A stretch of DNA of 40,794 bases from an uncultured Microbacteriaceae bacterium. Lineage in GTDB: Bacteria > Actinomycetota > Actinomycetes > Actinomycetales > Microbacteriaceae. Numbering within the stretch: position 1 is the stretch's first letter; each line of letters begins with the position of its first letter. Where the stretch lies: positions 1 to 40,794 of the forward strand of contig CAIWRM010000101.1 of NCBI GenBank assembly GCA_903915075.1, given 5' to 3'. Both the position numbers and the translations under genes were made by a program. This document shows positions 1 to 40,794 of the stretch, one piece after another. The notes beneath the pieces are model-generated. The model had not been told where the DNA came from, did no database searches, and saw only the letters and a program-made list of their open reading frames with translations.

Positions 1-2
1 AC

Positions 3-98
3 AACAAAGAGTTCGTGCTGACCGTGACATCACCAGAAGGCCCTGACTACTCCTACGACGTGTCCGATTGCGTGAATGTAAAGCCGAGCTGGACCTAG
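3..98 (+). CDS. C-terminal end of an unidentified protein (cut by window edge)
   Basis: Only 31 codons and a TAG stop are visible; of the three + frames this is the only one open from the edge through to position 98. The tail reads NKEFVLTVTSPEGPDYSYD then a Cys-containing end, VKPSWT. The hydrophilic Thr/Ser/Asp-rich character with one Cys would fit an extracellular or periplasm-facing domain, but no family can be named. It converges on the nitrilase gene. The 96-nt gap between them has a loose GCCGTGC/GCACGGC inverted repeat and no clear terminator. Confidence 0.5.
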   Translation, partial: NKEFVLTVTSPEGPDYSYDVSDCVNVKPSWT

Positions 99-194
99 GG
101 TCGACGCCGTGCCTCCGGCATGACTCGAACCGAAGCCTGAGACCAGCGTCCCAGTTTCATGCTTCGCACGGCACGGTTAGAGGCGAAATGTTTC

Positions 195-2039
195 TTATTG
201 CTGGTAGGCCGCCCAGGTCAAGGGATAGCCCGGCCCCGTTTTCCATGCGGTGAACTCGGCGGAGTCAACCGCTAGGCGCAACGGAACCGCAAGGTCGGCT
301 CGCCGACCGCCGATGAGCTTCTGCTGGTTCATCCACCAGTTCGAGTCGCCGAGCAGCGCCACCGAGAGCGTTGTTGATTCCGCGCCGTCTGATGAGGCCA
401 CCTTGGGCGGAAACGCGTCCACGGGATTAATGGTGAACACGCCGCTCGACCCCTGAGCGCCACCACCGATGTGGTTGGCCACCACCGTGTACGCCTGAGA
501 CGTTTTTGCCGTGGCGTACCAGAAGTTCATCGTGTTTGTTGGGTAACCGTGCGCAAAGAGTCCTTCAGCGTCGAGCAGATAGGCACCGTACTCGCCACTC
601 CAGTGGGTCGGTATCGCAATGAGGTCGGCGCGCCGCACAGCAAGCACACCACTCGTTTCGGGATAACGAACGTCGTCTGCGAGTAGAAGCCCGATTCGCC
701 CGATGCTTGTTGAAATGACTGAGAACTCATCACCCGGGAGGAACAGTTCGCGGTCGTGATCTGAAAGGTGAGTCTGTCGGTAACTGCCGAGCAACTTGCC
801 TTCTGGAGAGAGGAGGACGGCAGAGTGGTAGAACCCGTTGTCGCCGCGCTCGATGTGGCTACCCGCCACGTAGCTGCGCGCATGAGTGGCAAAGTCTCCC
901 AAAACCTGCACGGTTTTACCGATGTCTGATTCGCTCCATGCCGCGACCTGGTCCGCGTTTGTGGGCCGGCCGGTCAACGTGAAGGCAGGAAAAACCGTCA
1001 GCGAGTCACCGCCGGATGGCAGCGAGAGTGCGCTCACCTGCTCCAGTGCTCGGTTGATGTTGCCGTCAACGTCTCCGGGAACAATCTCGAATTGAATCGA
1101 CGTGAGCGTAACCTGCGTGGACTCGGAAGTAGCTATGCCGTCAGTCGGCGACTTGAAGAATGCGAGATCGCCATACAGCCCGGGGCGACGGTGTGCGAGA
1201 GTTCGTTTCTGCGAATTGTCGAATAGTGCCGGATCAAGCTCACCATAAAGAATCTGTCCCGGATTCGAGAAACTTGTATTCGCATTCGTTGCCGGTGAAT
1301 GACCCGTTCGAGTGCCGTCCGCTTGCCAAATGGACGCGGCGCCACCGTAGACAACGGAGATGCCGGTCGTCGGATTGCTTTCTGCGTTGTTTCTGTCTGC
1401 AGCGACCATGGCGAGCCCGTTCCAGGCCGAGAACTGTTCGACCGCTGCGATTGTTGAGTGGTCTGCTGTGGCTTCCGGGCCGAGCTCGGTCAGCACCCGG
1501 TCACTCGAGCAGATGTAGGCCATGATGTCTGCCCCCTTCAGCGCAGGAAGGCGACCCGGCTCCCAGTAGGTGTCGTCGTAGCAGATGGCCATGGTGATGT
1601 TGCCGAGTTCGGTCTCGAAAACAGGATGGCCTGTGTTTCCCGGCGTGAACCACAAAATGTCGCTGGGATTCAACCCAACCTTTCGATACTTTCCGATGTA
1701 ACCCCCTGGCCCGATGAGAGCCCCGGTGTTGAACGTGAGTCCGGTGGAGGGCTCAACCTCGGCAATGCCAATCGCGACGTAGGCGTTGTATTTGGCGCAG
1801 ATGGGTTCAATCGCTTTCGTGCCCTTGCCCGGCACAGTGTCCATGAACGGGAGGAACTGTTCCAAGTCCTTATAGATGTATCCCGAGAGCGCTGCTTCGG
1901 GCAGAACGATTAGCCGGGCACCCGCGTTCGCCGCTTCCTCAATTACGGCGATTGCGCGTGTGACATTCTTTTCGAACTCAAACATTTCGGGGTTGAATTC
2001 AACCGCAGCGACCGTGAATGGGGATGTGACCTTGTTCAT
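195..2039 (-). CDS. Tandem-domain nitrilase-superfamily (carbon-nitrogen) hydrolase
   Basis: A 614-residue protein with two nitrilase-fold domains. Members of this family hydrolyse amides or nitriles through a Glu-Lys-Cys triad. Domain 1 (about residues 8-290) has the full triad: E48 in LIVLPEAALSG, K120 in GKYRKVGLN, C153 in MAICYDD. Domain 2 (about 308-614) keeps the fold motifs, but the equivalent positions are A352 (TVFPAFTLTG), Q422 (SYRQTHL) and A454 (LLLADDVRYPE), so it should be catalytically dead. The chosen ATG has a GGAAAG site 5-6 nt upstream and overlaps the stop of the upstream TRIC gene (ATGA). A longer frame reaches 2144 but runs into that gene. Last gene of a three-gene operon. 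Substrate unknown; no signal peptide is seen, so probably cytosolic. Confidence 0.85.
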   Translation of the reverse strand: MNKVTSPFTVAAVEFNPEMFEFEKNVTRAIAVIEEAANAGARLIVLPEAALSGYIYKDLEQFLPFMDTVPGKGTKAIEPICAKYNAYVAIGIAEVEPSTGLTFNTGALIGPGGYIGKYRKVGLNPSDILWFTPGNTGHPVFETELGNITMAICYDDTYWEPGRLPALKGADIMAYICSSDRVLTELGPEATADHSTIAAVEQFSAWNGLAMVAADRNNAESNPTTGISVVYGGAASIWQADGTRTGHSPATNANTSFSNPGQILYGELDPALFDNSQKRTLAHRRPGLYGDLAFFKSPTDGIATSESTQVTLTSIQFEIVPGDVDGNINRALEQVSALSLPSGGDSLTVFPAFTLTGRPTNADQVAAWSESDIGKTVQVLGDFATHARSYVAGSHIERGDNGFYHSAVLLSPEGKLLGSYRQTHLSDHDRELFLPGDEFSVISTSIGRIGLLLADDVRYPETSGVLAVRRADLIAIPTHWSGEYGAYLLDAEGLFAHGYPTNTMNFWYATAKTSQAYTVVANHIGGGAQGSSGVFTINPVDAFPPKVASSDGAESTTLSVALLGDSNWWMNQQKLIGGRRADLAVPLRLAVDSAEFTAWKTGPGYPLTWAAYQQ

Positions 2040-2683
2040 CGTTCTTTCCATGTTGTTGAGTTGACGTCTTGCCCGGGCCACATCGGTGATGGCCAATTCT
2101 TGATGACACTGAGGTAGGAAAGCAGGAACACCACAATGATGCACACGGCAACAGCGAGCCAGAAGTTTATGTAGAAGGAAATGAGCACGAACGCGATTGC
2201 GCCGACGGCCATCCCACTACCGAACCAGTGAGCCTGCCGTGCGATTGTGGCGCGTTCGCTCGCCACAACATCGACAATGATTCCGCCAAACGTCGCCGTG
2301 CCGATGCCCAGAAAGATTGCGGAAACCAGTGGCACTCCGGCGTTGAGGGCAACCTGCGCGCCGATGGCAACGAGTGACCCCAGGGCCAGACTTCGCATCG
2401 CGAGGAAAATCCCTTGGATCGGGATGAGGCGATGAAAGACAAGGGCGCCCACGATTGTCGCGACCAGAATCGCCGGGATAAAGACCCAGTTTGAGATAGC
2501 GACGGGTTCCTTGCCGAGCAACATGTCACGGAGCATGCCACCACCCAGACCAGTGATCACGCCGGCAAAGAGGGTTCCGTAAACGGGAAAGTTTCGGTTT
2601 CGGGCGAGCGCCCCGCCAAACAGGGCCGCAATCGACATGGCCGTGACATCGAACCACAGCGGAAGCGCCTCAGGAGTCGTCAT
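2036..2683 (-). CDS. TRIC-type cation channel family protein (UPF0126/YicG-like)
   Basis: A 215-residue integral membrane protein with about six to seven hydrophobic helices. The signature GLGGGMLRDMLLGKEPVA near residues 46-63 is the Gly-rich plus Arg-Asp motif of the bacterial UPF0126/TRIC family, whose relatives form trimeric monovalent-cation channels. A second internal repeat (FLGIGTATFGGIIVDVV) matches the two-repeat layout. Its start overlaps the stop of the upstream channel-like gene by 4 nt, and its own stop overlaps the nitrilase start by 4 nt, so the three genes are almost certainly cotranscribed and translationally coupled. Ion selectivity cannot be read from the sequence. Confidence 0.85.
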   Translation of the reverse strand: MTTPEALPLWFDVTAMSIAALFGGALARNRNFPVYGTLFAGVITGLGGGMLRDMLLGKEPVAISNWVFIPAILVATIVGALVFHRLIPIQGIFLAMRSLALGSLVAIGAQVALNAGVPLVSAIFLGIGTATFGGIIVDVVASERATIARQAHWFGSGMAVGAIAFVLISFYINFWLAVAVCIIVVFLLSYLSVIKNWPSPMWPGQDVNSTTWKER

Positions 2684-3810
2684 GTTAGCGAACCTCCGGA
2701 ACGCGTCAAAGGGGTTTCAGGAAAAACACTTGGTTCCGTGAACGCGCGTGTGCCTGACCATGGAGCGCGAATGGCATGGAGCTTTCGGGCGAGAGTCTGC
2801 GCGTCAGAGGCGTACAGCCCGCGTAATTTGAGAAACATCGGCTTGACGGCTCTCTCCTGTGACGCTCGAGCTATCCCCATCTGACACAGCGCATCCCAGC
2901 CAATCTTCCACTCGTCGTCTGCCAACAGCGATTCCGTCAGTGAGCGCGTCTCGTCATCTTGTCCACTGAGAATCTTTAACACGGCATCTTCGGTGAACCA
3001 GTTGTGAACGGTGCGCCTGTTCAAGATCCCGAGTGTGACAATTCCACTGCTCAGGAGTTGAACATCGTCCGGAGTTGCCGACTTGGGTGCGATTGCCATT
3101 TTGAGGGATGTCGCATCCAACATTGCCTGAATTGCGATGACCCAGTGCCGACTCGGAGATGAGGACCGAAACATTGCGAGGCCCGGATTGGTGAGGGTAT
3201 TGGTGCGCACTTGGGCCATCCAGTTGATCCAGTCAGCAGACTGAATTGTTTCGCCGAGAGAGCGGCCCAACGCGGCTCCGCGGAGAAGGACTTGGGGTCC
3301 CCACGCGGGGTCGCCCGCATCGGCCGACAACCGTGAAATCATGCTCTCGCGGTCAGAGTACATACCGAGCAGCGCGAGCAGGTAACCGATGAAGATGGCA
3401 ATGACCACGAGACCGAGGAAGGCGGCAACAAAAGTGATAATCGTGGACGGGATGTTCACTGGCTCCACGATTCCGAGCGTTGTAAAGGTTGATCCGGATT
3501 GATACAGCGCATCTCCAAAACTCAGATCAGTTACCCCAAAGATCCACAAGCCCAGTGTGAGGATGAGGAGGACTCCGTAAATCGCGAGTTGCAGCAACAT
3601 GGCCACAGGGGCGACGCCGCTGAGCCACCTGTCTCGCCATCCGTAAGAGGGAAGCAGTCGAAGTGGGGCCTTTGCGACGAGAAGCACACACAAACCGATG
3701 AACGACGTCAGTCGGGACTTCTTGGACCGCGCAATCAACATTGAATCGACGATGGAGCCCACGATGGCAATCGTGCCCAAGAGACCCAAAACCGTGGCCA
3801 GAACGCGCAT
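2680..3810 (-). CDS. Two-TM/pore-loop K+-channel-like membrane protein
   Basis: A 376-residue protein whose first 145 or so residues hold about four hydrophobic helices with a pore-loop-like segment, DALYQSGSTFTTLGIVEP, just before the last one (about residues 100-117). TTLGI sits where K+ channels carry T-x-G-Y-G, so the filter is non-canonical. The C-terminal 230 residues are soluble, probably cytoplasmic, and match no domain I recognise. First gene of the channel/TRIC/nitrilase operon; the stop overlaps the TRIC start (ATGA). A TAGGAT box ends 6 nt before the ATG and no ribosome-binding site is present, suggesting a leaderless transcript. Ion specificity is unproven. Confidence 0.7.
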   Translation of the reverse strand: MRVLATVLGLLGTIAIVGSIVDSMLIARSKKSRLTSFIGLCVLLVAKAPLRLLPSYGWRDRWLSGVAPVAMLLQLAIYGVLLILTLGLWIFGVTDLSFGDALYQSGSTFTTLGIVEPVNIPSTIITFVAAFLGLVVIAIFIGYLLALLGMYSDRESMISRLSADAGDPAWGPQVLLRGAALGRSLGETIQSADWINWMAQVRTNTLTNPGLAMFRSSSPSRHWVIAIQAMLDATSLKMAIAPKSATPDDVQLLSSGIVTLGILNRRTVHNWFTEDAVLKILSGQDDETRSLTESLLADDEWKIGWDALCQMGIARASQERAVKPMFLKLRGLYASDAQTLARKLHAIRAPWSGTRAFTEPSVFPETPLTRSGGSLT

Positions 3811-3816
3811 AGAAAA

Positions 3817-3822
3817 ATCCTA
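3817..3822 (-). promoter_or_regulatory. Candidate -10 box (TAGGAT) of a leaderless promoter
   Basis: On the minus strand TAGGAT is followed by exactly six bases (TTTTCT) and the ATG at 3810. With a -10 element ending at -7, transcription would start on the A of the start codon. No convincing -35 is visible. The same spacing recurs at seven other starts in this window. Confidence 0.5.
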
Positions 3823-3934
3823 TCGACCGACGTAGGCGTGCGCCGTGCCAGTTTGTGCCACAGGTCTGAGCGGAACCTGACTCGAGCCTGTCGAGGGGGC
3901 GCACGTAGCTTCACTCACGGCACCAGAGGATGCC

Positions 3935-4996
3935 CTAGTGGCTCATGTTTGTCTGCTCCAACGGAGTGCCTTTCAGGCATCCAATCGAGTAGGGGTACTC
4001 GTTGTTCAAAACGTAGTGGTAAATGTTCTGCATTTTTCCGTTGAAATTCACCATGCCGACGCGTCCGTGACATTCGTCAAGCTGAGCATTGGAAATCACT
4101 TCTCCGTTCTCATCAAGCGGACCGTAGATACCGAACCCATCGAGTGCGTAACCGAGAAGCGGGGATTGTTCGCCCGGCGTGCCCTTGTCCATGCACTTCC
4201 ATGAGTATCCGTGGTAGTGGTACTCGCCTTCATAGGGGTGCCCGAAGCATCGGTCGGTCGGTAATGCAGCGTTTGGATCGAAAACGTTCAATTCGCTATC
4301 GGCCGCAATCTCAATATGCCAAGCAGCACCTGTGAGTGCGACACCCGTCATCAGGGACTTGAGGCAACTTGGTTTTTCAGCAATTTGAGGATTCAACGGA
4401 AGCACGACATCGAGGTCGTAGGGGCCAACAGGAATTTCTGCAGCGTTAGCGTAACCCTCTGCGGGCAAAGCCTCGTAGTACTTGTACGCGGGTGAATCTT
4501 TCGGGATGGGGAAAATGCCAATGGGGTGATTGGGAATGCCATTGCTCTTATAGTGGCGAATTGTCTGCGTTTCAGTAATCTCCAATTCGCTCTCGAGGCT
4601 CACAGAGCCTGTCATTACCTCGATTTTTTCGATAATGACTTTGTCATCTTTCACCCACGGTGTTTGCGCTTGAGTCATTGAGCTGCCGAGGATTGGGCCA
4701 ATTTTAATTTCGGCCGGAGTCAATGGAATTTGAATTTCAACGCAAGCAAAGACAGTATTCCTGGCGGCAGCATTGATCCGATTTCCTGTCTTGACCGTTT
4801 TCAGGAACGTAGGCTCTCCATTTTCGTCCCAGCCGGTGTCGCCACTCTCGGCAGCAGTGTCGCTACTGACTGGCGAGGAAGCTAGTCCTGGTAAAACCCA
4901 TTTGGTAAAGACAACGGTGGCAATGACAATGACGGCGACCACTACGACCGCAATGACCGGAAGGGCAATCTTCCAAAAAAGGGGCAATCGCTTCAT
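3935..4996 (-). CDS. YHYH-domain protein with N-terminal membrane anchor
   Basis: 353 residues. A hydrophobic segment at about residues 10-33 (ALPVIAVVVVAVIVIATVVF) looks like an uncleaved signal anchor, so the rest should be extracytoplasmic. The name-giving YHYH occurs in GEYHYHGYSWKC near residue 260 and is followed by LLGYALDGFGIYGP, both hallmarks of the YHYH family (Pfam PF14240). Several Cys residues (FACVEI, PSCLKS, DRCFGH, WKCMDK, DECHG, GCLKG) could form disulfides. An AAGGA site lies about 10 nt before the ATG. Function is not established; the His-rich motif suggests metal binding, which is inference. Confidence 0.8.
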   Translation of the reverse strand: MKRLPLFWKIALPVIAVVVVAVIVIATVVFTKWVLPGLASSPVSSDTAAESGDTGWDENGEPTFLKTVKTGNRINAAARNTVFACVEIQIPLTPAEIKIGPILGSSMTQAQTPWVKDDKVIIEKIEVMTGSVSLESELEITETQTIRHYKSNGIPNHPIGIFPIPKDSPAYKYYEALPAEGYANAAEIPVGPYDLDVVLPLNPQIAEKPSCLKSLMTGVALTGAAWHIEIAADSELNVFDPNAALPTDRCFGHPYEGEYHYHGYSWKCMDKGTPGEQSPLLGYALDGFGIYGPLDENGEVISNAQLDECHGRVGMVNFNGKMQNIYHYVLNNEYPYSIGCLKGTPLEQTNMSH

Positions 4997-5052
4997 CTTC
5001 AGTTATTCCTTGCGTAGTGAGGAGAATTTGCTACGCCACAATCCTAACGACT

Positions 5053-5071
5053 TTTGCAATAAGTCTGCAAA
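5053..5071. promoter_or_regulatory. Inverted repeat TTTGCA-n7-TGCAAA upstream of the YHYH gene
   Basis: A perfect 6-bp inverted repeat with a 7-nt spacer, centred about 65 nt upstream of the YHYH start, in the 119-nt gap between two minus-strand genes. The spacing suits a dimeric DNA-binding protein, but no regulator is linked to it, so an operator role is only a guess. Nothing else notable is seen in the gap. Confidence 0.25.
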
Positions 5072-5115
5072 CTTGATACAAAGCTCCAGATCAGCGACCT
5101 CGCCAGTATCCGTGA

Positions 5116-5571
5116 CTAGCTCGACTTTTTGCTGCTTGCTCGCTTGCTGATGAGCGACAAACCGAACACAATCACCAGCACAAAGAACACCGGCCAGTTC
5201 AACGCTTCACCTGGGGGAGTACGTGTGCTTTCGACGGCACCCATCTGTCCGGCGAGCGCGCGCATGGGCGCGTCCAAGCACAGAAACAAGATGATGAGCG
5301 GCGTGAGGCCCTTGTAGGCGAAGAACAAAACAAGCATCAGGCCCACGAGAAGAAGCTGGATGGCTCCCCACTGGTGAAAAAGAGCAATGATGTTGTTTCC
5401 GCCCTCAACGCTCGTGTCAATGCCGGCGATCGATTCTGCTCCGCCATCGGGTGAGAACAGGTGGACGGCGCTTCGCGCGACAACGACGAGCATGAACACG
5501 AACGTGATGATCCGGACGGCCAAGTAGCCGGCGTAGACCTTCGGATTCTTTGGGAGCAAAGAGTTCGTCAT
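5116..5571 (-). CDS. Small multi-pass membrane protein, unknown function
   Basis: 151 residues with four predicted hydrophobic segments: about 12-32 (AVRIITFVFMLVVVARSAV), 68-85 (WGAIQLLLVGLMLVLFF), 88-105 (LTPLIILFLCL) and 125-143 (WPVFFVLVIVFGLSLIS). It ends in a basic SKRASSKKSS tail, probably cytoplasmic. The chosen ATG has AGAGGAAA six nt upstream; an in-frame ATG at 5586 would overlap that site and is less likely. It lies between tRNA-Arg and the YHYH gene on the same strand. I do not recognise the family. Confidence 0.7.
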   Translation of the reverse strand: MTNSLLPKNPKVYAGYLAVRIITFVFMLVVVARSAVHLFSPDGGAESIAGIDTSVEGGNNIIALFHQWGAIQLLLVGLMLVLFFAYKGLTPLIILFLCLDAPMRALAGQMGAVESTRTPPGEALNWPVFFVLVIVFGLSLISKRASSKKSS

Positions 5572-5620
5572 GGCGTTTCCTCTCATCTCCGACCTGCACG
5601 GGAGGTGCGGACTCGATTCG

Positions 5621-5693
5621 TGCCCTCGGCAGGACTCGAACCTGCGACCAAGAGATTAGAAGGCTCCTGCTCTATCCTCTGAGCTACGAGGGC
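5621..5693 (-). tRNA. tRNA-Arg (anticodon UCU)
   Basis: Read on the minus strand, the 73-nt sequence begins GCCCTCGTAGCTCAGAGG and ends with GCAGGTTCGAGTCCTGC, CGAGGGC and an A discriminator. Acceptor arms GCCCTCG/CGAGGGC pair perfectly. The anticodon loop CTTCTAA gives anticodon TCT (reads AGA/AGG). CCA is not encoded. A TACACT hexamer at 5725-5720 on the same strand could be its -10, without an obvious -35. Confidence 0.95.
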
Positions 5694-5722
5694 GTTGCCC
5701 CACCAAGTGGAACGACTTAAGT

Positions 5723-5845
5723 GTAGGGCGTGGTCGTTTAACGAGGATGCGCCCCACACCCGAAGGTGGGAGGCGCATCCTGGTGAGTCAGACAGCGGGG
5801 TGGTTAGCCCTGAGCTGCGCGACGACGGATCATAAGTGCGATGCC
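5723..5845. repeat. 123-bp direct repeat, copy A
   Basis: This segment and 6436-6558 are aligned without gaps at an offset of 713 bp and differ at about 8 of 123 positions. Each copy covers the last codons, the stop and the 3' hairpin of a sortase-anchored surface protein gene on the minus strand. Both proteins therefore end in the same IRRRAAQG tail and have the same downstream sequence. Confidence 0.9.
5744..5781 (-). terminator. GC-rich hairpin after the LPNTG protein gene
   Basis: AGGATGCGCC (5744-5753) pairs perfectly with GGCGCATCCT (5772-5781), and an inner CACC-CGAA-GGTG closes on a tetraloop. It lies about 23 nt past the stop of the surface protein gene. There is no long U-tract on either side, so it may terminate weakly or protect the 3' end. 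Confidence 0.6.
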
Positions 5846-6334
5846 ACCTGCGGTGAGCAGTCCTGTCGCGGCAAGCCCAATGACACCAAGGTTCACACCT
5901 GTGTTCGGAAGAGTATCGGGAGTGGCTGCGACACACGTGATGGTCCAGTAAGAGAACCTACCGTTGAAGAGGGTGGTGCCTCCGGTCGCGTCGTCAGCGA
6001 ATTCAAACACGTCGTCGCACGAGTAGGCGTCCCCCGGAATTGTTGCGGTCCAGTTAATGGGGAGTGCCGTAGCGATCTGTTCCATCGCGCCACCGTTATA
6101 GGGGTTGGTGCCGGTCAATTCATCCCAGTACGCCTGAGAACACGTCGTTGTGCTGAACGTAATGCTGTCTCCGGCAACAACAGTGACCGTTCTCTCTTCG
6201 TCAGCGACGCCACTGCAGTCAGCAACGCCGGCATCAACCGTGGCCGCCAGCGCAGGGTTCACCGAACCTAGAAGAGTCAGGGCGGCAGTGAGGCCCAACG
6301 TGGCTATTCCAGTTGTGACAGATTTGATCTTCAT
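5804..6334 (-). CDS. Sortase-anchored secreted protein (LPNTG)
   Basis: 176 residues. The N-terminus MKIKSVTTGIATLGLTAALTLLGSVNPALAATV is a Sec signal peptide with an ALAA cleavage site near residue 31. The mature region (about 110 residues) has four Cys and resembles no domain I can name. The C-terminus is a full cell-wall sorting signal: LPNTG, hydrophobic stretch GLAATGLLTAGGIALMI, then RRRAAQG. The start was placed at the ATG with GGAAGG about 8 nt upstream; upstream codons in the frame precede the signal peptide and are unlikely. It shares its 3' end with the next surface gene through the 123-bp repeat. Confidence 0.85.
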   Translation of the reverse strand: MKIKSVTTGIATLGLTAALTLLGSVNPALAATVDAGVADCSGVADEERTVTVVAGDSITFSTTTCSQAYWDELTGTNPYNGGAMEQIATALPINWTATIPGDAYSCDDVFEFADDATGGTTLFNGRFSYWTITCVAATPDTLPNTGVNLGVIGLAATGLLTAGGIALMIRRRAAQG

Positions 6335-6435
6335 TTCCGACCTTCCATGTTTATTAAGAAATTCCAATTCATTATATAGTCCTGGACCATTTTGGCAACC
6401 CCGGCGCCCCACGAGGTTTTTCGGCGAACGCGGGC

Positions 6436-6558
6436 GTAGGGCGTGGTCGTTCAACGAGAATGCGCCCCACACCCGAAGGTGGGAGGCGCATCCTGGTGAG
6501 TCAGGCGGCGGGGTGATTAGCCCTGAGCTGCGCGACGGCGGATCAGAAGTGCGATACC
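6436..6558. repeat. 123-bp direct repeat, copy B
   Basis: Partner of 5723-5845, about 93% identical by eye. It carries the stop codon and the GGIALLIRRRAAQG-coding end of the LADTG surface protein plus the hairpin beyond it. Differences are scattered single substitutions, as expected of an old duplication or partial gene conversion. Confidence 0.9.
6457..6494 (-). terminator. GC-rich hairpin after the LADTG protein gene
   Basis: Same hairpin as at 5744-5781. One stem position differs (GAATGCGCC against GGCGCATCC), leaving an A-C mismatch near the base of the stem. It lies about 23 nt past the stop codon. No U-tract follows, so termination strength is uncertain. Confidence 0.5.
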
Positions 6559-7469
6559 GCCAGCGGCAATCACGCTGAACGCAATGAGGCCGGCAGCCGT
6601 CAGGTCGAGACCCGTGTCGGCAAGAGCCTCCTGGCAGACGGCGTTGCCCTCAGTCGAGTCGTCGGATCCCGCAGCACCCCAGAACGAACCCTGGCCGGTA
6701 ACGACTGTCGTCGTGGTAACAGGGTCGAGCGAAGTGGCCGTCGGAACGCTCGCCAGCTTGAGAAGGTCGCCGGTTTCCGAGGCCAAGAAGATTTCGTCTC
6801 CACCGCGGGCGGCACCCCAAATTGCGTCCGAACTCGCAACGACACCCACGGCAGTAATCTGCGTGGGCGTGGTCTTGTTGATGCGGAGCAGGATCACACC
6901 GTCGGCGTAGACCGTGGAGTTGTTGGCGACGACAAGAATGTCGTTGTCGGGAAGCTGAAGAACGTCGCCTGCGACACTCCAGACACCTCCGCGAACGCCG
7001 ACGGGCACGCTGGCGTCTGCGTTCTCAAGGGCTGCCCAGTCGGTTCCGACGTAAGTGCTGAGGTCAATCGACACAATGACCGAGCTTGTGTCTTCGTCCT
7101 CTCGAAAGTCGGTGAGAATTTTTCCACCGGCAATAACGCCAGCAGCTGCCCCACTGCCCGTGGGTGAGCCACCGGTAATCGCGTTGGTTGATTCAAATGC
7201 GCCCGTGGTGGAACTGTAAGCGTCAAGGCCACCGTTGGCAAAGGCAAGGATCTTGGTCAGGTCACTGGACACCGCAATGTCTCCCGCGGTGATTCCGGTC
7301 TGAAGGGTGGTGAGCAGTGTTCCGTCGGTGGACCACTTCTTGACCTCGCCCGAGTCGCCGTCTTGCGTCCAGACTGCGAAGTTAGCGCACGCGGCGTTGG
7401 CGGCCACGGGCTGCATGGCAAGCACGCCGGCAATGATTGCCGTTCCTGCAATTGCTAAAGCTTTTTCAT
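6517..7469 (-). CDS. Sortase-anchored beta-propeller-like surface protein, 1-nt frameshift after the start
   Basis: With one base restored the product is 317 residues: signal peptide MKKALAIAGTAIIAGVLA ending ANA, about 260 residues of repeated beta-rich segments (KKWSTDGTLL, LDAYSSTTGAFE, GGVWSVAGDVLQLPDNDILVV, IWGAARGGDEIFLASETGDLLKLA) typical of WD40/NHL-like propellers, then LADTG, a hydrophobic helix and RRRAAQG. As sequenced, the ATG at 7469 has AGGAG six nt upstream but reads ATG AAA AAG CTT TAG. Six As instead of five (7462-7466) would open the signal peptide frame. The only in-frame start in the raw sequence is a GTG at 7425, inside the signal peptide. Ligand unknown. The lesion could be a real mutation, slippage-controlled expression or a sequencing error. 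Confidence 0.75.
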
Positions 7470-7674
7470 AGTTTTCTCCTAGGTAAATGAAAATACAACT
7501 CAGCGTAGCAAAGATGTTTAGTTAACCAATGCCGTCGCGACCGTGGCGACAGGCGTGTTGACGTGTGTGTCGCGAGCAGCAGGGTCGAACAAATGAGTGC
7601 CCATACGCGCCACAATTGTCCGTATGCTCGAAGTGACGCAAGCTCAAGGCGTCACCGACGCCGAGGAGGCCATC

Positions 7675-7962
7675 ATGTTCGTAGCTACTTGGAATGGTGC
7701 GGTTATTGCACAGTCCGACAAGACCATCGAGATTGAGGGAAACCAGTATTTTCCCTTCGACAGCGTTGATCAGACACTGCTTGTCGACTCGGCCACTACG
7801 TCGAACTGCCCGTGGAAGGGGACCGCGAACTACTATTCGCTCTCGGTAGAGGGCAACACCAACACAGACGCCGTTTGGGTTTACCGCGAACCCAAAGATG
7901 CCGCCAAAGAGATTGCCGGATACGTGGCTTTCTGGCGTGGCGTGGAGGTTCGCGTCGCCTAA
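7675..7962 (+). CDS. DUF427 domain protein
   Basis: 95 residues, essentially one DUF427 domain (PF04248): MFVATWNGAVIAQSDKTIEIEGNQYFP followed by CPWKGTANYYSL and AVWVYREPKDAAKEIAGYVAFW, the conserved cores of the family. GAGGAGG lies 6 nt before the ATG at 7675, which decides the start against an in-frame upstream ATG. The biochemical role of DUF427 is not established. It precedes the ABC transporter by 34 nt on the same strand. The 205-nt gap before it shows no clear feature beyond the divergent surface-gene leader. Confidence 0.85.
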   Translation: MFVATWNGAVIAQSDKTIEIEGNQYFPFDSVDQTLLVDSATTSNCPWKGTANYYSLSVEGNTNTDAVWVYREPKDAAKEIAGYVAFWRGVEVRVA

Positions 7963-7973
7963 GGACGGCAGGC

Positions 7974-8005
7974 CCAGAGCGTGATTGAGCCAGAGCGTGA
8001 TTGAG
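7974..8005 (+). repeat. 16-bp exact tandem duplication at the ABC ATPase start
   Basis: CCAGAGCGTGATTGAG occurs twice back to back (7974-7989 and 7990-8005), each copy carrying a GTG. The first GTG (7981) opens a frame that stops after seven codons at 8002-8004, just past the second GTG (7997), which starts the ATPase. The duplication is not a multiple of three and moves the only upstream purine-rich stretch (AAGGACGGCAGG) away from the real start. Confidence 0.85.
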
Positions 8006-8713
8006 TTTGTCAACGCGTCAAAGTCTTACGGCGACGTCGTAGCACTGGCGGATTTTTCTGTTGTGGTTCCTTCGGGCACGATCACCGTGCTCATGGGGTT
8101 GTCGGGATCGGGCAAGACCACCGCGGTGCGCATGGTGAACAAGATGGTGAACCCGTCGTCGGGCGCAGTGCTCATTGACGGCGTGGATGTGGCCTCGCAA
8201 AATGCTGTGCAACTTCGTCGCTCCATCGGTTATGTGATGCAGGACATTGGCCTACTGCCGCACAAGACCGTTTTAGACAATGTTGCGCTCATCGCCTCAA
8301 TCGCTGGTCAAACGCGAGAGGTGGCGCAGCGAAACGCGCGCGAGATGCTGACCCTCGTGGGCATCGAATCGTCCTCCTTCGACCGGTATCCCAGCCAATT
8401 GTCTGGCGGACAGCAACAACGCGTTGGTGTGGCACGAGCTTTGGCAACCAAGCCGAACATCCTGCTCATGGACGAACCCTTTGGCGCGGTGGATCCCATC
8501 GTGCGCGAAGAACTGCAAGACGAACTCCTGCGAATTCAGCGTGAGCTGAAACTCACCGTTCTCTTTGTCACGCACGATCGCGGCGAGGCGCTCAAGATCG
8601 CCGACCAACTCATCGTGCTCTCGCAGCAGGGCACGATTGAGCAGGCGGGCACACCTCAGGAGCTCTCAAAGAAACCGGCCAATGATTTTGTGCGCAAGAT
8701 TCTCGGTGTCTAA
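7997..8713 (+). CDS. ABC transporter ATP-binding protein, osmoprotectant (OpuC/ProV) type
   Basis: 238 residues with a complete ABC cassette: Walker A GLSGSGKTT, Q-loop YVMQDIGLLPHKTV, signature LSGGQQQR, Walker B ILLMDEPFGAVDP and H-loop FVTHD. The MQDIGLLPH and DEPFGAVDPI wording is that of glycine betaine/choline importers. The CBS pair found in OpuCA is absent. The start is taken as GTG 7997 (VIEFVNASKSYG); an in-frame TTG at 7985 lies within the 16-bp duplication. First of four genes with two permeases and a binding lipoprotein. Substrate is likely a quaternary amine osmolyte; related systems for ergothioneine cannot be excluded. Confidence 0.85.
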   Translation: MIEFVNASKSYGDVVALADFSVVVPSGTITVLMGLSGSGKTTAVRMVNKMVNPSSGAVLIDGVDVASQNAVQLRRSIGYVMQDIGLLPHKTVLDNVALIASIAGQTREVAQRNAREMLTLVGIESSSFDRYPSQLSGGQQQRVGVARALATKPNILLMDEPFGAVDPIVREELQDELLRIQRELKLTVLFVTHDRGEALKIADQLIVLSQQGTIEQAGTPQELSKKPANDFVRKILGV

Positions 8714-9355
8714 GTGGAGTGGTTTTTCGCTAACGCGTCCTTTGTGGCAGGCCTGGCGCTCACGCACCTGAGCATTGTGATTATTCCGATCGTTCTGGGG
8801 TCGGTCTTGGCGATAGTGGGGGCGCGGATTGTTCGGGCACGCTGGGTTCCGGGCACAACGGCCGTTCTCAGCGCCGTGTATGCCATTCCGTCGCTCGCCT
8901 TGTTCGTTGCGCTACCCGCACTCATCGGCACGTCGTTCATTGGCCCCACGAACGTGGTGATTGCGCTCACTGTTTACGCGGTGGCGTCCATGTTTTTTTC
9001 TGCCCGCGACGCATTCGCTCAGGTTCCGCCGTCCACTAAGACAACGGCCACGGCGTTGGGAATGAGCCGGTTCCAGTTGTTTATTCATGTGGAACTGCCC
9101 ATGGCGATTCCCGGACTCATCTCTGGGCTGCGGGTGGTTTCGGCAACCACCGTGTCGATGGCGGCCATCGGCGCTGTGGTGGGCGTGCGAAACCTCGGCT
9201 TTCTCTTCCTCGATGGCTTTCAGCGGCGCATTCCCGAAGAAATCGTCACGGGCCTCGTGGCAGTTTTTGTGATCGCCATCGCGTTCGACGGCGGCCTGTG
9301 GTTGCTCGGGCGTGCGCTCACGCCGTGGCGCGCGCGAGGTGGTCAGCGTGTTTAG
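8714..9355 (+). CDS. ABC transporter permease, osmoprotectant type (1)
   Basis: 213 residues, about five transmembrane helices, with the cytoplasmic EAA loop TATALGMSRFQLFIHVELPMAIPGLISGLR near residues 117-145 that docks onto the ATPase. The motif SAVYAIPSLALF is characteristic of OpuCB/OpuBB-like permeases. The GTG start immediately follows the TAA of the ATPase, and the stop overlaps the next permease by 8 nt, so the operon is tightly coupled. The two permeases probably form a heterodimer. Confidence 0.85.
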   Translation: MEWFFANASFVAGLALTHLSIVIIPIVLGSVLAIVGARIVRARWVPGTTAVLSAVYAIPSLALFVALPALIGTSFIGPTNVVIALTVYAVASMFFSARDAFAQVPPSTKTTATALGMSRFQLFIHVELPMAIPGLISGLRVVSATTVSMAAIGAVVGVRNLGFLFLDGFQRRIPEEIVTGLVAVFVIAIAFDGGLWLLGRALTPWRARGGQRV

Positions 9356-10007
9356 CTTTCCCGATCTGGCAGCCTGGTTTGCCGACCCCGTCAACTGGGA
9401 CGGGCGCTACGGCCTGTGGTTTTTGCTGCTCGAGCACATCGCCATCACTCTTGCCGCCTTGCTCATCGCCGCGATCGTGGCTCTGCCTCTCGGACTTGCC
9501 ATTGGGCACACCGGCAAGGGCGAGTTTCTTGTCATCGGTCTCGGGTCAATTTCCCGGGCGATTCCCACGATGGGTCTGCTCTTCGCGCTCGTGCTTCTGT
9601 GGGGCGTGCAGCTCAGGGATGTCTCGCTTCTCGTTGCCCTAGCGGCCATTGCCATTCCGCCACTCCTGGCCGGGACCTTCGCCGGCGTCACCACCATCCC
9701 CTGGGGCATCCGAGATTCGGCAAAAGCCCAGGGCATGACGGGTTTTCAGCGCATCCGATACGTTGAGTTTCCGCTGGCCACCTCGTCGATCATTGGTGGC
9801 TTTCGCATCGCCTTTATTCAGGTCGTTTCGACCGTGGTGCTCGCTCCGCTGGTTGGTCTCGGCGGTCTGGGTTTTGGTATTGTTCAGGGCTTGGCTCTGC
9901 GCAATTACTCGCAAGTGGTGGCCAGTTCACTGGTCATCATCGTGATCACCGTTGTGGGAAGCCAGGTTCTCGGCTGGTTGCAACGCCGAACGGGCGATAG
10001 GTTATAA
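9348..10007 (+). CDS. ABC transporter permease, osmoprotectant type (2)
   Basis: 219 residues, five to six helices, with the EAA motif DSAKAQGMTGFQRIRYVEFPLATSSIIGGFR and the SISRAIPTMGLLFAL segment that parallels SAVYAIPSLALF in the first permease. The start is taken as the GTG at 9348 (MFSFPDLAAW), preceded by GAGGTGG and overlapping the previous stop. A longer frame to 9312 would add residues encoded inside the first permease. Unlike the OpuAC-fused proteins of some bacteria, the binding domain is encoded separately downstream. Confidence 0.85.
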   Translation: MFSFPDLAAWFADPVNWDGRYGLWFLLLEHIAITLAALLIAAIVALPLGLAIGHTGKGEFLVIGLGSISRAIPTMGLLFALVLLWGVQLRDVSLLVALAAIAIPPLLAGTFAGVTTIPWGIRDSAKAQGMTGFQRIRYVEFPLATSSIIGGFRIAFIQVVSTVVLAPLVGLGGLGFGIVQGLALRNYSQVVASSLVIIVITVVGSQVLGWLQRRTGDRL

Positions 10008-10030
10008 CCACCCCACCACTTGGAGAAACC

Positions 10031-10918
10031 ATGAAACTCGCTCGATTTGCGGCCGTAGCCGTTAGCCTCACCGCCCTTGTCGGATTGGCCGGATGCGCCA
10101 CTTCAGCAGCTCCGCCCGCCGAAGAGACCATCGAGACCATCGTCATTGGCTCGCAGGCCTACTACTCAAACGAGATTATTGCCGAGGCCTACGCTCTGAT
10201 TCTTGAGGATGCGGGTTACACGGTAGACCGGCAGTTCTCCCTGGGACAGCGCGATGTCTACATGCCCGCCCTGGAAGCTGGCGAAATTGATCTTTTCCCC
10301 GAGTACACGGGAAACCTGTTGCAGTTCTTTAATCCAGCCGCCACCGAGACGGCAGCCGACGACGTCTACAAGGCTCTGGGTTCCGCCCTGCCCGCAGGCT
10401 TGACCGCATTGGCCATGTCGCCGGCCACCGATCAGGATTCCTACAACGTCACAAAGGAGTTTGCCGCCGAGAATTCGTTGGTATCCATTGCGGACTTGGC
10501 CAACGTCACGGGACTCACACTGGGCGGCGCCCCGGAGCTTGCGGAACGCCCCTACGGCCCCAAGGGGCTGCTCTCGGTCTACGGTGTCACCGCGGAATTC
10601 CAAGCGACGGGTGAGACCACGGTGGATTCCCTCGTAGCCGGAATCGTGGACATGGCGAACGTCTACAGTGCAGACCCACGAATCGAACAGTTGGGGCTCG
10701 TCACGCTGACAGACCCCCTCGGCTTGTTCCTTGCATCGAACGTCGTACCCATCGCGTCAGGTGAGATCAGCGATTTTGTGGTCTACCTCATCGACAAGGT
10801 GTCGGCAGCCATGACCGCCGAGGATCTGGTTGCCATGAACGTGCGCAGCGTGGATGAGAAGCTCTCGGCCAACGTCATTGCCAAGGAGTGGCTGGTTTCC
10901 AAGGGCCTCATCAAGTAG
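10031..10918 (+). CDS. ABC transporter substrate-binding lipoprotein (OpuAC/OpuCC type)
   Basis: 295 residues. Lipoprotein signal MKLARFAAVAVSLTALVGLAGC with lipobox LAGC and lipidated Cys22. The mature part has the OpuAC-fold signatures IVIGSQAYYSNEIIAEAYALILEDAGY, LEAGEIDLFPEYTGNLL and VDSLVAGIVDMANVYSADPRI. GGAG lies five nt before the ATG; 23 nt separate it from the second permease. It binds the substrate outside the membrane and delivers it to the two permeases. Followed by a 46-nt gap and the converging SLAC1 gene. Confidence 0.88.
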   Translation: MKLARFAAVAVSLTALVGLAGCATSAAPPAEETIETIVIGSQAYYSNEIIAEAYALILEDAGYTVDRQFSLGQRDVYMPALEAGEIDLFPEYTGNLLQFFNPAATETAADDVYKALGSALPAGLTALAMSPATDQDSYNVTKEFAAENSLVSIADLANVTGLTLGGAPELAERPYGPKGLLSVYGVTAEFQATGETTVDSLVAGIVDMANVYSADPRIEQLGLVTLTDPLGLFLASNVVPIASGEISDFVVYLIDKVSAAMTAEDLVAMNVRSVDEKLSANVIAKEWLVSKGLIK

Positions 10919-10964
10919 CCCTGTGCTTGGAGCGTCCCGCAACTGAAACAGTGGGCGTAACGGT

Positions 10965-11936
10965 CTAGTTGTCCGGCACAAGAAGTTGGCCCCGGAAAGC
11001 CAGTGCGGTGGTCCGAACGACGAGCGTCGCGACAATGAGCACGAGCACCACGTACAGGCTGAGTCCGAGCCAGAGGAAAAACTCTTGACCGGAAAGTGCG
11101 AAGTACAGCAACGTTGCCAGGGTGATGGACGCAATGGGAAAGCTAAAGGCCCACCAGGTGAGAGCAAAGGGCAAGCCCACAAACTTGCGCCACTGACTGA
11201 TCACCATGAGAGTCATAAAGAGGCCGAAGAAATACAACACGGTGCCGAAGTCATCGAGTTTTCCCTCGTGCAATGCCGTCCACGCGATAAACCCCAGAGA
11301 TGGCGGCACAATAAGAATGAACAGCGACGGCATCAACTTTTGTGGAATCGGGGCAAAGAAGAAGCTTCGGTTCAAACTGATTGCCAAGAGGGGCAACCAA
11401 AAAACGATTCCAATCGCAAAAAAGAAGTACGAGACTTCGACGTAACCGAGCGGGGCGCCCGAAATGGGAACGAGCAGGTTTGCCAGAATGGGGATAAACC
11501 ATGCGGGCGAATTGTGCTCGACCGTAAAGCGTTCCGTGTGAATCCATCTGTTCAAGATCAGCAGCGTAAAGACGAGCTGCGCCGCAACGGCAATCCACCA
11601 GAGCACGTGAGTGACCGCCGGCACATAGGGCAAAAGCGAGGTCGTAATGAGCAGGAGTCCCACAGAAATCGCAGGAAAAAAACTCAAGCGGATGGGGTTG
11701 TTCAGTTCGTCGCGAACGGCCCCGGGATACCGAATCCACTTGGTGAGGTAGGCGGCGGTGAGCGTCAGCCACACCGCTGAGGTGAGAACGAGAAGGGCGA
11801 TTGACGCATAACCTGGCACGCCGAAGTGCCTTTCTACGCTCTCTGTTGCGGTGGTGAGGCCGCCCAATCCCATCACCGTGGTGAACAGGGTGATGGGCAG
11901 GTGCTGGAGGCTGGATTTCTCCGCTGTGGTGGCCAC
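10965..11936 (-). CDS. SLAC1/TehA-family anion channel or C4-dicarboxylate transporter
   Basis: 323 residues and about ten hydrophobic helices. The N-terminal LPITLFTTVMGLGGLTTATE matches the first-helix motif of TehA/SLAC1 proteins (P-x-x-x-F-x-x-x-M-G). FFFAIGIVFWLPLLAISLNR and FALTWWAFSFPIASITLATLLY are also family-like. The family includes TehA (tellurite resistance) and plant SLAC1 anion channels; the bacterial substrate here is unknown. The GTG start lies 11 nt after the tautomerase stop, so the two are probably one transcript. The ribosome-binding site is poor. Confidence 0.8.
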   Translation of the reverse strand: MATTAEKSSLQHLPITLFTTVMGLGGLTTATESVERHFGVPGYASIALLVLTSAVWLTLTAAYLTKWIRYPGAVRDELNNPIRLSFFPAISVGLLLITTSLLPYVPAVTHVLWWIAVAAQLVFTLLILNRWIHTERFTVEHNSPAWFIPILANLLVPISGAPLGYVEVSYFFFAIGIVFWLPLLAISLNRSFFFAPIPQKLMPSLFILIVPPSLGFIAWTALHEGKLDDFGTVLYFFGLFMTLMVISQWRKFVGLPFALTWWAFSFPIASITLATLLYFALSGQEFFLWLGLSLYVVLVLIVATLVVRTTALAFRGQLLVPDN

Positions 11937-11947
11937 GATTCGCCGGG

Positions 11948-12145
11948 TTAGCTTCCGGCTTGCAGCTCCGCAACGGTGGCATCGCCTGCACCCCAGTGGC
12001 TCGGCGCAATCTCGTTGACGACGATGTTGATGGTGTTGAGTGGCGCGTCAAGAGTGTTCACGGCAGCGTCACTGACGGCTTGAATCATGGCGCGGATTTG
12101 GGCGGGCGTTCGGCCCTCGACCATGGAAATTGTGATGATAGGCAT
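11948..12145 (-). CDS. 4-oxalocrotonate tautomerase-family protein
   Basis: 65 residues, the usual size of one 4-OT subunit. It starts MPIITISMVEGRTPAQ: Pro1, exposed after Met removal, is the catalytic base of the family, and R12 is in the usual place. Subunits normally form hexamers in the cytosol. No catabolic genes lie nearby, so the physiological substrate cannot be guessed. A TAGCCT box ends six nt before the ATG and no ribosome-binding site is seen. Confidence 0.88.
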   Translation of the reverse strand: MPIITISMVEGRTPAQIRAMIQAVSDAAVNTLDAPLNTINIVVNEIAPSHWGAGDATVAELQAGS

Positions 12146-12151
12146 GCGGAC

Positions 12152-12157
12152 AGGCTA
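12152..12157 (-). promoter_or_regulatory. Candidate -10 box (TAGCCT) of a leaderless promoter
   Basis: On the minus strand TAGCCT is followed by six bases (GTCCGC) and then the tautomerase ATG, the same geometry as at several other genes here. No -35 is evident. The divergent protease gene on the + strand starts 116 nt away and uses a conventional GGGAGGGG site. Confidence 0.5.
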
Positions 12158-12261
12158 GCAGTCGCCCATCGCCGCCTCTGTCACGTCTTTCCCTTTCGAT
12201 GGCAACCTCAGCGAGGCAGGCAGTACGGTGAGGGGTACGAACACATCCGGGAGGGGCAATC

Positions 12262-13116
12262 GTGTCCTACATCATTAACGAATCTGACTTAGTCACAGCG
12301 GCCGTTCCGCCCAAGCGTTCGCCCTCGGGTTTAGCAATTGCCGGATTCGTCATTGCCTTGGTCGCTTTGTTGGTGGCCGTCGTGGTCGCTCTGGGTAGCT
12401 CGGGCGGAGTAGACCTGGGCGGAGGCTCAACCCCCCAGCAGCAGTCGGGCACGAACGTCGACGTGGCCGCTGTGGTTGAGCTGGCCGACGCCGCAGTTGT
12501 CACGGTGTACTGCGGTAGTTCGTCGGGCTCCGGGTGGGGCATAGATCTTGCCGACGATGAGAGTTCTACCTCCGACGACGACTACCCCTTCGAAATCGTG
12601 ACCAACTGGCACGTTATCGAGGAGTGCGTCGACACAGACGTGCCCATCACCATTCAGACCCTTGAGGGCGCTACCGAGGTGGACGCCTTTCTTTTCGACT
12701 TTGATGCGAGCTTCTACGACGAGACCTCTGAGGTCTGGGCCGATCTTGCACTTCTCATGACCGCGGAGCCGGTGGCAACTCTCCAGCCCGCCACTGAGGC
12801 CCCCGTCGTTGGCGATTGGGTGATGGCCGCAGGCAGCCCGTACTCGCAGTTCTTCGACGCCATCCTTCCCGGCACCTATACGTTTGGAAACGTCAGCAAC
12901 TTCTTCCCCGACATCAGCATCATTGTCACCGATGCCGCCATTAACCAAGGCAACTCGGGTGGCCCGCTTCTCAATTCGCGGGGCGAGGTGATTGGCACCA
13001 ACACGTGGGGCGACGACACGTCGGTGTCGGAGAACAATGGTTACGCGATTGGCATACCCACGCTCTGCCTCAAGTTCATCTCGTGCGACGCATCGTCAAA
13101 CTGGGAATGGAAATAG
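12262..13116 (+). CDS. Membrane-anchored trypsin-like serine protease (S1C/HtrA-like)
   Basis: 284 residues. A hydrophobic helix at about 23-45 (GLAIAGFVIALVALLVAVVVAL) anchors the protein, with the protease domain outside. Catalytic triad candidates are His in IVTNWHVIEEC, Asp in VWADLALL and Ser in INQGNSGGPLL, all in canonical contexts. A Gly/Gln/Ser linker follows the helix. No PDZ domain is present, unlike full HtrA. An acidic insert (DLADDESSTSDDDYPFE) sits just before the His motif. GTG start with GGGAGGGG upstream. The lipid kinase start overlaps its last codons. Confidence 0.88.
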   Translation: MSYIINESDLVTAAVPPKRSPSGLAIAGFVIALVALLVAVVVALGSSGGVDLGGGSTPQQQSGTNVDVAAVVELADAAVVTVYCGSSSGSGWGIDLADDESSTSDDDYPFEIVTNWHVIEECVDTDVPITIQTLEGATEVDAFLFDFDASFYDETSEVWADLALLMTAEPVATLQPATEAPVVGDWVMAAGSPYSQFFDAILPGTYTFGNVSNFFPDISIIVTDAAINQGNSGGPLLNSRGEVIGTNTWGDDTSVSENNGYAIGIPTLCLKFISCDASSNWEWK

Positions 13117-14093
13117 GCATCTCACCTCAACCGCCGCGGGCGGCCGTTGTTTACAAGCCCGGCGCCCCTCTCGTTGAGGTGTATCGGCGTCACCTGCGGG
13201 CGGAAGAAAAGAAGCTCGGCAGGGAGCACGCGCGCTGGTTTGAGACCAGTTCTCACGACCGTGGTGAGGATGTCATCCGGCGTGCCATCGCCACGAATCC
13301 GGATGTGCTCATCGTGGTGGGCGGTGATGGAACTGTTCGCCGAACGGCAGAGGTGTTAGCCGACACGCAGATTCCCCTCGCGGTGTTGCCCGCGGGAACC
13401 GGCAATCTGTTCGCCCGGAATCTGGGCATCCCACTGATTGATCATCGACGTGCGGTTCTTACCGCACTGTCTGGTCAGACCGTGGCCATCGACGTGGCCG
13501 AGGCTGACCTCTGGAATGGCTCCCAGCATCGTCACGCCCGGTTCCTGGTGATGGCGGGAATTGGTTTCGATGCCGACATGGCGGCCCACGCGGACCCCAA
13601 AACTAAGCGCCGGTTTGGCTGGTTGGCCTATGTGCGACCCGTCGTGCGATCGGTGTGGCAGAACAATCAGCAAGAGCTGAAGTTCTGCATCGACGGAAAT
13701 CGCCGGAGAACCATTCGCGCCCACACCGCCATCATTGGCAATTGCGGTCTCTCCACCGGCAATGTGGCACTCTTTCCCCAGGCCAGGTTTGACGACGGCT
13801 TGCTCGACTTCGTCGTGATGAACCCGCGCACGTTCGGGGGGTGGACACGCATTTGGTCACACATCATGGTGATGAGCGTTCTGAGCCAGACGCCCGGCAT
13901 CGATACCCTCGTGGCGTCAATGCCCGCGATCAAGACCGCACGCTATGCGCAGGGGCGAATGCTCGATGTTGACATCCCACGCCCGCAGAACGTTCAGCTC
14001 GACGGCGACTTCTTTGGTCAGGTCACGTCACTGCGCATCGCGGTTAATCCCGGAGCCCTCAACGTGCGGGTGGCAGCGGCACCGGCTGGGTAA
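13107..14093 (+). CDS. Diacylglycerol kinase-family lipid kinase (YegS/DgkB-like)
   Basis: 328 residues. The DAGK catalytic motif is clear: VLIVVGGDGTVRRTAEVL, then LAVLPAGTGNLFARNLGIP (about residues 70-110). The C-terminal lobe has GIGFDADM and LFPQARFDDGLLDFVVM, also typical. Such enzymes phosphorylate diacylglycerol or other membrane lipids at the inner leaflet. The start is placed at the ATG inside the last codons of the protease gene (10-nt overlap), which fits the family's usual N-terminus; the longer frame to 13005 lies within the protease gene. Its 3' end overlaps the converging antiporter gene by 35 nt. Confidence 0.88.
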   Translation: MEIGISPQPPRAAVVYKPGAPLVEVYRRHLRAEEKKLGREHARWFETSSHDRGEDVIRRAIATNPDVLIVVGGDGTVRRTAEVLADTQIPLAVLPAGTGNLFARNLGIPLIDHRRAVLTALSGQTVAIDVAEADLWNGSQHRHARFLVMAGIGFDADMAAHADPKTKRRFGWLAYVRPVVRSVWQNNQQELKFCIDGNRRRTIRAHTAIIGNCGLSTGNVALFPQARFDDGLLDFVVMNPRTFGGWTRIWSHIMVMSVLSQTPGIDTLVASMPAIKTARYAQGRMLDVDIPRPQNVQLDGDFFGQVTSLRIAVNPGALNVRVAAAPAG

Positions 14094-15255
14094 TCGTCGA
14101 GCGAAAACGCCGTTTGAAGGCCTGCGTGTCGGAGAGGCGAGCCAGGAGGGGCCCCATCACCACAGTGATCAGCATGTAGGTGGCAGCGACTGGTGCGATG
14201 GCGGGTTCTAATCCCGCCGAAACAGCCAGCCCCGCGATGATGATGGAGAACTCGCCGCGGGGTGTCAGCGCAATGCCGGCGCGCCATCGTCCCGCGCGTC
14301 CGATGCCAGCGCGTCGCGCACCGAGGTAACCCGTGAGAATCTTTGTTCCGATGGTCACCACCGCAAGGATGGCGGCGGGGAGCAGCGCGCCGGGGATATC
14401 GGTGGAATTCGTGGTGAGGCCAAAAACCAGAAAAAAGAATGCGGCAAAGAGGTCACGAACGGGTCGAAGGTATTTCTGCGCCATCTTGGCCACCTCACCG
14501 GAGATCGCGATTCCCACGAGGAAGGCGCCGACGGCGCTCGACACCTGAACCATTGCAGCGAGGCCGGCAACCAGCATTGCCAAACCTAAGACGCCAATGA
14601 CCAGCGATTCGATGTGGGTAGACGAAAAGAATCGGGAAATGCGCTTGCCAAATCGCAGGGCGATGAGGAGCACCAAGAACACGGAGCCCACGGCGATTGC
14701 CACGGTGATAGCGCCCTGTGCGACGCTCGCGCCAATCACGACCGCGGAGAGGATGGGCAGGTAGAAGGCCATGGCCAGGTCTTCGATCACGAGCACGCCC
14801 AACACGGTGGGTGTTTCACGGTTACTGAGTCGCCCCAGGTCGGTGAGCACCTTCGATATGACGCCCGACGAGGAAACCCAGGTTACTCCCGCCATGACGA
14901 GTGCCCCCAGAGGCCCCCACCCCATGATGAGTCCGAAGGCCGCCCCCGGAACGGCGTTCAACAGGGCATCCCACACCCCGACGCGCGCCGAAGACTTGAG
15001 GCTGCCCACGAGTTCTCGCGGCGAGAATTCGAGTCCGAGCATCAGGAGCAACAAGACCACGCCAATCTCGGAACCCGTCTTGAGGAAGGGCATGCTCGCC
15101 TCTAACGACAAGAAACCGCCCACGCCAAAAAGCAGCCCGATGGTCATGTAAAACGGGATGGGTGACTGCCCCAGCCGGTTTGCCAGTCGACTGGCAAGGC
15201 TCATCGCAAGCAGAAGGGCGCCCACCTCGATGAGGATGATTGTTATCTCAGGCAT
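14059..15255 (-). CDS. khtU: CPA2-family K+/H+ antiporter subunit (KhtU-like)
   Basis: 398 residues, about 12 transmembrane helices. CPA2 signatures include GSEIGVVLLLLMLGLEFS, VTWVSSSGVISKVL and LGVLVIEDLAMAFYLPIL, with the ED pair expected to line the ion pathway. The C-terminus ends after the helices with no RCK domain; a separate regulatory subunit is encoded 17 nt upstream. This matches the KhtTU arrangement, where KhtU exchanges K+ (or other monovalent cations) for H+. It ends inside the 3' end of the converging lipid kinase gene. Confidence 0.82.
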   Translation of the reverse strand: MPEITIILIEVGALLLAMSLASRLANRLGQSPIPFYMTIGLLFGVGGFLSLEASMPFLKTGSEIGVVLLLLMLGLEFSPRELVGSLKSSARVGVWDALLNAVPGAAFGLIMGWGPLGALVMAGVTWVSSSGVISKVLTDLGRLSNRETPTVLGVLVIEDLAMAFYLPILSAVVIGASVAQGAITVAIAVGSVFLVLLIALRFGKRISRFFSSTHIESLVIGVLGLAMLVAGLAAMVQVSSAVGAFLVGIAISGEVAKMAQKYLRPVRDLFAAFFFLVFGLTTNSTDIPGALLPAAILAVVTIGTKILTGYLGARRAGIGRAGRWRAGIALTPRGEFSIIIAGLAVSAGLEPAIAPVAATYMLITVVMGPLLARLSDTQAFKRRFRSTITQPVPLPPAR

Positions 15256-15272
15256 GGTCTGGCGGCGGTTAT

Positions 15273-15767
15273 CTAGACCGCGGTGTGTGCGAGCAGGGCC
15301 TCGAGCTTGTCGAGGCCGGCGCGTGTTCCCACGGCAACGAAGACGTCGTCCAAGCGGAGGACCTCTGAAGCTTCGGGAGAGGGAATCACTTTGTCGCCGC
15401 GCAGGATGGCCACAATCGACACCCCCGTCTTTGTGCGCGCCTGAGTGTCGCCAAGCGTCAGGTCTAGGTACCTCGAGTCCGTGGGCAGAATCAATTGATC
15501 GGTATAAAGGCCGAGAGCCCCGGAGCCGAAGTCGGTGATTTGGCTGAGAAGTGCTGTGTGGCCCAGAAGGTCGGAGAGGGCATCCGATTCATCGTCGTCA
15601 AGCTCGATGCAGTCCAGCACGGTGTCGGGGTCCGCCGGATCGTAGAAGGCCAGCTCTCGGCGTCCGTCGCGATAGTTGAGAACACCCACGTGCCGCCCGT
15701 GTTTGGTGACCATGTCGTGCCGGATTCCCACGCCCGGAAGGTCAATTTTTTCTATGCGCACACCCAT
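15273..15767 (-). CDS. khtT: Antiporter regulatory subunit with RCK_C/TrkA-C domain (KhtT-like)
   Basis: 164 residues. The N-terminal part (MGVRIEKIDLPGVGIRHDMVTKHGRHVGVL) matches KhtT-type regulators. The C-terminal half (about 85-160, LDLTLGDTQARTKTGVSIVAILRGDKVIPSP then LDDVFVAVGTRAGLDKLEALL) is a TrkA-C/RCK_C fold. Known KhtT proteins gate KhtU in response to pH and, in Bacillus, c-di-AMP; c-di-AMP binding here is inference. TAGCGT ends six nt before the ATG, predicting a leaderless mRNA. Divergent from a TetR gene with a 55-nt shared promoter region. Confidence 0.82.
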   Translation of the reverse strand: MGVRIEKIDLPGVGIRHDMVTKHGRHVGVLNYRDGRRELAFYDPADPDTVLDCIELDDDESDALSDLLGHTALLSQITDFGSGALGLYTDQLILPTDSRYLDLTLGDTQARTKTGVSIVAILRGDKVIPSPEASEVLRLDDVFVAVGTRAGLDKLEALLAHTAV

Positions 15768-15773
15768 GCCTTT

Positions 15774-15816
15774 ACGCTACCCCGCGAAGACGGCTTTTAC
15801 TCTCAGGTTCTAGACT
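15774..15816. promoter_or_regulatory. Divergent leaderless promoter region khtT / tetR
   Basis: In the 55-nt gap, a minus-strand TAGCGT (15779-15774) ends six nt before the khtT ATG, and a plus-strand TAGACT (15811-15816) ends six nt before the tetR ATG. Both transcripts would start at their start codons, about 55 nt apart. The TetR protein could repress both from a site between them; no clear palindrome is seen. Confidence 0.45.
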
Positions 15817-15822
15817 TCACAC

Positions 15823-16422
15823 ATGGCACGGACTACTCCTCATCCCACGCGCGAACGACTCATTGACACCATGACCAGTCTGCTCGATGAGAAGACGCCT
15901 GATTCCATCAATGTCGACGAGGTGTTGGCTGTCAGCGGGATTTCTAAGGGTTCGCTGTACCACCACTTCGAAGACTTCAGTGACCTCCTCGAGATGGCCT
16001 ACCTGCGTCGCTTCGCGGCCTTCGTTGATGCCTCCAGCGCGTCAATTGCCGAGGTCATTGCCACGTCGACCAGCCGCGACGAAATGCTCAAGCGAATGGG
16101 TGAGATTACTCGGCGCACGCAGTCGCCGGAACTCGCCAGTCTTCGTCTCGAGCGCATCCGGGCCATTGGGCTCGCCGGTGGCAACGAGCGTTTTCGCCTG
16201 CGCCTCGCGGTTGAGCAACAACGTCTCACCGATGCGCTCGCCGACTTGGTTCGCGAGTCTCAAGCGAAAGGGTGGTTTCGTTCCGACTTCCCGCCGCACG
16301 TCGTTGCCGTCTTTGTTCAGGCCTATACGCTGGGGCGCGTTCTTGACGAGATCGCTGAGGATCCCGTGGACAACGAGCATTGGGTGGCGTTCATTGACCA
16401 CGTGCTCGCCGCTTCGTTCTAA
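15823..16422 (+). CDS. TetR-family transcriptional regulator
   Basis: 199 residues. The N-terminal HTH reads RERLIDTMTSLLDEKTPDSINVDEVLAVSGISKGSLYHHFEDFSDLLEMAY (about 9-57), the classic TetR layout with GxSKGSLYHHF as recognition helix. The rest is an all-helical ligand or dimer domain. Divergent from khtT, so it may control the antiporter, itself, or both. Its stop overlaps the stop of the converging metallopeptidase gene. The ligand cannot be predicted. Confidence 0.88.
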   Translation: MARTTPHPTRERLIDTMTSLLDEKTPDSINVDEVLAVSGISKGSLYHHFEDFSDLLEMAYLRRFAAFVDASSASIAEVIATSTSRDEMLKRMGEITRRTQSPELASLRLERIRAIGLAGGNERFRLRLAVEQQRLTDALADLVRESQAKGWFRSDFPPHVVAVFVQAYTLGRVLDEIAEDPVDNEHWVAFIDHVLAASF

Positions 16423-16772
16423 GCCCAGCCGAGCCTGTCCAGTTCTTCGTCGGAGAGCCCGTAGTAGTGCGCGATTTCGTGCACGAGCGTGATGTGCACC
16501 TGCTCGCGTAGCTCGTCCATGGTGGCGCACGCATCGAGCAGCGCCAGCCGGTAGAGCACGATGCGATCTGGTAGCTCGCCAAATCCGTACTGTGAGCGTT
16601 CGGTGAGCGAGACACCGTCGTAGAGACCCAGCAGGCCCATGTCGTTGTCTGGCGAGATGTCGTCAACGACGAAAATCACGTTGTCGAGGTGCGCAACGAT
16701 TTCGTCGGCGAGGGCATCGAGCTCCTCCGTGACGAGTTCGTCAAAACTCTCTTCTGAGAGTTCGAGGGGCAC
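16419..16772 (-). CDS. Zincin-type metallopeptidase family protein
   Basis: 117 residues with HExxH in VHITLVHEIAHYYGLSDEELDRLGWA near the C-terminus. The His pair binds Zn2+, and the downstream D/E could be the third ligand. The size, acidic N-terminus and the SPDNDMGLLGLYDGVSL and PDRIVLYRLAL motifs match the small actinobacterial metallopeptidase family (PF06262). No signal peptide. GTG start, 5 nt after the stop of the upstream membrane protein gene, so probably cotranscribed. Natural substrates are unknown. Confidence 0.85.
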   Translation of the reverse strand: MPLELSEESFDELVTEELDALADEIVAHLDNVIFVVDDISPDNDMGLLGLYDGVSLTERSQYGFGELPDRIVLYRLALLDACATMDELREQVHITLVHEIAHYYGLSDEELDRLGWA

Positions 16773-16777
16773 GGCTG

Positions 16778-17272
16778 TTAGCGGTTTCGCTGGTGTTCGA
16801 GGTCATCGCGGCGGAATGCGCGAATTCCGTCCTTGGGTTCGTATGCCCAGGTGAGGAAAGCTTCGCGAATCTGGTCGAGGATGCGACCGGTGTCGCCGCG
16901 CTCGAGGCTCGACGCGTTGCGAAGGGCGGTGAAGCGCCCGCTCAGCCAGTCGGCGGCCTCCGCGGCGCCCTCGCGGTTGAGCAAGCGAACCCGCATGTCG
17001 ATGCCGATGGCTGCGCGATCGGCCAGTTGCTTGCCCTCCGGACTCAGGCTGGCATAGAGCGACGCATCGATGCCCACGTTCATGACGGCCGGTGCGAGGC
17101 TGTTGAGCTCATTCTCGATGGCGTCTTTTCGGCGGCGGCGTGCGATTGAGGAAAGCGTCGCGCCCACCACGATGGCGATGAGAAGTGAGCCGAGAATGAT
17201 GCTCGCCGCCACAACCAGTCCGAGGTTGGCGTTGTCGGTGAGCCAGCTGGTGAATGTGTCGAGGGCGTCCAT
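16778..17272 (-). CDS. Single-TM protein with long cytoplasmic domain, unknown
   Basis: 164 residues. One hydrophobic segment at about 17-41 (LGLVVAASIILGSLLIAIVVGATL) precedes a basic stop-transfer RRRRK and a helical, charged domain to the C-terminus, LTWAYEPKDGIRAFRRDDLEHQRNR. The start is taken at the ATG at 17272; the open frame continues upstream to 17971 but only through the divergent msrA gene. A TATAGT sits one nt before this ATG, so the transcription start must lie elsewhere or the start is wrong. Function unknown. Confidence 0.65.
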   Translation of the reverse strand: MDALDTFTSWLTDNANLGLVVAASIILGSLLIAIVVGATLSSIARRRRKDAIENELNSLAPAVMNVGIDASLYASLSPEGKQLADRAAIGIDMRVRLLNREGAAEAADWLSGRFTALRNASSLERGDTGRILDQIREAFLTWAYEPKDGIRAFRRDDLEHQRNR

Positions 17273-17273
17273 G

Positions 17274-17281
17274 ACTATATT
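17274..17281. promoter_or_regulatory. Overlapping divergent -10-like boxes before msrA
   Basis: ACTATATT reads TATATT on the + strand (17276-17281, toward msrA) and TATAGT on the minus strand (17279-17274, toward the membrane protein). Such symmetry can drive divergent transcription. The minus-strand start would fall inside the annotated first codons, so that direction is doubtful. Confidence 0.3.
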
Positions 17282-17314
17282 GTGGCACTGGATACGCGTA
17301 GATTTGGGTTCATC

Positions 17315-17836
17315 ATGATGTCTTTTGTCCTGGGTGGTGGGTGCTTTTGGTGCCTCGACGCCGCGTATCGAGTGCTTTCCGGTGTTTCCGATGTCGTTTC
17401 GGGGTACTGCGGGGGCGACACTGACCACCCCACGTACGAGCAGGTGTGCAGCGGTCAGACGGGCCATGCCGAGGTGGTGCGCGTTGTTTTCGATGAGACC
17501 GTGATTCCGGCCGACGTGATTCTTGACGCGTTTTTCACCATGCACGACCCGCGCCAACTCAACCGTCAGGGCAATGACGTGGGCACGCAGTATCGCAGCG
17601 CGATGTACTTTGTGGACGATGCCCAGCGGGTGATGTTCGAGGAAGCGCGCGCCCGTGCCGAAGATACCTGGGGCGGGGGAGTGGTCACCACAATCGAGCC
17701 GCTGGGCGAGTTCTACGACGCCGAGGAGTACCACCAAGATTTTTTTGCCAAGAACCCCGGGCAGGGTTACTGCTTGGCTGTAGCTGTTCCCAAGGTGGCC
17801 AAAGTCCGGGCGGGATTCGCGCAGTATCTCGCGTAG
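17315..17836 (+). CDS. msrA: Peptide-methionine (S)-S-oxide reductase MsrA
   Basis: 173 residues. The active-site motif GGGCFWC starts at about residue 8, with the catalytic Cys in GCFW. Further family motifs: VVSGYCGGDTDHPTYEQVCSGQTGHAEVV and HDPRQLNRQGNDVGTQYRS. Reduces methionine-S-sulfoxide in proteins, using thioredoxin, in the cytosol. Ends FFAKNPGQGYCLAV with a likely resolving Cys. Tandem ATGs at 17315 and 17318 are both possible starts; the ribosome-binding site is weak. It stands alone and is followed by a terminator-like hairpin. Confidence 0.93.
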   Translation: MMSFVLGGGCFWCLDAAYRVLSGVSDVVSGYCGGDTDHPTYEQVCSGQTGHAEVVRVVFDETVIPADVILDAFFTMHDPRQLNRQGNDVGTQYRSAMYFVDDAQRVMFEEARARAEDTWGGGVVTTIEPLGEFYDAEEYHQDFFAKNPGQGYCLAVAVPKVAKVRAGFAQYLA

Positions 17837-17874
17837 GTTTGCGCACTCTCTCTTTTTGGGAGCCCTCTCCCACG

Positions 17875-17909
17875 ACAACCCTCCACAGGCTGGTCGCTGA
17901 GGGTTGTTT
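17875..17909 (+). terminator. Stem-loop terminator after msrA
   Basis: ACAACCCTC (17875-17883) pairs perfectly with GAGGGTTGT (17899-17907) across a 15-nt loop, followed by TT and a pyrimidine-rich run. A smaller TCTCC/GGAGA hairpin follows. The rest of the 157-nt gap up to ssb holds no other clear feature. Confidence 0.55.
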
Positions 17910-17993
17910 CCTCTCCTTCGAGGGAGACGGATGGCAGCGTTTGTCTCACGGTCCACACTGAGGGCGTTCATTAGCCATCAGTAGGGAGCAACA

Positions 17994-18434
17994 ATGTCTG
18001 ACACCATTTCGGTCACGGGTCTCGTGGCCACCACGCCTCGGCACATCACCACGAGCGAAGGGCTGGCCATCACGTCGTTTCGGCTCGCATCGAGCCAGCG
18101 CCGCTACGACCGCACCCAACAACGTTGGATCGATGCCGACACAAACTGGTACACCGTCTCGTGTTTTCGAGGTCTCGCCAGTAACGCCGCCGGTTCGGTG
18201 GTCAAGGGAGACCGAATCATGGTTTCCGGACGACTCAAGATCCGCGACTGGGAGAACACCGATCGCTCGGGCACCACGGTAGAAATTGAGGCCGACAACC
18301 TCGGGCACGACCTCTTTTGGGGAACCAGTACGTTTACGCGCACGCTCACTTCTGGCGCCGACGCTTCGGGTTCTGATTTCCCCGAAACCGGAGAAGGCTC
18401 GGTGGGCGACGAGTGGGTGGCGGTCTCGGCCTAA
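17994..18434 (+). CDS. Single-stranded DNA-binding protein (SSB paralogue)
   Basis: 146 residues: an OB-fold SSB domain (about 1-105) with SVTGLVATTPRHITTSEGLAITSFRLASSQRRYD and NWYTVSCFRGLASNAAGSVVKGDRIMVSGRLKIRDWE. The C-terminal tail is short and does not end in the DDDIPF-type tip of the main SSB, so this is probably an accessory SSB (SsbB-like) rather than the replicative one; that split is inference. GGGAG precedes the ATG by 6 nt. It stands alone with a hairpin-rich gap downstream. Confidence 0.85.
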   Translation: MSDTISVTGLVATTPRHITTSEGLAITSFRLASSQRRYDRTQQRWIDADTNWYTVSCFRGLASNAAGSVVKGDRIMVSGRLKIRDWENTDRSGTTVEIEADNLGHDLFWGTSTFTRTLTSGADASGSDFPETGEGSVGDEWVAVSA

Positions 18435-18451
18435 CAGCCCGGTAAATCGCC

Positions 18452-18548
18452 AGCCGATCGGGTCGGCTCACTCAATCGGCCGGGCAACCTGTGGGCATGA
18501 AATCGGTATCCTCACAGGTTGCCCGGCCGGTTCGCTCTAGACTGAGCG
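18452..18548. repeat. Three consecutive hairpins, one with a 20-bp stem
   Basis: Hairpin 1: AGCCGA/TCGGCT (18452-18468). Hairpin 2: 18477-18493 (CGGCCGGGCAACCTGTG) pairs perfectly with 18513-18529, extendable to about 20 bp with one G-T, 19-nt loop. Hairpin 3: CGCTC/GAGCG (18533-18548). Together they fill most of the 141-nt ssb-lipoprotein gap. Hairpin 2 could be a strong terminator for ssb, but no U-tract directly follows it. A TAGACT (18538-18543) inside hairpin 3 may be the -10 of the lipoprotein gene. Confidence 0.8.
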
Positions 18549-18575
18549 GAGACTTTTCCCACGCAAGAGGAACCC

Positions 18576-19082
18576 ATGAAGCAATTCGCAACTGCCATCG
18601 CACTCGTCTGTGTTGCCGCGGTGTTGGCAGGATGTTCGATTCTTGGCGTGCCCGGTCAATCAGGTTCGTCAAACGGTACGGCAACCACCGGACCCAGCAC
18701 CAGCGCGCCCGAGGTGCGCCCCACGCCCTCCGGGCCGAAGCCCAATTTTATGCCGGCGGTTGATGCCACATCTGCGCAGGCAAACCAGCGCCTTCTCGTT
18801 ATCTTGATTGAGCAGGGTTTCTTGCTGGAGGGAATTTCGGCCAGTCCCGGTGCCACGGCAGAGCGACTTCAGGCTGCCGGCTTTGACCCCGCGGGCATTG
18901 AATGGACAGACGGCTCGACGGCGATTGGTCTCATCTCCGACACCGTCTTCGTTTCTGCACAGGTAGCCGGTGAATGCCTCATCGGTCAGTACGGCGTGTC
19001 GATTCAGACAATCGCTATCGCGGTCATGCCCGTATTGCCGGCCGGTGGGTGCCTCGTCGGGACGGGCATCAATCGCTTCTAG
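18576..19082 (+). CDS. Lipoprotein with CLIGQYG...GCLVGTG end (possibly DUF6993)
   Basis: 168 residues. Signal MKQFATAIALVCVAAVLAGC with lipobox LAGC, Cys20 lipidated. A Ser/Thr/Gly/Pro-rich linker (about 28-55) follows, then a compact domain with two Cys near the end, in GECLIGQYGV and GGCLVGTG, which could form a disulfide. The wording matches what I remember of the actinobacterial DUF6993 family, uncertainly. AGAGGAA precedes the ATG. It ends 9 nt before ettA. Function unknown; anchored outside the membrane. Confidence 0.75.
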   Translation: MKQFATAIALVCVAAVLAGCSILGVPGQSGSSNGTATTGPSTSAPEVRPTPSGPKPNFMPAVDATSAQANQRLLVILIEQGFLLEGISASPGATAERLQAAGFDPAGIEWTDGSTAIGLISDTVFVSAQVAGECLIGQYGVSIQTIAIAVMPVLPAGGCLVGTGINRF

Positions 19083-19085
19083 ACT
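19080..19085 (+). promoter_or_regulatory. Candidate -10 box (TAGACT) of a leaderless ettA promoter
   Basis: TAGACT overlaps the lipoprotein stop codon and is followed by exactly six bases (TAGCTC) and the ettA ATG. No Shine-Dalgarno is present, so ettA may be made from a leaderless mRNA in addition to read-through from the lipoprotein gene. Confidence 0.5.
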
Positions 19086-19091
19086 TAGCTC

Positions 19092-20774
<1,683 letters not shown>

Positions 20775-20789
20775 GCGAGATTTTTCGAC

Positions 20790-21275
20790 ATGAGACTTCA
20801 CATTCCCATTAGCTTGCGCTGGTCGGACCTCGATGCCTACGGGCACGTCAACAACGCGGCGATGTTTGGTCTGCTCGAGGAGGCGCGCATCTACGCCTTT
20901 TGGGCGGGCGATGTCGCGGATGTCGACAAGATTGATGAGACTGCGCCCGCAACGCGGATTTTTCGCGGAGGGCCGGACGCGGGTACCATCACGCTGATCG
21001 CTCGGCAGCAGGCCGAGTACTTGGCCCCCATTCCGTACCTGCGCGAACCGCTCGATGTCGAAATGTGGGTGGGTGCACTCGGTGGCGCCAGCATGGACGT
21101 GTGCTACGAGGTTTTCTCGCCGGTGGGCGTGGTGCCTCGCGTGCTTTTCGCCCGCGCTTTGACCACCATCGTGGTGATTGATGCGACCGAAGAAAAGCCA
21201 CGGCGCATCACCGACGCCGAACGAGCTGTCATCGAGAATATTGTGGATGCTCCGCTGGTCTTTCGCGACCGCTAG
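20790..21275 (+). CDS. Acyl-CoA thioesterase, 4HBT (YbgC/FcbC-like) hotdog family
   Basis: 161 residues. The motif LRWSDLDAYGHVNNAAMFGLLEEAR at about 7-31 contains the D-x-x-G-H-V-N hotdog signature with the catalytic Asp of 4-hydroxybenzoyl-CoA thioesterase-like enzymes. The rest (QQAEYLAPIPYLREPLDVEMWVGALGGASMDVCYEVF) also fits. Cytosolic hydrolysis of acyl-CoA; chain preference unknown. It lies 15 nt after ettA on the same strand and is likely cotranscribed. Confidence 0.88.
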   Translation: MRLHIPISLRWSDLDAYGHVNNAAMFGLLEEARIYAFWAGDVADVDKIDETAPATRIFRGGPDAGTITLIARQQAEYLAPIPYLREPLDVEMWVGALGGASMDVCYEVFSPVGVVPRVLFARALTTIVVIDATEEKPRRITDAERAVIENIVDAPLVFRDR

Positions 21276-21352
21276 CCCGGTGGTTTAGCTGCCACGACGG
21301 TGCGTCTGCTTATGATAGGGGTAAAGCCCCCTTCCACTCGCGGAAAGTGAGA

Positions 21353-22135
21353 ATGTCAATGGCACGTCACACACCTCGTGAACGCTTGCACGCTGTGGAT
21401 ATGCAGGTGCCCGTCACTCGAGTTCTCGACGCAAACTTCTGGCTGCAGTTTGGGGTGAACCCCGAGCCCCCGATGCGCGACAAGGTGCTGTTCACCACGA
21501 TTGACGACGTGAGCCGCGTGGGGCCTGCCACGTTCAACGTGAAATTGGTCTGCGAAGCGCTCGACGTTTCGTACTCGCTGATCAATCACCACTTTGGAAG
21601 CCGCGACGAACTTCTGGCGGAAGCGACGGTCATTGCGTATGCCATGTACGTGGAAGAACTCTGGCAGAACGTGTCGCTGGTCGAGCGCACGCCGGTAGCG
21701 CGCCTCGAGAGCTGGATCCGCGCATCCATTGCGTGGACGCAGCGCAGGAGTGGTTGGGGCGCGGTGCTCAACTACCCCACGGCTTCGTTGGACGTGACCG
21801 AATTTGTGAATGAGAAGTACCGCACCGAAATGACCGAATGGGGCGAGCTCAACCTCGCACGGTTGTTCGTGCTCATTCGCGATGTGCGACTGGGCCAGGT
21901 TTCCGATACGCCCCTCGTGCGGGGGCTGGTACCCAAGGCCCAGTTGCTCACCGATTTGCACGAGCAACAGGTGATGGCGAGCATCGGTTGGTCGATTCTT
22001 GGGGTGTCGGTCTGGCACGCGGGTCGTCACCTCCCCACGTCAGACATTCCCGAGGTCAACGGCGTTTACGACAACCTCGTTGACTACCACGTGTCACGAC
22101 TCATCGCTGAAGCTCGGGGTTCGGGCGAGGGCTAG
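21353..22135 (+). CDS. TetR-family transcriptional regulator
   Basis: 260 residues, longer than most TetR proteins. The HTH lies at about 52-90 (VGPATFNVKLVCEALDVSYSLINHHFGSRDELLAEA), where DVSYSLINHHFGSRDELL is the recognition region. An unusual 50-residue N-terminal extension precedes it. Three nearby starts exist (GTG 21347, ATG 21353, ATG 21359); GGAAAG is best spaced for 21353. A TATGAT (21311-21316) may be its -10. No obvious target; the adjacent thioesterases make acyl-CoA metabolism a guess only. Confidence 0.8.
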   Translation: MSMARHTPRERLHAVDMQVPVTRVLDANFWLQFGVNPEPPMRDKVLFTTIDDVSRVGPATFNVKLVCEALDVSYSLINHHFGSRDELLAEATVIAYAMYVEELWQNVSLVERTPVARLESWIRASIAWTQRRSGWGAVLNYPTASLDVTEFVNEKYRTEMTEWGELNLARLFVLIRDVRLGQVSDTPLVRGLVPKAQLLTDLHEQQVMASIGWSILGVSVWHAGRHLPTSDIPEVNGVYDNLVDYHVSRLIAEARGSGEG

Positions 22136-22167
22136 TTCAGCCCGTTTTCTTGGGCGAGCAAGGTGGG

Positions 22168-23052
22168 TCAGTTCGGAACGCGAACCATGCCCTCTTGCGC
22201 CACGCTGGCGAGGAGGGTGCCGTCGCGCGCATACATGCGACCGAGACATAACCCGCGACCGCCCTGTGCGCTCGGCGACTCCTGCACGTAGAGCACCCAT
22301 TCATCTGCGCGTCCGTCGCGGTGAAACCACATGGCGTGGTCGAGGCTGGCAGCACTGAGGCCCTTGGTGGCCCACGGAACGCCGTGGCGCCGGTAGATGG
22401 ACTCCAGAATGCTGTAGTCGCTCGCATAGGCGAGTGCAGCCCGATGCAGGCTTGCGTCGTCGGGGAGGCGATCGAAGCACCGCATCCATACGGCCTGGTG
22501 GGCCACATGCGGTCCGGTGACATCAAGGTAGATGGGGCCATTGACGTATCTGATGTCAAACGGCCGTTGCGCGGCCCAGTACGTGGCCTGCGGGTGATTG
22601 AGTTCGGCGAAGAGCTCCGCGGGTGCGGGTAGTGACTCCGGCTCCGGAATGCCCGTGGGCATCTGTTCGGCGTGGTCAAGGCCGGGCACGACCTCCTGAA
22701 ACGACGCGATCATGGAGAAAATCGGAACACCTTTTTGAATCCCCTGGGTGCGTCGCGTGCTGAACGAACGCCCATCGTGAATGCGATCCACGCCGTACTC
22801 AATGGGTTGCGTGTCGTCACCGGGCCGCAGGAAGTAGCCGTGCATGGAATGAACCGGACGATCCGAGGGCACGGTGGCGCTGGCTGCAATCAGCGTCTGC
22901 GCCACCACCTGACCACCGAAGACACGCTCATGGGGCATCTTGATGCTCGTCCCCAAGAAGGTATCGGCGGCACCGGGTTCTGGGCGCAGGGTAAGAGCCT
23001 GAAGCATTGCGGCAACACTGTCGTGCACGATGCTCCTCTCGCCGTTGGACAC
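22168..23052 (-). CDS. tesB: Acyl-CoA thioesterase II (TesB family)
   Basis: 294 residues, the family's usual double-hotdog length. N-terminal hotdog: FLGTSIKMPHERVFGGQVVAQTLIAASATV and VHSMHGYFLRPGD. C-terminal hotdog: SLDHAMWFHRDGRADEWVLYVQESPSAQGGRGLCLGRMYARDGTLLASVAQEG, with the conserved D-H-A-M-W-F and SP-x-A-x-GGRG motifs. Cleaves medium- and long-chain acyl-CoA in the cytosol. GTG start at 23052, with a second GTG at 23028 that has a better site (AGAGGAG), so the N-terminus may be 8 residues shorter. Shares a 25-nt divergent promoter with the next gene. Confidence 0.92.
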   Translation of the reverse strand: MSNGERSIVHDSVAAMLQALTLRPEPGAADTFLGTSIKMPHERVFGGQVVAQTLIAASATVPSDRPVHSMHGYFLRPGDDTQPIEYGVDRIHDGRSFSTRRTQGIQKGVPIFSMIASFQEVVPGLDHAEQMPTGIPEPESLPAPAELFAELNHPQATYWAAQRPFDIRYVNGPIYLDVTGPHVAHQAVWMRCFDRLPDDASLHRAALAYASDYSILESIYRRHGVPWATKGLSAASLDHAMWFHRDGRADEWVLYVQESPSAQGGRGLCLGRMYARDGTLLASVAQEGMVRVPN

Positions 23053-23063
23053 GATTCTCTCGC

Positions 23064-23070
23064 TAGTTTA
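23064..23070. promoter_or_regulatory. Symmetric bidirectional -10 element (TAGTTTA)
   Basis: The heptamer reads TAGTTT on the + strand (23064-23069) and TAAACT on the minus strand (23070-23065), within the 25-nt gap between two divergent start codons. One opened bubble could serve both genes. The + ATG lies 8 nt beyond its box; the minus GTG lies 12 nt beyond. Confidence 0.45.
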
Positions 23071-23077
23071 GGTAGCA

Positions 23078-23722
23078 ATGGATGATGAACTCGCACTCGC
23101 TTCCGCGCTCGACCTCGCGGACCTGACAACCTTCGTGTCACGGGCGGCAACTTTGGGTTGTGAACACGTGCGCTTGAGCGCCCACGGTAACGCGCTTGTT
23201 GTCTCGGTTGCGGTTCTCACGCGTGCGTCTCTGCTCGACACCACGCCCATCGTGTTGGGCGTGCGCATCTTTGAGTTGGCGATGCCCTCCAGCCTCGACC
23301 GGGTGATCCTGGTTCGGGACCTGTCCGATCGCCTTGCGCACGCTGAATTGACCCTTCCCCTGCCGCCTGCTGTTCCCGGAGTCAGCTGGTCTGGCGTGGC
23401 ACCGCCGTCCGGGGGGTGGGTGCCTGCTGGCACGATTTCCGAAGGCGAACTCGAAGCTATCGCCCGCGAGGGCATTGCCGAGGTGGCCAGCGTCTCGGGC
23501 AACGGCACGCTAATTGTGGCGCGAGTTCGCGCCGAGGTGTGGTCGCGACTGCGCCAACCCTCAGGAATCGAAATTCCAGCGGGCGTGGCGTTTGCCGCCT
23601 TCGGACTGGGCTTCCTCACTGCGGATTCGGGGTCGTCACCCGAAACCGCAGGCGCGAGCGTGAGTCGCGCCGCAAACTGGACGCGTTTCAGTACGCCCAG
23701 AGGACACGTTTTACTGCGATAG
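23078..23722 (+). CDS. Conserved-looking cytosolic protein, unknown
   Basis: 214 residues, acidic at the N-terminus (MDDELALASALDLADLTTFVSRAATLG), no signal peptide and no transmembrane segments. The middle has beta-strand character (VRLSAHGNALVVSVAVLTRASLLDTTPIVLGVRIFELA). A second half (GELEAIAREGIAEVAS ... RVRAEVWSRLRQPSGIEIPAGVAFAAFGLGFL) contains a helical ID-like stretch. It resembles actinobacterial proteins encoded beside tesB, but I cannot assign a family. Divergent from tesB. Confidence 0.65.
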   Translation: MDDELALASALDLADLTTFVSRAATLGCEHVRLSAHGNALVVSVAVLTRASLLDTTPIVLGVRIFELAMPSSLDRVILVRDLSDRLAHAELTLPLPPAVPGVSWSGVAPPSGGWVPAGTISEGELEAIAREGIAEVASVSGNGTLIVARVRAEVWSRLRQPSGIEIPAGVAFAAFGLGFLTADSGSSPETAGASVSRAANWTRFSTPRGHVLLR

Positions 23723-23767
23723 GTTGAAAAGCGCGAAGGTTTTTGCAATTTTTCGAAGAGGTACTGT

Positions 23768-25360
23768 GTGCATCAGCTGAAATGGAAGCAAGTCGCTCAG
23801 CCCGTCATCTGTCGCCTGTGCGGATTTGAGGGCTCCGGACGCCAAGTTCTCGCACTGAAGACGGCTGCGGGCCTCAAAATTGCTCCCGTGGAGTGTCCCG
23901 TCTGCCTCTCGCTCGACATCGTTGACGAACCCATTCCCTTCGCGGAGAGCCAAGAGCAGGTCGATATCTATGTCGAGGTGGGCGCCGGAATTGACACGAT
24001 TGCCTCCCTCATCTCGAGCGTTGACACGTCATCGGGTTCATCGTTCGTAGACATCGGCTGTGGTTATGGGTTCTCGCTTTACCTTGCCCAAGGGCTCTAT
24101 GGCTGGCGTGCCTACGGTTACGAGCCGTCACCCCTAGCGGAAGCTGGCGTCGCCACGCTCGGCGTCGACATTCGGAACGAACCGTTTACGCGTGAGAGTA
24201 AATTCACGGACCCTCCGGATTACGTTTTTTCCAGCGAGGTCATCGAACACATTCCGAATCCGCTCGAATTTCTCTCGACCATCCGGGAGCAGTTGCCCGA
24301 GGCTGCTGTGCTCGTGATGACGACTCCCGATCGTTCCTGCGTAAACCCGAGTGCCCCCGAACCTGAGCTGATGGGGGCCCTGAGTCCCGGATTCCATGTT
24401 CTTGTCGCGAGTGCTGCAGGTCTTCAGCTGCTTGCCGAGCGCGCGGGCTTCGCATACTGCGAGGTTCGAGAGAGCGCTGAGCGACTCATCGTCGCGATGG
24501 CCCACACGTCGGCTGCCCTCGCAGGGTTTGCAATACGGGACGTGTCTCGAGTCGCCATGGACGACTGGTACGAGCGAACCATCCTGTCGACCGCGCCGGG
24601 CACGCCGTTGCGCATCGGGCTGGCAAGTCGATTGCTCGATTCCTTTGTCGCTCAAGGCGATTTTCCTCGTGCCCGGCCCGTGGCCGATGCACTTCTCGTT
24701 GACATGAAACTTCGGTTTGACGGCTTCGATATCGCCCGTATCCTTGCCCAGGGAAAACCTTCCCTGACAAGCTCATTGTTTCCGCTGATTGCTGGCCTTT
24801 GCTACAACCTCGGCATGCTCTCACTTCTGGGTGATCAAGACCCCCGCAGTGCGTCGGAGCACTTTGCGGAGTCGATTTCGGCTGGCGAAGCATGGTTCGC
24901 CGCGGGGGGTATTCAGTTCCTCGCACTCGTCAATATGGTCGAACAAGCACGTGTTGCGCGGCTCGTGGCTCTGGCGAGATTTGCTCCACAAGAAGCCGAG
25001 CGCGAAGCCCTGAGTCACGATGCAACGGGACGTGCTCCCGGCTACCTTGTGGCGAGAACACTCGTCGAAGCTGTTGCTCACGGACACGAATCGTCGATTG
25101 GCAGGTTGTTGTCGGCGGGGCGCAGGTCGGCTTCGACCCTCGTGCTCTCAGAACATCCCGAGGAGCGCATCGCGGGCCAAGACGCTCTCTTCATGATGGC
25201 CAACGTCTGTGAGCGCAAGGGAGAAACGGCAGACGCACGCAAGCTGTATGCGGCGTGCCTGCAGTCGTGTCTCGATGAGTCAAGCCAGATGACCCATGAG
25301 ATTGACCTCATTCGAGAGTCACGTCTCGGGTTACGGCGATGTGGGGGAGACGACAAATGA
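23768..25360 (+). CDS. SAM-dependent methyltransferase with N-terminal Cys4 motif and C-terminal helical repeats
   Basis: 530 residues. CRLCGFEG (about 15-22) and ECPVCLSL (about 42-49) form a likely zinc-binding knuckle. A class I methyltransferase core follows: motif I FVDIGCGYGFSLYLA (about 92-106), acidic loop AYGYEPSP, and a post-core VFSSEVIEHIPNPLEFL with the EVIEHI wording of the UbiE/Methyltransf_23 group. From about 270 onwards the protein is all-helical with TPR-like segments (ADALLVDMKLRFDGF, ASEHFAESISAGEAWFAAGG, QDALFMMANVCERKGETADARKLYAACLQ). Such proteins often accompany glycosyltransferases in glycan loci. GTG start with GAAGAGG upstream. ATGA overlap with the glycosyltransferase gene. 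Confidence 0.8.
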   Translation: MHQLKWKQVAQPVICRLCGFEGSGRQVLALKTAAGLKIAPVECPVCLSLDIVDEPIPFAESQEQVDIYVEVGAGIDTIASLISSVDTSSGSSFVDIGCGYGFSLYLAQGLYGWRAYGYEPSPLAEAGVATLGVDIRNEPFTRESKFTDPPDYVFSSEVIEHIPNPLEFLSTIREQLPEAAVLVMTTPDRSCVNPSAPEPELMGALSPGFHVLVASAAGLQLLAERAGFAYCEVRESAERLIVAMAHTSAALAGFAIRDVSRVAMDDWYERTILSTAPGTPLRIGLASRLLDSFVAQGDFPRARPVADALLVDMKLRFDGFDIARILAQGKPSLTSSLFPLIAGLCYNLGMLSLLGDQDPRSASEHFAESISAGEAWFAAGGIQFLALVNMVEQARVARLVALARFAPQEAEREALSHDATGRAPGYLVARTLVEAVAHGHESSIGRLLSAGRRSASTLVLSEHPEERIAGQDALFMMANVCERKGETADARKLYAACLQSCLDESSQMTHEIDLIRESRLGLRRCGGDDK

Positions 25361-26385
25361 AAGCAGATAACACGAGCATGCCCGCGACCAGAAACAAACC
25401 CAAGGAATCAGCGCGCCCCACGATATCCGTTGTTGTGCCAATCAAGAACGGCGAGAGGTATGTGGCCGAGTGCCTGCGCAGCATCGACACACAAACATGG
25501 GGTGTGACAGAAATTGTGGTGGTCGATGACGGTTGCGATGATGATTCACTGGCAGTGATCAAGACCCTCGCGGACACCATGATCACGCCTCTCGTCGTTG
25601 TGACAGGTGAGGGTATCGGGCAGTCGGCTGCGCGAAATCGGGGGGTGAAGGCCGCGACCGGGGATCTCATTGCCCTCATCGATCAGGACGACATCTGGGC
25701 ACCGCAGCACATCGAGTTGCTGGCGCGAGAGCTCGAGATTCATCCGGGGGCTCAATTGGCCTACTCTGACTTCACCCTCATCGACGAAAACGACTCGGTG
25801 GTATCGACCCACTTCAACAATCGATTGGGCAACGCGCACCCTAAGACGAGCGTGCTCGAGATCATTCGTCAGGACGTCTTTGCACTGCCCAGTTGTATGT
25901 TGTTTCGTCGTCAGGCGTTCCTTGATCTCGGCGGATTCAATCCTGACCTCCAGGGATTCGAAGACGACGACTTTTACCTGCGAGCATTTCAAGCGGCTTG
26001 GGCACCTGTCTATGTGGGGGAGTCGCTGACCCTGTATCGCACACACAGCAGCGGAAGTAGCCGGTCGGCGAGTTATTGGCGGAGTCGGGTGCGCTACGCA
26101 CACCTCATTGCGAAGGCATTCCCCGATGATCCGTGGACGCGCAGGTATTGGGTGCGCGACACTGTACTTCCCCGGTATCGACACAGCATTTTGCTCGACT
26201 ATTCGGCGGCACTCTCTCTTCGAGATTCTGTTGCCGCGCGCGAACTGGCCGCGAGTTTCTCCGACCTGATGAGTGTGGCCACAAGCCCGTCTCTCAAGTT
26301 GCGATTAGGGATGTGGGTTCTTCGTCGACCCGCACTAGCGCGCGTCCTGTTGCGGCCGTACTTTCGCCGCCTCACACGACGGTAG
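25357..26385 (+). CDS. Family 2 glycosyltransferase
   Basis: 342 residues. GT-A fold signatures: TISVVVPIKNGERYVAECLRSIDTQTW, IVVVDDGCDDDS (first nucleotide-binding Asp), SAARNRGVKAATGDLIALIDQDDIW (DxD-type metal site) and LGGFNPDLQGFEDDDFYLRAFQ (acceptor/ED motif). No transmembrane segments, so it probably acts at the inner face of the membrane with a nucleotide sugar. The start is the ATG overlapping the methyltransferase stop, with GGGGGAG upstream. Together with the methyltransferase it forms a two-gene glycan-decoration unit. Sugar and acceptor unknown. Confidence 0.9.
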   Translation: MKADNTSMPATRNKPKESARPTISVVVPIKNGERYVAECLRSIDTQTWGVTEIVVVDDGCDDDSLAVIKTLADTMITPLVVVTGEGIGQSAARNRGVKAATGDLIALIDQDDIWAPQHIELLARELEIHPGAQLAYSDFTLIDENDSVVSTHFNNRLGNAHPKTSVLEIIRQDVFALPSCMLFRRQAFLDLGGFNPDLQGFEDDDFYLRAFQAAWAPVYVGESLTLYRTHSSGSSRSASYWRSRVRYAHLIAKAFPDDPWTRRYWVRDTVLPRYRHSILLDYSAALSLRDSVAARELAASFSDLMSVATSPSLKLRLGMWVLRRPALARVLLRPYFRRLTRR

Positions 26386-26396
26386 AGAAGACGCGA

Positions 26397-26777
26397 CTAG
26401 TCGGGCTGATTGGTCATGGCGTGCGCGGCGCGATCTACGTAATCGAGCATGGCTTCTTCGTGCAGGGGAGCGAGGTCGAGCGACGCGATGGCGGCGGTCA
26501 TGTGCACGAGCCAGCGCTCGCGAGCTTCGGCGTTGATGTGAAAAGGCATGTGTCTCATTCGCAGGCGAGGGTGACCCCGGGTATCCGAGTACTCGGTGGG
26601 ACCGCCCCAGTACTGCTCGAGGAAGAGCTGAAGCCTGAGGCGGGCGGGTTCGAGATCCTCCTCGGGGTACATGGGCCGCAGCACCGGGTCGTCGGCCACA
26701 CCGCGGTAAAACTCGTGCGTGAGTTTTTCAAAGGTGGCGTATCCGCCCACCTCGCTAAAAAACGACGATTCACTCAC
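26397..26777 (-). CDS. glbO: Group II truncated haemoglobin (GlbO-like)
   Basis: 126 residues. It follows the trHbO pattern: FFSEVGGYATFEKLTHEFYRGVADDPVLRPMYPEEDLEPARLRLQLFLEQYWGGPTEYSDTRGHPRLRMRHMPF. The distal region carries the WGG motif, and the proximal haem His is in RMRHMPF. Such proteins bind O2/NO in the cytosol. GTG start; the GTGA overlaps the stop of mscS, so it is the last gene of the pepN-mscS-glbO unit. Confidence 0.93.
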   Translation of the reverse strand: MSESSFFSEVGGYATFEKLTHEFYRGVADDPVLRPMYPEEDLEPARLRLQLFLEQYWGGPTEYSDTRGHPRLRMRHMPFHINAEARERWLVHMTAAIASLDLAPLHEEAMLDYVDRAAHAMTNQPD

Positions 26778-27436
26778 AGCGCGCGGGAGCGATCGGGTTT
26801 CGGTTTCTTTGGGGATGTGCGAGCCGGGGTTGCCCGCCGGGGCGCGCCCTTGGTGGCTTCGTAAGAGAAGTTACCCACCCGCAGAATTTCGCCGTTGCGC
26901 ACGAACCACATCACGCCGTTTTCGTCGCGCAGGGTGGTGATGCGCACGCCCACCGCTTCAACGGTGCCCGTGGCTAACCCGAGGTCAACCTTGTCGCCCA
27001 CGCCCAACTGGTCTTCTAACACCATGAGAAATCCGCTGAGCACATCCTTGATAATGCTCTGTGCGCCGAACGCCAGCGCAGCACCCACGATTCCCGCGGA
27101 GGCGAGCACCGCGGCTACAGGTAGGCCGAGTGTCTGCAGGATGATAATCAGCGCAACGACCGCAACCGTCCACGTGACCAGATTGTCGAGGACAGTGCCC
27201 ATGGTGCGCGTGCGTTGCACGATGCGCGGATTCGAGGGAATCTTCTGCGCCACGATCACGGGATCCGACGAGGTGGCTTTCTTGCGAGCATCCGTCACGA
27301 TGCGACGCACGACCAGGCGGTTGATGGCCACGAGGGCAAAACGAACACCGACGGCCACGGCCGCAATGCACACGGCAGAGATGAGCGGTGCGAACGGCTC
27401 AATCGCGGGCCACAGCTTCGTCAACAGGTCGTTCAT
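26774..27436 (-). CDS. Small-conductance mechanosensitive channel MscS family protein
   Basis: 220 residues, shorter than E. coli MscS. A first helix (about 15-38, PLISAVCIAAVAVGVRFALVAI) and a second (about 85-108) precede the pore helix and beta domain, ASAGIVGAALAFGAQSIIKDVLSGFLMVLEDQLGVGDKVDL, the family's Gly/Ala-packed TM3 and its end. The C-terminal beta domain is truncated and ends in a basic Pro/Arg-rich tail (RRATPARTSPKKPKPDRSRAL). Relieves turgor at hypo-osmotic shock. It starts 3 nt after the pepN stop. Confidence 0.9.
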   Translation of the reverse strand: MNDLLTKLWPAIEPFAPLISAVCIAAVAVGVRFALVAINRLVVRRIVTDARKKATSSDPVIVAQKIPSNPRIVQRTRTMGTVLDNLVTWTVAVVALIIILQTLGLPVAAVLASAGIVGAALAFGAQSIIKDVLSGFLMVLEDQLGVGDKVDLGLATGTVEAVGVRITTLRDENGVMWFVRNGEILRVGNFSYEATKGAPRRATPARTSPKKPKPDRSRAL

Positions 27437-27439
27437 GAT

Positions 27440-29992
27440 CTAGTCTTCCGCGGCATCCCGGGCTTGGGCGGCCAGCGCTCGATCCACTCCGGCGAGGTTC
27501 TCCACCACAAGACGGCGCAGTGCTGGTTCGTCCGGATTGGCAGCCAGCCAGGTCTGCGAGGCCGCTTGCAGTTCTTTGTTGGCGAGGGCGGCCGGGTAGA
27601 AGTCCACCACGAGCGTCTCGGCGATCTGGAACGACCGGTCCTTCCAGATGCGCATCAGCGACGCGAAGTACTGAGGTACAAAGTTTGCCAGCAGCGCGGT
27701 GTCTGCGGCACGCAGGAATCCGAGGCCAGTGTTGCGGATAATCAGGTTTGACGCAGAGTCGTCAACGAAAACCGAATCCCACGCTTGCTGCTTGCCTGCC
27801 AGGGTAGGCACCGCGGCTCGCGCGTGAGCAGCCGACTGCTGGCCGGTGGCCGTGTTGTCTTCGGCCAGGTACGCATCGACGTCATCCTCGTTGGCCCGAC
27901 CACCCGCAACCAGCGCAATGAGGAGGTCCCAGCCGAGGTCGGTGTCGATGTCGAGACCTTCCAGCGTGATGTGGCCTCCGCGCAGAGCGGCAACAGTATT
28001 GAGCTGGTCTTCGGTTCGGGACAGAGCAGAGAACGCCTTCACAAACTGGAACTGGTTGTCGCTGCCGGCCTCGGCCGACTGGGCCAAAGACCACATGAGG
28101 TCGCCCGCTTCGCGAATGCGCTCGGCGCGGGTGGTGGGCGAGGTGTACGCCGTGAGTGCCGTGGCAAACTGCGCGAGCGTGGTGCGCACCGTGGTGGACT
28201 CGGTTTCGGCCGCAATGTTTCCCGCAACGAGGTCGAGGAACTGGCGAGCGGGTAGTTCGGCGTCACGCGTGGCATCCCAGATGGCGCCCCACACGAGTGA
28301 GCGAGCCAGCGGATCGGCGATGCGCGCCAGGTTGGCGAGCGCAAAGGCGATGGAGTCGGCATCGAGGCGAATCTTTGCATAGGCCAGGTCATCGTCATTG
28401 AGCAGAATGAGCCCCGGGCGCTTGAGGCCCACGAGCTCGGGCACCTCGGTGCGGGTGCCGTCCACGTCGAGCTCAACGCGATGAGTGCGCTTTACGGAGT
28501 TACCGTCTAGGTCGTAGAAGCCAATGGCCATGCGGTGCGGGCGAATGGTGGGCCACTCGGTTGGCGCCGTCTGTTCGATGGCGAACGACTCGATGGTGCC
28601 GTCTGCTGCACAGGTGACGTGAGTGCGCAGCGTATTGACTCCGGCCGTCTCCAGCCACACTTTCGACCACTCACTCAGATCGCGACCGCTGGTGGCTTCG
28701 AGCTCCACCATGAGGTCGCGCAGTTCGGTGTTGCCCCACGCGTGCTTTTTAAAGTAGTTGGAAACGCCGGCCAAGAACTGGTCTTGCCCCACCCACGCGC
28801 CGAGCTGTTTGAGAACCGAGCCGCCCTTGGCATAGGTGATGCCATCAAAGTTCACCTGAACATCGTCGAGGTCGCGGATGTCGGCCACGATGGGGTGCGT
28901 CGACGGCAGCTGGTCTTGGCGATACGCCCAACTCTTCTCCATCGCAGCGAACGTGGTCCATGCTTCGTGCCACTCGGTGGCTTCGGCGGTGGCGAGCGTG
29001 GAGGCATACTCAGCAAACGACTCGTTGAGCCAGAGGTCGTTCCACCAGCGCATCGTCACGAGGTCACCAAACCACATGTGCGCGAGCTCGTGCAGGATTG
29101 TCACCACGCGACGTTCGCGCATCGCGTTGGTGACTTTGCTGCGGAAGACATATGCCTCGGTGAACGTGACACAGCCGGCGTTTTCCATGGCGCCCGCGTT
29201 GAATTCGGGAACAAAGAGCTGGTCGTACTTCTCGAACGGATACGGCACGCCGAACTTGTCTTCGAAGAACTCAAAGCCCTGGCGCGTTTTCTCAAAGATG
29301 TAGTCGGCGTCAAGGTATTCGGCGAGGGATGCGCGGCAGTACACACCGAGCGGAATCACGCGACCGCTTGAGCTGGTGAGCTCGCTGCGTTCAACAACGT
29401 AGGGGCCTGCCACGAGAGCGGTGATGTACGACGAGATGCGCGGCGTGGGAGCGAACACCCACGTGGCCGCCCCCTCGGATCCGGGTGTGGGTGTGGGAGT
29501 GGGCGTGCTCATGTTGCTTACCACGTGCCAGGCTGCGGGCGCGGTCACGGTGAACTGGAAGGTGGCTTTCAGGTCGGGCTGCTCAAACACGGCAAAAACT
29601 CGTCGTGAGTCGGGCACTTCGAACTGCGTGTACAGGTAGACCTCGTTGTCAACGGGGTCGACAAAACGATGCAAGCCCTCACCCGTGTTTGTGTAGGCGA
29701 AGTCGGCATCAACCTCGAGCACGTTTGTTTCAGCCAAGCCGCTCAGCGCAATCCGCACGCCATCGGCCGCGGTCAACGGCAGGTCGACGCCGTTGAGTGT
29801 GATGCGGTGAACTGTGCTCGTGATGGCATCGATGAATGTCTCGGATCCGTCGCGTGCCAAGAACGAAACCGTCGTTCGCGAGCGGAACGTGTCTGGTCCC
29901 TGTGTGACATCGAGATCAATGGAGTAACTCTCCACAAAAATGTGGCTCGCCCGCTCCTGTGCTTCGACGCGGGTCAGGTTCTCTCCGGGCAC
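27440..29992 (-). CDS. pepN: Aminopeptidase N (M1 family)
   Basis: 850 residues, the usual length of actinobacterial PepN. The exopeptidase motif GAMENAG lies near residue 268; the zinc site HELAHMWFGD plus downstream NESFAEY starts near 300. The C-terminal half is the ERAP1-like helical domain. The start is chosen at the GTG encoding MPGENLTRVEAQERA, the typical N-terminus of actinobacterial PepN, with GGAG four nt upstream; the longer frame reaches 30028. A Thr-Pro run (STPTPTPTPG) encoded by GT-rich DNA at about 29484-29515 interrupts the N-terminal domain. Removes N-terminal residues from peptides in the cytosol. Confidence 0.95.
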   Translation of the reverse strand: MPGENLTRVEAQERASHIFVESYSIDLDVTQGPDTFRSRTTVSFLARDGSETFIDAITSTVHRITLNGVDLPLTAADGVRIALSGLAETNVLEVDADFAYTNTGEGLHRFVDPVDNEVYLYTQFEVPDSRRVFAVFEQPDLKATFQFTVTAPAAWHVVSNMSTPTPTPTPGSEGAATWVFAPTPRISSYITALVAGPYVVERSELTSSSGRVIPLGVYCRASLAEYLDADYIFEKTRQGFEFFEDKFGVPYPFEKYDQLFVPEFNAGAMENAGCVTFTEAYVFRSKVTNAMRERRVVTILHELAHMWFGDLVTMRWWNDLWLNESFAEYASTLATAEATEWHEAWTTFAAMEKSWAYRQDQLPSTHPIVADIRDLDDVQVNFDGITYAKGGSVLKQLGAWVGQDQFLAGVSNYFKKHAWGNTELRDLMVELEATSGRDLSEWSKVWLETAGVNTLRTHVTCAADGTIESFAIEQTAPTEWPTIRPHRMAIGFYDLDGNSVKRTHRVELDVDGTRTEVPELVGLKRPGLILLNDDDLAYAKIRLDADSIAFALANLARIADPLARSLVWGAIWDATRDAELPARQFLDLVAGNIAAETESTTVRTTLAQFATALTAYTSPTTRAERIREAGDLMWSLAQSAEAGSDNQFQFVKAFSALSRTEDQLNTVAALRGGHITLEGLDIDTDLGWDLLIALVAGGRANEDDVDAYLAEDNTATGQQSAAHARAAVPTLAGKQQAWDSVFVDDSASNLIIRNTGLGFLRAADTALLANFVPQYFASLMRIWKDRSFQIAETLVVDFYPAALANKELQAASQTWLAANPDEPALRRLVVENLAGVDRALAAQARDAAED

Positions 29993-30092
29993 GATTCTCC
30001 ATTTGCTGGGGTAGTAGTCAGTCCACATGTGACCGTGAGATAACCCTATTCGCCTTTTCGCGCGGGTTCTGTTTGGGGGGTGTTTACACCAC

Positions 30093-30098
30093 TAGAGT
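30093..30098 (+). promoter_or_regulatory. Candidate -10 box (TAGAGT) before the leader ORF
   Basis: TAGAGT is followed by exactly six bases (TTGAAC) and an ATG at 30105, giving the leaderless geometry seen elsewhere in the window. The ATG opens a 21-codon ORF coupled to the racemase-family gene. No clear -35. Confidence 0.45.
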
Positions 30099-30104
30099 TT
30101 GAAC

Positions 30105-30170
30105 ATGAGGTTCGAAGCCACGCCACACGAATCCGTCGTGACGTTCATCCCTGGAATGGGAAACGCATGA
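30105..30170 (+). CDS. 21-residue leader peptide ORF upstream of the racemase-family gene
   Basis: ATG at 30105 reads MRFEATPHESVVTF... and stops with TGA at 30168-30170. That TGA overlaps the ATG of the downstream enzyme (ATGA), in a different frame. The downstream ribosome-binding site (GGAATGGGAAA) lies within the last codons of this ORF. Placement after a leaderless-type -10 and the stop/start overlap argue for real translation and coupling. No regulatory codon run is visible. It could be chance. Confidence 0.45.
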   Translation: MRFEATPHESVVTFIPGMGNA

Positions 30171-31105
30171 CTTCTTCTGTTTCGGGCGCCGGGACCGGAG
30201 CCTTGTCGGGTCGGACCATCGTTTTGCCGAACGTTGATGCGCCACCGATTCCGGCCATCGTTGCGCCGGGAGTGGTTTACAACGGCGAGCCCGCTTCCAA
30301 CTTTGGCGAGATTGAGTCGAACCCTGGTCTGCCGAATCAGCTCAGCTACCGGCGCAAGTTCGCACTTCTCGCGCCCGCAACCAACACCACCATGGAACAC
30401 GATCTGTGGACGATTCTCTTGCACAACAATGCCCCCGAGAGCCTCGGGGGCATTGGCATTCATGCGTCGCCCGTGCTGACACCGCGACCAGCGGTGGCCA
30501 CCGACGAGGAGATTGCCGAGTACGGGCGAGCGTTCGTTGCGGGCTTAAACTCAGCGGTCGATGTCGCGCTGTTGGCGGAGCCGCACTACATGATCTTGGG
30601 GATGAGTCTGGAGCACGTGATCTCTGGCCTTGACAAGATTCGCGAACCAATTCCCGCTGTCGAGGACCACGCCGGTTTGTCGATGTCTGTCTGGCACGAT
30701 GCGGCACAATCTGCGCTGCGCGCTGTGGGGGCAAAGAGAATTGGCCTGCTCACTCCTTTTGGCGACAGCGGTAATCGCAGTGCCACGCGCATGTTTGAGG
30801 AACTGGGTTTTGAGGTGGTGGCAAGTGTGGGACTTTCGTGCTCCAACACGGTCCACATTGCTCACTTGCCCGAGTGGGCTAAAGAGAAAGCCATAACGCA
30901 TTACTTAGCCACGCCAGAAAATCGCCTCGACGCTGTTGTGCAGTGCGGGACGAACATGAGTGTGCTGGCGCTCACCGAAAAACTTGAACCGCAACTTGGC
31001 ATTCCGATACTCGGCATCAATTCCGTCTTGTTATGGCATGCCCTACGCGAGACGGCCATTACTGCGCACGCTCAGGGCGCGGGCACGCTGTTGCGCGACC
31101 ATTGA
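30167..31105 (+). CDS. Asp/Glu racemase / maleate isomerase superfamily enzyme
   Basis: 312 residues. After a disordered start, the fold motifs are FALLAPATNTTMEHDLW (about 60-76), HYMILGMSLEHVISGLDKI (about 140-158), RIGLLTPFGDSGNRSATRMFEELGFEVV and a C-terminal VVQCGTNMSVLALTEKLEPQLGIPILGINSVLLWHAL. One catalytic Cys is clear (QCGTN). At the position of the first Cys of classical members the sequence has GMSLE, so it belongs to a one-Cys branch, near maleate isomerase or arylmalonate decarboxylase relatives. The reaction is unknown. The chosen ATG overlaps the leader ORF stop and has GGGAAA upstream. Confidence 0.78.
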   Translation: MTSSVSGAGTGALSGRTIVLPNVDAPPIPAIVAPGVVYNGEPASNFGEIESNPGLPNQLSYRRKFALLAPATNTTMEHDLWTILLHNNAPESLGGIGIHASPVLTPRPAVATDEEIAEYGRAFVAGLNSAVDVALLAEPHYMILGMSLEHVISGLDKIREPIPAVEDHAGLSMSVWHDAAQSALRAVGAKRIGLLTPFGDSGNRSATRMFEELGFEVVASVGLSCSNTVHIAHLPEWAKEKAITHYLATPENRLDAVVQCGTNMSVLALTEKLEPQLGIPILGINSVLLWHALRETAITAHAQGAGTLLRDH

Positions 31106-31133
31106 CGTGCACCGGCCAACGGTGATGATTGCC

Positions 31134-31139
31134 TAAAAT
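31134..31139 (+). promoter_or_regulatory. Candidate -10 box (TAAAAT) of a leaderless rpiB promoter
   Basis: TAAAAT is followed by exactly six bases (TAACCC) and the rpiB ATG, with no ribosome-binding site. A TTGACG lies 26 nt upstream, too far for a standard -35. Confidence 0.5.
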
Positions 31140-31145
31140 TAACCC

Positions 31146-31634
31146 ATGCGCATTCACATCGCCACCGACCACGCCGGCCTCGAATTTAGCCAGACACTGC
31201 AGGCACACCTGCGTAAATCCGGTCATGAGGTGATTGATCACGGACCTCAAGAGTTCGATGCCCTCGACGACTATCCGGCCTTTTGCATCAACGCCGGCCT
31301 AGGTGTCGCGCGAGATCAGTCGGCTGGCATTGAGGCGCTCGGCGTGGTTTTTGGCGGCTCAGGTAACGGCGAACAAATGGCCGCCAACAAGGTTTCGGGC
31401 ATCCGGGCCGCTTTGGTCTGGAACATGGACACGGCAACGCTCGCGCGTGAACACAACAACGCCAACGTCATCTCCATTGGCGCACGCCAACACACGATCG
31501 ACGAAGCGGTGAGTTTCATCGACGCCTTCATTGCCGAGCCGTTCCCGGGCGACGAAAGGCACGTTCGACGCATCGCTCAGTTGTCCGAGTATGAAACGAC
31601 GGGCGATATCGCCGGCAAGGACGTGGACCGCTAG
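31146..31634 (+). CDS. rpiB: Ribose-5-phosphate isomerase B
   Basis: 162 residues of the RpiB/LacAB family. MRIHIATDHAGLEFSQTL carries the DHAG phosphate-binding motif near residue 8; VVFGGSGNGEQMAANKVSGIRAALVWN is the actinobacterial form of the anion hole, in which the E. coli-type catalytic Cys is absent, as in mycobacterial RpiB that uses Glu instead. ANVISIGARQHTIDEAVSFIDAFI is also conserved. Interconverts ribose-5-P and ribulose-5-P in the pentose phosphate pathway. A terminator-like hairpin follows. Confidence 0.95.
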   Translation: MRIHIATDHAGLEFSQTLQAHLRKSGHEVIDHGPQEFDALDDYPAFCINAGLGVARDQSAGIEALGVVFGGSGNGEQMAANKVSGIRAALVWNMDTATLAREHNNANVISIGARQHTIDEAVSFIDAFIAEPFPGDERHVRRIAQLSEYETTGDIAGKDVDR

Positions 31635-31648
31635 GTAGTCCTCCACTG

Positions 31649-31680
31649 AAAGCGAAACCCGAGATGGATTCACGCTTTTT
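31649..31680 (+). terminator. Terminator-like stem-loop after rpiB
   Basis: AAAGCG (31649-31654) pairs with CGCTTT (31673-31678) across an 18-nt loop, followed directly by TT. It is the only terminator-like structure in the rpiB-hicA gap. Modest stem, so confidence is limited. Confidence 0.4.
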
Positions 31681-31731
31681 CGATGGGATGTGGTGATGCA
31701 TCGTCGCGCCGTCATTATCGGCCTCGTGCGC

Positions 31732-31938
31732 GTGCGTGAGGTCAACAAGAGGATTGAAGGACACGGAGGTGTCTTTGTGAGGCAGAAGGGCTCACATCGG
31801 GTTTATCGTGTCAATAGAGGAACCTGGGTGATTATGGTTGTTGTTCCGCAACACACTGGTGACGTGCCCAGGGGAACACTTCGATCTATCGAACGAGATC
31901 TCGAGCCCATGCTCGGGGAGAGGTGGCTGACATGGTGA
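31732..31938 (+). CDS. hicA: HicA-type toxin (mRNA interferase)
   Basis: 68 residues from the GTG at 31732: REVNKRIEGHGGVFVRQKGSHRVYRVNRG ... VVVPQHTGDVPRGTLRSIERDLEPML. The GSH catalytic His and the TGD...GTLRSI ending are HicA hallmarks, as is the small size. HicA binds a dsRBD-like way to mRNA and cleaves it. The start is uncertain: ATG 31696 and GTG 31690 are in frame upstream but add a segment that does not look like HicA. The stop overlaps the HicB start by 7 nt, though HicA normally precedes HicB in this way. Confidence 0.8.
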   Translation: MREVNKRIEGHGGVFVRQKGSHRVYRVNRGTWVIMVVVPQHTGDVPRGTLRSIERDLEPMLGERWLTW

Positions 31939-32135
31939 TACACGTCAAGGTGCGCCACGAAGAAGCCCGGTGGCTGGCCGACGTGCCGGAATGCCCGGGC
32001 GTGCATACTTTTGCCGATAATTTTGACACCCTTGAACCGATGGTTCGAGAGGCCTTGGGCGCCTATTTCGACATCGAAGACGATGCATCTTTCGATTTGC
32101 GCATGGAAATTGTCGACGCCGAGTCGACCACCTAA
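31932..32135 (+). CDS. hicB: HicB-like antitoxin (short form)
   Basis: 67 residues: VIHVKVRHEEARWLADVPECPGVHTFADNFDTLEPMVREALGAYFD, the partial RNase H-like HicB N-domain with VPECPG as the conserved turn. There is no C-terminal HTH or RHH domain, so operator binding, if any, must come from another part. GGAGAGG lies about 9 nt before the ATG. Overlaps hicA by 7 nt and sits 3 nt before the nei start. Neutralises HicA by direct binding. Confidence 0.8.
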   Translation: MVIHVKVRHEEARWLADVPECPGVHTFADNFDTLEPMVREALGAYFDIEDDASFDLRMEIVDAESTT

Positions 32136-32138
32136 CAC

Positions 32139-33224
32139 GTGCCCGAGGGACATTCGGTTCATCGCATTTCCCGGCAGTTCGCCGCCAACTTCGTGGGGCA
32201 ACGTGTGGCGGCAAGTTCGCCGCAGGGCAGATTCGTTGACGGCGCCGCTCGCGTGAGCGGGCATCAGATGGTCGATGCGTTCGCGGTGGGCAAACAAATG
32301 TTTCTGGAGTTTGCGACGGGCGATTGGATCCGCGTTCACTTGGGGATTTACGGCGCGTGGGATTTCTCGGGCCAGATAGACATGGATGCCACGATTGCGT
32401 CGGCAAACGGACGCATGGGGCAAACGAACATGCGCGGCACCGTGCTCGATGAGGCGGGGGAAAACTCGCTCGCGTCAATCGGCGCGCCACGGCGCGCACG
32501 CGTGCGCATGGGCGAGCAGACCTCTGAAGGCCGGTTGAGTAGCGATGGGCGCGATCGTCGGTTGAGTAGCGCCGGGCGCGATCGCCGGTTGAGTAGCGCC
32601 GAGCGCGATCGCCGGTTGAGTAGCGCCGAAGGCGCGTATCGAAACCCCGCCGACTCATTTCCGCCCGAGCCCGTCGGCGCCGTCCGCCTCCGACTCTTCA
32701 CCGAGCTGGTGTGCGCCGACCTCCGTGGGCCCACGGCGTGCGACCTGCTCGACGCCACCGAGGTGGCTGCCGTCATCGCCAAACTCGGCCCTGACCCGGC
32801 ACGGGACAAAAGCAAGGCCGCCGAGACGCGCTTCGTCACGACGGTGACAGCAAAGCCCACGCCCATCGGCCAGTTGCTCATGGACCAGTCGGTGGTGGCC
32901 GGCATTGGCAACGTGTACCGCGCCGAGATGCTCTTTCGCGCGGGCATCACTCCTTACCGACCGGGGAAGCTCGTCACCACAGATGAGGCGCGCGCTCTCT
33001 GGCGAGACTGGGTCAAGCTCCTCGCCATAGGAATTGAGACCGGCCAGATGATGACGCGCGACGGCCTCCGGGGGAAGGCCCTGAGTGACGCCCTGGCTCG
33101 GCGCGACGACCGACACTGGGTGTACAAGCGCGAGGGGCTTCCGTGCCGAAAGTGTGGTACCTCGATTGCGCTCGAGGTGATGGCGACACGCAAGCTCTAC
33201 TGGTGCCCCAGCTGCCAGGTCTGA
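32139..33224 (+). CDS. nei: Fpg/Nei-family DNA glycosylase with in-frame repeat insertion
   Basis: 361 residues, roughly 50 longer than usual. MPEGHSVHRI gives the catalytic Pro-Glu N-terminus after Met removal. The H2TH region is IGQLLMDQSVVAGIGNVYRAEMLFRAGITP and the zinc finger is CRKCGTSIALEVMATRKLYWCPSC at the C-terminus. Excises oxidised bases and nicks the strand. The extra length is a linker (about 130-170) encoded by three and a part 27-bp repeats that encode RLSSxxRDR, ending in a Microbacteriaceae-type palindrome. The repeat keeps frame, so the protein may still fold. GTG start 3 nt after hicB. Confidence 0.9.
   Translation: MPEGHSVHRISRQFAANFVGQRVAASSPQGRFVDGAARVSGHQMVDAFAVGKQMFLEFATGDWIRVHLGIYGAWDFSGQIDMDATIASANGRMGQTNMRGTVLDEAGENSLASIGAPRRARVRMGEQTSEGRLSSDGRDRRLSSAGRDRRLSSAERDRRLSSAEGAYRNPADSFPPEPVGAVRLRLFTELVCADLRGPTACDLLDATEVAAVIAKLGPDPARDKSKAAETRFVTTVTAKPTPIGQLLMDQSVVAGIGNVYRAEMLFRAGITPYRPGKLVTTDEARALWRDWVKLLAIGIETGQMMTRDGLRGKALSDALARRDDRHWVYKREGLPCRKCGTSIALEVMATRKLYWCPSCQV
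32532..32646. repeat. 27-bp tandem repeats ending in a GGTTGAGTAGCG palindrome
   Basis: CGGTTGAGTAGCG starts at 32532, 32559, 32586 and 32613, an exact 27-bp period with small changes between units. The last copy runs into GGTTGAGTAGCGCC, GAA, GGCGC and GTATCGAAACC (32614-32646), a palindromic element of the type I recall scattered between genes in Microbacteriaceae. The left half was apparently duplicated. Because the unit is 9 codons, the nei frame is kept. Confidence 0.85.
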
Positions 33225-33240
33225 CGACAGACTGGGAGCT

Positions 33241-34779
33241 GTGACCCTGCATCTGACCAACGCCCGCATTCCGGGCGAGCGCGGTCTGCTGGGAAACCTC
33301 ATCAACATTTCCATTGACGATGGAGTGGTGAGCGCGCTCGATTTCATTGGTCAGACGACGTCGGTCACGCTGCCGTCGGCAACGCGGGCTGCGCGCGTGG
33401 TGCAGGGCGACGATCAGGTCATCGATCTGGACGGCCGATGGATCATGCCGGGCCTCTGGGATTCGCATGTGCACATGGGTCAGTGGGCGCAGGCACGGCG
33501 ACGGCTGGATCTCGCGGATGCGACCTCGGTCGATGCCGTGTTGGAGCGCGTCTCGCAGCGCGCCGATTCTGCCGACCCGGCGCTGGTGGGATTCGGCTGG
33601 CGACCTGCCGAGATTTCCGGCCAGACCTCGCTAGAGTCCCTGGATGCCATGACCGGCGAAAAGCCGACCTACCTTTTTTCTGTGGACATGCACAGCGTGT
33701 GGCTCAACTCGGCCGGGTTTGCCGCCCAGGGAGTGACGGCCACGGAATCCGGTGTGGTGAGCGAGCGGGCGTGTTTCGAGATCGCCAAGTGCGTCTCCAA
33801 CATTGATGACGAGACCCTGGACGCCTGGATTGATGAGGCGGCTCGCGAGGCGGCAAGGCGCGGCGTGGTGGGCATTACAGACTTTGAGATGGCCCCCAAC
33901 TCGGCCGCGTGGCGTCGGCGAATCTCTCGAGGTGCCGACACGTTGCGCGTGGAGGCCGCCATCTATCCGGAATTCTTGGAGACCGCCGTGGAGGCGGGTA
34001 TGCGCACGGGAGACACCGTGGCGTCAACCGGCGGATTGTTGCGCGTGGGCCCACTCAAGATCATTCTCGATGGCTCTCTCGGCTCTCAGACGGCACGGTG
34101 CTTTGAGTCCTATCCGGGAGCCACGGGTCCCGCGGCCCGGGGCGTGCTCAACCTGCCGCTGCCCGAGTTGGTGAGCCTCATGGGTCGTGCGTGGGCCGCC
34201 GGCATTGCACCCGCGGTTCACGCCATCGGTGATGAGGCCGTGGATATGGCGCTCGACGCGTTCGAGATGGTGCAGTGCGCGGGAACCATTGAGCACGCTC
34301 AGCTGGTGAGAGCCGAAGACGTGTCGCGCTTTGCGCAGCTCAAGGTTTTGGCCAGCGTGCAGCCCCGACACCTCGTTGATGATCGAACCGCTGCCGAACG
34401 GCTCTGGCCGGGGCGGACCGGGCAGGCGTTCGCCTTTCGCCAGATGCGCGATGCGGGGGTTGCCATGCGATTCGGCTCGGATGCTCCGGCCGCCGCGCTC
34501 GACCCGTGGCAAGCAATTGTCGCGGCGGTGACGCGCACAGCGCCTGGGGGTGAGGCGTGGAATCCGCAGGAGTGTCTCTCGGGTGATGAGGCAATCCAGT
34601 GTTCGGTACGGTCGCACGTTGCCGTGGGTCAACCCGCTGATTTCGCTGTGCTCGATATCGACCCACTCGAGGTTGATGCACTCAATTCACTGACCCACGA
34701 TCTCCCCACTTCACAGGTATCGGCTACGTTTGTGGGTGGGCGCGTCACGCACTCACTCCTTGAGAAAGGCTCCCCATGA
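33241..34779 (+). CDS. Amidohydrolase family protein (YtcJ-like)
   Basis: 512 residues. The first metal motif is GLWDSHVHMGQWA (HxH near residue 77). Further ligands are expected in AVHAIGDEAVD and GTIEHAQLV, with the final Asp in RFGSDAPAAALDPW. The layout (IPGERGLLGNLINISIDDG start, large insert, C-terminal VGQPADFAVLDIDPL barrel-return) matches YtcJ-type amidohydrolases, which hydrolyse amide or N-formyl bonds. GTG start with GGGAG very close upstream. The next membrane protein overlaps its stop (ATGA). Substrate unknown. Confidence 0.88.
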   Translation: MTLHLTNARIPGERGLLGNLINISIDDGVVSALDFIGQTTSVTLPSATRAARVVQGDDQVIDLDGRWIMPGLWDSHVHMGQWAQARRRLDLADATSVDAVLERVSQRADSADPALVGFGWRPAEISGQTSLESLDAMTGEKPTYLFSVDMHSVWLNSAGFAAQGVTATESGVVSERACFEIAKCVSNIDDETLDAWIDEAAREAARRGVVGITDFEMAPNSAAWRRRISRGADTLRVEAAIYPEFLETAVEAGMRTGDTVASTGGLLRVGPLKIILDGSLGSQTARCFESYPGATGPAARGVLNLPLPELVSLMGRAWAAGIAPAVHAIGDEAVDMALDAFEMVQCAGTIEHAQLVRAEDVSRFAQLKVLASVQPRHLVDDRTAAERLWPGRTGQAFAFRQMRDAGVAMRFGSDAPAAALDPWQAIVAAVTRTAPGGEAWNPQECLSGDEAIQCSVRSHVAVGQPADFAVLDIDPLEVDALNSLTHDLPTSQVSATFVGGRVTHSLLEKGSP

Positions 34780-35267
34780 CAGGTTCCCCCACGGGTGAGG
34801 TGCCCTCCACCGATCGCCCGCCAAGCATCGGGCCACTGTTCCAATGGTTGGTCTGGGGGTGCGCAATAGGGCTCGTTGTGGGAGAGGCATTCGGTGGTCG
34901 ATTCGTCACACTCGGTGCCGGATTTGTCACGCTGGTCTTCCTCAGCGCGGTGCTGGCAGTAGTGGCCGGACTCTTCGATCGATTTCGGCCCGGCATCTTC
35001 GTGGGCTGGTGGACCGTCTTGGCGGTGATCATGGCGGTGCTCGTGGTGGCGGCGCCAACCGCGGGCTCAAGTGACTGGAACATTCCCCTCATCTTCGCCA
35101 CCAGCGTCGACGCCACGGGTGCGAGCGTTCCGTACATGCCGCTGCTACAAACGTTTGCGAATCCGCCAAGCACTATCTTTCTCACGATCTCGGGGTTCGC
35201 CTTCTGGGCGCTGGTCTGGGCGTGGTTTCTTTCGCTGCGCGCGCGGGGTCGTTCGCCCCGACGTTAG
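34776..35267 (+). CDS. Four-helix membrane protein, unknown
   Basis: 163 residues with about four hydrophobic segments: 23-43 (LFQWLVWGCAIGLVVGEAFGG), 45-66, 75-95 (GIFVGWWTVLAVIMAVLVVAAP) and 137-155 (IFLTISGFAFWALVWAWFLSL), then a basic tail RARGRSPRR. A 30-residue loop (WNIPLIFATSVDATGASVPYMPLLQTF) lies between the third and fourth. Start overlaps the amidohydrolase stop by 4 nt, so the two are coupled. No family recognised. Confidence 0.7.
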   Translation: MTGSPTGEVPSTDRPPSIGPLFQWLVWGCAIGLVVGEAFGGRFVTLGAGFVTLVFLSAVLAVVAGLFDRFRPGIFVGWWTVLAVIMAVLVVAAPTAGSSDWNIPLIFATSVDATGASVPYMPLLQTFANPPSTIFLTISGFAFWALVWAWFLSLRARGRSPRR

Positions 35268-35334
35268 GGCTATCCGCCACGTGGTTGCCTTCAGAGGTTC
35301 ATAATCACAATCGGTGTTGCACCTCACCAAGTGC

Positions 35335-35340
35335 TACACT
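35335..35340 (+). promoter_or_regulatory. Candidate -10 box (TACACT) of a leaderless vapB promoter
   Basis: TACACT is followed by six bases (GAGCTC) and the vapB ATG. A short GCAC-n8-GTGC inverted repeat (35319-35334) adjoins it and could be an autoregulatory operator, as is usual for VapB. No ribosome-binding site is seen. Confidence 0.45.
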
Positions 35341-35346
35341 GAGCTC

Positions 35347-35616
35347 ATGCCCACCGCGCGACCGAGACACATGATTACCGAAACGGATGAGATTGCCGGG
35401 GCGATCGATGCCGCTGCTCTGCTGTGGCCCGAGGCCAAAAAGAACCGTGCCGAGTTACTGCGTCGGCTCATCGCCGAAGCCCACACATCTATAGATGCCC
35501 GCGTGAACGATCGTGTTGCCGCTCGGCGCAAGGCGATTCTCGAGGGTGCGGGCAAGCTCAGCGGCGTGTGGCCGGCAAACTGGCGCGAAGAGCTTCGGGA
35601 CGACTGGCCCGAATGA
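35347..35616 (+). CDS. vapB: VapB-like antitoxin
   Basis: 89 residues. The N-terminal RHMITETDEIAGAIDAAALLWPEAKKNRAELLRRLIAEAHTSI resembles the helical DNA-binding part of short actinobacterial antitoxins paired with PIN toxins. The C-terminal tail LSGVWPANWREELRDDWPE is acidic and aromatic, the kind of segment that wraps into the toxin groove. The TGA overlaps the toxin start by 4 nt. The family is inferred mainly from context. TACACT lies six nt before the ATG. Confidence 0.75.
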   Translation: MPTARPRHMITETDEIAGAIDAAALLWPEAKKNRAELLRRLIAEAHTSIDARVNDRVAARRKAILEGAGKLSGVWPANWREELRDDWPE

Positions 35617-35999
35617 TTGTTCTCGACTCCGGCGTTCTCATCGCCTACGCCAATCCGGATGATGCCCATCACCGTGGCGTGCTGGATTTGCTATCGCGTG
35701 CGTCTGACGAGTCATTCTCGGTGACGGCCCTGACGTTAGCCGAAGCGCTGATTCATCCGGTTCGGGCTGACATCGTGGGAGAAATGGTCAAGGCCATCGC
35801 GGCCCTCGGGCTCTATGTGGAAGACCTGCGGGAACAGGATGCCGTTGCACTGGCGCGGGTTCGAGCGGCAACGGGCCTGAAGATGCCCGATGCCCTGGTC
35901 GTGCACACCGCCGAGCGATTCGGCGGCTCGGTGGCAACCACCGATGCCCGGTTGGCTGCTGCTGCCGAAAGCCGAGGTCTCGTGGTTCACAAGTTTTAG
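35613..35999 (+). CDS. vapC: VapC-type PIN-domain ribonuclease toxin
   Basis: 128 residues, one PIN domain. The acidic active-site residues are visible in order: D5 in IVLDSGVLIAY, E in LTLAEALIHPV, D in GLKMPDALVVHTA and D in ATTDARLAAAA. Probably cleaves tRNA or rRNA; which is unknown. The start overlaps the antitoxin stop (ATGA); the longer frame reaching 35424 lies within vapB. It ends 50 nt before the converging nucleotidyltransferase gene. Confidence 0.88.
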   Translation: MIVLDSGVLIAYANPDDAHHRGVLDLLSRASDESFSVTALTLAEALIHPVRADIVGEMVKAIAALGLYVEDLREQDAVALARVRAATGLKMPDALVVHTAERFGGSVATTDARLAAAAESRGLVVHKF

Positions 36000-36049
36000 G
36001 GCAACACCGGGTTGGCGCTCGCGCTGCTGAGGTCGGTGACGAAGGCCTG

Positions 36050-36595
36050 TTAGCCCAGGCTGCTCATGAATTGCAGGGAGACATTCTTCGCCCGCGACGA
36101 GAAGCGAGGATCTGATATTTTCCGAAGGCGTTGGCTCACACGTTCTGGTGACACCAGTCCGGCCTCCACAAGCGCGGAGACAAACTCACGGTCCTTGCTG
36201 TCATTACGTCCCATCTTGGCAGCGCAGAGGTCGTGAGCTTCAAGGCACAGGCCCATCACTTCTGGGTTCACTGTTGGGCGAACTTCGATCAGTCGCTCCT
36301 CCCAGCCGTTGGGCAGGAATGCGGTCCGAACACTCACCCCTTGGATGTAGAAACCGTGCTCGCGGTCGAAGTCAGACCATTCGCCAGCAAGCACGTCGAT
36401 GCGCGAGGCGAGAGACTCAGCCACGTCGTCGTGAAGAGGCGCCATATCGATTTCTTGCGAGGCGGTGGCTCGGGCCGGGAGTGCAGTTTCATCGAAGCTG
36501 CCAAGAATCGCCTGCGACCCAATAACGAGGATTCTCGGCTGCGCAATGATGTGTGTGGCCGTGACGATGGCCAACTCGAGTTCGGTGCGTTTCAC
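36050..36595 (-). CDS. Nucleotidyltransferase-fold protein, DUF6036-like (candidate toxin)
   Basis: 181 residues. The Pol-beta-type nucleotidyltransferase signature is IIAQPRILVIGSQAIL (Gly-Ser near residue 26) followed by SQEIDMAPL, the E-x-D metal-binding pair, near residue 48. The C-terminal part is helical with HDLCAAKMGRNDSKDREFVSALVEAGLVS, typical of DUF6036/AbiEii-like proteins. No other domain. The ATG overlaps the stop of the upstream XRE gene (ATGA). Such fused operons are usually toxin-antitoxin or abortive-infection modules; enzymatic target unknown. Confidence 0.72.
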   Translation of the reverse strand: MKRTELELAIVTATHIIAQPRILVIGSQAILGSFDETALPARATASQEIDMAPLHDDVAESLASRIDVLAGEWSDFDREHGFYIQGVSVRTAFLPNGWEERLIEVRPTVNPEVMGLCLEAHDLCAAKMGRNDSKDREFVSALVEAGLVSPERVSQRLRKISDPRFSSRAKNVSLQFMSSLG

Positions 36596-37131
36596 TCAGA
36601 TGCCCTGGCGATGGCGGCTAGGCGCTCGTCGTTCGAGAGAACACCCATGAATGGCGATGTTTGGCGCATGGAGATGGACCGTGAATCAGAGCCAAGCATT
36701 CGATCGATGAGGGCTCCCATTCGCTTACCGTTCGCCAGACGTTCCCACTCCGCGATGTCGGCGAGGGCGGACGTGCCTCGCACGCGTGTGCGAAGTTGTT
36801 CGAGATTAGCGTCGACCACCGACATAACGTCGCTCGATTTCCACACGAGTTTCGCAGCCACGGCGCGATGGAGTTCAAGCGTCACGCGATCTTCACGGCG
36901 CTCCAAGACCGCGTCGACCTTGGAGGGGAGTTCACTTTCCGGCGATGTCCCCATCGCGCTGAGCGCCCGGGCAATCGTTTGCGGTCGCGCCGTGCCGCGC
37001 CGTTCGGATGCCTCCCACTGAGTTATGGCGCCGGGCGTCACATTCGCAAGGCGGGCTAGCTCGCGCACACCAATGCCGCGTCGCTCGCGGGCGAGGCGGA
37101 TAACTGATTCAGTGACCTGCTCAGTGCTCAC
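36592..37131 (-). CDS. XRE-type HTH protein, probable antitoxin/autoregulator
   Basis: 179 residues. The HTH spans about 10-55 (VIRLARERRGIGVRELARLANVTPGAITQWEASERRGTARPQTIARALSAMG), an XRE domain with VTPGAITQWE as recognition helix. The C-terminal 120 residues are helical and unassigned, ending SNDERLAAIARASE. The start is put at the GTG with GGAGG eight nt upstream; a TTG at 37146 is in frame but overlaps that site. Overlaps the nucleotidyltransferase by 4 nt. A palindrome over the -10 region suggests it represses its own operon. Confidence 0.78.
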   Translation of the reverse strand: MSTEQVTESVIRLARERRGIGVRELARLANVTPGAITQWEASERRGTARPQTIARALSAMGTSPESELPSKVDAVLERREDRVTLELHRAVAAKLVWKSSDVMSVVDANLEQLRTRVRGTSALADIAEWERLANGKRMGALIDRMLGSDSRSISMRQTSPFMGVLSNDERLAAIARASE

Positions 37132-37151
37132 AACGACATCCTCCAACTGTT

Positions 37152-37166
37152 TAGTTAAAAACTATA
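37152..37166 (-). promoter_or_regulatory. Palindromic operator over the -10 of the XRE operon
   Basis: TAGTT-AAA-AACTA (37152-37164) is a perfect short palindrome. On the minus strand it overlaps a TATAGT -10 (37166-37161), about 30 nt upstream of the XRE GTG. Binding there would block RNA polymerase, as usual for XRE antitoxins. No good -35 is seen. Confidence 0.45.
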
Positions 37167-37173
37167 CACTATT

Positions 37174-37262
37174 GGGGGGATGTCCCCACGCGCGAGCGCG
37201 TGAAAGGCATGCTTTCACGCTGAGCGCTCGCAGGCGCGTGGGCCCAGGGAATCGACGATTCC
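37174..37262 (+). ncRNA. Candidate structured RNA beside the XRE operon
   Basis: Three nested pairings share a continuous left arm: 37185-37193 with 37234-37242 (CCCACGCGC/GCGCGTGGG), 37194-37197 with 37226-37229, and 37198-37206 with 37212-37220 (GCGTGAAAG/CTTTCACGC), giving 22 bp with two right-hand bulges. A competing GGGG-ATGT-CCCC hairpin (37176-37187) would exclude the outer stem, and a GGAATCG-A-CGATTCC palindrome follows. An intrinsic terminator ends the stretch at 37280-37320. Promoter and expression unknown; a small RNA or attenuator is inferred from structure alone. Confidence 0.35.
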
Positions 37263-37279
37263 TACGTCACCCCTCCGGG

Positions 37280-37320
37280 AATAAGAAAACGACCCACACA
37301 AGGTGGGCCGTTTTCTTATT
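37280..37320. terminator. Strong bidirectional intrinsic terminator
   Basis: AATAAGAAAACG (37280-37291) pairs perfectly with CGTTTTCTTATT (37309-37320), with an inner CCCAC-ACAAG-GTGGG hairpin. It is A-rich on one side and T-rich on the other, so it can stop transcription from either direction. Closely similar to the terminator at 37392-37430 next to tRNA-Gly. Confidence 0.8.
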
Positions 37321-37323
37321 TAC

Positions 37324-37338
37324 GAGGGGATGACGGGA
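37324..37338 (-). repeat. Duplicated 3' end of tRNA-Gly (15 bp)
   Basis: GAGGGGATGACGGGA is identical to 37432-37446, the 3' acceptor arm and T-arm start of tRNA-Gly. Each copy is directly followed (on the minus strand) by a related terminator. No complete second tRNA is present between them; 53 bp of unrelated sequence intervenes, with a GGAATT/AATTCC hairpin. It could be a decayed tandem tRNA or an integration scar. Confidence 0.75.
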
Positions 37339-37391
37339 GCGCCGTCGGAATTGTCACGCCAATTCCTCCTCCTCGATTCGCACATCTCGAC

Positions 37392-37430
37392 AATGCAAAA
37401 CGGACCCCACAAGGAGGCCCGTTTTGCATT
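37392..37430 (-). terminator. tRNA-Gly terminator
   Basis: AATGCAAAACGG (37392-37403) pairs perfectly with CCGTTTTGCATT (37419-37430) across a 15-nt centre. It begins two bases after the tRNA 3' end. On the minus strand the pairing gives CCGTTTTGCATT on the descending side, T-rich enough for intrinsic termination. Confidence 0.75.
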
Positions 37431-37432
37431 GG

Positions 37433-37503
37433 AGGGGATGACGGGAATCGAACCCGCGTAATCAGTTTGGAAGACTGAGGCTCTACCATTGAGCTACATC
37501 CCC
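37433..37503 (-). tRNA. tRNA-Gly (anticodon UCC)
   Basis: 71 nt on the minus strand, beginning GGGGATGTAGCTCAATGG and ending with GGGTTCGATTCCCGT, CATCCCC and a T discriminator; acceptor arms pair perfectly. The anticodon loop CTTCCAA gives TCC (reads GGA/GGG). CCA is not encoded. A TAGAAT (37520-37515) about 11 nt upstream may be its -10. Confidence 0.95.
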
Positions 37504-37643
37504 GGTGCACATCGATTCTAGATGATGCGGGCAGGTCGCACGCGACCATGTTGTTCGGCAACACAGTCGCCGAGCACCTTCAACTTTATCCGCACACGCA
37601 GTGATAGCGTTGTCAGCGTTTGAAATTGAATTAAGGGGACGAC

Positions 37644-38903
37644 GTGGCCAAGAATCCGCCGACGAATGACGCAAACAACGCGCACGAGTCAACCAAGGGA
37701 AACCAGTCCGGCTCGCTCACTCGACGCACGCTGATTGCGGGTGGTGTCGCGGCGGCCGGCGCACTCGTATTGGCCGCCTGCGCTCCCGTGGGCACCCCGA
37801 TTCTTCCCACGTCCACTGCGCGTGCGATTCGAAAGATTACGCCACCTCGCCTCGACACGGCATACCTCGGCAAAGAGGTGCTGTGCTACCGCCCCATGCG
37901 TCGCGGTGCGCCCAACATGAGCGTCGAAACGGTGGGTTCGCAAATCATCGCCCACAACTACGGGCACGGCGGTAGCGGCTGGACGCTCGCACCGGGCGCG
38001 GCGAAGTACGTAGTCGATCTCGTGGAAGACACCGAGCAGGGCAACATTGTCAGCAAGGGCGAGCCCATCACTGTTGTGGGCGCTGGAGTTATCGGTCTGT
38101 TCACGGCCTACGAGCTCGTGCAGCGTGGGTACAGTAACGTCACCGTGAAGGCCGAAGGGTTCGAGAATCTCACCTCGCACAACGCTGCTGGACTGCTTGC
38201 ACCCGTCTCAATGGATAACGCGCCCGAGTTTCAAGCAATCATCGACCAGATAGGTATCGATGCCTATCGGTTCTATGCGGCCGTGGCCAAGGGCGAACAG
38301 CCCGACTTCGCAGCGGGCGCCAAGATCGTTCCGTCTTACTTTCAAACACGAGAGGAATCGGGCCTCGAGCCATACGTGGGCGCGGTCATGGAGCCCGCTA
38401 AAGACGTTGACGTCGACTTCGGTAACGGCACCACGCGAAACATGGTTGTCTACGACGACGGCATCTTCATCGACACCGCCGTGATGATGGAAGAGTTGCG
38501 CGCGCATCTTGATTCGCGGGTCACGTTCGTCGAGGAGAAGATCACAAGCTTCGCCGACCTGCCCACCCAGCTGGTCTTTGATTGCGCCGGCTTGGGATCC
38601 GGGGCTCTCAACGACGATGCCGAAATGGTCTCTGTTCAGGGTCACCTCATCATGCTGAAAGACCAGGTGCCTGCCGACATGGAGTACATGATCCTCGTCT
38701 ACTTCGCGGAGGGAGTCACCGAAGCAAACCAAAAAGTCAAGCGTTCGTTTTACGTCATGCCCAAGCACCTTCCTGAAACAGGCGTCAACGACATTGGAGT
38801 GGTGGGCGGTACCTTCGTTGAGGGAGGAACGCCTGAGACACCAAACCTCTCCGAGTTCGCCACGCTGCTTCAGGGCGCCAAGGACTACTACGGCATCGCG
38901 TAG
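37644..38903 (+). CDS. Tat-exported lipoprotein FAD oxidoreductase, DAAO-like with permuted motif order
   Basis: 419 residues. The N-terminus has a twin-arginine motif SLTRRTLIAGG (24-34) and lipobox LAAC with Cys46, so it should be folded before export and lipid-anchored outside. FAD fold: VVGAGVIGLFTAYELVQRG (about 144-162) with HNAAGLLAPVS later. In ordinary D-amino-acid oxidases the substrate/FAD motifs RPxRxGxP and HNYGHGGxGxTL lie at the C-terminus; here CYRPMRRGAPN (81-91) and HNYGHGGSGWTL (104-115) come before the Rossmann motif, and the protein stops at GAKDYYGIA, where that segment would normally follow. This is a circular-permutation order. Probable amino-acid or related amine oxidase; substrate unknown. 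GTG start with GGGG upstream. Confidence 0.82.
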   Translation: MAKNPPTNDANNAHESTKGNQSGSLTRRTLIAGGVAAAGALVLAACAPVGTPILPTSTARAIRKITPPRLDTAYLGKEVLCYRPMRRGAPNMSVETVGSQIIAHNYGHGGSGWTLAPGAAKYVVDLVEDTEQGNIVSKGEPITVVGAGVIGLFTAYELVQRGYSNVTVKAEGFENLTSHNAAGLLAPVSMDNAPEFQAIIDQIGIDAYRFYAAVAKGEQPDFAAGAKIVPSYFQTREESGLEPYVGAVMEPAKDVDVDFGNGTTRNMVVYDDGIFIDTAVMMEELRAHLDSRVTFVEEKITSFADLPTQLVFDCAGLGSGALNDDAEMVSVQGHLIMLKDQVPADMEYMILVYFAEGVTEANQKVKRSFYVMPKHLPETGVNDIGVVGGTFVEGGTPETPNLSEFATLLQGAKDYYGIA

Positions 38904-39050
38904 ATCGTCTTGCGGGTGCACTTGTCTCCCGCGACAACTATCGTCGGCGGGGCCGACCCGGGCGATGCGTTAGGATTTCCTTTGGTTGCGTCGTCATTCG
39001 TGGCGATCCGAATCGAAGCTCGGTCGACTTATCGCCCGCGTGTTTTGTTC

Positions 39051-39128
39051 CGGGGCGTAGCTCAGCTTGGCTAGAGCGCCCGCTTTGGGAGCGGGAGGTC
39101 GCAGGTTCGAATCCTGTCGCCCCGACCA
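39051..39128 (+). tRNA. tRNA-Pro (anticodon UGG), CCA encoded
   Basis: 78 nt including an encoded CCA at 39126-39128. Acceptor CGGGGCG/CGCCCCG pairs perfectly, anticodon stem CCCGC/GCGGG with loop TTTGGGA giving TGG, and a T-arm GCAGGTTCGAATCCTGT. The position just before the trigger factor gene is common in actinomycetes. Confidence 0.95.
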
Positions 39129-39209
39129 CATTTCCCTTCCACGAGAACCGCACGTAATCCCCTAGCAAACCTCCACAACCAGAAGCCCCACAACAAGGAG
39201 CAGACCACA

Positions 39210-40586
39210 GTGAAGACCACGGTCGAAAAACTCAGCCCCACGCGCGCCAAGCTCACCATCACGGTGGGCCCCGACGAGCTCAAGCCCGCAATCGCGCACG
39301 CCTACGAGCACATCGCTGAGCAGGTCCAGATTCCTGGTTTCCGCAAGGGCAAGGTACCCGCACCGCTGATTGATCAGCGCGTGGGCCGCATGGCTGTTCT
39401 CGAGCACGCCGTGGGTGAGGGCCTTGAGGGCTACTACCGTCAGGCCGTTGTCGACGAGAAGGTGCGCCCGATGGGTCGCCCCGAAGCCGACGTCACCACG
39501 TGGCCCAACGAGAAGGACTTCACGGGCGACCTCGTGGTCACGGTGGAGGTGCCCGTTCGCCCCGAGATTAAGCTTCCCGATGTCTCCAAGCTCAAGGTCG
39601 AGGTGGAGCCCATTGCCATCACGCCCGACGAAATCATGGATGAGCTCGATCGCGTGCGCAGTCGCTTCGGTACCTTGGTCGCCGTGGATCGCCCCGCCAA
39701 GAAGGGTGACTTCGTTCAGCTCGACCTGACGGCATCTATCGGCGGCAACACGGTCGATACGGCCGAGTCCATCTCCTACGAGCTCGGCTCGGGTGAGCTT
39801 ATCGAAGGAATCGACGAGGCTCTCGACTCGCTCACCGCAGGGGAGTCCACCACGTTCGAGTCGGTGCTGCTCGGCGGCGACCACGAGGGTGAGACCGCTC
39901 AGATCGCTGTGAGCGTGAGCGCCGTCAAGGAGCGCGAGCTGCCCAAGGCTGACGACGAGTTTGCACAGCTGGCCAGCGAGTTCGACACCATCGCCGAGTT
40001 CCGCGAGAGCCTCAAGGGCGAAATCACGCGCCGCAAGGGATTCGATGTGGGGCGCGAGGCTCGTGCCAAGCTCATCGATGCGCTGATTGCCGCCACCGAC
40101 ATCCCCCTTCCCGACGGCATCGTTGACGACGAGGTGCACCGCCACCTCGAGGGCGAGGGTCGCCTCGAAGACGACGCACACCGCGCCGAGGTGATTGCGG
40201 AATCCACCAAGACCTTCAAGCAGCAGATTCTGCTCGACACGGTTGCCGAGGCCGAAGGCTTCGAGGTCAGCCAAGAGGAGCTTTCGGGCTACATTTTCCA
40301 GGGCGCTATGCAGTACGGCATGTCTCCCGAAGAGTTCATGAAGGTGCTCACCGAGAACAACCAAATCGGTTCGGTCGTGGCCGACGTTGCGCGCAACAAG
40401 GCGCTCACGATTTTGGTGGAGCGCGCCAACGTTGTCGACACCAAGGGCACAAAGATTGACCTGGCCGAACTGGCCGGCACCAAGAAGGCCGATGACGCGA
40501 ATGCTGAGGTAGGTTCTGAAGCCGACTCCGAGGTCGTCGCGAAGGCCGAGAAGAAGCCTGCCAAAAAGGCCAAGAAGTCCGAGTAG
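39210..40586 (+). CDS. tig: Trigger factor, ribosome-associated chaperone and peptidyl-prolyl isomerase
   Basis: 458 residues in the three-domain order. Ribosome-binding domain (about 1-115) with the signature [14 protein letters not shown] near 36-49, which docks onto ribosomal protein L23. FKBP-like PPIase domain (about 155-240: [22 protein letters not shown] ... [15 protein letters not shown]). Helical C-terminal chaperone arms (about 245-425). The tail is Lys/Ala/Glu-rich ([13 protein letters not shown]), as in many actinobacterial trigger factors. GTG start with AAGGAG upstream. Assists folding of nascent chains at the exit tunnel. Confidence 0.97.
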
Positions 40587-40602
40587 TAGGGAAGCGGTTG
40601 AC

Positions 40603-40794
40603 ATGAACGGGACCATTGGACTTCTGCTTGTTGACATGCAAGAGGATTTCTTTGCCCGTGGCATGACGCCAACGCGTGACGAGGTTATCTCGGGCGCGGC
40701 CCAACTGCTTCAGGCGTTTCGCGCTGCCGGTGCGCCTGTGGCGCACATTCACACCGTCTGTGCGCCCGATGGCTCGGATGCCATGCCTCACTGG
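40603..40794 (+). CDS. Isochorismatase-like cysteine hydrolase (N-terminal part)
   Basis: The 64 visible residues begin MNGTIGLLLVDMQEDFFARG, the family's first strand with the catalytic Asp in VDMQ. VAHIHTVCAPDGSD follows, where related enzymes carry the conserved histidine and substrate loop. The catalytic Lys and Cys lie beyond the window edge. GGGAAG is about 10 nt before the ATG; it starts 16 nt after tig. Whether it is a nicotinamidase or another amidase cannot be told from this part. Confidence 0.8.
   Translation, partial: MNGTIGLLLVDMQEDFFARGMTPTRDEVISGAAQLLQAFRAAGAPVAHIHTVCAPDGSDAMPHW

Follow-up and report, generated by a model that had tools for sequence, protein, structure and literature searches.

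The open reading frame at positions 37644–38903 of the forward strand encodes what is quite probably a naturally circularly permuted member of the D-amino-acid oxidase (DAAO) branch, with the fold kept, exported through the Tat pathway as a lipidated amino-acid oxidiser and encoded by a gene that an ancestor of the genus acquired. The window, i.e. the whole stretch of DNA analysed (40,794 nucleotides), comes from an uncultured Microbacteriaceae bacterium. Judged from profile alignments, the last ~68 positions of the family, which carry the RPxR and HNYGHGG motifs and the next helix, are found at the front of the protein, where they are connected to the former start; the chain now ends just ahead of the point at which this block would normally follow.

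The predicted protein has 419 residues, starts with GTG, ends in DYYGIA (stop codon at 38901–38903) and is preceded by a Shine-Dalgarno-like AAGGGGA at 37633–37639, read directly; all features of the gene are on the forward strand. A Tat-like motif, TRRTLI (residues 26–31, positions 37719–37736), is followed by a lipobox, LAAC (residues 43–46, 37770–37781), both read directly from the sequence. The moved block spans residues 62–130 (37827–38033) and corresponds, by profile match, to positions 247–314 of normal DAAOs. It includes RPMR (residues 83–86, 37890–37901), in which R83 is aligned with the Arg of 'FRP' in D-aspartate oxidase 9vpf, and, in the translation, HNYGHGGSG (residues 104–112, 37953–37979). 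The main block, residues 141–412 (38064–38879), corresponds to profile positions 2–247. It contains the Rossmann FAD motif GAGVIG (residues 146–151, 38079–38096) and Y370 (38751–38753), which aligns with Tyr224 of human DAAO in a phmmer alignment to 6kbp. GxGxxG and HNYGHGG are thus both present but in the reverse of the normal DAAO order, which identifies the protein as a permuted variant rather than an ordinary DAAO.

The Pfam DAO profile matches the protein with an E-value of 1.6e-23 (84.3 bits against a cut-off of 27.9). On the genome, profile positions 291–353 are found at 37821–38021 (E 7.1e-6), ahead of the profile start, and positions 2–231 at 38067–38657 (E 7.5e-14); among the matches listed, the contig carries just those two DAO pieces. 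For a finer comparison we used a profile of 316 positions built from 31 normal-order DAAOs, leaving out L047, L053, L058 and L059, in which both motifs are not in one frame, and L057, which is the place of L018. Positions 247–314 of this profile fall on residues 62–130 (49.9 bits) and positions 2–247 on residues 141–412 (78.3 bits), so that the two pieces join at position 247. Rotation of the window protein yields a single match covering positions 2–314 of 316 with 135.6 bits. In a random-cut control, the best random cut also reached 135.6 bits (mean 87.8), but some random cuts land near the true one and the control is not a clean null; we therefore relied on tiling. Solved structures give the same picture by phmmer: residues 76–124 align with residues 310–358 of the 370-residue D-aspartate oxidase 9vpf, and residues 142–411 with residues 3–262 of human DAAO. 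The DAAO pieces, as delimited by these matches, are complementary, each is present once and their order is swapped. The preliminary description had proposed a circularly permuted motif order that reflects rearrangement rather than loss, and the profile tiling bears out both points. Simple loss of the C-terminal block can be ruled out, since the profile finds the block upstream.

The same pattern recurs beyond the window. In all 12 permuted proteins tested, the window's included, the profile end lies ahead of the profile start. After rotation, six of the 11 others fuse into one match, and five (L021, L024, L026, L027 and L028) remain as two pieces in normal order. Middle profile positions are unmatched in L026 (190–259) and L027 (196–255), and in L002 the block match (218–314) overlaps the main match (2–247). 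The end-before-start pattern is also present in the unrotated profile matches of L099, L100, L102, L103 and L126. Among 63 distinct sequences with both motifs in one frame, HxYGHGG is placed 33, 37 or 40 residues ahead of the Rossmann motif in 17, which are all the distinct permuted sequences we have, and 270–327 residues past it in the remaining 46, with none in between; the rows were classed by motif order itself, and the counts therefore describe two peaks, not a rate.

Orthologues were found in all five other same-genus genomes searched. Four of these are complete (the fifth is cut by a contig edge), share 82–93% identity and have the permuted order without exception, as the search for orthologues suggested in the preliminary description was meant to establish. 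All ten pairs among the five sequences have dN/dS values of 0.08–0.13. By these measures the permuted order is conserved and under purifying selection. The records of the close relatives name them as uncultured Microbacteriaceae, Aurantimicrobium sp. and Actinomycetota bins, and their habitat is presumably fresh water, given these record names and the habits of Aurantimicrobium. In another family of the same class, f121, the gene is present in four of 17 genomes (L100, L101, L102 and L126); identity is 67% both for L100 and for the portion of L102 that was aligned. All four f121 proteins share with the window protein the Tat motif (SRRGFL or TRRAFL), the lipobox (LAAC) and a 40-residue junction.

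Elsewhere the occurrence is patchy. A sample of 395 further genomes from the window's order did not yield the gene at E 1e-12, nor did 30 same-family genomes of other genera at 0.001. A search of the phylum with the genus alignment matched three other genomes of 295, each over 50–64 positions on one part. A mixed permuted alignment gave matches at 1e-6 in 93 of 396 genomes; of the matches listed, only the one at the window's place spans both parts in one piece. The search of the class matched 75 of 394 genomes at 1e-12, and six places, including that of the window, span both parts in one piece. Permuted proteins of 23–30% identity were recovered from Nonomuraea, rhizobia, Niveispirillum, Kozakia and phage-like contigs; these distant relatives are located on plasmid records, on phage-like contigs and in two more genomes of the class (L099, L103).

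The chance that the unusual order merely reflects an assembly error, a frameshift or a pseudogene in a single metagenome bin is practically negligible. The source bin (1.84 Mb in 266 contigs, 89.9% complete, 7.2% contamination) would allow such errors, but the order is identical in four complete orthologues from separate records and in another family, complete Nonomuraea, Bradyrhizobium and Rhizobium records also show it, and dN/dS is about 0.1. A normal-order C-terminal block behind a frameshift is absent, the four complete same-genus orthologues being permuted alike, and the conserved order rules out an artefact or frameshift. Thus, the same rearrangement in relatives from other bacteria argues for a real design and not an error, and its retention across the genus, a second family and distant relatives, together with the profile tiling, for rearrangement and not loss. 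The permuted order is, as far as these alignments tell, common to relatives in Actinomycetota and Alphaproteobacteria.

The distant relatives differ from the window protein mainly at their N-termini and in their gene neighbourhoods. Proteins of Nonomuraea, Bradyrhizobium, Rhizobium and Mesorhizobium (L021, L024, L025 and L022, respectively), as well as L099, have the permuted order of the window protein but, unlike it, contain neither a Tat motif nor a lipobox by pattern. L021, L024 and L025 are 25–28% identical to the window protein; the L022 gene is annotated as two pieces. A gene for a thiamine-pyrophosphate enzyme is next downstream in all five of these loci, and the pair of this gene with a permuted DAAO without a signal constitutes a conserved, apparently unnamed gene set. 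In L025, a gene for a berberine-bridge-type FAD oxidase stands ahead of the permuted gene. By contrast, Niveispirillum (L023), Kozakia (L026) and the phage-like contig L027 encode permuted proteins (23–29% identity to the window protein, with Kozakia at 23%) which all have a Tat-like motif; L023 and L027 also have a lipobox as in the window protein, whereas the Kozakia protein lacks one. On the Kozakia plasmid (L026, 1–8447) the permuted Tat DAAO is accompanied by genes for cytochrome c, a second DAO, a beta-lactamase-family hydrolase and a prolyl-oligopeptidase-type peptidase, and this gene run may be a set for the breakdown of peptides or D-amino acids. A beta-lactamase-family hydrolase gene (PF00144) also adjoins the permuted gene, in divergent orientation, in f121 (L102, 2983–4155, forward strand). 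Permuted DAAO genes are located behind a terminase large subunit gene in L027 (1–5211) and L028 (910–4011; L029 is a repeat of L028). In L027, ParA-like and portal genes lie downstream and the permuted copy appears broken near its end. The permuted genes in L027 and L028 look like phage cargo. PHROGs returned nothing (best 0.27), and no relative was found among the viral contigs searched with the window protein or among the phages searched with the L027 protein. All annotated permuted relatives carry the name 'FAD-dependent oxidoreductase'.

How the new order arose can be approached from the junction. In the 46 distinct normal proteins, the tail from the motif to the stop codon is at least 25 residues long (median 28), and in the normal frames L034, L037 and L040 the first possible start is ~10 residues ahead of the Rossmann motif. 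A junction of 33–40 residues is thus close to the length expected if the old tail and head were simply fused, which fits the usual route of tandem duplication followed by trimming. An extant tandem-duplication intermediate was ruled out among the 81 ORFs, duplicates included, as none has two HxYGHGG motifs.

Phylogenetic analyses bear on the number of origins. The first tree, with 12 permuted and 33 normal proteins, needed two order changes, whereas better sampled trees with 15 permuted and 46 normal rows need a single change, the permuted proteins being one side of a branch. Support for this branch is 98/99 on the main part alone, with the moved block left out, and 89/100 on the rotated protein including the block. 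These trees left out L047, L053, L058, L059 and L057 as well as L104 and L115, in which the motifs were not found; the permuted near copies L005, L029 and L101; and the split gene of L022. L007 and L070 were omitted by choice because of their long branches in the first tree, and L008 was retained, although its branch is long too. The branch leading to the lipoprotein group is very long, at 2.91 changes per column. Two separate origins of the permutation, one in the window's lipoprotein group and another in the group made up of Nonomuraea, rhizobia, Niveispirillum and Kozakia, seem distinctly unlikely. The first tree placed the window group with the normal-order L018, L035 and L054 (94/90), and a single origin cost 6.85 log units (p-AU 0.134); in L018 the block (YGHGGAGWTLAPGTAERVADLV) is much like that of the window; and with more rows the alternative grouping, at p-AU 0.299, is not rejected. 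Against this, the permuted proteins fall on one side of the better sampled trees, both rotated and on the main part, and the window protein has a Tat-like motif and lipobox in common with Niveispirillum and L027. A single origin of the permutation is, on these alignments, more likely than two. We consider it probable that one ancient permutation of the DAAO fold by plain end fusion, in which the ends of the FAD domain were joined, founded an undescribed flavoenzyme subfamily, and that this subfamily spread horizontally through Actinomycetota and Alphaproteobacteria (phage-like contigs, plasmids, the tRNA-flanked site) and split into cytosolic forms linked to thiamine-pyrophosphate enzymes and Tat-exported surface lipoproteins.

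The predicted structures are poor, and what they show with confidence is limited to parts of the FAD core. A first AlphaFold model from six sequences had a mean pLDDT of 43.0, and a second, from eight sequences, a mean pLDDT of 49.5 and a pTM of 0.53. In model 2, a strand (100–106), two helices (116–129 and 131–135), a strand (142–145), a helix (149–160) and a strand (166–170) are confident, as is the region near 278–313. At this mean pLDDT of 49.5, a confident strand-helix-strand-helix-strand thus runs from the block into the Rossmann motif, with the GHGG loop (108–115) below 50; most of the substrate half is likewise below 50 in the models. A Foldseek search with model 2 found nothing below an E-value of 0.001, the best match being dimethylglycine oxidase (6.9e-3). 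VIA placed residues 1–271 of pig DAAO on residues 81–360 of the model (protein residues 140–419, i.e. the main block) with a Z of 10.2 and an rmsd of 4.9 over 214 residues, low-confidence residues included; fructosamine oxidase is tied at 10.1, and the DAAO value is just 2–3 above the 7–8 that the tool calls common. The last strand and helix of the DAAO fold are part of its FAD domain. Joining the old ends would therefore give a regular beta-alpha-beta crossover: the old C-terminal strand and helix would lie beside the first strand of the FAD domain, the join would bring the ends of that domain into one piece, and the cut would be placed in the loop ahead of the RPxR strand.

Compared with DAAO and D-aspartate oxidase (PF01266; pig, human and Cryptococcus humicola 9vpf), the window protein retains the likeness over profile positions 2–314, the FAD motif, RPxR, HNYGHGG and equivalents of Arg283 and Tyr224. 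It differs in the reversed order of its two parts and in its Tat/lipoprotein N-terminus, and it is 22–25% identical to mammalian DAAO in the VIA alignments. The counterpart of R83 in human DAAO we take to be Arg283. In DAAO these Arg and Tyr residues serve in substrate binding. R83, P84 and R86 are invariant in alignment A4. Of the substrate-type residues, R83 and Y370 have DAAO counterparts, whereas the position of the second Tyr, Tyr228 of human DAAO, is occupied by K374 in the phmmer alignment to 6kbp. Y370 and K374 are invariant in alignments A2 and A7 (same-genus and family f121 orthologues), and a conserved insertion is present before Y370. Given this Lys and the insertion, the substrate preference of DAAO cannot be assumed. 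Together with the long branch, the same features would suit an exported flavoprotein of DAAO fold which acts on a substrate other than an amino acid (another amine) or has no catalytic role. We regard this as rather unlikely, since R83, P84, R86, GHGG, Y370 and the FAD motif are all retained and purifying selection is strong.

The locus itself points to a gain. The left neighbour of the gene is tRNA-Gly(tcc) (37430–37503, reverse strand) and the right neighbour is tRNA-Pro(tgg) (39051–39128, forward strand), 147 bp past the stop codon, followed by the syntenic anchor tig, which encodes trigger factor (39210–40586, forward strand). The two tRNA genes are 1547 bp apart, with the permuted ORF alone between them, and the gene lies between the same two tRNAs in the four complete same-genus loci. 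In eight of ten same-family genomes of other genera, the gap between tRNA-Gly and tRNA-Pro upstream of trigger factor is 80–276 bp; in L083 and L095, the remaining two, no tRNA-Gly turned up at this place and the empty site is therefore not readable. The short gap in related genera and the patchy occurrence argue for a gain by an ancestor of the genus, and the gene was probably acquired, to judge from this synteny. No tRNA genes were found in L100–L102. The relatives on plasmids and on phage-like contigs behind terminase genes suggest that such genes move. Further upstream in the window, an HTH gene (36592–37146, reverse strand) overlaps a gene for a DUF6036 nucleotidyltransferase-like protein (36050–36595, reverse strand) in a layout resembling a toxin-antitoxin or small defence pair, and a PIN-domain protein, possibly the toxin of a toxin-antitoxin pair, is encoded at 35424–35999 (forward strand).

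The N-terminus has the signature of a Tat lipoprotein, namely an S/T-R-R-x-L/F motif, a hydrophobic stretch and a lipobox, and it is kept in orthologues; the genome also encodes TatC (E 8.2e-53). The twin-arginine motif and lipobox pointed out in the preliminary description therefore hold up, and with the TatC gene they support export: the protein probably leaves the cell and stays anchored on its outside. Proteins pass through the Tat pathway already folded, which an FAD enzyme would require. The protein, with fold and active site presumably retained (R83 for the substrate carboxylate, Y370 and the GHGG loop), would fold with FAD in the cytoplasm, leave through the Tat pathway, be lipidated at C46 and work on the outer face of the membrane. 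Its substrates there may be D- or other alpha-amino acids, such as those released when wall material or peptides are turned over; it would convert them to the imino or keto acid, with O2 or a respiratory carrier as the electron acceptor. The gene would have been gained in the ancestor of the Microbacteriaceae genus, between tRNA-Gly and tRNA-Pro. No operon partner that hints at a substrate is present at the window locus. The expected location of the protein at the membrane surface would suit a dehydrogenase that feeds electrons into the quinone pool or to a cytochrome, instead of an oxidase that forms H2O2, and the gene of the permuted Kozakia relative, unlike that of the window, adjoins a cytochrome c gene (PF13442, PF00034), 5 bp downstream. 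The immediate neighbours of the window gene, however, are tRNA genes, trigger factor and the HTH gene, with no cytochrome or quinone protein, and the Kozakia protein is only distantly related at its 23% identity; we rate a dehydrogenase a little short of an even chance.

Among well-studied enzymes, circular permutation in nature is uncommon. DAAO serves as a model flavoenzyme, and many structures of it have been solved. No permuted DAAO was found in the literature on permutation in DAAO, the DAO superfamily or flavoproteins, within a coverage largely limited to open articles, subscription papers and preprints falling mostly outside it. Permuted sheets are described for monoamine oxidase and electron transfer flavoprotein, with DAAO not among them in the part of the paper covered (PMC2916828); the portion of PMC13359353 covered holds nothing on permuted DAAO, and that of PMC4432964 gives a count of circular permutations in general. 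The permuted DAAO is a genuine enzyme design that is apparently undescribed. A conserved permutant means that the DAAO fold accepts new termini, and it provides a natural test of how the FAD domain is assembled. It also marks a subfamily that is hidden by ordinary annotation as 'FAD-dependent oxidoreductase'. The lipoprotein branch, if true, would place the oxidation of amines or amino acids on the outside of small free-living bacteria.
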